A stretch of DNA of 32,461 bases, taken from the IMG/VR virus record IMGVR_UViG_3300037245_000950, positions 1 to 32,461 of that record. One strand, 5' to 3'. Below are positions 1 to 32,461 of the stretch, piece by piece. The translations under genes were made by a program, and so were the position numbers. This DNA comes from a virus. The notes under the pieces are model-generated. The model ran no database searches, was not told where the DNA came from, and saw only the letters and a program-made list of their open reading frames with translations. How positions within the stretch are numbered: position 1 is the first letter of the stretch; each line of letters opens with the position of its first letter.

Positions 1-80
1 ACAAGAAGATCCCGACTCTCAAGAAGCTGCATAATTTTACAATGCAGATAGCCAATGATTTTGTAGAGATGCCTTACTGA
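1..80 (+). CDS. 3' end of an upstream gene (partial, unknown)
   Basis: An open frame enters from the left edge and stops at TGA 78-80. The 25 visible residues end in NDFVEMPY and are lysine-rich at the start. One base separates its stop from the next ATG at 82, the tight spacing used across this genome, which supports it as a real gene end. Too little is visible to name a product; terminase, which is missing from the window, cannot be argued from these residues. Confidence 0.5.
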   Translation, partial: KKIPTLKKLHNFTMQIANDFVEMPY

Positions 81-81
81 T

Positions 82-306
82 ATGAAAGCAGGAGATAAGG
101 TATACTACGTTCCGTTTAAAGGATGCGATCCATCTCAATATGAGAATGGTATTATCAAAAGGGAAACACCACTCGGTTACGGCTTCTTTGTTGTTTATAA
201 CTGCGCTGGTAATTGGCACAGGATAGAAGATTACACTGCAGCGAACACACCGAAGGAGATGTTGAAACGAGGATGGCACCGTAAAGCGAGGAACGCAAAC
301 CAGTAA
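82..306 (+). CDS. small SH3/KOW-like phage protein, 74 aa
   Basis: Function unknown. The order of hydrophobic strands (KVYYVP near residues 6-11, ENGIIK near 21-26, GFFVVY near 33-38, then a WHRIEDY stretch) suggests a small beta-barrel of SH3 or KOW type. The gene at 22148 has the same start (MKA) and the same order of V-Y-P, ENG-V/I and FV-Y elements, so the two look like distant paralogues. The ATG lies in a 17-base context that recurs at 25952-25968. It is the last gene before the terminator at 324, so it closes the operon entering from the left. The fold is inferred from the pattern only. Confidence 0.75.
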   Translation: MKAGDKVYYVPFKGCDPSQYENGIIKRETPLGYGFFVVYNCAGNWHRIEDYTAANTPKEMLKRGWHRKARNANQ

Positions 307-323
307 CCATAGTAGCAACCAAT

Positions 324-357
324 AGAGAGTCGTTCAGAAATGGGTGGCTCTTTTTTT
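324..357 (+). terminator. Rho-independent terminator
   Basis: AGAGAGTC (324-331) pairs with GGCTCTTT (346-353) as an 8-bp stem with G-T wobbles around a 14-base loop, followed by an unbroken T run to 357. It follows the small gene ending at 306. A GTG at 344 in frame with the next gene lies inside this hairpin, so that upstream start is unlikely. Confidence 0.75.
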
Positions 358-359
358 GT

Positions 360-376
360 TTGTATCTTGGAATAAC
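360..376 (+). promoter_or_regulatory. weak candidate promoter for the tail module
   Basis: TATCTTGG near 363-370 differs at one position from the Bacteroidota -7 box TAnnTTTG, and lies between the terminator and the ATG at 392, where a promoter for the next operon would be expected. The T run at 351-357 falls where a -33 element would lie, but no clean TTTG is present. Weak. Confidence 0.3.
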
Positions 377-391
377 TTACCTTGCAACATT

Positions 392-850
392 ATGGCAGGA
401 CTCGTCGAGATATTCACAGACTACGCAGCCACGAAAGGCTGGAAGTCAGCTTACGTCACCCTGGAATCAAAGGAGTGGCAAACATCCCAACAGAACCTTA
501 CAGGTGGAGAGTACATAATGTACGTGTTCCCGTTCCTTGAACGAGCGGTGATGCACAAGGCTGGATTCATTAGCCACTGGCTTGCATCAACGAAGATCTG
601 GTTAGGCCGGAAGTTTGATAACACCGCTACGACCGGAACGAAATCAAGTATTGACGAAACGCCTGAACAGAAGGATGAACGTCGTATGCAAGCTATACGA
701 ACGGAGATCCGGACGATGATCAAAGCCGTGTTCTGTGCAGGTGATTATGAGTTGACCGCTGCAACGATGAATGTTGAGTTCAATGTATCGAGTGAGAGCA
801 TGGACTTTGTGATCGTTGATGTAACGTTTAAAAATGAATCAGGTGTCTGA
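392..850 (+). CDS. hypothetical neck/tail-module protein, 152 aa
   Basis: Not recognised by sequence. It begins MAGLVEIF and has a mixed composition: an aromatic stretch (YIMYVFPFLERAV), a basic and polar middle (TPEQKDERRMQAIRTEIRTMIKAVF) and a beta-rich end (MNVEFNVSSESMDFVIVDVTF). ATG 392 is preferred over an in-frame GTG at 344 because the latter lies in the terminator hairpin. The stop overlaps the next gene, an HK97 gp10-like protein, by 17 bases, so a role in head-tail joining or tail completion is plausible from position alone. Confidence 0.7.
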   Translation: MAGLVEIFTDYAATKGWKSAYVTLESKEWQTSQQNLTGGEYIMYVFPFLERAVMHKAGFISHWLASTKIWLGRKFDNTATTGTKSSIDETPEQKDERRMQAIRTEIRTMIKAVFCAGDYELTAATMNVEFNVSSESMDFVIVDVTFKNESGV

Positions 851-1322
851 GCTTAGTGAACTGATAAAATCTGAATTTGATCAGACCAGTATGGATCTGA
901 TAAAGCAGTATCAATCGTTAGGGCTTCGAGCTTCAGGAGGGTATGAAAGGAGTCTTGAATCACGGGTTACTGAGCAGGGTGAGAATATCAATGCGGTGAT
1001 TATGGGCGCACATTATGTTCGTTACATGGAAGAGGGCCGGGGGCCGAACAAACGGCAGGATCGTGGTATGATCGCTTTCATCTATGTGAAGCTGTTGGAA
1101 TGGATAAAGGTAAAAGGGGTGACTGACATTAATCCCTGGATGGCTGCAAGAAAGATCGTGCGTGAAGGGATCAAGGTGCCCAATCGATTCAACAAGGGCG
1201 GAGTGATATCCGGTGTGATCAATAAGAAGTGGATGGACGACCTGAACGATAAGATATTCGACCTTCAAAATGTAACGATTATAGATGAAATAACAAGTGA
1301 CCTTCAAAGCATAAAGACATGA
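834..1322 (+). CDS. HK97 gp10-like tail completion protein
   Basis: The 162-aa protein has the signature of HK97 gp10-like minor tail or head-tail joining proteins: an N-terminal helix, then an AHYVRYMEEGRGPNK segment near residues 60-74 corresponding to the family's Y-x-x-x-x-E-x-G core, a WI..KG helix, and A-R-K-I-x-x-x-G-I near residue 110. The family acts in the neck, closing the tail tube or joining it to the head. It overlaps the upstream gene by 17 bases and the next by 4, placing it in a tightly coupled tail operon. The family call rests on motif pattern and position. Confidence 0.65.
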   Translation: MNQVSELSELIKSEFDQTSMDLIKQYQSLGLRASGGYERSLESRVTEQGENINAVIMGAHYVRYMEEGRGPNKRQDRGMIAFIYVKLLEWIKVKGVTDINPWMAARKIVREGIKVPNRFNKGGVISGVINKKWMDDLNDKIFDLQNVTIIDEITSDLQSIKT

Positions 1323-2476
1323 GTTTAGCAGTAACAGAAGATTTTGTAAGAGATGCGTGGGATCTTATTGCATGCCATTCGCCACTTGTGCTGAAGGCAA
1401 CCCTGGGAAATGGAAATGCGACAGCTTCAAGCGGTGAGGTGACAGTGGAGATCCAGGCGGTCAGTGCCGGGGCAGATGACACTACGTTGTACACTTTTGA
1501 CATGGCTTATGTTGAAACGACCGGATCATTTGATCATTTTTTCAGGTTAGATATTACAGACATAATCCGTAAGATCTGCAATGAGCCTGGGCACGTAGAT
1601 GAAACAGCCGCAACGCATTATAAGGAGAAAAGCAAACGTGCAACGGAGATTGATATTGATGTTAAGTCAGACGGTGAGGATACGGTAAGCGTGGATAACT
1701 GGTATATGCATGGCTTCAATCAGGTGAACAACCCTGATAGCTCATGTTTGGTGGACTTTGCCGATGTAGCTACGAAAGCGATCATATCTATTGTGCCAGG
1801 TGTGCCGATGCTTTACTATCTCTGGATACCATCAAATATAGGTGGGACTAATATATTTCGTTTATATGATTCTGGTGATAACCTACTGCGTAGTGAGGCG
1901 TTGCCTGACCCAGTTGTGTTCGGGTTAATACAGGTTTACATATCAACTATTGGTGCAGCATTGCAGGGAGCATGGAAGGATAAAATCGAAGAGTTCTATT
2001 TCACAATATTCAATACAACAATTCAGCATAAGGTTTTCGGTGTAGCATTCAAGTTAGCGTGTGAGGGTGATGTTGTGCTTGCTTGGTTGAACAGGTATGG
2101 CACTTATTCGTACATGGCATTTGAACGGTTCCCGACACATAGGGGAGAGCAGAGGCATCTTGGTGAATTTAATATTACGGTCGATGATCTGGCCGATGTT
2201 CAGAGTAGGACTAAAAGCCGGGGGTACGAGAAAGTGCGGACAGTGATCAGCGCAGTGGCGAAAGGTATCCCGATAGAATACATGGAAGTGGTTGAGGATC
2301 TGTTCTATTCGATGGATGTATATTACTTTACCGGAACACTTCCTAAAGATTCTTTTGATGCAGCCGAATGGTTGAGGGTGACGGTAAGAGGGACGCTTGT
2401 TGAAAGGAAGAAGCACAGCCACGAAAACGTCAGGGTGGATGTTATGCTGCCAGAGAAATACACTCAGGTACGATGA
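1319..2476 (+). CDS. probable tail protein, 385 aa (unrecognised)
   Basis: I do not recognise a named domain. The protein is beta-rich and acidic, with no signal peptide or membrane segment. The segment LAWLNRYGTYSYMAFERFP near residue 250 resembles a W-L-N-x-x-G-x-Y stretch I associate with uncharacterised tail proteins of Bacteroidota phages. It is coupled by ATGA-type overlaps to the gp10-like gene upstream and a larger tail protein downstream, with the tape measure two genes on. Distal tail or baseplate is the likeliest role, from context only. Confidence 0.65.
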   Translation: MSLAVTEDFVRDAWDLIACHSPLVLKATLGNGNATASSGEVTVEIQAVSAGADDTTLYTFDMAYVETTGSFDHFFRLDITDIIRKICNEPGHVDETAATHYKEKSKRATEIDIDVKSDGEDTVSVDNWYMHGFNQVNNPDSSCLVDFADVATKAIISIVPGVPMLYYLWIPSNIGGTNIFRLYDSGDNLLRSEALPDPVVFGLIQVYISTIGAALQGAWKDKIEEFYFTIFNTTIQHKVFGVAFKLACEGDVVLAWLNRYGTYSYMAFERFPTHRGEQRHLGEFNITVDDLADVQSRTKSRGYEKVRTVISAVAKGIPIEYMEVVEDLFYSMDVYYFTGTLPKDSFDAAEWLRVTVRGTLVERKKHSHENVRVDVMLPEKYTQVR

Positions 2477-3984
2477 AGAATGTTGATATCTATATAAACG
2501 GTGCGCTTGCTGTGTATGATGACAAGACAGCGATAGGTACGATCATTCGCAACTTCGATTTCACAGATCCAGCAAACAGGAAGCAGCCATACACTAATCC
2601 CCTGAAACTTCCGGTCAGGAATAATCAACATATATTTGCATTTGCCAGTGAGCCAGGGTACAGCGGATCGATCCCTTATACGAAGGTGGAGGTGGAGATA
2701 TTCGTAGATGGGTATTTCTTACTGAAGAATGGTATTGGTTATCTGACTGAAGTGTCCGGTGATTATTACAACATTACTATACGTGAGCAGCCTGATGCGA
2801 TCCAAACAATGAAGGACACGCTATTGTCAGATCTGGATGGTACAACACAAATTCCAGGGGCGGCAGGAGATTGGACAATTGGATTGATAGAAAACACTTC
2901 AGGGCCGAAGCTAGAATGGATCTATAATGAAGCGCAGCGGTTGCATAGTGTAGGTACCCCTACAACGTTCAGACACTTCAGACTAAACAGTAATTTTTCG
3001 TTTTACATTCATAGTATATTCACGATCTTTGAAACAGCGTCAGGGCTTACGTTTGCTGGTGACTTGATTGCAGATGCTTATTTTCTTGACCTACGCCTGA
3101 TATGTTCACAGGCTAATGCCCACTCACCTACAGGTGGAGCTACGTTTTTTATAGATGATGTGATTTTCAATTCAGAGAAAACGTTCTTTGATCTATTCAA
3201 AGTGGTACTGCAAAAATTTGGAGCGGTGTACACAATTGATGGAACCACAATTACCCTGGAAAGGTACGATGATCTTACTCTGAATAAGGTCAGCTGGGCG
3301 GGTAAGCTTCAGAAGATAAATAAGAAATCATTCAGCATTCCGAACCTTGCCCAGAATAATTACTTACGATATAAGCCAGTAGACGGAGCAGAAAAGACTT
3401 TGAATGAAGCGGTGTGGGTCTGTAATAATGTGAACATCAAAACTGAAGCGGTGATAATTGAACCGGATGCGAGTGTTTACCCGTTCCTGAATCTGAAAGG
3501 ATTAATTACTGATGCCAACCCAGGTGCCAAATCCATCTTTATTCCTGAATCGGAATTTGATATTGAAACCGATGGTGGAGGAACAGATGTAGTGAGTGTG
3601 AAGTCGTTGAGTGACTTTGTGTTTGTTGCAGATGGGTTACAGGTATTTCCAACGAATCGGCTTGTTGATTTGGAATTTACCCTTCAGAATAATCCTGCTG
3701 TACAGGTTTTGAACTATACGCTTCAACCTGGTGATCACAGGAATATTGCCACGTACTATAATAGCGGAAGCGATTATAAGAGCTTCGAGTCGATGATAGC
3801 GGACCCCGTTGTGTACGAAGTGGAAGTGAACCTGGATGTGCTGGATCTTCATAACTTCAATATCCTGGGTCTGGTGATAGTTCCCGAACTGGCCGGAGAG
3901 TTTTATGTGAACAGGTTTCAGTACAATTTTGATAAGGGTGGAAGATCGAGCAGGGCAACATTAATCAAATATGTAGCACCATAA
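2473..3984 (+). CDS. probable tail/baseplate protein, 503 aa
   Basis: The N-terminus (VDIYINGALAVYDDKT, then PYTNPLKLPVRNNQHIF near residues 38-54 and PYTKVEVEIFVDG near 69-81) follows an arrangement common in large proteins beside the tape measure of Bacteroidota phages. The rest is beta-rich with no repeats or membrane segments. It sits between the 385-aa protein (4-base overlap) and the tape measure (2-base gap). Assembly at the tail tip or baseplate is inferred from position. No enzyme motif was found. Confidence 0.65.
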   Translation: MKNVDIYINGALAVYDDKTAIGTIIRNFDFTDPANRKQPYTNPLKLPVRNNQHIFAFASEPGYSGSIPYTKVEVEIFVDGYFLLKNGIGYLTEVSGDYYNITIREQPDAIQTMKDTLLSDLDGTTQIPGAAGDWTIGLIENTSGPKLEWIYNEAQRLHSVGTPTTFRHFRLNSNFSFYIHSIFTIFETASGLTFAGDLIADAYFLDLRLICSQANAHSPTGGATFFIDDVIFNSEKTFFDLFKVVLQKFGAVYTIDGTTITLERYDDLTLNKVSWAGKLQKINKKSFSIPNLAQNNYLRYKPVDGAEKTLNEAVWVCNNVNIKTEAVIIEPDASVYPFLNLKGLITDANPGAKSIFIPESEFDIETDGGGTDVVSVKSLSDFVFVADGLQVFPTNRLVDLEFTLQNNPAVQVLNYTLQPGDHRNIATYYNSGSDYKSFESMIADPVVYEVEVNLDVLDLHNFNILGLVIVPELAGEFYVNRFQYNFDKGGRSSRATLIKYVAP

Positions 3985-3986
3985 TC

Positions 3987-6242
3987 ATGGCAGAAGAAAC
4001 GAGAAAAATAAACATCGTAGAGCTTGACATCGAACAGGATGTGGCTTTATCGGATCTTACTGAACTTCAGCAGAAGATCGAGGAAACGAAGGATTCAACA
4101 ACTACGCTGACCAAAGCGAATAAAGATCTTGCTGCAACAGGTAAGAATAACACAGCGCAGTATCAGAAAAATGCCAAGCAGATCGAGCTTAACAAAACCA
4201 ACATTAAAGGTCTGAATAAGGAATACAGCACTCAGCAAAAGGTGGTGAATGATGTCATGCAGGTCAAGAAGAAGGAACTTGGCACCCTGGAAAAGCTGAC
4301 TCTCAGTAATAAGGAATTGCGGGAGGAACTGAGGGGATTGGACCTGGAAACAAAGAAGGGCCAGGAGCGAAGGAAGGAAATCAATAAACAGATTGATGAA
4401 AATACTGATGTGATCCAGGAGAACTCTGATTCAATGGTTCAGCAGAAGATGAACATAGGTAATTATCAGAGTGCATTGGGTGGGATGGGGCCAGGGTTAT
4501 CATCCGCTGCAGGTGGATTTCAAAAGATGACAATGGCGGCAAAGGCGTTTATAGCTACTCCGATAGGTATGATCCTGGCAGCTATTGCGGTTGTACTCAA
4601 GCTGGTCAGCGAGGGATTCAAAAGGTCACAGGGATTAATGGATAAATTTGCATCGATTATGAAGGGTATCGGTGCTGCTTTTGATGTTGTATTCGATAGG
4701 ATTTCAAACGCCTTGGAGCGGATGGTGGAGGCTTTCAAAAATCCTAAAGAGGCTATTAAGGATTTGTACGAAACAATAAAAACGAATCTAGTGAACAGGG
4801 TTAAGGCTCTCCCTGATTTCTTTGTTGCAATATTTACAGCGGTGAAGAATGCAATTAAAGGAAATATGGATGAGGCAAAGATAGCTCTCAAGGAAGCGGG
4901 TACGGCCTTTATACAATTCCAGACAGGCATGGACGCTGTGCAGCAGAAGAAATTTGCAGACGGTGTCAGGGGTATAACCAAAGAGATAAGGGAAGAGACA
5001 GTTGCAGCGGCTAATCTTGAAATGGCACTCAGAAAGTTGCAGGACCGTGAAATTGAATATATTGTAACTAAAGCAAAGGGTAGAAAGGAAATAGCAGCAG
5101 CGAGATTGTTAGCGGAGGATGATACTGTTGCTATAAAAGATAGGATGGTTGCACTTGATAACGCAATCAAGATTGAAAAAGATATTCTTGCTGAAGAGAT
5201 GGCGATTGCAAAGGAGAGGGCCAGGATTGCACAGCAACAGGTTGATTTAGGCAAAAGTGTCAGAGAGGATTATGAAGAGTTGGCACAAGCCAAAGCCGTA
5301 GTTTTTGAACTGGAAGAGCAGTCGTTAAAAACCCAGAAGAGATTATTTACTGAACGGGTACGATTGGTTGATGAGCAAGCTGTAATTGATAAAGCCGCAG
5401 CAGCCGAAACAGCGGCAAGAATTCAGAAAGAGGCTGCAGATTTACAGAAATTTGTTGATAACGAAATCAAGATCTGGATGCTGCGTAATGAAACTGCTAT
5501 CCAGAAAGGAGAGCAACTGACAGACTCACTTATTGCTGAAGAGAAAGATAGACTTAATGAACTGGAAGAGCAGAGGGTAGCGGCTACGGACCTATCATTT
5601 GAGAACGAGTTAATTACGCAACAGGAGCATGAGCTGGCGTTACTACAAATCCAGAAAGAGGCTGTAGATGCTAAACTGGCCATTGATCAACAGTATGCAA
5701 AGGAGCGCACTAAGATCGAAGCAGCAGCGGCTAAGTTAAGGATAGCTATTGCCAAGGAAGAGGAAAAGCTAAAGTATGAAGTGGCCCATCTGTTTTTTAG
5801 TGCGATCGCAGATGTCGCTTCTGAAAATACAATAGCACACAAGGGAGCAACCACTGCATTAATGGCTATTGATACTTACAAAGGTGCCCTTGCTGCGTTC
5901 GCTTCGTTTCAAGTTCTTCCCCCGCCAATGGGTCCGATCCTTGGTGGGATAGCTGCAGGAGCAGTGACAGCAATGGGATTGAAGTCGATCGCTAAAGTGT
6001 GGGCTGTTAATCCAAAAGGTGCTCAGTCGGTGTCCGGACCATCAACAGGAAGAGGTGGTGGTCAGGTGGCAGCACAAGCGATACCAGAAGCACAGATATC
6101 TTCAAGCGGTGGGTTGGTAGAAAGAAGATTGAATGTATCAGGGCAGGAGACTACTGAAATCCAGGTACCAGTTAATAATCTTGATCAGATTACAATAGAT
6201 CAGCAGAACCTTAAAACTATCGAGGCTTTATCTTCGGTTTAA
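3987..6242 (+). CDS. tail tape measure protein, 751 aa
   Basis: Typical tape-measure architecture. Residues ~15-160 are charged coiled coil with frequent K, E, Q and N. A glycine-rich turn (ALGGMGPGLSSAAGG) precedes a hydrophobic segment (AFIATPIGMILAAIAVVLKLV, ~190-210). A long helical region follows with repeated EE..A..KA patterns, then a second hydrophobic region with GPILGGIAAGAVTAMGL near residue 650. The family sets tail length and leaves the tail at ejection. At 751 aa it suggests a mid-length tail. Placing the tape measure before the head genes is unusual. The minus-strand gene at 6217 overlaps its last 26 bases. Confidence 0.85.
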   Translation: MAEETRKINIVELDIEQDVALSDLTELQQKIEETKDSTTTLTKANKDLAATGKNNTAQYQKNAKQIELNKTNIKGLNKEYSTQQKVVNDVMQVKKKELGTLEKLTLSNKELREELRGLDLETKKGQERRKEINKQIDENTDVIQENSDSMVQQKMNIGNYQSALGGMGPGLSSAAGGFQKMTMAAKAFIATPIGMILAAIAVVLKLVSEGFKRSQGLMDKFASIMKGIGAAFDVVFDRISNALERMVEAFKNPKEAIKDLYETIKTNLVNRVKALPDFFVAIFTAVKNAIKGNMDEAKIALKEAGTAFIQFQTGMDAVQQKKFADGVRGITKEIREETVAAANLEMALRKLQDREIEYIVTKAKGRKEIAAARLLAEDDTVAIKDRMVALDNAIKIEKDILAEEMAIAKERARIAQQQVDLGKSVREDYEELAQAKAVVFELEEQSLKTQKRLFTERVRLVDEQAVIDKAAAAETAARIQKEAADLQKFVDNEIKIWMLRNETAIQKGEQLTDSLIAEEKDRLNELEEQRVAATDLSFENELITQQEHELALLQIQKEAVDAKLAIDQQYAKERTKIEAAAAKLRIAIAKEEEKLKYEVAHLFFSAIADVASENTIAHKGATTALMAIDTYKGALAAFASFQVLPPPMGPILGGIAAGAVTAMGLKSIAKVWAVNPKGAQSVSGPSTGRGGGQVAAQAIPEAQISSSGGLVERRLNVSGQETTEIQVPVNNLDQITIDQQNLKTIEALSSV

Positions 6243-6432
6243 TCTGGATGATAAACCCTTTGAGATGATCGGGTATTTCTTGAATCTCGAATATCCATCC
6301 ACATTTAAAATGATAAACTTTGATGTAGGAAGGTAACTGATTCTGCTCTGCCCTTTTACGTATCGTTCGAGAGGTGTAATACTTTCCATTTATCGGGATA
6401 TTCTTTGCAAGCCCTTCCAAATCATACACCAT
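6217..6432 (-). CDS. small basic minus-strand protein, possible regulator, 71 aa
   Basis: The only convincing minus-strand gene in the window. It fills the gap between the tape measure and head genes. The product is basic, with INGKYYTSRTIRKRAEQNQLPSYI followed by KCGWIFEI: a helical segment then a strand ending in W-I-F-E-I, reminiscent of small winged-helix or excisionase-like proteins. That likeness is only suggestive. Its ATG is two bases from a perfect 6-bp inverted repeat (6434-6452), consistent with autoregulation. It converges on the tape measure with a 26-base overlap. It may be spurious, but no + strand gene competes for the space. Confidence 0.5.
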   Translation of the reverse strand: MVYDLEGLAKNIPINGKYYTSRTIRKRAEQNQLPSYIKVYHFKCGWIFEIQEIPDHLKGFIIQIKPKIKPR

Positions 6433-6433
6433 A

Positions 6434-6452
6434 ACTTCATAATTTGTGAAGT
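6434..6452. promoter_or_regulatory. operator-like inverted repeat
   Basis: ACTTCA and TGAAGT form perfect 6-bp arms around a 7-base AT-rich centre (TAATTTG). The site is adjacent to the start codon of the minus-strand gene and upstream of the head operon, a typical place for an operator. Confidence 0.5.
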
Positions 6453-6468
6453 AAGTTAGGCAAATAAG

Positions 6469-6499
6469 TTGAGTTGAATGATGTAAAAGCTTACTTTAG
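6469..6499 (+). promoter_or_regulatory. candidate promoter for head operon
   Basis: TTG at 6469-6471 is followed after 20 bases by TACTTTAG (6492-6499), one mismatch from TAnnTTTG. It lies about 40 bases upstream of the head protease ATG, with two palindromes between. The spacing is one base longer than in the three better promoters of this window. Confidence 0.35.
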
Positions 6500-6507
6500 T
6501 ACCTTCA

Positions 6508-6536
6508 GATGTATTAAACATCAAACATATTTTGAT
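6508..6536. promoter_or_regulatory. two overlapping palindromes before the head protease
   Basis: GATGT-ATTAA-ACATC (6508-6522) and ATCAAA-CATAT-TTTGAT (6520-6536) are perfect inverted repeats sharing the bases ATC. They lie just downstream of the candidate promoter and end two bases before the ATG at 6539. They could be operators or a leader hairpin; the sequence does not decide. Confidence 0.4.
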
Positions 6537-6538
6537 AT

Positions 6539-7639
6539 ATGGAAGGTCACATCACGATCTACGGTGAGATAGTTCCCTACCAGGATGACAATTCAGGTAG
6601 TTATGGCGCAGTTAATCTCAAGAGCGTCATGGAAGAAATCAACAGTCAGAGCAAAGCAGATGAATTTGTTATGCACATCCACTCAATAGGTGGTGATGTA
6701 GACGAGGCGTTTGCTATTTTTGATGCTCTGAAGGCTTCCGGAAAGAAGCTGACCGCTTCGATTGAAGGAATGTGTGCCAGTTCAGCGACCATTATTGCCC
6801 TTGCAGCAGCGGATAGGAAGATGACTGAGAACAGTCAGTTTATGATTCACTTACCGATGGGTTGGAAAGAAGGAACAGCAGAGGAAATGCAAGATGCAGC
6901 CGATACCTTAAAGGAGTATGAGGAAAAGGTGTTGAACCTCTATGTGTCAGAAACGGGTGGTGATCGAGCAGCCATTGCAGCAATGATGAAGAACGAAACA
7001 TTTCTGACCAGTGAACAGGCACAGACCCTGGGCTTTATCACTGAGATGGTTGCAACGATGAAAGCAGTAGCACGTATAAACTTAAAAAACAATACGATGA
7101 CTCAAATGACAGCAAAGGAACTGGACACCAAAATGGATGGATGGTTCGACAAGATTATGAAGGCTTTTAAGACTAAGCCCGTAGTGAAAATGATTACCGT
7201 GACAACTGCCGATGGTACCATCCTGGATTTCGGGGATGCGATCGAGGAAGAGAGTCAGATTGCGGTGGGAACTACTGCCACTGTGGACGGTGCGGCAGCC
7301 AATGGTGAATTTGTGCTTACCGATGGTAGGACACTTGTGTTTGCCGAAGGTGCAGTTACCGAGATCCGTGAAGCGGCAGCAGAGGAAACTGTTGAGGCTC
7401 TGAAGGCGAAGCTGGCAGAAGCTGAGAAGAAGATTGCCGACATGGAAGTTGCGAAAGCGGAATCTGATAAGGAAGTTGTTACTATGAAGGCGGCAATGAA
7501 AACCTTCAAGAAGGAGTATAAAAAATTCAAAACCACTATGTTCTCAGACATGGGACTGAAGCCGCTGGACGGCAAGGAGAGTAAGGAAACCAAAGACGGG
7601 GATCCAAAAGTGAGGCATCTCTGGAAAGAGACTGCATAA
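6539..7639 (+). CDS. ClpP-type prohead protease with scaffold-like C-terminus, 366 aa
   Basis: Residues ~1-190 are a ClpP/S14-type serine protease: HIHSIGGDVDEAFAIFDAL (46-64), the nucleophile motif GMCASS with Ser81 as probable nucleophile, and MIHLP with His104. The acidic partner is expected near TLGFITEM. Such proteases mature the capsid of HK97-like phages. From ~290 a lysine/glutamate-rich coiled coil (VEALKAKLAEAEKKIADMEV) follows, as in proteases fused to a scaffold domain. The probable major capsid gene follows after 35 bases, the classic order. The ATG is directly downstream of palindromic sites. Confidence 0.85.
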   Translation: MEGHITIYGEIVPYQDDNSGSYGAVNLKSVMEEINSQSKADEFVMHIHSIGGDVDEAFAIFDALKASGKKLTASIEGMCASSATIIALAAADRKMTENSQFMIHLPMGWKEGTAEEMQDAADTLKEYEEKVLNLYVSETGGDRAAIAAMMKNETFLTSEQAQTLGFITEMVATMKAVARINLKNNTMTQMTAKELDTKMDGWFDKIMKAFKTKPVVKMITVTTADGTILDFGDAIEEESQIAVGTTATVDGAAANGEFVLTDGRTLVFAEGAVTEIREAAAEETVEALKAKLAEAEKKIADMEVAKAESDKEVVTMKAAMKTFKKEYKKFKTTMFSDMGLKPLDGKESKETKDGDPKVRHLWKETA

Positions 7640-7674
7640 GAACTGAAAAATAAAACCATAAAAAACTCAATATC

Positions 7675-8745
7675 ATGGCAAGTGTAATTGATTATTCGGA
7701 TTTGACGCTTAACGACCAGGAAGCTCTTGAAGTAAGTCAGGCTGTTTTCGAGGATGTATATGTAAGTGGACCACTGTCTAACTTCCATTATATCCAGACC
7801 GGAATAAAGATGAAAACTCAGATACCTTTCTTCGGCCTGTTGCCGATGCTTGGTCAGAAATCCACCGGCTGCACGCCCAATGCAGAAAGCGGGTTGGATC
7901 TCACTGAGAAGTTTTGGGACCCTGAACTGATTGACTTCAGATTGACCCACTGTCAGAGTGATGTGGAGGCAAAGTACAAGATGTGGGAGAAAATAGCAAA
8001 GAAAGCAGCCGATACCTGGGAAACAATGGATAACGGCCAGATGCAGTTTATCGTGGACAGGGCAAAGAATGCTCACACGGAAGCCATTCTCAGACTCAGT
8101 TCCTTCGCAGATGAGGCTGCGGCAGCAGTAGGTAGTGGAGGTAATGTCACAGCCGCTGGTTATGATGTACTTTACTGGAGTATGCTGGACGGGCTGTGGG
8201 ACCAGATTTTTGTCGGGGTGGCTGCGACCACCGTTGACCGTACTACCATTACCGAGAACGGCTTGGCTTCTTATGCCTTACAAGGGGCTCTTGGTGATAC
8301 CGTTGCACTGGATTGTTTGAGGGGTATGTACGAAGGTATTGATCCCAGGGCTTTTACGGGCGGAACGTTGAAGTATCAAGTCACCAAATCTCTACTGAAC
8401 AACTGGCAAGCACTGTTGGAAGATAAGTCGCTGGCGAATGCGGTTCTTGATAAAGTGGAGAAAGACAGGACAACTCCGTATAGCTACCGGGGAATCCCGA
8501 TCGAAGTGCGTTATGATTGGGACCGTAATATTGCAACGTATTTCGATACGACAGTAGTTCACTACCTGCCGCACCGTGCAATCCTTACCCCGATTGAGAA
8601 CATCCCGATTGGAACCAGTGATGAAGAGTCGATGAATTCCATTGCCTCCTTCTATGACAAAGTGACTAGGCAGTGGTACTATGACGGTGCCAGCTTCTTG
8701 GATGTTAAATTGCTGGAAGAGCATAAGATTACGGTAGCATATTAA
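7675..8745 (+). CDS. probable major capsid protein, 356 aa
   Basis: Called from position and size rather than a motif: it follows the protease-scaffold gene, has the usual capsid length, and lacks signal peptide or membrane segments. The beginning (ASVIDYSDLTLNDQEALEVSQAVFED) and the mixed alpha/beta body with a helical segment (YKMWEKIAKKAADTWETM, ~104-121) fit an HK97-fold protein in which an early part is a flexible arm. A separate leader A-rich stretch (7640-7674) may allow high expression. Several conserved-looking cysteines occur but no catalytic pattern. Confidence 0.7.
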   Translation: MASVIDYSDLTLNDQEALEVSQAVFEDVYVSGPLSNFHYIQTGIKMKTQIPFFGLLPMLGQKSTGCTPNAESGLDLTEKFWDPELIDFRLTHCQSDVEAKYKMWEKIAKKAADTWETMDNGQMQFIVDRAKNAHTEAILRLSSFADEAAAAVGSGGNVTAAGYDVLYWSMLDGLWDQIFVGVAATTVDRTTITENGLASYALQGALGDTVALDCLRGMYEGIDPRAFTGGTLKYQVTKSLLNNWQALLEDKSLANAVLDKVEKDRTTPYSYRGIPIEVRYDWDRNIATYFDTTVVHYLPHRAILTPIENIPIGTSDEESMNSIASFYDKVTRQWYYDGASFLDVKLLEEHKITVAY

Positions 8746-8766
8746 GTTAATTTTAAAGGAAACGAT

Positions 8767-9321
8767 ATGGCCTGTACAGATAAAATTGCAGCGGATATAC
8801 TGAACAGTTGTGACGTACTCCCAGTAGCGGGGTATGAAAAAATTGCTTGGGCGATCAATAGGGAAGATATTGATGTTGTAACGCTAGACGGAACCTATAC
8901 GAACCTGATCACTGCTATTACTAAGACAGCTGTGGGGTATACGGTTACTGCGGTGAAGAAAGAGATGAACGGTGGTTTTGATCTTGTCACGTCAGATAAT
9001 ATGCCCGATACCTTTTCTCACTTCTGGTCGTTCCAGCCGTTTGAGAGAGATGCTGCAGCGATTGCGAATATTGACGATATGAATGATATCGTTTTGATCG
9101 TTGAGTTGAAGGGATCGAAAGTTGAAGGTTGCTTTGTAGTGCTTGGTTTGGAAATGGGGCTTTATAAAACCAGTGCATCACAGAGGCAAAACGATAACAA
9201 CGGATTGCCTACCTACGAGTTCGGTAGTATGGAAGGACAGGGTGAGCGTTATGGTAGGTTTGTCTATTGGATTACTGATTATGATACCACAAAGGCATTA
9301 ATTGTCGGACTCGAAACTTAA
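8767..9321 (+). CDS. virion protein, 184 aa, paralogue of 13777 N-terminus
   Basis: Unnamed family. It aligns along its whole length with residues ~1-187 of the product at 13777: ACTDKIAADILNSC, AWAINREDID, YTVTAVKKEMN.GFDL, then GCFV..GLE.GL and GQGERY.RFVYW. The two genes share an identical 31-base run (8845-8875 and 13855-13885), so duplication or recombination is fairly recent. Its place right after the capsid gene suggests a decoration, tail-tube or connector component; the paralogue with an extra domain among fibre-like genes suggests an exposed subunit form. An AAAGGA motif lies 9-14 bases before the ATG. Confidence 0.7.
   Translation: MACTDKIAADILNSCDVLPVAGYEKIAWAINREDIDVVTLDGTYTNLITAITKTAVGYTVTAVKKEMNGGFDLVTSDNMPDTFSHFWSFQPFERDAAAIANIDDMNDIVLIVELKGSKVEGCFVVLGLEMGLYKTSASQRQNDNNGLPTYEFGSMEGQGERYGRFVYWITDYDTTKALIVGLET
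8845..8875 (+). repeat. 31-bp identical block, copy 1
   Basis: This block inside the 8767 gene is identical to 13855-13885 in its paralogue and encodes the AWAINREDID region. Flanking bases diverge quickly, pointing to conversion between copies or strong selection on this segment. Confidence 0.85.
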
Positions 9322-10033
9322 TAGACTGAATGAGTTGAGAAAACATTCGATGGAAAGGGTCTTGAGTGATCCTTTCCTTTTGATGGAAATGTTAAGGCTC
9401 TACTCAGAATTGTTTTTGAAGTCACGGCCTTGCTCGGATTGCGAAAAGAAGCACAAAGCATATTATACGAAGCTGTTACATGAGGGAGAAAAGCAAATTA
9501 AAAAACTTGATATCATGGCAAAGAATACCTGTAAAATGAAAGACGATGTTTGTCTGTTTCATAAAGGCAACCATTTTACCCATGTGAACATAACCGACAG
9601 TGTTGCCACTGCGATGCTGAAGTCACAACCGATCCTTGAAAAACATTTCATCGCATATCCGAAGGGCTATGAGCCGAAGAGCGATGAGGTGAAACTTATT
9701 AAGACGAAAAAGGGTCTTGCTGAAGCAAATAAGAAGCTGAAGGCAACCCTTGTTGATCTGCGTAATGCAGAGAAAGCTGCCAAGGTGGATGTTGAGGACA
9801 CCACTAAGCTGCAGGAGCAGCATGTGGAGGCTATGGATCTGGTAGAGAAAGCGGATGACGATAAGAAGAAAGCCCTTCAGGAAGCAGCCGACAAGATCAG
9901 TAAGGAGGTTCAGGAAATTATAGAGGGGACAGCGGCAATTGAAGTGGCTGTGGTTGAAGCACAGTCCAAAGCGGATGAAGCTGCAGCGGAGGTAGATAAA
10001 TTCAATTCGCTATTGAAGAAGCGTGAAAAATGA
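9302..10033 (+). CDS. coiled-coil head-region protein, 243 aa
   Basis: Not recognised. The N-terminal part has a C-x-x-C-x-x-x-H cluster (PCSDCEKKHK), and further C-K-M-K-D-D-V-C-L-F-H-K-G-N-H residues that could bind zinc. From ~residue 135 to the end it is lysine/glutamate/alanine coiled coil (KALQEAADKISKEVQEI, then AQSKADEAAAEVDKF). It lies between the duplicated virion protein and the portal, overlapping the latter by 4 bases. A scaffold or internal head protein is possible. The TTG at 9302 overlaps the upstream gene by 20 bases; ATG 9350 gives a shorter alternative of 227 aa, and both remain plausible. Confidence 0.65.
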   Translation: MSDSKLNRLNELRKHSMERVLSDPFLLMEMLRLYSELFLKSRPCSDCEKKHKAYYTKLLHEGEKQIKKLDIMAKNTCKMKDDVCLFHKGNHFTHVNITDSVATAMLKSQPILEKHFIAYPKGYEPKSDEVKLIKTKKGLAEANKKLKATLVDLRNAEKAAKVDVEDTTKLQEQHVEAMDLVEKADDDKKKALQEAADKISKEVQEIIEGTAAIEVAVVEAQSKADEAAAEVDKFNSLLKKREK

Positions 10034-11187
10034 GTCGAAATATAACATTGAATGAGTTACAAGCACCGTTCAAAGTTACTAAAGTTAGGGTAGATGGTAT
10101 TGTCAAGTACGATATAGATAATGCCTACCCTACCCGAATGGAGCGGGTAATAGATGGGAGCGTAACAGCCAAAAGTTCGGCTCTGATGCTCACTAGATTC
10201 CTTATTGGAGAGGGCTTCGAGAATCCTGAGTTAAACAGTATTGTTATCGGGAAGGACCGTTTTGGTCGAGACATCAATCTGTATCATTTACTTGGTAAGG
10301 TCTGCCGGAGCGTTGCGTACTACTCCGGCTTTTATCTTCGCCTGGGATATAATGGTGAACTGAAGATCGGTGAACTGAGGGACGAAAATTTCAAGCATTG
10401 TCGTTTTGTGGATATGGACACCCAGAATCACACTGGAATGATCGCTGTTTATAATAATTGGGATAAGCAGACAGGGCGACACGAACCATCCAAAGCCAAT
10501 AAGGTTCATGTGTACAATACCACAAAGGAGGCGATAGAGAGCCAGATCAAATCTGTTAAGGGTTTTAAGAAATGGAAAGGCCAGATCTTCTTTTGGTTCG
10601 ATGATGATGATTACATTTATCCGGTCAGCTTGGTAGATCCTGTAATATACGATGCAGATACGGAGAAGCAGATCTCCCTATTCAAAAACGGTGAGCTACG
10701 TAGGGGCTTCTTTCTGAAGTACATTATTCATCACACATCGTTTACCAATCCAAAGGATGCGGAGGACTTCAAGGAGAAGCTTGGTAAGGTGATGGGTGGT
10801 GGGCACGAATATTCATCCCTGGTAATGGATGGGGAGTTTGATGCTGATGGTAATCTGAAGGATGGCCCGAACATTAAGATCACGAAGATAGATCAGAATG
10901 TGAGTGACAAACTATTTGATACGTATGAGAAAAGTACGACCAATAACATCCGGAAAGCGTTCCATGCTATACCTCAGATCCTGATCGATTATGAGGATAG
11001 TAAGCTGGGCACCACTTCCGGAGAAGCTTTGAGACAGGCAGCGGAGTTTTATAACTCGCAGACTGAAGATACTAGAAAGAACATCGGCCAGTGCTTTCAG
11101 CAGATCATGAAAAACTGGAAAGATGACATGACAAATGAAACGTTTAACATTAAACCTTTGAGCCTTGGCACTACTGTGGAGCTTTGA
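10030..11187 (+). CDS. portal protein, 385 aa
   Basis: The long C-terminal helical region (TYEKSTTNNIRKAFHAIPQILIDY near 295-318, then GTTSGEALRQAAEFYNSQTEDTRKNIGQCFQQIM) matches the stem and crown part of HK97-like portals, where a helical bundle follows an IP..L-containing loop. The N-terminal half has the alternating helices and strands of the clip and wing. The portal forms the ring for DNA packaging at the capsid vertex. It lies three genes downstream of the capsid gene rather than upstream of the protease, an unusual order. It overlaps the genes on both sides. Confidence 0.7.
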   Translation: MSRNITLNELQAPFKVTKVRVDGIVKYDIDNAYPTRMERVIDGSVTAKSSALMLTRFLIGEGFENPELNSIVIGKDRFGRDINLYHLLGKVCRSVAYYSGFYLRLGYNGELKIGELRDENFKHCRFVDMDTQNHTGMIAVYNNWDKQTGRHEPSKANKVHVYNTTKEAIESQIKSVKGFKKWKGQIFFWFDDDDYIYPVSLVDPVIYDADTEKQISLFKNGELRRGFFLKYIIHHTSFTNPKDAEDFKEKLGKVMGGGHEYSSLVMDGEFDADGNLKDGPNIKITKIDQNVSDKLFDTYEKSTTNNIRKAFHAIPQILIDYEDSKLGTTSGEALRQAAEFYNSQTEDTRKNIGQCFQQIMKNWKDDMTNETFNIKPLSLGTTVEL

Positions 11188-11653
11188 TGATCAGCAAACG
11201 ATTAAGCCGATCAGCGCAAACAATGAAGGAAAGTGGGAACAACTTGCCACTGAAGTTCAGTTGATAAAGCTGAAGGAGTTGATGGGTGCTGACTTTGTTC
11301 AGGATGTACTGGCAAATCCAACAGGCACCTGGAACAAGAAATTGATCGATGGTGATACGTATGACATCAGTGAGGTGAGCTATACGTTTGCGGGTTTGAA
11401 GTATGTACTGTCGTTCCTGTTCTATGAGCGGTATATCATGGAGATCGATGCACAGGATACTTTTGCGGGGATGATGCGTAACGAGAACGAGAACGCTGCT
11501 CATATTAGTTTTGCTCAGAAGAAGAATATGGCACAGGAAATGCGACGGATCGCAAACGATCACTGGAAGGATTGCTACCAGTTTGTTTGTGAGAACTCAG
11601 ACGAGTTTCCTTATGCCGCAGTGAAAACGAGCGGAAGATTTTACTTTATTTGA
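11165..11653 (+). CDS. DUF6712-like head-tail connector, 162 aa
   Basis: Features of a small helical connector protein: TIKPISANNEGKWEQLATEVQLIKLKELMGADFVQDVL at the N-terminus, then GLKYVLSFLFYERYIME and a C-terminal helix with HWKDCYQFV. It resembles the uncharacterised DUF6712 proteins that follow portal or capsid genes in Bacteroidota phages. No in-frame ATG exists near the beginning, so the start is probably TTG 11165, which overlaps the portal gene by 23 bases. The assignment is from residue pattern and position; the domain name needs a profile search. Confidence 0.55.
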   Translation: MALLWSFDDQQTIKPISANNEGKWEQLATEVQLIKLKELMGADFVQDVLANPTGTWNKKLIDGDTYDISEVSYTFAGLKYVLSFLFYERYIMEIDAQDTFAGMMRNENENAAHISFAQKKNMAQEMRRIANDHWKDCYQFVCENSDEFPYAAVKTSGRFYFI

Positions 11654-11664
11654 GAAAGAAGCTT

Positions 11665-11672
11665 TATATTTG
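11665..11672 (+). promoter_or_regulatory. candidate -7 box before the fibre genes
   Basis: TATATTTG is a perfect match to TAnnTTTG in the 47-base gap before the ATG at 11701. The best upstream TTTG (11649) is only 12 bases away instead of 19, so the promoter is incomplete by the usual rule. Confidence 0.3.
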
Positions 11673-11700
11673 AAACTATTTTAAACAAATAACTGTTATC

Positions 11701-12774
11701 ATGAAAAAATTACTTTTTATTTTGATGTTGCTGGTTCCGGGCTTTTTGATCGCACAGAATTACATTCTATCGCATGAGATGGGCGATGAAGCAGCAAGAG
11801 GAAAGCTTAACGCAGTGATTTACGATGAGGGTAAGATCACCTTGACCTCTACTCATTCAGCTGATTCGTACAAAGATTTTCTGAATGCTGAATGGACCCC
11901 TACAACAGACATGGCTTCAGGAGGGACTAACGGGATTTACTCAATTATCAATCCAATCTTTAATGTTAGTAACGCTTATGGCTTACGTGCCAGGGTGGAT
12001 ATGAGAGATCAGGCTGATAGTGCCGTTGAGGTTAATCAGCTTCATGGTATTGATGGGTTGTTTAATCTGAGTGATCAGGATTATGATGTGGTGGATAATA
12101 TGTCTGTATTCGGAGGTGCTATTCATGCAGTTGGTATTACAGCTGGGGATGTCACCACTGGAACACTGAATCTGTATTATGGTGCCTGGGGGCCGTCTAC
12201 AACTAAAAATTTTACAGCCGAAACAAATGGAATGTTGCTTGTGACACACGCATCCACTAATGTTGATTACGGTGTTCAGGTACAATCTTCAAGCGCAATG
12301 ACCGCAGGGCTGTATCTATTGAACCATCCCAGTAACTCACCAGCCACGATGACCAGCGGGATTCTCATGGAGAGTGCAGCTAGTGGGATGACCTACGGTG
12401 TGAATATGACCGGAGCGGGAATTACTGGTGCTGAAATATTATGCCAGAACGGTGCAACGATTGATAATATCGATGCAGATACGCTTGATATTACCGAAAC
12501 GATTGTGAAAGTTTCTGGTACGTTGTATGTCACGGGTGATATCTCTTCCGGTGGTACTACTTCCGACTGGGCTTTGACAGATGAACAGCCGGAGTTGGAA
12601 GATTATTGGGCTAAGACATTAGAGCTTAATAAACTACCTGCTTTTGAAGGAAAAGATAGGCAAAGTTTAATTACATATCTCAATGGCCTGGAAGAAACCA
12701 CCGAGCGTCTACTGAGATACATCGTAGCGCAGGATGCCAGGATTGCAGAACTTGAAGAAAATCAAGGAAACTAA
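11701..12774 (+). CDS. signal-peptide-bearing fibre-like protein, 357 aa
   Basis: The N-terminus (MKKLLFILMLLVPGFLIAQ) is a textbook Sec signal peptide with probable cleavage after IAQ, odd for a gene within a virion module. The body is beta-rich, with glycine/serine/threonine-rich repeats resembling fibre or spike sequences. The segment ATIDNIDADTLDITETIVKVSG (near residues 255-276) recurs in altered form in the next gene. The C-terminus (LEDYWAKTLELNKLPAF, then TYLNGLEETTERLLRYIVAQDARIAELEE) is a helical coiled coil, like the chaperone or trimerising ends of fibres. Function unknown: secreted fibre-like protein or cell-surface modifier. Confidence 0.65.
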   Translation: MKKLLFILMLLVPGFLIAQNYILSHEMGDEAARGKLNAVIYDEGKITLTSTHSADSYKDFLNAEWTPTTDMASGGTNGIYSIINPIFNVSNAYGLRARVDMRDQADSAVEVNQLHGIDGLFNLSDQDYDVVDNMSVFGGAIHAVGITAGDVTTGTLNLYYGAWGPSTTKNFTAETNGMLLVTHASTNVDYGVQVQSSSAMTAGLYLLNHPSNSPATMTSGILMESAASGMTYGVNMTGAGITGAEILCQNGATIDNIDADTLDITETIVKVSGTLYVTGDISSGGTTSDWALTDEQPELEDYWAKTLELNKLPAFEGKDRQSLITYLNGLEETTERLLRYIVAQDARIAELEENQGN

Positions 12775-12775
12775 G

Positions 12776-13447
12776 ATGAAGGCGGTATTCGTCATATTGT
12801 TCATCTGTATTACGGGTGGGTTGTGCGGTCAGAATATCACAGCAGCTGGCACCATGAAGGCTGATTCAATGAATACAAATCAGTTGGTGGCTGATACTAT
12901 TACTTTCACCAATGGGGCGAATATTACCAATGGAGAAACTGATACATTAACCCTCACTGAAACGGTTATAAAGGTGGATGGTGATTTTTATCTAGGGGGT
13001 CATTTTACAACAATATACCACGAAGGTGGGTTGGCTTATGTATCCACACCAGGGACCATGATCATCAATACGGGTGGGACGTTTGAGAAGCTTGATGAGG
13101 GGAATATAGCTTATACGGCTGACCACCTTAATTTTTTCACACATGATGACGGACGGTTAACTTATACAGGCACCCATGCACTACACGTTACTATTAGGGG
13201 AACCGTGTCCCTTGAGAATGGAGAAGTTACACAAGTAATCCAATTGCGATTAGCGAAGAACGGTACAACGATAGCCGGAACAACTATGACTCGTGAGTTT
13301 GTAGCTGTATCAACAGATACCGCAATCCCATTGGGGTGGCTGGATGAACTGGTTACGGATGATTATTATGAGATTTATGGTACATCAGATACAAATGCTG
13401 ACGAATTTGATATTAACAATCTTACCTTAACGATAACGAAACATTAA
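12776..13447 (+). CDS. second signal-peptide-bearing protein, 223 aa
   Basis: Start at ATG 12776 gives a clean signal peptide (MKAVFVILFICITGGLCGQ) and lies two bases after the upstream stop; a longer frame from 12734 would bury it. The mature part is beta-rich. ANITNGETDTLTLTETVIKVDG matches the DTLDITETIVKVSG segment of the upstream gene, so the two are partly homologous. Residues ~120-220 form a jelly-roll-like stretch (HVTIRGTVSLENGEVTQVIQLRLAKNGT, ending FDINNLTLTITKH). LCGQ lacks a proper lipobox, so lipidation is not expected. Confidence 0.65.
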   Translation: MKAVFVILFICITGGLCGQNITAAGTMKADSMNTNQLVADTITFTNGANITNGETDTLTLTETVIKVDGDFYLGGHFTTIYHEGGLAYVSTPGTMIINTGGTFEKLDEGNIAYTADHLNFFTHDDGRLTYTGTHALHVTIRGTVSLENGEVTQVIQLRLAKNGTTIAGTTMTREFVAVSTDTAIPLGWLDELVTDDYYEIYGTSDTNADEFDINNLTLTITKH

Positions 13448-13452
13448 ACGAT

Positions 13453-13764
13453 ATGGCACGTGGTGGAGATTCATTAAAGGAGATTACTAACTCCGAAGGT
13501 ACAGACAAGTACGCTGCCGGAGTATATAAGCGGAGCAATAGCACTCTGTTTGGATCGATCTATGCGATCACAGCTTGCGGGGCTACGGTGATAACAGCCC
13601 TGAAGAATGCTGACGGTGCAGATATTTATTGCAACTATGTAGCTAGTGCCGTTCCGCTTGCTACCGGGGAAACCATCTTCTTCAGGCAAATTGCTCACGA
13701 GATAACAGTTACCGTTGCGCCTGTATTGGTTTATTATAAGGAACAGGTAGTAGTATCAGCTTAA
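13453..13764 (+). CDS. small structural protein, 103 aa
   Basis: Not recognised. After a polar start (ARGGDSLKEITNSEGTDKY) the chain is beta-rich (STLFGSIYAITACGATVITALKN, ATGETIFFRQIAHEITVTVAPVLVYY), with no signal peptide. Size and composition fit a small exterior or tail-associated protein. Its start context AAACGATATGGC is identical to that of the 8767 gene, and the next gene (13777) is that gene's paralogue, so the whole 13450-13900 stretch may have come from the head region by duplication. Confidence 0.6.
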   Translation: MARGGDSLKEITNSEGTDKYAAGVYKRSNSTLFGSIYAITACGATVITALKNADGADIYCNYVASAVPLATGETIFFRQIAHEITVTVAPVLVYYKEQVVVSA

Positions 13765-13776
13765 AAAATAGAAATT

Positions 13777-14799
13777 ATGCCTTGTATAGATAAGATTGCA
13801 GCGGACATTCTGAACTCATGTGAGACGATACCAAGGGGCGGCTTTGAAACGAAAGCTTGGGCGATCAATAGGGAAGATATTGATGAGATAACGCATGACG
13901 TAACGTACAATACTTTGGTTGAAGCAATCACAAAGGTTGAGGAAACGAAAGCGTACACAGTTACCGCAGTCAAGAAGGAGATGAATGCAGGGTTTGATCT
14001 GGCTACTGATGATGATATTCCGGATACGTATTTGAACTATTTCTCTTTTAAACCATACGAGAAAGATGCGGCTGCGATTACAAACCTGGATTCAATGAAC
14101 GACTTGGTAATTATAGCCGAGTTGAAAGGTTTGAAAACAGAAGGTTGTTTTGTGATCTATGGTCTTGAAAAGGGATTGTTCAAAAATACTGGTACGCAAA
14201 GGCAGAATGATTCGCATGGATTGCCGATTTATGAAATGCAATCGCAGGAGGGTCAGGGAGAGAGATATTCAAGGTTTGTATTTTGGGATACTGATTATGA
14301 TACCTCACTAGCAGCAATTGAATATCTGGAAGAGGCTTATGGTCCAGAGCTTCATGATGATGCCAATGCTGCAAGTGATCCAGAAGGAAACGAAGCAGAT
14401 GCGACTACGGGTTGGACTCCAACAAGTCTATCTGGGACTGGATCGAATGTATTTGAGTCTCAGGGGGCAGTAAAAGATGTTGGCTCATATTCAATTCACG
14501 CTAACAGCAACGACACTCCGACTAATGGGGCAAAATTCGTGAAAACATTTACTGTGGAAGATGGGGAGAATTATATTTGTACTTTCAGGTGGAGGCATGT
14601 TGGGGCTGGTGGTGGATGGAGGAGTCTGGTAAACGCGGTTCAAGTTGATGCAATTGCATCGGTAAATACCGATTTTGAATCCGGATCAATAACTGAAACC
14701 GCTTCGGGTGTAACAATGGTTGTTCAATTTGAAGAGTATAGTGAGACTTTTGATGGGGGTATCTACATGGATAATTTATCATTTAGAAAAATACTATAA
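13777..14799 (+). CDS. two-domain virion protein: 8767 paralogue plus beta domain, 340 aa
   Basis: Residues ~1-187 are homologous to the 184-aa protein at 8767 (same cysteines, INREDID block, GQGERY.RFV block). Residues ~188-340 are a different, beta-rich domain beginning YGPELHDDANAASDPEGNEAD and ending GGIYMDNLSFRKIL, with the look of a carbohydrate-binding or CBM-like jelly roll. That domain is repeated as the complete next gene (14799). A domain fusion of a tail/capsid-associated subunit with a possible host-glycan-binding domain fits its place just before the deacetylase-bearing fibre gene. Stop and next start overlap by one base. Confidence 0.7.
   Translation: MPCIDKIAADILNSCETIPRGGFETKAWAINREDIDEITHDVTYNTLVEAITKVEETKAYTVTAVKKEMNAGFDLATDDDIPDTYLNYFSFKPYEKDAAAITNLDSMNDLVIIAELKGLKTEGCFVIYGLEKGLFKNTGTQRQNDSHGLPIYEMQSQEGQGERYSRFVFWDTDYDTSLAAIEYLEEAYGPELHDDANAASDPEGNEADATTGWTPTSLSGTGSNVFESQGAVKDVGSYSIHANSNDTPTNGAKFVKTFTVEDGENYICTFRWRHVGAGGGWRSLVNAVQVDAIASVNTDFESGSITETASGVTMVVQFEEYSETFDGGIYMDNLSFRKIL
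13855..13885 (+). repeat. 31-bp identical block, copy 2
   Basis: Identical to 8845-8875; see that entry. Confidence 0.85.
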
Positions 14800-15341
14800 T
14801 GCCAGGAATAGGGATAGGTTTGGGTATTGGGTTAAAACGGACTGGTGATCCGTATGGCTCCGAGCTTTATAATTATGCTAATGCCTTAGCAGACCCAGCT
14901 GGGACGGAGGCTGACAGCACCTCTGGAATTACTGCCGGGGGATTAAGTGGGGGTAATACGTTTGCATCTCAGTCGGCTGTAAAAAATGCAGGTGTTTATT
15001 CTATTCACGCTGAAAGTAATGATACTCCCACAGGATCAGCCAGGGTATATTTTGATCTTACAGCAGTCAAGTTTAATTTTGTAAATGACGAAGAAGGTAA
15101 AATAGAGTTTGATGCCAGACACGTTGGGGTGGGTGGGATTTGGAGTGCCTACTTCGCTTCAAGTACTTTTGGTGTTAACAATTTGATAGATAGTGTAGAA
15201 AATACAGATATTACATTTCTCAGGTATAAGTATGAATTTACTTATGATGCTAATCATAGGTATTTTAATTTTCGTGAGAGAGGACTACTACATGATGGGG
15301 GTATATATTTAGATAATATTTCAGTTAAGAAAAAATTGTAA
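14799..15341 (+). CDS. stand-alone CBM-like beta-domain protein, 180 aa
   Basis: After a glycine-rich start (MPGIGIGLGIGLKRTGD) the body aligns with the C-terminal domain of the preceding protein: YGSELYNYANALADPAGTEAD against YGPELHDDANAASDPEGNEAD, SQSAVKNAGVYSIHAESNDTPT against SQGAVKDVGSYSIHANSNDTPT, RHVGVGGIW against RHVGAGGGW, and GGIYLDNISVKKKL against GGIYMDNLSFRKIL. By eye identity is roughly half. The fold is probably a carbohydrate-binding-module-like beta sandwich. The glycine-rich start could be a trimerising or anchoring tip. One-base overlaps tie it to both neighbours. Confidence 0.7.
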   Translation: MPGIGIGLGIGLKRTGDPYGSELYNYANALADPAGTEADSTSGITAGGLSGGNTFASQSAVKNAGVYSIHAESNDTPTGSARVYFDLTAVKFNFVNDEEGKIEFDARHVGVGGIWSAYFASSTFGVNNLIDSVENTDITFLRYKYEFTYDANHRYFNFRERGLLHDGGIYLDNISVKKKL

Positions 15342-16969
15342 TGAGTGGAGAATATCAAATAACAGAGGAAGATAGCTCATATTCGGTTGAAGAGTTTGAT
15401 TTACCGATGATTGTTATTAAGTATATTGCCACTCAATTTGTGTTCAAATTTAAAATGTCCTCAGCGTTTGAAATAACAATAGTAGACGGTGATGGAACTA
15501 TCACAAGTTATGATGGACTAGATAGCACCCAGATCACCCACACAACAGCCTATTCAACACCCGGATCTTATACTTTTCAAATAACCAAAAACTTTGAAAG
15601 GATATCATTTCTTGATCTAAGATTTATGGAGCATGCGAGTGGGAGTGCTGTTAATTTTTGGCCCCCGGCAGATTGTACAGAGTTTAGGATTTATGGATGC
15701 TCGTTTTATGGGGATGCTTCTGGATGGAGATTTAATCCCGCTATGACTGTTTTTCTGGTTGGTAATAACGGGGCACAAAATAAAGGGGATGGATTAAGTG
15801 GAGATATATCTAATTGGGATCTTCCATTTACAACAATAACTGAGTTTAGAATAAAAAATAATTCATTCTCTGGAGATCCTTCAGATTGGGTTTTTGATAA
15901 TATCCTTATTTCGAGGGTGGAATGTGATAACAACGCATTGTCTGGTAGTATGCCAAATATTGCGTTTCGTAATTCTGCCGCCCTTCACTACTCAATGAAC
16001 GGTAATTATTTTACGGGTGCTAATATTGATACATTTCGCCCCGCTATGACCAGGTTTGAGATAAACGACCAGAGGGCAGCATTTCCGACAGTAACGCTTG
16101 ATAGTTTATTAGAGGACATAGCGGATTATTTTCAGACAAACGCACCCTCCGCTGATTGTGTATTTGATTTCAGAGGAATCAATATGGGAATACCTACTGG
16201 TGGGGCAACAAATGTGGACAAAGTTAGGATAGAGGGATATTATACTGATGAGGGAAAGACGGCCTGGGTTTATGTAAATGAGAGTGACCCCGCCTTTGAC
16301 AACGGTAAGCTGGTATTGACATTTGATGGAAATATGACTTCCATTTACACTGTTGGCTATCCTGTATTTGTGGCAAAATCAGTCCAATGCACTATCTATT
16401 CATGGTCGGATGGAGTGGGAACCTCCGGAATGTACTCTTGGGCAAATATGGTAACAATGGACACCGGGGGTATGGATATGCAGGGCCACGCTCAGACCCA
16501 TACTGATATAACCGATCTAACAGAACAGGAATTAATAGATGAGCTTGAGGCTGTTGATGCTGCTTTTGTGGCTAATGGGTTAACAGCCCCAGATCACATA
16601 GCTTATCCTTTTGGGGAGAGGGATTCAGAAACAGATGCAATTGTGGATGGTTATAGATTATCGGGTAGAATATATTCAATAGACCTACCCAGGCCATTTG
16701 AATACAAAAACGCCATAAAATACTTTCTTAAATGCTATTGGATAGACGACAGGGCAGACCGCGACTTTGATCTTGCCGCCTTCAAATCTACAATGGACGA
16801 AGCCATGACAAATAAAGCCGCCTTAATATCAATAAGTCACAATATTAATTCCTTAAATACTTTCAAGTATGGTTTCGTAAAACAAAGTGACCTGGAGGCT
16901 ATAATTGATTATGCAGATGAGATTGGAATGGATATCATAACATTATCAGAATTTTATAATTTACTCTGA
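15341..16969 (+). CDS. tail protein with LRR-like repeats and NodB deacetylase domain, 542 aa
   Basis: Residues ~85-230 contain irregular leucine-rich-type repeats (LVGNNGAQNKGDGLSGDISNW, FRIKNNSFSGDPSDW, CDNNALSGSMPN, MNGNYFTG) like the BspA class. The C-terminal ~200 residues are a NodB-type polysaccharide deacetylase: motif 1 YSWSDG (Asp357), motif 2 HAQTH (383-387, metal-binding histidines), motif 3 AYPFG (421-425). Such enzymes remove acetyl groups from sugars using a divalent metal. In a phage tail this would modify capsule or O-antigen at the host surface. Motif 1 is SDG rather than the usual DDG, so activity needs testing. Confidence 0.8.
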   Translation: MSGEYQITEEDSSYSVEEFDLPMIVIKYIATQFVFKFKMSSAFEITIVDGDGTITSYDGLDSTQITHTTAYSTPGSYTFQITKNFERISFLDLRFMEHASGSAVNFWPPADCTEFRIYGCSFYGDASGWRFNPAMTVFLVGNNGAQNKGDGLSGDISNWDLPFTTITEFRIKNNSFSGDPSDWVFDNILISRVECDNNALSGSMPNIAFRNSAALHYSMNGNYFTGANIDTFRPAMTRFEINDQRAAFPTVTLDSLLEDIADYFQTNAPSADCVFDFRGINMGIPTGGATNVDKVRIEGYYTDEGKTAWVYVNESDPAFDNGKLVLTFDGNMTSIYTVGYPVFVAKSVQCTIYSWSDGVGTSGMYSWANMVTMDTGGMDMQGHAQTHTDITDLTEQELIDELEAVDAAFVANGLTAPDHIAYPFGERDSETDAIVDGYRLSGRIYSIDLPRPFEYKNAIKYFLKCYWIDDRADRDFDLAAFKSTMDEAMTNKAALISISHNINSLNTFKYGFVKQSDLEAIIDYADEIGMDIITLSEFYNLL

Positions 16970-17313
16970 TGGCACTAGGACCAGCATACAAAGATATCGA
17001 ATATTACAGCGGAGATGAGCTTAAGAAAGCGTATACAGTGTTGAAAGATGGAAGCCCTGTTAATATGTTAGGAGATACTTTATTAATGCACGTAAAACGT
17101 AAAAGAACAGATCTTACTTCAAAAGCCTTTGCTGTACTTTCGTCTGATGTGGGAACGATCGTGGTTAGCGGAGCGAATAATAATATTTATACCTTAAGCG
17201 GACAATATGCTCTTGATCAGGATACTTATTATTATGATATAGAACGTGTTAATGTAAATGAAACCACGCAATACGGAAAATTCTTAGTAACCGGAGATGT
17301 AACAAGAGTATGA
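16969..17313 (+). CDS. BppU-N-like baseplate/fibre adaptor, 114 aa
   Basis: The order YYSGDELKKAYTVLKDGSPVNMLGDTLLMHVKRKR...FAVLSSDVGTIVVSG...YYYDIERV resembles the N-terminal domain of BppU-type baseplate proteins, small beta sandwiches that attach receptor-binding proteins. It follows the deacetylase tail protein with a one-base overlap, consistent with an accessory role in the same adhesin assembly. It is not fused to a fibre here. The family is inferred from pattern. Confidence 0.5.
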   Translation: MALGPAYKDIEYYSGDELKKAYTVLKDGSPVNMLGDTLLMHVKRKRTDLTSKAFAVLSSDVGTIVVSGANNNIYTLSGQYALDQDTYYYDIERVNVNETTQYGKFLVTGDVTRV

Positions 17314-17334
17314 TACCATTAATTCCTTACTGTA

Positions 17335-17691
17335 ATGGCACTGGACACAGAGGATATAAAGCTGATCACCGACCTTCAGGGAAAAATGGAGGAAAGGCTT
17401 GTGACTGCTATTGGTGGGTTAGGCTCTGGCTTGAGAGCTACAATGAAATCCGAGGTGGATAGGATTGAGGTGCTGGATGACATCAGGAACGGGAAGATCG
17501 AGTGTAATGACGAGGAAATCAAAAAGCTCAAAAAGGAAACCAAGATTGCCAGATGGATCCAGAGGAATAGGAAATTGTCAGTTATCATACTATTTATTGC
17601 GATGTTTACCGCTGCCTGGGGTTACCATACAATCAATTTCAAACGAACAGTTGAAAGGATTTTAAAAATAGAACTGAAAGAAAACCCATGA
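17335..17691 (+). CDS. membrane-anchored lysis-cassette protein, 118 aa
   Basis: A helical polar domain (residues ~1-78, with DDEEIKKLKKETK) is followed by one membrane segment (LSVIILFIAMFTAAWGY, ~81-97) and a short basic tail. This resembles XhlA-type proteins that act with holins, a comparison made on topology only. It opens the cassette that continues with the SHGC protein and two more membrane proteins. Confidence 0.6.
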   Translation: MALDTEDIKLITDLQGKMEERLVTAIGGLGSGLRATMKSEVDRIEVLDDIRNGKIECNDEEIKKLKKETKIARWIQRNRKLSVIILFIAMFTAAWGYHTINFKRTVERILKIELKENP

Positions 17692-18119
17692 AATTACTAT
17701 TAAGACGAAGATATTTAGGATCGGAATATACTATCGGATCATTGTTTATTGATGGTATTTATCTTTGTGATACGATTGAGGATAAGGTGAGGGATCTGAA
17801 TAAGGATGGTGATCTTCTGGATGAGGGCGAGGAAAAAGTTTACGGAGAGACTGCTATTCCCTATGGAAGTTATGAGATCGAACTGAGTATGTCACCAAAG
17901 TTTAAAAGGCTTCTGCCGCTAGTTTTGAATGTAAAGCATTTTACTGGTATCCGGATCCACCGGGGAAATACTGCAAAAGATTCACATGGTTGTATTCTTC
18001 CTGGGGAAAACAAGGTCAAAGGCAAGGTAATTAATTCCACTCCTTATGAGATTGAGTTGGTTCATAGGATGGAGGCGGCTATCGCTTTGGGTGAGGAAAT
18101 AATGATTGAGATAATATGA
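17688..18119 (+). CDS. DUF5675 protein with YkuD-like SHGC motif, candidate endolysin, 143 aa
   Basis: The core GIRIHRGNTAKDSHGCILPG spans residues 88-107: His91, Ser99-His100-Gly101-Cys102. The H...SHGC arrangement recalls the catalytic site of L,D-transpeptidase (YkuD) folds, where the cysteine is the nucleophile. The pattern matches phage DUF5675 proteins, found where an endolysin is expected. It lies between membrane proteins of the lysis cassette with 4-base overlaps. No signal peptide, so a holin would be needed for release. The lytic role is inferred from place and motif. Confidence 0.65.
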   Translation: MKLLLRRRYLGSEYTIGSLFIDGIYLCDTIEDKVRDLNKDGDLLDEGEEKVYGETAIPYGSYEIELSMSPKFKRLLPLVLNVKHFTGIRIHRGNTAKDSHGCILPGENKVKGKVINSTPYEIELVHRMEAAIALGEEIMIEII

Positions 18120-18379
18120 AATCGATCTGGAAATTCGTAGCCTTTATTTTGGGCGGGATTATTATTGGCATAGTTGGAGCGGATAAACTCCAGCTGGGTG
18201 TAAAGACTGTTTTTAAGGGCAAGGTGAACATTAAGCAGAAAGGGAGGGGTAACGTCCAAGACACGGATATCAAGCCAGAGATTGCAACGGAAAGTAGGAG
18301 GGCTGGACGGATTGTTAATAAGCTAGAGAAGCAGAAGGCTAAAGCACAAAAGAAACTTGAAAAAGCTGATGGAAAATAA
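18116..18379 (+). CDS. membrane protein, candidate spanin-like, 87 aa
   Basis: A single N-terminal membrane segment (FVAFILGGIIIGIVGA, residues ~7-22) is followed by a polar stretch and a strongly helical, basic C-terminus (ESRRAGRIVNKLEKQKAKAQKKLEKADGK). An anchored coiled coil of this kind next to an endolysin is the topology of an inner-membrane spanin (Rz), but no Rz1 lipoprotein was found nested in it, so the call is tentative. Confidence 0.5.
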   Translation: MKSIWKFVAFILGGIIIGIVGADKLQLGVKTVFKGKVNIKQKGRGNVQDTDIKPEIATESRRAGRIVNKLEKQKAKAQKKLEKADGK

Positions 18380-18575
18380 GAGTTGGCTTCGGGAAAACGT
18401 CAGACCGCTTATTGCGCTGATAATTATTGTTACTATTTCATTGGTGGTCCTGTTGGAGATAAATACAGAAGAAACAGTGTTTAAGCCATACATGAAGTGG
18501 GGTGCCGGATTGATTCTATTCTACTACGGTTCCAGACAGTACAGTAAATTTGTCAGTCGTAAAAAGAAATCTTAA
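18369..18575 (+). CDS. two-TM protein, candidate holin, 68 aa
   Basis: Two hydrophobic segments (PLIALIIIVTISLVVLLEI, ~13-31, and WGAGLILFYYGS, ~43-54) and a basic tail ending SRKKKS give holin topology. ATG 18369 is chosen over a TTG at 18357 since it is a strong codon and still overlaps the upstream gene by 11 bases. It is the last membrane protein of the lysis group. Confidence 0.55.
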   Translation: MENKSWLRENVRPLIALIIIVTISLVVLLEINTEETVFKPYMKWGAGLILFYYGSRQYSKFVSRKKKS

Positions 18576-18613
18576 CTTGAAGCATTTAATATTCACACTT
18601 AAAATTTTATATC

Positions 18614-18976
18614 ATGGGAGAAGAATATGGTTATGACGCAATTGAGGCCATTGTATTGGACGTGGCAAAGTTTGGCATGAAGTTTTCAGAAGCACGTTCT
18701 GAGGACAGTGCCGGAGGGAAGAAAATTACCGCTGCTGAGTATATTGTCCTGGCGGTGTTCGCCGCTCCGAAGGCTTTTGAGCATGTTGGTAACGCTAATG
18801 TTATTAAGCAGCAATTGAAGGATCTTGATCAGGTAGAGAGAGGGAAAATCCTGGCAAGGGCTGCAGAAGTTTTTGACCTGGCGAACGATGTTGTGGAAGA
18901 GGTAATTGAAAACTGGTTGGATGTGCTTTCATCTTTTGATAAAGCCATCACAGCTACACTGGCATTGAAAGAGTAA
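18614..18976 (+). CDS. helical hypothetical protein closing the late operon, 120 aa
   Basis: Not recognised. Mostly amphipathic helices, acidic, without signal peptide or membrane segment; AAEYIVLAVFAAPKAFEHV is the most hydrophobic part. It has a 38-base AT-rich leader and lies just before the strong terminator at 18997. It could be a structural or post-lysis function; context does not say. Confidence 0.6.
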   Translation: MGEEYGYDAIEAIVLDVAKFGMKFSEARSEDSAGGKKITAAEYIVLAVFAAPKAFEHVGNANVIKQQLKDLDQVERGKILARAAEVFDLANDVVEEVIENWLDVLSSFDKAITATLALKE

Positions 18977-18996
18977 TTCCTGCTCCCTCCAAGCCG

Positions 18997-19034
18997 AAGC
19001 CCTGGTATGTCGCCTGACTGCCGGGGCTTTTTTT
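18997..19034 (+). terminator. strong Rho-independent terminator ending the late region
   Basis: AAGCCCTGG (18997-19005) pairs with CCGGGGCTT (19021-19029), a 9-bp stem with one T-G wobble and a 15-base loop, followed by a run of T. It separates the late genes from the early operon promoter a few tens of bases downstream. Confidence 0.9.
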
Positions 19035-19067
19035 ATGCTTAATTCAAAATATATTTGCACTTTCTTA

Positions 19068-19097
19068 TTGAAACCTCAATATATTTTTGTATCTTTG
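19068..19097 (+). promoter_or_regulatory. early promoter P1
   Basis: TTG (19068-19070), 19 bases, then TATCTTTG (19090-19097), an exact match to the Bacteroidota -7 consensus at exact spacing. Twenty-four bases from the TTG are identical to promoter P2 at 20321. A further TATATTTG at 19050-19057 could be a second -7 box without a good -33. Confidence 0.8.
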
Positions 19098-19116
19098 TAT
19101 TATAAACACACACAAA

Positions 19117-19623
19117 ATGAAGATATTAAAGAAGGAAACCGTGAACAAACACGACACATCGTTCAAGATTGAGACTAAGCGCACAGGTAAAAATGAGCGC
19201 ATTGATCTGTACAAAGTCGTGGATGGAAAGGACCAGCTGCTAAAGGGTATGCTGAGTTCCTACAAAGAGGGTCATGACTATCTGATGAATGAGTACTTGA
19301 AAGAGTACAGTGTATTTCAGAGGTTCATTGTCGAGCTATCCAAAGCCGTAAAAGCAAGAATGTACCTGTTCGATTTTGAGGTTCCTGAGTGGAGAGAAAA
19401 CACCGATTCGAGCATGAGGTACATCAAGTTCGATTACGAGGGTGAAGAGGTGACTGTTGAAATCTGTATCGTAATCAAAACCGGATATAACAGAATCATG
19501 TCCGCTGAGACTGATTGGCTGCAGGTGATCCATAACGATGCACTGGACACGGTGGTCGAGCGGTTTGTTGAAGAGGCTTATGTTATCTTCGATGAACTGT
19601 TTACTAACGAATTAGTATCATAA
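19117..19623 (+). CDS. early hypothetical protein, 168 aa
   Basis: Unrecognised. Basic N-terminus (KILKKETVNKHDTSFKIETKRTGK), then mixed alpha/beta with aromatic residues; acidic C-terminus. ATG 19117 is chosen because the longer frame starts within the promoter -7 box. First gene of the P1 operon, so expressed early, as many host-takeover genes are, though nothing here shows such a role. Confidence 0.75.
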   Translation: MKILKKETVNKHDTSFKIETKRTGKNERIDLYKVVDGKDQLLKGMLSSYKEGHDYLMNEYLKEYSVFQRFIVELSKAVKARMYLFDFEVPEWRENTDSSMRYIKFDYEGEEVTVEICIVIKTGYNRIMSAETDWLQVIHNDALDTVVERFVEEAYVIFDELFTNELVS

Positions 19624-19641
19624 ATCTAAAAGCAGGGAATC

Positions 19642-19881
19642 ATGAAAAACATCACAGTGCTGCAATTAGCAGAGAAAATTATGGTCGCTCACAATGAAAC
19701 GTGTAGCGAGACATTCAAGGATATTGAATTAAACATTGAAGATGAAATACTTCATTTCGATGTATGGGTTCACGCAATCGGTACGCCCGATATGATTTGC
19801 GACCTCTTGAATTTAACGCTTCATATTGGAGTGAATAGCGATCCACAATCGGACAAAGCATTGGACTTTTATATAACTTAA
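19642..19881 (+). CDS. early hypothetical protein, 79 aa
   Basis: Unrecognised small acidic protein with helix-strand alternation (VLQLAEKIMVAHNE, EILHFDVWVHAIG). AGCAGGG upstream of the ATG is a weak ribosome-binding match. Second gene of the P1 operon. Confidence 0.65.
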   Translation: MKNITVLQLAEKIMVAHNETCSETFKDIELNIEDEILHFDVWVHAIGTPDMICDLLNLTLHIGVNSDPQSDKALDFYIT

Positions 19882-19887
19882 CACAAA

Positions 19888-20211
19888 ATGGAAACAAAAC
19901 ACACATCGGGGCCATGGATTATTAATGATCATATGGCTAAAGATAAACGAGTTAATTGCTTCTGGTATAAAATTCAAGACGATTCAGGAAACACTATTGC
20001 AGAGGTTAAGGGCCGTCATTGTGGTATCAACAATTCCACAGCTGAAGCCAACGCCAAGCTAATAGTGGCTGGGCTGAAAATGCTGGAAGCTTTAATTGAA
20101 ATTTCTGAAGGTAAAGGCCGCTATGATTTAGACCCTATTCAACATGCAGTAAATTGCATTGAAGATATGAAGGCACTTGCATTGGAAGCAATCGAAGAAG
20201 CAACAGAATAA
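19888..20211 (+). CDS. small phage protein of the TSGPW...EANAKLI family, 107 aa
   Basis: It fits a very widespread phage family whose members start with T-S-G-P-W, have a central nucleotide-like IAEV..RH region, and continue STAEANAKLIVAGLKMLEAL (residues ~50-71) with helical C-terminus. Family function is unknown. Third gene of the P1 operon, with a terminator 70 bases downstream. Confidence 0.75.
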   Translation: METKHTSGPWIINDHMAKDKRVNCFWYKIQDDSGNTIAEVKGRHCGINNSTAEANAKLIVAGLKMLEALIEISEGKGRYDLDPIQHAVNCIEDMKALALEAIEEATE

Positions 20212-20225
20212 AAGGAGAATTGGAT

Positions 20226-20324
20226 ATGAAAGCAAAATGTCATACCTTGCAGGGGAGTAAATTTTCATTTTGTGTGTGTAAGCGGTTGCCCTCTTCCCTG
20301 CGGGTAGCCGCTTTTTTATTTTGA
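20226..20324 (+). CDS. possible 32-aa peptide reading through the terminator
   Basis: ATG 20226 has an AAAGGAG motif 8 bases upstream, rare here, and its start shares 14 bases (GGATATGAAAGCAA) with the gene at 22148. The frame runs through the terminator hairpin and ends in the P2 -33 element. It may be a decayed start of a duplicated gene or a short leader peptide; translation through the hairpin would affect termination. Confidence 0.25.
   Translation: MKAKCHTLQGSKFSFCVCKRLPSSLRVAAFLF
20280..20318 (+). terminator. Rho-independent terminator of the P1 operon
   Basis: AAGCGGTTGCCC (20280-20291) pairs with GGGTAGCCGCTT (20302-20313) as a 12-base stem interrupted by a T-G wobble and one imperfect region, 10-base loop, and a T run to 20317. 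It sits between the early operon and P2. Confidence 0.85.
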
Positions 20325-20350
20325 AACCTCAATATATTTTTGTACCTTTA
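20321..20350 (+). promoter_or_regulatory. early promoter P2
   Basis: TTG (20321-20323), 19 bases, then TACCTTTA (20343-20350), one mismatch from TAnnTTTG. The first 24 bases are identical to P1. The ATG of the HTH gene is only 11 bases after the -7 box, so the transcript should have almost no leader. Confidence 0.75.
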
Positions 20351-20360
20351 TTATAAGAAT

Positions 20361-20675
20361 ATGGAAAACAGAATACGAATCAGAGAGGCGATTCAGTACG
20401 CCAAAAGGCAGGGAAAGAAGATCAAAAAGCGTGAGTTTGCTGGTCTGATATTTCCCTATACATCAGAGAGGTCCGCAGTTGTATGTTTGAACAACTACGA
20501 AAGGGGGGCCACTACGAAGATGGATCGCATACAGATCACAGAAATTTCTAAACGCCTGGGAGTCGATGCTAATTTTTTGTTCGGCACCCCGGCAATGTCA
20601 AACCTAAATACACACGAAAATGGAAAAACCAAAACTTCCGAACCTGAGGGAACTATACACAGGGAACTTGGCTGA
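20361..20675 (+). CDS. HTH (XRE/Cro-CI type) regulator, 104 aa
   Basis: The segment KKREFAGLIFPYTSERSAVVCLNNYERGATTKMDRIQITEISKRLGVDANFLFG (residues ~24-77) has the layout of a lambda-repressor-type helix-turn-helix: helices, then a loop with Y-x-x-G, then the I-S-K-R-L-G-V-D-x-N-F-L-F end typical of XRE proteins. ATG 20361 is chosen because a longer frame begins within the -7 box. The last 18 codons overlap the annealase gene out of frame (56 bases). It is controlled by P2, which is identical to P1 over 24 bases, so a shared regulator is likely. Confidence 0.75.
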   Translation: MENRIRIREAIQYAKRQGKKIKKREFAGLIFPYTSERSAVVCLNNYERGATTKMDRIQITEISKRLGVDANFLFGTPAMSNLNTHENGKTKTSEPEGTIHRELG

Positions 20676-21333
20676 GTTGAAAAACCAGAATGATCTAAAC
20701 ATTATGCTTAACAATCCACCGAAAGCGGATTGGATCAAAGCGCACCCATTTGTTAAAAAGAAAGATCCCAATACAGGGGAGTTGGTGCCTCTTCAATACT
20801 TACCTATCGAGCGGGTAGAATACCTGCTTACTTCAATATTCATTAATTGGTCCGTTGAGATCCGGAACATCCAAACGATTGCCAACAGCGTTGTTATGAC
20901 TGTTCGGGTACACTACCGGAATCCAGTCACGGATGAAATGGAATGGCAGGACGGAGTTGGAGCGTCACCAATTCAGACGGATGCGAAAGAGAGCGCAACC
21001 GATTTCTCAAAGATCAAAGCAGGGGCCGTGATGATGGCCGCACCAGCAGCAAAGTCGTTCGCTGTCAAAGATGCTGCCGAGCAGCTGGGTAGGTTCTTTG
21101 GAAAGGATCTCAACAGGGCAGATCAAATCGCTTACGATGCAATGGCGGGTAAGTTCGATGAAACTCCGAAGTGGCGGAAATTGCTATCAGAAAAGATTGC
21201 GGAATGTCAAGATACCGATATTACCGACAAGGTTGTGAATGCAGTTACTACACTGGAAACAACAAAGGAGTTGACGGTAGAGGATTACAAACATTTGTTG
21301 AAAAAACATTTCAACTATGAAGATCCCGATTAA
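20620..21333 (+). CDS. single-strand annealing protein, Rad52/Sak-like, 237 aa
   Basis: The core resembles Rad52-type annealases: YLPIERVEYLLTSIFINWSVEI (residues ~46-68), then a strand VVMTVRVHYRNPV, then GVGASPIQTDAKESATDFSKIKAG, and AAKSFAVKDAAEQLGRFFGKDL (~144-165), the K-x-x-x-x-D-A helix of the family. It is expected to coat ssDNA and anneal homologous strands. The exonuclease gene follows with 17 bases overlap, the usual pairing of phage recombination systems. Which of the annealase families (Sak, RedB, Erf) it belongs to needs a profile search. Confidence 0.7.
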   Translation: MEKPKLPNLRELYTGNLAELKNQNDLNIMLNNPPKADWIKAHPFVKKKDPNTGELVPLQYLPIERVEYLLTSIFINWSVEIRNIQTIANSVVMTVRVHYRNPVTDEMEWQDGVGASPIQTDAKESATDFSKIKAGAVMMAAPAAKSFAVKDAAEQLGRFFGKDLNRADQIAYDAMAGKFDETPKWRKLLSEKIAECQDTDITDKVVNAVTTLETTKELTVEDYKHLLKKHFNYEDPD

Positions 21334-22144
21334 TATTAAAGACAGGCCGCTTTCCTATTCGAGTATGAAACAATTCAGGAAAAGCCCGAAGCACTACATT
21401 CAGTATATCACTGAACCGAGAAAACCACCAAGCCCTGATATGATCATGGGTAATGCCTTTGAACTCCGGCTGTATGCATATTCTTTCAGTGATGATAAAA
21501 TGTACACAGATGGTATCTATATTTATACGAAGCCGAACCTGCGGAGCAATGCAGGGAAAGAAGAGTGGGAACAGATCAAGATTGCTGGCGAAGGCAAAAT
21601 TATGATTGACGAGGAACAGGCCACAACCGTCGAAGCGATGATGAGGTCGATGGTGCAATATCCTGAGATGGTTGCATACATTGAAAGCTTCACAAAAACA
21701 CAGACGAAGCTATCCTGGACCGACCGGAAAACCGGAATCCCTTTCATTGGAATTGTCGATGCTGAAGGTAATGCGTTCGACAGTGATTGGATATTCGATA
21801 TCAAGGTGACAAAGGATGCGGACCCCGAAGATTTTCAGAGGGCAGCTTTCAAGTGGGATTATCATATTCAAATGGCCAGCTACGCAGAGGGGTACCACAG
21901 GAAGCAGTTCCGGTTCCCGAACTTTGCATTTCTCTGTTTCGATCACCACCCACCATATAACTGCTCAGTGATCTTTGTTGAAAGCAAGGTAATGGAAGAG
22001 TCAAGGGAGGAATGGCGTAGGTCAGTGGATGCTTTTAAGTTCTGCATGGATGAAGAATTGTTCCACCAGGGATATGAATTCAGGCTGCAGACAATGCCTT
22101 ACTTCAGCTTACGGAAGTTGGGCTATTATAAACCAAAATTCTAG
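21317..22144 (+). CDS. PD-(D/E)XK exonuclease, RecE-like partner of the annealase, 275 aa
   Basis: Start LSYSSMKQFRKSPKHYI is the usual first element of this family; GNAFELRLYAYS (45-56), then GIVDAEG with Asp148, FDIKVTK with Asp161 and Lys163 (the D-x-K metal site), and QMASYAEGYHR with Gln185 and Tyr189. It corresponds to RecE/lambda Exo-like nucleases that resect dsDNA ends to make ssDNA for the annealase encoded upstream. Length is normal for phage members. Confidence 0.8.
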   Translation: MKIPINIKDRPLSYSSMKQFRKSPKHYIQYITEPRKPPSPDMIMGNAFELRLYAYSFSDDKMYTDGIYIYTKPNLRSNAGKEEWEQIKIAGEGKIMIDEEQATTVEAMMRSMVQYPEMVAYIESFTKTQTKLSWTDRKTGIPFIGIVDAEGNAFDSDWIFDIKVTKDADPEDFQRAAFKWDYHIQMASYAEGYHRKQFRFPNFAFLCFDHHPPYNCSVIFVESKVMEESREEWRRSVDAFKFCMDEELFHQGYEFRLQTMPYFSLRKLGYYKPKF

Positions 22145-22147
22145 GAT

Positions 22148-22348
22148 ATGAAAGCAAGTGATTTTAAACCTTGGGACAGAGTATTATATATTCCGAACCA
22201 CGCGAATGGAGAGGCAAATCATGAAGATTGTGAAAACGGTGTTGTACATCATATCGAGGGTGATATTGTTTTTGTTAGGTATATCAAGAACGATTATATA
22301 AACACTACTTCACATAGTACACGCCCAGATTATTTAATACATTGGTAA
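22148..22348 (+). CDS. small SH3/KOW-like phage protein, 66 aa
   Basis: Distant paralogue of the gene at 82: MKA start, W-DRVLYIP, CENGVVHHI and IVFVRYIKN elements in the same order. Function unknown. Begins 4 bases after the exonuclease stop. The stop is followed after 11 bases by the next ATG (22360). Confidence 0.7.
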   Translation: MKASDFKPWDRVLYIPNHANGEANHEDCENGVVHHIEGDIVFVRYIKNDYINTTSHSTRPDYLIHW

Positions 22349-22359
22349 AAAGCGAAATT

Positions 22360-22599
22360 ATGATTAAAGAATTCAAATTGATCAGGGTTGACTGTGATTG
22401 TTGTGGTGCTTACTATCCATCAACGAAAGATCCGGTTCACTTCCAGGATGAAGATGCGGCAAATAAAACCGTATTTGAAGAGGGTTGGAAACTGATAGGA
22501 AAATCTCACTATTGCCCTTCATGCCTCAAGGTGTGTAGGGATGCTGGTATTTCAGTTGAAACGATGTATGCACAAAAAACTGTGAAAGATGGAAGCTGA
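22360..22599 (+). CDS. small zinc-ribbon protein, 79 aa
   Basis: Two C-x-x-C pairs (Cys12/Cys15 and Cys52/Cys55) with a 36-residue gap suggest a zinc ribbon; CDCC and YCPSC are the sites. ATG 22360 is preferred over TTG 22342. Role unknown. Overlaps the next gene by 11 bases. Confidence 0.65.
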   Translation: MIKEFKLIRVDCDCCGAYYPSTKDPVHFQDEDAANKTVFEEGWKLIGKSHYCPSCLKVCRDAGISVETMYAQKTVKDGS

Positions 22600-22885
22600 A
22601 CCGCATTTCAATGGTCCGGACTATGAGCCGGAGCTTGACTTTAAACGACTGACCGGACAGATCAAGAGGGTGTTTTATACTCTGAAAGATGGTAAGTGGT
22701 GGACCCTGGCAGAGATCGCCAGATTCACCGGAGATCCAGAAGCTTCGGTAAGTGCCCAATTAAGACACTTGAGGAAGGACCGATTCGGACACCACACAAT
22801 TCTCAAGCGAAGGCGGGGAGAGCCTGATCAGGGCTTATTTGAATACTGCCTGGTACCTAATTATTCACAGCAAAAACTGATGTAA
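22589..22885 (+). CDS. winged-helix DNA-binding protein, 98 aa
   Basis: Pattern DGKWWTLAEIARFTGDPEASVSAQLRHLRKDRFGHHTILKRRRG (residues ~33-77), ending GLFEYCLV, is that of the phage winged-helix family in which T-L-x-E-I-A-x-x-T-G is followed by the recognition helix S-V-S-A-x-L-R-x-L-R. A DNA-binding role in replication or regulation is expected. Its stop overlaps the next ATG by one base (TAATG). Confidence 0.75.
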   Translation: MEAEPHFNGPDYEPELDFKRLTGQIKRVFYTLKDGKWWTLAEIARFTGDPEASVSAQLRHLRKDRFGHHTILKRRRGEPDQGLFEYCLVPNYSQQKLM

Positions 22886-23004
22886 TGGAATTCATAATGT
22901 ACACGGTGTTGTATGGCTGCTTCTGCGCCCTATCGATTCTATTTATTCTATGGAGAATCAAAACGAAATGGTTTAAAGATTTAGATGATGACAAGAAAAA
23001 CTGA
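22885..23004 (+). CDS. small single-TM protein, 39 aa
   Basis: The frame from ATG 22885 to TGA 23002-23004 gives a 39-aa product: hydrophobic helix (YTVLYGCFCALSILFILW, residues ~6-23) then a basic and acidic tail (RIKTKWFKDLDDDKKN). TAATG coupling with the gene upstream supports translation. Function unknown; small inner-membrane proteins of this size are common in phage early regions. Confidence 0.55.
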   Translation: MEFIMYTVLYGCFCALSILFILWRIKTKWFKDLDDDKKN

Positions 23005-23005
23005 A

Positions 23006-23209
23006 ATGCTGTCCAGTTGGGGTAAGTTTGTAATAGACCTTAAAGCTGATCAGGATGATCCAAAGTTCCTGAAATCTCACAAGTATTTGCATAAAGGAAT
23101 GGAGATTGCAAAGTGGCAAATATGGAACATGGGTTACAGAGATCCGGAGGCGATCTTGAAAGGTGAAACTCCGATCGTTGTGCAAATCATTGAAGAGCTT
23201 TATGTATGA
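23006..23209 (+). CDS. hypothetical protein, 67 aa
   Basis: Not recognised; helical, with WGKFVIDLKADQ, then WQIWNMGYRDPEAIL. ATG 23006 follows the small membrane gene's stop by one base; the in-frame ATG 22985 would overlap that gene by 20 bases and is the alternative. Overlaps the next gene by 4 bases. Confidence 0.6.
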   Translation: MLSSWGKFVIDLKADQDDPKFLKSHKYLHKGMEIAKWQIWNMGYRDPEAILKGETPIVVQIIEELYV

Positions 23210-23529
23210 AACAGAATGTGGTGACAGAAAGAATCATGCGGGTGCTGGTTAAACGAGGGCTTATATATCTGAAGGACTATGATGAAATTGCCCCGTTCTT
23301 TGATCAGGCTTATGCTGCAGGATATACAGAACGACACCTGGAACCAGCACACAGAAGGCCAGTTGTTCAGTTGTCGAAGGATCTGAAGAAGATCCAGGTG
23401 CATGAAAGCACAATGGCAGCGGAGAGAGTAACGCAGATCAGCAACCAAAGTATCAGTGCTTGTGCGACAGGCAAGAAAAACCACAACACTGCTGGGGGCT
23501 ACAAGTGGAAATATTTAGATGAATATTGA
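23206..23529 (+). CDS. protein with a NUMOD1-like C-terminal DNA-binding domain, 107 aa
   Basis: Residues ~52-107 (VVQLSKDLKKIQVHESTMAAERV..ISNQSISACATGKKNHNTAGGYKWKYLDE) fit NUMOD1: a short strand pair, then a helix-turn-helix with I-x-x-C-x-x-G-K and Y-x-W-x-Y at the end. NUMOD1 normally sits beside GIY-YIG or HNH nuclease domains in homing endonucleases, but no nuclease domain is present here. The N-terminus (TERIMRVLVKRGLIYLKDYDEIAPFFDQAYAAGY) is an unrelated helical domain. Probably a free-standing DNA-binding protein or remnant of a homing endonuclease. Confidence 0.6.
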   Translation: MKQNVVTERIMRVLVKRGLIYLKDYDEIAPFFDQAYAAGYTERHLEPAHRRPVVQLSKDLKKIQVHESTMAAERVTQISNQSISACATGKKNHNTAGGYKWKYLDEY

Positions 23530-23541
23530 AAGTACAATATT
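23522..23541. promoter_or_regulatory. inverted repeat overlapping a stop codon and P3
   Basis: AATATTG and CAATATT are perfect 7-bp arms around AAAGTA. The element contains the stop codon of the upstream gene and abuts the P3 -33 element. Followed by TTTG, it could be a weak terminator or, more likely, an operator for P3. Confidence 0.45.
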
Positions 23542-23571
23542 TTGATTTCTCAATATAAAATCTTACATTTG
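23542..23571 (+). promoter_or_regulatory. early promoter P3
   Basis: TTG (23542-23544), 19 bases, then TACATTTG (23564-23571), exact -7 consensus. The spacer contains CTCAATATA as in P1 and P2. The ATG at 23576 is 4 bases after the -7 box, so transcription should start at or next to the start codon. Confidence 0.75.
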
Positions 23572-23575
23572 TAAT

Positions 23576-23755
23576 ATGAATTCTTTTAAAACATCAGAGA
23601 AGCTTGAGATTTGGAGAAAGCGGAAGGGGATGACGCAACAGGATCTAGCAGATAAGCTTGGAATAACCAGGCAGACGCTTATCATAAGGATTAAGGAAAA
23701 CGTATTTAAAGCAGGTGAATTAATGACTCTGAAAACCCTTGGGTTCGAGGAGTAA
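23576..23755 (+). CDS. small XRE-family HTH protein, 59 aa
   Basis: The frame ATG 23576 to TAA 23753-23755 gives 59 residues almost wholly made of an XRE helix-turn-helix: WRKRKGMTQQDLADKLGITRQTLII (residues ~13-37), where R-K-x-x-G-M-T-Q-x-x-L-A-x-x-L-G-I-x-R-Q-T is the classic pattern. A phage Cro-like repressor or activator is the natural role. Its promoter P3 is almost leaderless. Palindromes on both sides (23522 and 23766) are candidate operators. Confidence 0.75.
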   Translation: MNSFKTSEKLEIWRKRKGMTQQDLADKLGITRQTLIIRIKENVFKAGELMTLKTLGFEE

Positions 23756-23765
23756 TTTTTTTTAT

Positions 23766-23778
23766 GTAAACATTTTAC
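23766..23778. promoter_or_regulatory. palindrome between HTH gene and replication gene
   Basis: GTAAA-CAT-TTTAC, perfect 5-bp arms, 10 bases before the next ATG. A further 8-bp palindrome ACAATTGT overlaps it (23777-23784). A run of T precedes but does not follow, so it is not a terminator; an operator is possible. Confidence 0.4.
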
Positions 23779-23787
23779 AATTGTTAA

Positions 23788-24573
23788 ATGGCAAGACCTG
23801 AAAGAAATAGCGTAGACTACTTTCCCCATCCAATTACACACGGTAAAGGAATGTTCTATATGAGGACGAAGTATGGGAATGATAGTTACGTCGTTTGGTT
23901 TATGCTGCTTGAGAAACTTGGTGGTGCAGATTATCACTACTTAGACCTGCAGAATAAATTACAGGTGATGTATTTGAGTGCTGAGTTTAAGGTAGATGAA
24001 TCAGTATTGATTGAAATGATAACCGATTTAGTGATGGTAAGTGAGGATGATTTTAATTCTGAACTCTGGAAAGAAGAGAGGATCTTGTATAATCAAAAGT
24101 TCGTGGATTCCATAGCAGATGCGTATAAAAAACGCAGTAACTCGATAATCGAACTTAGTACATTACTCCGACTTTTAGTTTCAATAGGTAGGATTAAACC
24201 TTCAAAACTCACCTGTAAACTGGATTTAAGGGACCCTTCAGCACCCATAAAACCACAAAGTAAAGTAAAGTATAGTAAAGTAGATAATAGAATAGTAAAT
24301 GAGTTTGAGTCTTTTTGGTTGAATTATCATTTAATCACTAGTAAAAGAAAAACCGATAAAGATGCCGCTTTCAAACATTGGAAGAAGCTTACGGATATTG
24401 AGCAACAGAAATCAATAGGTATGATTCGTGAATACTTTGATTCATTAAGTGATAAGAAATACTGTAAAAAAGCAAGGACATATCTAGCGGATAAGAATTT
24501 CAATGACGAATTCCAACCGTATAGAAATACACAGAATTCCGTTGTAATAAAACAATTCAAGGCGAATGACTGA
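23788..24573 (+). CDS. DUF4373-type replication protein, 261 aa
   Basis: The N-terminal domain (VDYFPHPITHGKGMFYMRTKYGNDSYVVWFMLLEKLG, residues ~9-45, then LVMVSEDDFNSELW) has the layout of DUF4373/Lin1244-type domains, common in DnaD-like replication proteins. The C-terminus (FESFWLNYHLITSKRKTDKDAAFKHWKKLTDIEQQKS, ending KKYCKKARTYLADKNFNDE) is the terminal helical domain of the same class. The DnaB helicase gene follows with an 8-base overlap, supporting a role as origin-binding or helicase-loading protein. No origin repeats were found in the coding region. Confidence 0.7.
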   Translation: MARPERNSVDYFPHPITHGKGMFYMRTKYGNDSYVVWFMLLEKLGGADYHYLDLQNKLQVMYLSAEFKVDESVLIEMITDLVMVSEDDFNSELWKEERILYNQKFVDSIADAYKKRSNSIIELSTLLRLLVSIGRIKPSKLTCKLDLRDPSAPIKPQSKVKYSKVDNRIVNEFESFWLNYHLITSKRKTDKDAAFKHWKKLTDIEQQKSIGMIREYFDSLSDKKYCKKARTYLADKNFNDEFQPYRNTQNSVVIKQFKAND

Positions 24574-25948
24574 TTTAGGTAAAATACCACCACAACACAT
24601 CGATAGTGAAGAGGGACTACTTGGATCACTCATAATTGATCCATCGATTGTGGATGTAGTGATGGGCACACTTCAGCCGGAGTTCTTTTATAAGGCAGCA
24701 CATGAATGGATATTCCGAGCAATGCAGGAATTATACAATAAGCATTTACTTCTGGATATGATCGCAATAAACGACCAGCTGCGGAAAACAGACCAGCTTG
24801 AAGGGGTAGGCGGTGCGGTGTATATTGCAAGTCTAACTAAGCAAGTGGGTACTGGATTCAATTACGGTTATTACACGCTGAGTATTATTGATTCTTATGT
24901 ACGGAGATCCTATATTGAACTTGCTGGAAAGATTGAAACAGCATCATTCGATGAAAGTATTGATATAGCGGATATTATAACTGCAACGAATAACAGGTTA
25001 ACAGAGATACAGAAAATATTTAGTGGGATTCAGAAAGCGAAGCAGGTTGGTGAGTTAGCGAACGATGCGCTGCAGAATTACTTCGAGCGGAAGAAGCTCA
25101 GGTCGGAAGGGTTGCCGATCGGTTTACCAACAGGGTTGAATGATCTCACTAAAATTACTGGCGGCTGGCAGAATGGAGATTCGATTATACTTGCCGGAAG
25201 ACCATCGATGGGAAAAACAGCCCTTGCGCTCCATTTTGCTGCTGCCACTTTTAACGCAGGAAAGAAGGTTCAGTTCTTCAGTTACGAGATGACAGCCGTT
25301 AAGCTGGCCGATAGGATTTTGGTTGGTCAGTCGAAAGTACCTTCAGATGCGTACCGATATGGTAACCTTACCACTGAAGAGGAACAGACCCTGGAAGATA
25401 CGATTGACGAACTCCAGAAGGTAGGTTGTTTCATTGATGATAATTCAAGCCAGAACATAGATCAGGTAATTGCTAAGATGCGGGTAGCCAAGTCGAAAGG
25501 GCTTTGCGACCTGGGAATTATTGATTACCTTGGATTGATACCATCGCACGAAAAGAAAGGTACCAGGGAACTTGAGGTGGCAGCAATGTCAGCGAAGGTG
25601 AAGCAAGCAGCGAAGGAGTTAGATATTCCTATAATTCTAGTAGTCCAAGTAAGTAGAGCAGCCGAGCAGAGCAGCGACAAGCGACCCAGGCTGTCAGATC
25701 TGCGTGAGTCCGGAGCGATCGAGCAAGATGCGGATGTTGTGATTTTTGTTTATCGCCCGGAGGTTTATGGTATTGGACAGATAGACGTTACATTCAATGA
25801 AACGATAGACAGTGAGGGAATGGGGATTGCGATTGTAGCGAAGCAGCGGAACGGGCCGATCGGTGATATCCTTTTCCAGCATTCACATGGCATGAATGTA
25901 ATCAAAGACTTCAAAGCTGAAGGAGAATTGGAATTTGAATCACGATAA
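24566..25948 (+). CDS. dnaB: DnaB-like replicative helicase
   Basis: Full-length helicase of 460 aa. N-terminal DnaB domain begins PPQHIDSEEGLLGSLI; Walker A is GRPSMGKTAL (211-220); FFSYEM follows; the Walker B-like strand is LGIIDYLGLI; the RecA-like core ends LRESGAIEQDADVVIFVYRPE, a hallmark of DnaB. It unwinds duplex DNA at the fork as a hexamer and normally recruits primase; no primase is visible in the window. Position after the DUF4373 replication protein fits a phage replication module. Confidence 0.9.
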   Translation: MTDLGKIPPQHIDSEEGLLGSLIIDPSIVDVVMGTLQPEFFYKAAHEWIFRAMQELYNKHLLLDMIAINDQLRKTDQLEGVGGAVYIASLTKQVGTGFNYGYYTLSIIDSYVRRSYIELAGKIETASFDESIDIADIITATNNRLTEIQKIFSGIQKAKQVGELANDALQNYFERKKLRSEGLPIGLPTGLNDLTKITGGWQNGDSIILAGRPSMGKTALALHFAAATFNAGKKVQFFSYEMTAVKLADRILVGQSKVPSDAYRYGNLTTEEEQTLEDTIDELQKVGCFIDDNSSQNIDQVIAKMRVAKSKGLCDLGIIDYLGLIPSHEKKGTRELEVAAMSAKVKQAAKELDIPIILVVQVSRAAEQSSDKRPRLSDLRESGAIEQDADVVIFVYRPEVYGIGQIDVTFNETIDSEGMGIAIVAKQRNGPIGDILFQHSHGMNVIKDFKAEGELEFESR

Positions 25949-25961
25949 GCACCTTACTGAT

Positions 25962-26633
25962 ATGAAAGACAAGATAATTGAGATATTGAAAGAGGTTGCG
26001 ACTCACGCAATAACCTCAGAACTGAATCCAGATGAATTAGATGCTGAGGGATTTGAAATATTTGCCACCCGCATAGATTCCCTGGACTTCGGGACTATGA
26101 GCGAATCATTATTCAGAAAAGTCAAATGCAGTAAGAGACTGCCGAAAGCAGGGATAAGAGTTGGAGTTTTACTACAACAACCTGAGATTAAATTTTCCAA
26201 TGGGGCAATCCCTGTTAAAGAGCAGTTATTTCATTCATCAGGATGGGTGAATGGGAAAAAAGAGTGGATAATTAGCAGTGAAGCTGATCAAGATTATGAG
26301 GTTTTTTATTGGCTTGAAGAACTATCCCACCCCACCCCTGAGATCAGTGAGGGGGAGATTGAGGATATGGTAGATAATGAAATACCGTTTGATGATGATG
26401 AAGCGATAGCGGATGAATATAATCGATACTTTTTCAAACGAGGTATTGAAGCTGCAATCAAAAAATGGGTGACCAAAGGAGCGAAGCCTGTGAGCGAGAA
26501 ATTCCACTATCAAAAGGAACATCACATAAAAAATGCGATTCAAAGTGTGTTGTCTGAATACATGGGACCATCAAAAAATGATAGAGTAACAACTAAGATA
26601 TTAACCTCTATCAAAGAACTTAACAACGAATAG
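25962..26633 (+). CDS. hypothetical early protein, 223 aa
   Basis: Unrecognised. It has a conserved-looking segment IPVKEQLFHSSGWVNGKKEWI, an acidic middle (TPEISEGEIEDMVDNEIPFDDDE), and a basic C-terminus (RYFFKRGIEAAIKKWVTKG). ATG 25962 is used: it lies in the same 17-base context (CCTTACTGATATGAAAG) as the gene at 82, whereas a longer frame would need TTG 25935 inside the helicase gene. Confidence 0.65.
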   Translation: MKDKIIEILKEVATHAITSELNPDELDAEGFEIFATRIDSLDFGTMSESLFRKVKCSKRLPKAGIRVGVLLQQPEIKFSNGAIPVKEQLFHSSGWVNGKKEWIISSEADQDYEVFYWLEELSHPTPEISEGEIEDMVDNEIPFDDDEAIADEYNRYFFKRGIEAAIKKWVTKGAKPVSEKFHYQKEHHIKNAIQSVLSEYMGPSKNDRVTTKILTSIKELNNE

Positions 26634-26635
26634 AG

Positions 26636-26794
26636 ATGAAAACACTTGTACGATTATTATTGCTTTTGATCCTACTTGGATCATGTACCTCAACAACTAA
26701 GATGGTAATGCCTGACGGGTGTGAGCCTAAGAAAAAGGTAAAGTATGAGATGGTAAAACCTAAACCCAAAATTAAGAGAGATGAAACTATATAA
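26636..26794 (+). CDS. small lipoprotein, 52 aa
   Basis: The signal sequence MKTLVRLLLLLILLGSC ends in a good lipobox (L-L-G-S|C, Cys17). The mature peptide is short and basic. A phage-encoded lipoprotein in the early region is often used for superinfection exclusion by blocking the receptor or the DNA-entry route (as in T5 Llp or phage Cor-type proteins), an inference here. It overlaps the next gene by 14 bases. Confidence 0.6.
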   Translation: MKTLVRLLLLLILLGSCTSTTKMVMPDGCEPKKKVKYEMVKPKPKIKRDETI

Positions 26795-27068
26795 AGAAAT
26801 AGAAGCAAAAGGGACATCTAAGTCGGAAAGATGGTGGTTATATATTTCCAAGGAAGAATATAAGGAGGTGAAAATACCCGCAGATATAAATGCATTTCTA
26901 TACGACGATAAAGATATATTTATAAACCTTCATCTTTTAAAACAGGAAGAGCTAAAGGAAGGAGAATTTATTGATTATCTGATAGATGGAAGAAAGGGGA
27001 TATCGGTAAAGTGTTACTTAATGACAACAAAAGAGGCAAGGGACATTATCGAGAGAATTAAAAAATGA
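26781..27068 (+). CDS. hypothetical protein, 95 aa
   Basis: Unrecognised. Mixed charge, lysine- and isoleucine-rich, with ATP-free, cysteine-poor composition; possible beta region ISVKCYLMTTKEARDII near the end. Overlaps the resolvase gene by 4 bases. No clear role. Confidence 0.6.
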   Translation: MKLYKEIEAKGTSKSERWWLYISKEEYKEVKIPADINAFLYDDKDIFINLHLLKQEELKEGEFIDYLIDGRKGISVKCYLMTTKEARDIIERIKK

Positions 27069-27583
27069 AAAATATTGATTGTATAATAGGAATAGATCCG
27101 GGGAAAACCGGAGGCATAGCGATCAAGTTCAACAACAGGTACAAGGTTTACAAGATGCCTAATGACCTGGTGAAGATCGATGAACTATTGAAACACTACA
27201 ACGAGCTATCAGATTCAATGCTGGTTATCATTGAGCAGATCAGGTTACACCGTACCGAGAATATGGCAATGGCAAACAGGATGCAGAAGCTGTTCGCAAA
27301 TTACAACCAGATCAAAACGCTGTTAGAGATGAACCAGATCATGTTCGCTGAAGCAAGTCCGGTATCATGGCAGAGCTTCCTGGGACTACGAACGAAACGG
27401 ATCATGAAGATGAATCGGACAGGAAGGAAGAGAGCGTACCGGGACTTTGCTCAACCCTGGTGGCCGGAGAAGCTTACAATCCAGCTGGGTGATTCGGTTT
27501 GCCTGATGATCTACGGTGAAAGGAATTTGAAATACAATCCTAACTTCGGCCAAACATCGAAGGGGATTCAAAAACTGATATGA
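27065..27583 (+). CDS. RuvC-like Holliday junction resolvase, 172 aa
   Basis: RuvC/RNase H-fold signature: IGIDPGKTGG with Asp11, the second strand VIIEQ with Glu57, and the C-terminal acidic residue Asp143 in LGDSVCLMIYG. These positions match phage RuvC-like resolvases that cut recombination and replication junctions. Its place next to the annealase/exonuclease group and replication genes fits. Overlaps the next gene by 4 bases. Confidence 0.8.
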   Translation: MKNIDCIIGIDPGKTGGIAIKFNNRYKVYKMPNDLVKIDELLKHYNELSDSMLVIIEQIRLHRTENMAMANRMQKLFANYNQIKTLLEMNQIMFAEASPVSWQSFLGLRTKRIMKMNRTGRKRAYRDFAQPWWPEKLTIQLGDSVCLMIYGERNLKYNPNFGQTSKGIQKLI

Positions 27584-27825
27584 TGGAAAAATCAAAAGCA
27601 ATTACATTGGTATTGGATGAACTAGATTTCGCATTGGAAAAGTTTCCTAAGTTCAACAGTTCGCACGAAGGTTACGCTGTGATCCTGGAAGAGATGGATG
27701 AATTGTGGGACGAGATCAAAAACAACAAATATCCTTTGAGTAGCGTGAATCAAAAGAAGGAGGCTGTCCAGGTTGGAGCAATGGCTATCAAATTTCTTAT
27801 GAGTTGTTGTAAAGAACATTTGTAA
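27580..27825 (+). CDS. MazG-like nucleotide pyrophosphohydrolase, 81 aa
   Basis: The pattern FNSSHEGYAVILEEMDELWDEIKNNK followed by KKEAVQVGAMAIKFL is that of the small phage all-alpha NTP-PPases (MazG type): the E-E-x-x-E-L motif binds metal, and E-A-V-Q-V-G-A is the second helix. They hydrolyse non-canonical or stress nucleotides such as (p)ppGpp. Starts at ATG 27580 or 27583, directly overlapping the resolvase stop. Confidence 0.7.
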   Translation: MMEKSKAITLVLDELDFALEKFPKFNSSHEGYAVILEEMDELWDEIKNNKYPLSSVNQKKEAVQVGAMAIKFLMSCCKEHL

Positions 27826-28490
27826 TGGGACTGAATGAATCGAAAGGCAATATGTATGATTTCGTTACTCATACATGGAACGCTATCAAAGGCAAATGTC
27901 CGCACGATTGTTTGTACTGCTACATGAAGCGGTGGGGAAATCTGAGGGATATTAGGCTTGATGAATCTGAACTCAGAACCAATCTTGGTAAAGGGAATTT
28001 CATCTTTGTTGGATCAAGCTGTGATATGTTCGCTGAAAGAATGAAACATGGTTGGATTGCAGATATCATCATCCACTGTTCCCTATACCCGGAGAACAAA
28101 TACCTGTTTCAGTCAAAGAACCCCGCATTGATGAATGTTTTCTCGAAAATGATGCCCCCGGAATCGGTCATTTGCACCACCATTGAAACAAATCGGGTAT
28201 ATTCTAAGATCATGAATGAGGCTCCCGATCCACTTGACCGTGTTCTTGCCTTTGGTGGAATACCACTCAAGAAATACGTTACAATAGAGCCTATAATGGA
28301 TTTCGATTTGAAAACCCTTGTAACCATGATCCGATTCTGTAAGCCCGAACAGGTAAACATAGGTGCAGACTCAGGAGGGAACCACCTACCAGAACCACCA
28401 GCGCAGAAAGTTCATGAATTGATAGAAGAGCTTGAAGCGTTTACAATAGTGAAGCAGAAGAAAAACCTGAAACGATTATGGAAGGAATAA
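27825..28490 (+). CDS. DUF5131 radical-SAM-type protein, 221 aa
   Basis: Cys25, Cys29 and Cys32 form C-x3-C-x2-C (CPHDCLYC), the iron-sulfur/SAM signature. Downstream, SSCDMFAERM, LFQSKNPALMNVF and YVTIEPIMDFDL match the phage Gp37/Gp68-type DUF5131 family. Radical SAM enzymes use SAM and a 4Fe-4S cluster to make a radical; the substrate of DUF5131 is unknown to me. A role in modifying a protein or nucleic acid is likely but not shown. Confidence 0.75.
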   Translation: MGLNESKGNMYDFVTHTWNAIKGKCPHDCLYCYMKRWGNLRDIRLDESELRTNLGKGNFIFVGSSCDMFAERMKHGWIADIIIHCSLYPENKYLFQSKNPALMNVFSKMMPPESVICTTIETNRVYSKIMNEAPDPLDRVLAFGGIPLKKYVTIEPIMDFDLKTLVTMIRFCKPEQVNIGADSGGNHLPEPPAQKVHELIEELEAFTIVKQKKNLKRLWKE

Positions 28491-28876
28491 AGCATGAGTT
28501 CAGCGGGAACATTGATAACGAAGGTGTGTTGAGACTCAAGATGATCGAGCTTCGCCAGCTGGTAAAGCAGCACCCAAATAAACAGGTAATCGTTACAGTT
28601 GAGATCCTGGATGGTGGGGATGTTGAGATAATGAAGGCGTGGTACCGGAACTATGTTTTACCGAAAGTTGTAACAGCATGGCGAGAGCTTGGAGAAACCT
28701 ACACTGTTGAGCAAGCAGATTATCACCTCATGCGTTCTACAACGGTCAGGTGCCAGCACAGAAATAAAGAGGGAGGAATTGCAGGAGTCGAAGATCTGGA
28801 CCGGGAAAACTTAAAACGATATTTAGATGAAGTAACGATATTTGCTAGTACTAACTTAAATTGTATTCTGAAATGA
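28478..28876 (+). CDS. hypothetical recombination-region protein, 132 aa
   Basis: Unrecognised. The middle (MKAWYRNYVLPKVVTAWRELGETYTVEQADYHLM) has a W-Y-x-x-Y-x-x-P-x-x-x-x-x-W-x-x-x-G layout somewhat like NinB-type phage proteins, but the match is weak. Overlaps both neighbours (ATGA at 28873). Confidence 0.6.
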   Translation: MEGIKHEFSGNIDNEGVLRLKMIELRQLVKQHPNKQVIVTVEILDGGDVEIMKAWYRNYVLPKVVTAWRELGETYTVEQADYHLMRSTTVRCQHRNKEGGIAGVEDLDRENLKRYLDEVTIFASTNLNCILK

Positions 28877-29385
28877 AAAATGGAATTACGAGGGAAAACT
28901 TCAGCCTCAAAGATCTGAAGTTGCTTAAAGGTGGTGGCATTGAGTCCACCACAATTATTGAAATGAACATCGATGGTGCATTCATGGAGATCAAGCGTAA
29001 GCAGGAAACTCCGGTTGTACCACACCCTGATCTGGAAAACCTTCTAAGAGGGTTGAAGGAAAATCTTCTGATCTCATGCAGGTTTAAAGGATTACCCAAA
29101 AAGGAATTGGATATCTTGAAGGAGAAAACAACCGTGACCGCAGTTCATGTATCAGGCCAGGAGCAGAACGAAGGTGTAATCATTTCCGGCAAGATCCAGG
29201 CAGAGAACGGCAGCAACATCGCAATCAACTCACCAAGGATGCGCTTCACTTCAGCGGTGTATGGGTTTGAAGAACAACTGCAGAGTGAGGTTGCCTTGCT
29301 TGAAGGTGAGTTGTTCAAGTATCTGCATGAGGACAAGAAGGCACAGCTTGAGATCCTGGAACCAGAAGAAGGTGCAAAAGCATAA
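28873..29385 (+). CDS. hypothetical protein, 170 aa
   Basis: Unrecognised. The N-terminus (MKNGITRENFSLKDLKLLKGGGIESTTIIEM) precedes a beta-rich domain with VVPHPDLENLL, and the chain ends in an acidic coiled coil (EEQLQSEVALLEGELFKYLHEDKKAQLEILEPEEG). ATG 28873 overlaps the upstream stop by 4 bases; a longer frame from TTG 28861 is less likely. It is the last gene before the IS110-related locus, 27 bases upstream. Confidence 0.6.
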   Translation: MKNGITRENFSLKDLKLLKGGGIESTTIIEMNIDGAFMEIKRKQETPVVPHPDLENLLRGLKENLLISCRFKGLPKKELDILKEKTTVTAVHVSGQEQNEGVIISGKIQAENGSNIAINSPRMRFTSAVYGFEEQLQSEVALLEGELFKYLHEDKKAQLEILEPEEGAKA

Positions 29386-29412
29386 AAAATAACCACTAAA
29401 ATTTACTATATT

Positions 29413-30366
29413 ATGGCAAACAAAGTAGCAATCAAAAAAGCAGCCGTAAAAAAACAGAACGGCAAATGTAATCTATCTGACAACAGATTACCTGTTGAAA
29501 TAGAATTACAAGACACCCACCGACCGAAGCCAAAAAGAAAGGGAGGAATATACACCTCAAAAAATACCACTGTGGTAGATCCTGTTGCTCACATGATTGA
29601 ACACGGAACACTCCGTTTACGAACAGGAGAGCTTCAAACCCTGAAACAATTGATTGATGAAAGGGAACATGCTATGCGATTGTTATACAAGATCAACAAT
29701 CAACTCCTGGCTGTGAAACGTCGGACTGATGACGCTTCCACATCTACCATCAATCATCTACAAAACAATTTAGAGGTCAATACGAAATGGAAAAATGAGG
29801 TCAGCAAGACCCTCGAAAAGCATATCAAACAAATGGCGAAGAACGATCCACTCATTACGTCGTGTTTCTCTGTTCGTGGGATAGGCCCAATTTCAATTGC
29901 TTATTGCATAGCGTATATTGATTTGGAGAAAGCCCGTCATGCTTCTGCCCTTTGGAGTTATACCGGACTTCATAAGGCTTCGCACGAAAGATACGAAAAG
30001 AATGTTGCAGGAGGAGGGAACAAGCGACTCAGGACCGTCCTGTACATGATGGCAGAATCTCAAATGAAATTACAAGGGGCCTATCGTAGTGTGTATGATA
30101 ATATCAAGAATCGGTTGGAGCATAGTGAAAAGATAACCAAGAGTCGAAATACCCAGGGCAAGTTGATTGAATGTGCTTGGAAAGACACTAAACCCTGTCA
30201 CCGTCATGGTGCTGCTCTTCGGGCAGTTATGAAACATTTCTTGGCTGACTATTGGTATGTTGGTAGGAAGTTGAGCGGATTGCCTGTATCACCTTTATAC
30301 CCTGAAGCGGTCTTGGGGGGAAATCATCGTACCATTATGCCAGAGGAGAGAGGCTGGGAATATTAA
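29413..30366 (+). CDS. IS110-family Transposase_20-only protein (no DEDD domain), 317 aa
   Basis: Residues ~145-280 carry the C-terminal Transposase_20 domain of IS110/IS1111 recombinases: helix-hairpin-helix VRGIGPISIAYCIAYID (154-170), LWSYTGL (180-186), GGGNKRLRTVLYMMAESQMK (200-219), then AYRSVYDNIKNR, and an HRHGAALRAVMKHFLADYW C-terminus. In IS110 enzymes this domain holds the catalytic serine; Ser190 in the LHKAS stretch is the only close candidate, by eye. The N-terminal DEDD/RuvC domain that starts G-I-D-x-S is absent; instead residues 1-50 are lysine-rich and ~65-140 look like a coiled coil. No IS ends or target duplication are seen. Its stop is 12 bases before the 36-bp array. It could be a guided recombinase relative, a domesticated nucleic-acid binder, or an inactive derivative. 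Confidence 0.75.
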   Translation: MANKVAIKKAAVKKQNGKCNLSDNRLPVEIELQDTHRPKPKRKGGIYTSKNTTVVDPVAHMIEHGTLRLRTGELQTLKQLIDEREHAMRLLYKINNQLLAVKRRTDDASTSTINHLQNNLEVNTKWKNEVSKTLEKHIKQMAKNDPLITSCFSVRGIGPISIAYCIAYIDLEKARHASALWSYTGLHKASHERYEKNVAGGGNKRLRTVLYMMAESQMKLQGAYRSVYDNIKNRLEHSEKITKSRNTQGKLIECAWKDTKPCHRHGAALRAVMKHFLADYWYVGRKLSGLPVSPLYPEAVLGGNHRTIMPEERGWEY

Positions 30367-30377
30367 CCAAGTTAATA
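30361..30377. repeat. perfect 7-bp inverted repeat at the array's left edge
   Basis: TATTAAC and GTTAATA around CAA. It contains the TAA of the upstream gene and ends two bases before the first array motif. As RNA it would be a small AT-rich hairpin; as DNA a dyad-symmetric site. Confidence 0.6.
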
Positions 30378-30378
30378 A

Positions 30379-30801
30379 AGAAACCCATAACTCTTAAATG
30401 AATCACTGATAAGAAGAAACCCACTGAATTGAAATGAATCACCACCCGGAAGAACCCCAAAATGATTAAATGAATCACGAAGTATGAGAAAACCATACCT
30501 GGAGAATGAATCATGCTTAGAAAGAAACCCACAACATTAAAGTGAATCAAGTAATATAAGAAAACCATCCTCTAAAAATGAATCACCAAAGGGAAGAAAA
30601 CCATTCTGCGAAAATGAATCAGGAAATAAAAGAAAACTATGTTACTTAAATGAATCACGAAATATTAGAAAACCATACCTTGAGAATGAATCAATTTGCA
30701 TAAGAAAACCATAATGGTAAAATGAATCATATTTGAAAAGAAACCCAGGCCAGCCAAATGAATCAAAGATATTAAGAAACCCATGCACTTTAAATGCAAA
30801 A
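30379..30801. repeat. 36-bp two-motif array with variable 9-base spacers
   Basis: No gene in this 427-base gap. It holds units of exactly 36 bp: motif A (AGAAAMCCA), 9 variable bases, motif B (AATGAATCA), 9 variable bases. A starts at 30379 and every 36 bases to 30775 (12 copies); B starts at 30397 and every 36 to 30757 (11 copies), plus degenerate B sites at 30361 and 30793. B is perfect in ten copies and AGTGAATCA in one; A alternates between AGAAACCCA (units 1, 2, 5, 11, 12) and AGAAAACCA (4, 6, 7, 9, 10), with single variants in 3 and 8. A-to-B spacers: taactctta, ctgaattga, aaatgatta, tacctggag, caacattaa, tcctctaaa, ttctgcgaa, tgttactta, taccttgag, taatggtaa, ggccagcca, tgcacttta. B-to-A: ctgataaga, ccacccgga, cgaagtatg, tgcttagaa, agtaatata, ccaaaggga, ggaaataaa, cgaaatatt, atttgcata, tatttgaaa, aagatatta. 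Spacers tend to begin with T (A-to-B) or C (B-to-A) and end in A, leaving about 7 free bases. Confidence 0.97.
30784..30798. repeat. imperfect palindrome at the array's right edge
   Basis: TGCA-C-TTTAAA-TGCA is a 15-base palindrome with one mismatched pair. It begins right after the last A motif and covers the ATG of the HNH-like gene, mirroring the inverted repeat at the left edge. Confidence 0.45.
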
Positions 30802-31102
30802 ACATAAGCGTATATACCTTGAATACTTTAGTTATGGCGAACAGGATATGGTTCCGTCGGAGTATTCCGGTTTACGTGCAGAACATATTCACCACTTAAC
30901 AGGAAGGGGAGAAGGAAAAGATGAAATTTGGAACCTTATGGCCCTTACGGGCGAGGAACACGACAGAATCCACAGGCCGCAACCTTGGCAGAATGGCCAA
31001 GCGTTTAATCTCGAATGTGCGAGAATTCATGCGGAGCAGCTTCGGCTTCGGGGCTACAAAGAATGGGATAAAGCGTTGCAAATCTTGCAAGAGGCCGCTT
31101 AG
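30794..31102 (+). CDS. HNH-like protein without zinc cysteines, 102 aa
   Basis: The segment AEHIHHLTGRGEGKDEIWNLMALTGEEHDRIH (residues 29-60) matches phage HNH proteins of the pattern D-I-H-H-I-x-x-R-G-x-G...E-N-L-x-A-L-C-x-x-C-H. His33-His34, Asn47 and His56/His60 are kept. Where relatives usually have two CxxC zinc pairs, this one has S-E-Y-S (22-25) and L-T-G-E-E-H (51-56). It may be a zinc-free or inactive nuclease. The start codon lies exactly where the next B motif's ATG would be. It overlaps a zinc-ribbon gene by up to 74 bases. Confidence 0.7.
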   Translation: MQKHKRIYLEYFSYGEQDMVPSEYSGLRAEHIHHLTGRGEGKDEIWNLMALTGEEHDRIHRPQPWQNGQAFNLECARIHAEQLRLRGYKEWDKALQILQEAA

Positions 31103-31202
31103 TAAACAGAAGTCGATCATTCGTGGGTATGGTCCGGTGTGTTATAAGAAAGAGACAGAAAGACTTAAATTTTTCTTAGCATTGTTCGATGATGATGAAT
31201 AG
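31029..31202 (+). CDS. DUF6011-like zinc-ribbon protein (start uncertain), 57 aa
   Basis: The C-terminal 45 residues contain RCKSCKRPLSKQKSIIRGYGPVC (Cys17, Cys20, Cys38 from this start), the pattern of small DUF6011-type ribbons with a conserved GYGPxC. Upstream in-frame starts exist at 30921 and 30993, but all overlap the HNH-like gene in another frame; 31029 gives the smallest overlap with an ATG. Overlaps the methylase gene by 14 bases. Confidence 0.6.
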   Translation: MRSSFGFGATKNGIKRCKSCKRPLSKQKSIIRGYGPVCYKKETERLKFFLALFDDDE

Positions 31203-31998
31203 AACACCCATTTCATACTACGGAGGTAAACAAGGAATGCAGAAAAAAATACTCCCACTGATCCCGAAGCATCGGGTTTATGTAGAACCGTTCTTTGGAG
31301 GTGGAACAATCTTCTTTGCTAAAGGTCCGTCGTACCTGGAAGTGATCAACGACATAAACGATAACGTGGTAAACTTCTTTGAAGTGATGCAGAAGGACTT
31401 CGATCGTTTGAAGGTGGAAGTTCAATGTTCGATGATGTCAGAGGCACAGCATAAGAAAGCGTTGAAGATCTATAAGAATCCGGCAGACTGGGATCCGCTT
31501 GAACGAGCCTGGGCTTTCTGGTATGTAACCAATTTCAGCTTTGCAAACAAACCAGGCGGGGGTTGGAAATTTGATGCAGGTACCGCAAATTCACACGCTG
31601 GCCGGCAAGTGAAACGCAGACGGGACCAGTTCAAATATTATAAGGATAGGCTGTCAGAAGTACAGATTTCATGCAGGGATGCGATCAGGGTAATCAATGA
31701 TCGAGACAGTGAGGACACATTTTTCTATCTTGATCCACCTTACCCATGCAGCGACCAGGGACACTACAAAGGGTACACGGAAAAGGATCTAAAAAACCTG
31801 CTTTTCACTATTACAACCATTAAAGGTAAATTCATGCTATCGAATTATATGAGCGATACGCTTAAATGCTTTATTGCAGCACACAAATGGCAAGTGAAGG
31901 AATACGATATGAGGCTATCAGCACCGAGGGCAAAAGGCCAAAGGAAGCGGGAGATCTTGGTTATGAATTATGAACCTGAAAATATATTATTCAAATGA
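31189..31998 (+). CDS. dam: Dam-type DNA adenine methyltransferase, 269 aa
   Basis: N6-adenine methylase of the D12/Dam class: ISYYGGKQGM (8-17), the SAM-binding FFGGGT (35-40), and catalytic DPPY at 182-185 within FYLDPPYPC. It transfers a methyl group to adenine, probably in GATC though the target is inferred from the family. In a phage it would protect the genome from host restriction or mark it. Starts at one of three ATGs (31189, 31192, 31195). The stop overlaps SSB by 4 bases. Confidence 0.85.
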   Translation: MMMNRTPISYYGGKQGMQKKILPLIPKHRVYVEPFFGGGTIFFAKGPSYLEVINDINDNVVNFFEVMQKDFDRLKVEVQCSMMSEAQHKKALKIYKNPADWDPLERAWAFWYVTNFSFANKPGGGWKFDAGTANSHAGRQVKRRRDQFKYYKDRLSEVQISCRDAIRVINDRDSEDTFFYLDPPYPCSDQGHYKGYTEKDLKNLLFTITTIKGKFMLSNYMSDTLKCFIAAHKWQVKEYDMRLSAPRAKGQRKREILVMNYEPENILFK

Positions 31999-32461
31999 AC
32001 AGCTTTAACTCAGTAACATTAGTTGGTAATCTTGGAGATGTACCAACAATAAGACAGGCCGGGGATATTGATGTAGCCAGTTTTTCAATGGCAACCTCAC
32101 ATAACTGGTACAGCGAGAAGAAAAAAAACGATGATGGGACTACCGGAGGGTGGGAATCAAAAACAACCTGGCACCGTATAACGCTGTGGAAACCCGGCAA
32201 GTCAATCAAAGAAGCAAAGAAAGGTGATCGGGTTTTGATACAGGGACGGTACGAATCAAATTCCTGGCAGGACAATAAGACCGGAGAGACACGCTATTCA
32301 ATGGAGGTTATTGCAAACAGTTATTGGGTGATTCCCAAAGGAAGCAATGCTTTCCAGACCGAACCGGAGAAAGAAACCAAGAAGGAAGAGAAAAAGAACG
32401 AGCCTATGACAGCAGATGATGGGCCACCAGACAATGAAGCACCGTTCCCAGATGAAGGACT
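31995..32461 (+). CDS. ssb: single-stranded DNA-binding protein (3' cut by window)
   Basis: Start MNSFNSVTLVGNLGDVPTIR, then FSMATSHNWYSEKKK, TWHRITLWKPG and GDRVLIQGRYESNSWQDNKTGE: the OB-fold SSB pattern. A disordered acidic tail (EPEKETKKEEKKNEPMTADDGPPDNE) follows; the window ends before the stop, so the C-terminal tip is not visible. ATGA overlap with the methylase. It coats ssDNA during replication and works with the annealase and helicase. Confidence 0.85.
   Translation, partial: MNSFNSVTLVGNLGDVPTIRQAGDIDVASFSMATSHNWYSEKKKNDDGTTGGWESKTTWHRITLWKPGKSIKEAKKGDRVLIQGRYESNSWQDNKTGETRYSMEVIANSYWVIPKGSNAFQTEPEKETKKEEKKNEPMTADDGPPDNEAPFPDEG

What the first reader, a model, noticed from the sequence alone, without database searches (positions are those of the whole stretch)
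29413..30801. IS110-derived Transposase_20-only protein next to a two-motif spacer array: candidate new guided system
Seen: a 317-aa IS110-related gene ends 12 bases before an array of 12 A and 11 B motifs, strictly alternating at 18-bp steps with variable 9-base spacers. Known: IS110 recombinases use a bridge RNA, encoded in the non-coding end of the element, whose loops hold short programmable segments for target and donor DNA. Inference: the array may be transcribed into an RNA carrying many short guide segments, bound through the A and B motifs by the protein. No IS ends are seen, so the unit looks like a resident phage system rather than a transposon. I know no described system with this layout.
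Basis: partly seen in the sequence, partly recalled or inferred. Interest (0 to 1): 0.97.

Follow-up and report, generated by a model that had tools for sequence, protein, structure and literature searches.

The report
Phage TIGR-TasH RNA-guided nuclease system
The gene and the repeat array beside it are a phage-borne TIGR-Tas system, a kind of RNA-guided DNA cutter described in 2025; this is a new member of that known kind, and what such phage systems target in nature is still unknown.

Summary
The 317-aa protein is a TasH. It aligns over residues 9-317 with the solved TasH of Salicola phage CGphi29 (E=1.2e-95), is 51% identical to it by tblastn, and passes NCBI's TIGR_Tas_endo model (109.9 bits; cut-off 100). 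The array is a textbook TIGR array: 12 loop repeats (AAGAAAMCCA) alternate with 11 full and 2 truncated edge repeats (AAATGAATCA). The 36-nt units carry two 8-nt spacers each, giving 12 predicted tigRNAs. All 26 relatives examined carry the same 36-bp dual-repeat array beside the gene, and edge-repeat pairs covary (C-G to T-A, G-C to A-T).

"Transposase_20-only" is wrong: the N-terminus aligns with the HNH part of TasH. "No described system" is wrong too: this is TIGR-Tas (Faure et al. 2025, PMC12045711). Inferred mechanism: the array RNA is cut into 36-nt guides that direct a TasH dimer to DNA matching spacer A on one strand and spacer B on the other.

I found no convincing natural target. 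Matches in 26 array-bearing phages gave at most a weak, unreplicated excess at one spacing. New member of a known kind.

The parts
29413..30366 (+). tasH gene, 317 aa: TIGR-associated protein with N-terminal HNH region, coiled coil and Nop (IS110/Transposase_20-like) domain
   Evidence: NCBIfam NF052498 TIGR_Tas_endo 109.9 bits, cut-off 100; PDB TasH E=1.2e-95; AlphaFold model matches TasH-tigRNA-dsDNA 9w04 at E=1.5e-25
29455..29607 (+). HNH-type nuclease region, residues about 15-65 (D34, H36, R37, GG44-45, N51, H60, H64)
   Evidence: aligned with SpTasH N-terminus; D34, R37, G44, G45, N51 invariant and H60, H64 at least 90% conserved in 10 homologues; low model confidence here
29626..29838 (+). 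coiled-coil dimerisation region, residues about 72-142
   Evidence: predicted helices 72-102 and 110-142, pLDDT about 90 or more; coiled coil known in Tas
30360..30369 (+). 5'-truncated first edge repeat (ATATTAACCA), overlapping the tasH stop codon
   Evidence: chain parse of the array
30360..30801 (+). TIGR array: 12 loop repeats at 30378+36k, 11 full edge repeats at 30396+36k, truncated edges at both ends, 24 spacers of 8 nt, 12 predicted 36-nt tigRNAs
30792..30801 (+). 3'-truncated last edge repeat (AAATGCAAAA); the ATG at 30794 of the next ORF lies inside it
30794..31102 (+). 102-aa HNH-like ORF just after the array; membership in the system not shown
   Evidence: weak PHROG HNH (0.0028) and PADLOC homing endonuclease (0.0055) hits; no relatives found

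Best explanation
This is a TIGR-TasH system carried by a bacteriophage. The array (co-transcribed with or just after tasH; inferred) is cut inside each edge repeat into 36-nt tigRNAs of the form 5'-[edge half]-spacer A (8)-loop repeat-spacer B (8)-[edge half]-3'. A TasH dimer holds the loop repeat with one Nop domain and the joined edge halves with the other. It opens DNA where spacer A pairs with one strand and spacer B with the adjacent stretch of the other strand, and cuts both strands with its N-terminal HNH domains without needing a PAM. Shown here: protein family, array anatomy, edge-pair covariation and universal gene-array linkage. Shown in the literature for the homologue: 36-nt processing, dual-strand pairing, HNH-dependent cutting. 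Inferred: that this copy is expressed and catalytically active, and that its guides act against competing mobile DNA.
For: PDB TasH hit E=1.2e-95 over residues 9-317, and that PDB sequence matches the SpTasH gene product of Salicola phage CGphi29 at every residue of the 309 aligned. NCBIfam TIGR_Tas_endo above its equivalog cut-off, IS110 model far below its own (39.1 against 140). Fold match to TasH-tigRNA-dsDNA E=1.5e-25 against IS621 at 3.6e-5. The array matches the published definition: two alternating 8-12-nt repeats, short spacers, truncated edge repeats at both ends. All 26 relatives carry the array beside the gene: 337 units parsed, 331 spacer A and 329 spacer B exactly 8 nt (window included). 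In 115 full edge repeats, pair 4-7 is complementary in 97% and pair 3-8 in 90%, with C-G/T-A and G-C/A-T switches, as the structure paper predicts. No DNA similarity outside tas plus array between the window and ten relatives, so it behaves as a movable cassette.
Against: No transcript or cleavage data for this locus. No terminator follows the array directly, unlike the typical TIGR array. Position 36 is H where SpTasH has D, though several relatives also have H. The HNH region is modelled with low confidence. No natural target found.
Confidence: 0.93

Rival explanations
1. An IS110-family transposase with a bridge RNA, that is, a decayed or unusual insertion sequence.
For: Transposase_20 hit and a distant IS621 match (0.0011); the Nop fold is shared.
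Against: NCBIfam IS110 39.1 bits against a cut-off of 140 while TIGR_Tas_endo passes; the N-terminus aligns with the HNH region of TasH, not a DEDD catalytic domain; many short guide units instead of one bridge RNA; the same array in all relatives.
Confidence: 0.02
2. A repeat array of another kind (iterons of a replication origin, or a repetitive coding region) that happens to lie beside the gene.
For: 36 is a multiple of 3, and iterons are short direct repeats.
Against: No ORF spans the array in any frame; two alternating motifs with random-looking spacers; the array lies upstream, downstream or on both sides of tas but always beside it; edge pairs covary as RNA pairs.
Confidence: 0.02
3. 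The system is TIGR-Tas but this copy does not cut; it binds DNA as a guide-directed blocker or regulator.
For: H at position 36 where SpTasH has D; published solo-Nop TasA proteins lack nucleases; HNH region modelled poorly.
Against: D34, R37, GG, N51, H60 and H64 are kept, and H36 recurs in at least four relatives.
Confidence: 0.2
4. The guides target alleles of the phage's own or neighbouring genes in close relatives, a homing-like or competition device, rather than unrelated mobile DNA.
For: Units at 30486 and 30666 are a diverged duplicate whose predicted targets differ only at synonymous third positions and encode YLEYF, a peptide also encoded by the ORF right after the array (30815). Unit 30522 matches the closest relative's genome with one mismatch (L015:3417). 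Excess of 1-mismatch matches at 2-bp spacing among TIGR-bearing phages: 22 units, shuffled mean 10.4, maximum 20 of 80 shuffles.
Against: No general excess of peptide matches in own genomes (31 against 30.5 shuffled) or neighbouring genes; no exact matches in the predicted arrangement; the spacing signal was not seen in other phage DNA and was found after trying several spacings and orientations; IMG/VR scans looked random.
Confidence: 0.12

Closest known systems
SpTIGR-TasH of Salicola phage CGphi29 (Faure et al. 2025, PMC12045711; cryo-EM entries 9w04, 9vzx, 21kl and others)
   Same: 51% identical TasH over 96% of length, 36-nt units with 8+8-nt spacers, array directly downstream
   Different: Edge AAATGAATCA instead of AAGCGAGCCA and loop AAGAAAMCCA instead of AAGACAACCA; no terminator right after the array; different spacers and neighbours; H36 instead of D
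TIGR-TasR (Thermoproteota archaeon, PDB 9mty)
   Same: Nop domain, coiled coil, dual-repeat array, tandem-spacer targeting
   Different: RuvC instead of HNH, 9-nt spacers; only 24% identity in the fold match
IS110/IS621 bridge-RNA recombinases
   Same: Related Nop-type RNA-binding domain
   Different: DEDD recombinase with one bridge RNA and transposition; no guide array
Box C/D snoRNP (Nop5/Nop58), known from the literature
   Same: Nop domain, C/D-like motifs flanking two guides (PMC12045711)
   Different: Guides RNA methylation, not DNA cleavage

Membership tests
TIGR-Tas | Nop-domain Tas protein | tested here: met
   NCBIfam NF052498 109.9 bits, cut-off 100; fold match to TasH structures
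TIGR-Tas | Array of two alternating 8-12-nt repeats with short variable spacers, beside tas | tested here: met
   10-nt edge and loop repeats, 8-nt spacers, starting at the tas stop codon
TIGR-Tas | 36-nt unit, truncated edge repeats at both array ends | tested here: met
   Period 36 throughout; partial edges at 30360-30369 and 30792-30801
TIGR-Tas | Covarying base pairs within the edge repeat (box C/D pairing) | tested here: met
   Pairs 4-7 97% and 3-8 90% complementary over 115 edges, with compensatory switches
TIGR-Tas | Rho-independent terminator after the array (typical, not universal) | tested here: not met
   No terminator-like site between the array end and 30984
TIGR-Tas | 36-nt processed tigRNAs; RNA-guided DNA binding or cleavage | not testable with these tools
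   Shown for the homologue SpTasH only
TIGR-TasH subtype | N-terminal HNH nuclease domain | tested here: met
   Alignment with SpTasH from residue 9; conserved D34, R37, GG, N51, H60, H64. Activity untested; AlphaFold confidence is low for residues 1-47
IS110 transposase | Passes the IS110 family model (DEDD N-terminus plus Transposase_20) | tested here: not met
   39.1 bits against a cut-off of 140; the match covers profile positions 102-299 of 343, so the N-terminal catalytic part is not matched
IS110 transposase | Mobile element with defined ends and a bridge RNA | tested here: inconclusive
   No Rfam match in 28800-31300; element ends not searched beyond reading the flanks

The most novel reading that the evidence does not exclude
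The tandem spacers of phage TIGR-TasH arrays are aimed at alleles of genes in competing, related phages and are rewritten in place as targets diverge, so that the cassette works as a homing-like weapon between phages; the natural spacing for 8-nt spacers would be two base pairs, giving an 18-bp site.
Probability: 0.1. Interest if true: 0.7.

Novelty: new member of a known kind. Interest (0 to 1): 0.27.

Why it matters
TIGR-Tas is a recently described family of compact, PAM-free RNA-guided nucleases whose natural targets are unknown. This is a clear new TasH with a closely comparable homologue set. The 337 guide units parsed from the window and 26 relatives, and the pairs of related phages with partly different arrays, are useful material for finding natural targets and the way arrays change. 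The window system itself adds a member, not a principle.

Tried and rejected
IS110 insertion sequence: IS110 model fails its cut-off and the N-terminus is HNH-like. Iteron or coding repeat: no spanning ORF, RNA-like covariation, linkage to tas. HNH ORF 30794-31102 as a split nuclease of the system: no relatives found and the Tas protein has its own HNH region, so it is not part of the system on present evidence. Target search in own genome and 12 array-bearing contigs: no exact match in the predicted arrangement and near matches at the shuffled rate. Peptide-level self-targeting: 31 against 30.5 shuffled, 2 against 0.95 near arrays (that ORF caller merged the window's YLEYF gene with tas, so that one hit was not counted there). 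Exact IMG/VR scans for two predicted targets gave 20 and 44 hits in unrelated genes and mixed frames, with no similarity to window proteins. All-against-all in 26 genomes: excess at a 2-bp gap, not replicated in other phage DNA. Mycobacteriophage stem-array targets: none in ten mycobacteriophage genomes (nine with the array, plus Che8) nor by BLAST of three targets at gap 0 (sensitivity not calibrated). No relatives in genome contigs. No Rfam match.

Full report
What is there. The window is a bacteriophage record (G000, 32,461 bases) with tail, replication and small unknown genes. At 29413-30366 lies a 317-aa ORF. NCBIfam calls it 'TIGR-Tas system RNA-guided endonuclease' above its equivalog cut-off, while the IS110 model stays far below its own. 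The PDB TasH chain matches the gene product of Salicola phage CGphi29 residue for residue over its 309 aa, the founding TasH of Faure et al. 2025 (PMC12045711); the window protein is 51% identical to it. An AlphaFold model (mean pLDDT 78.7, poor for residues 1-47) matches TasH-tigRNA-dsDNA structures at E=1.5e-25, TasR at 4e-9 and IS621 at 4e-5.

The array. Twelve loop repeats (AAGAAAMCCA, first at 30378) and eleven full edge repeats (AAATGAATCA, first at 30396) alternate at exactly 18-bp steps. That gives 12 units of spacer A (8 nt), loop and spacer B (8 nt), the same 8+8 layout as SpTIGR (16 variable nt). Lag-36 self-match is 0.62 against 0.43 at most in 2000 shuffles. No terminator directly follows.

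Relatives. Two protein searches of IMG/VR plus the Salicola phage give 26 relatives, found by protein only (L116 and L118 have identical arrays and may be one phage). All have the 36-bp dual-repeat array directly upstream, downstream or on both sides. Parsing gave 337 units with the window's included; 331 spacer A and 329 spacer B are exactly 8 nt. In 115 full edge repeats from twelve loci, positions 4-7 pair in 97% and 3-8 in 90%, with C-G/T-A and G-C/A-T switches between loci; the window is A-T/T-A, Salicola mostly G-C/C-G. This is the covarying edge pair described from the TasR structure. DNA similarity between the window and ten relatives is confined to tas and array, so the unit moves as a cassette.

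Nuclease. D34, R37, G44-G45 and N51 are invariant, and H60 and H64 nearly so, in ten homologues. Position 36 is H here and in several relatives, D in SpTasH. I judge it probably active, unproven.

How it most likely works. Literature on the homologue: the array transcript is cut within edge repeats into 36-nt tigRNAs, Tas dimers bind one tigRNA, spacer A pairs with one DNA strand and spacer B with the other, and TasH cuts both strands with no PAM. All sequence features needed for that are present here. The biological role is unknown in the literature and remains so.

Targets. For the predicted site (spacer A, 0-4 bp, reverse complement of spacer B) I searched the window, relatives' genomes and other phages. 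No exact match was found among 26 array-bearing genomes. One-mismatch matches totalled 74 against a shuffled mean of 53 (maximum 70 of 80), the excess lying at a 2-bp gap (22 units against 10.4). Two extra base pairs would turn an 8+8 site into the 18-bp site of TasR, and the PDB holds a 'TasH-tigRNA-gap dsDNA' complex, so the spacing is plausible. But several spacings and orientations were tried, there are no exact hits, and other phage DNA shows nothing. I treat it as a lead. So too the diverged duplicate units 30486/30666, whose predicted targets encode YLEYF with only synonymous differences, as does the ORF after the array; across loci there is no such excess.

Verdict. Observation confirmed; interpretation right in kind, wrong on novelty and domain content. 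New member of a known kind.

Noticed in passing
L013:2801-3843 (Mycobacterium phage Euphoria) and L134-L141: Fromanvirus mycobacteriophages carry a TasA-like protein annotated 'transposase', 'DNA binding' or hypothetical (Euphoria gp70: TIGR_Tas_endo 232 bits; 74 Mycobacterium phage records hit). Upstream lie five stem-loop units like the published TIGR stem arrays; stems and inner box motifs are conserved but many of the 9-nt spacer pairs differ between phages whose TasA is 97-100% identical. A Cas4-type exonuclease gene lies just downstream in the records viewed. These are cultured phages with a laboratory host; no spacer target found in ten mycobacteriophage genomes.
   Followed up: partly
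L114:6957-7462 and L115:6948-7489: Two phages about 90% identical in flanking DNA share five identical guide units in the same order, two with one base changed, one sharing only spacer A, and the rest unrelated. Spacers seem to be replaced in place, sometimes one of a pair, rather than added at one end.
   Followed up: partly
L014:4953-5945 (Microcystis phage Mvi-JY20): A 241-aa Tas without the HNH region (TIGR_Tas_endo 193 bits) annotated hypothetical, followed directly by a dual-repeat array of about 36-bp period.
   Followed up: partly
window 30486 and 30666: Two guide units are a diverged duplicate: predicted targets TACCTGGAATACTTCG and TACCTTGAATATTTCG both encode YLEYF, as does the ORF at 30794 (30815-30829).
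   Followed up: yes
window 30522 and L015:3417: Predicted target of this unit matches the genome of the closest relative with one mismatch, inside a small HNH-type ORF (L002 7427-7750).
   Followed up: partly
window 30794-31998: After the array come an HNH-like ORF whose ATG lies in the last edge repeat, a DUF6011 ORF and a D12-class adenine methyltransferase.
   Followed up: partly
window 15341-16969: 542-aa protein with a polysaccharide deacetylase domain (5.6e-10) among what look like structural genes.
   Followed up: no
L113 (same contig as L004) tas: A relative with the conserved HNH histidines replaced (RMKKQ instead of HMxxH) but an intact array, possibly a natural nuclease-dead TasH.
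   Followed up: no
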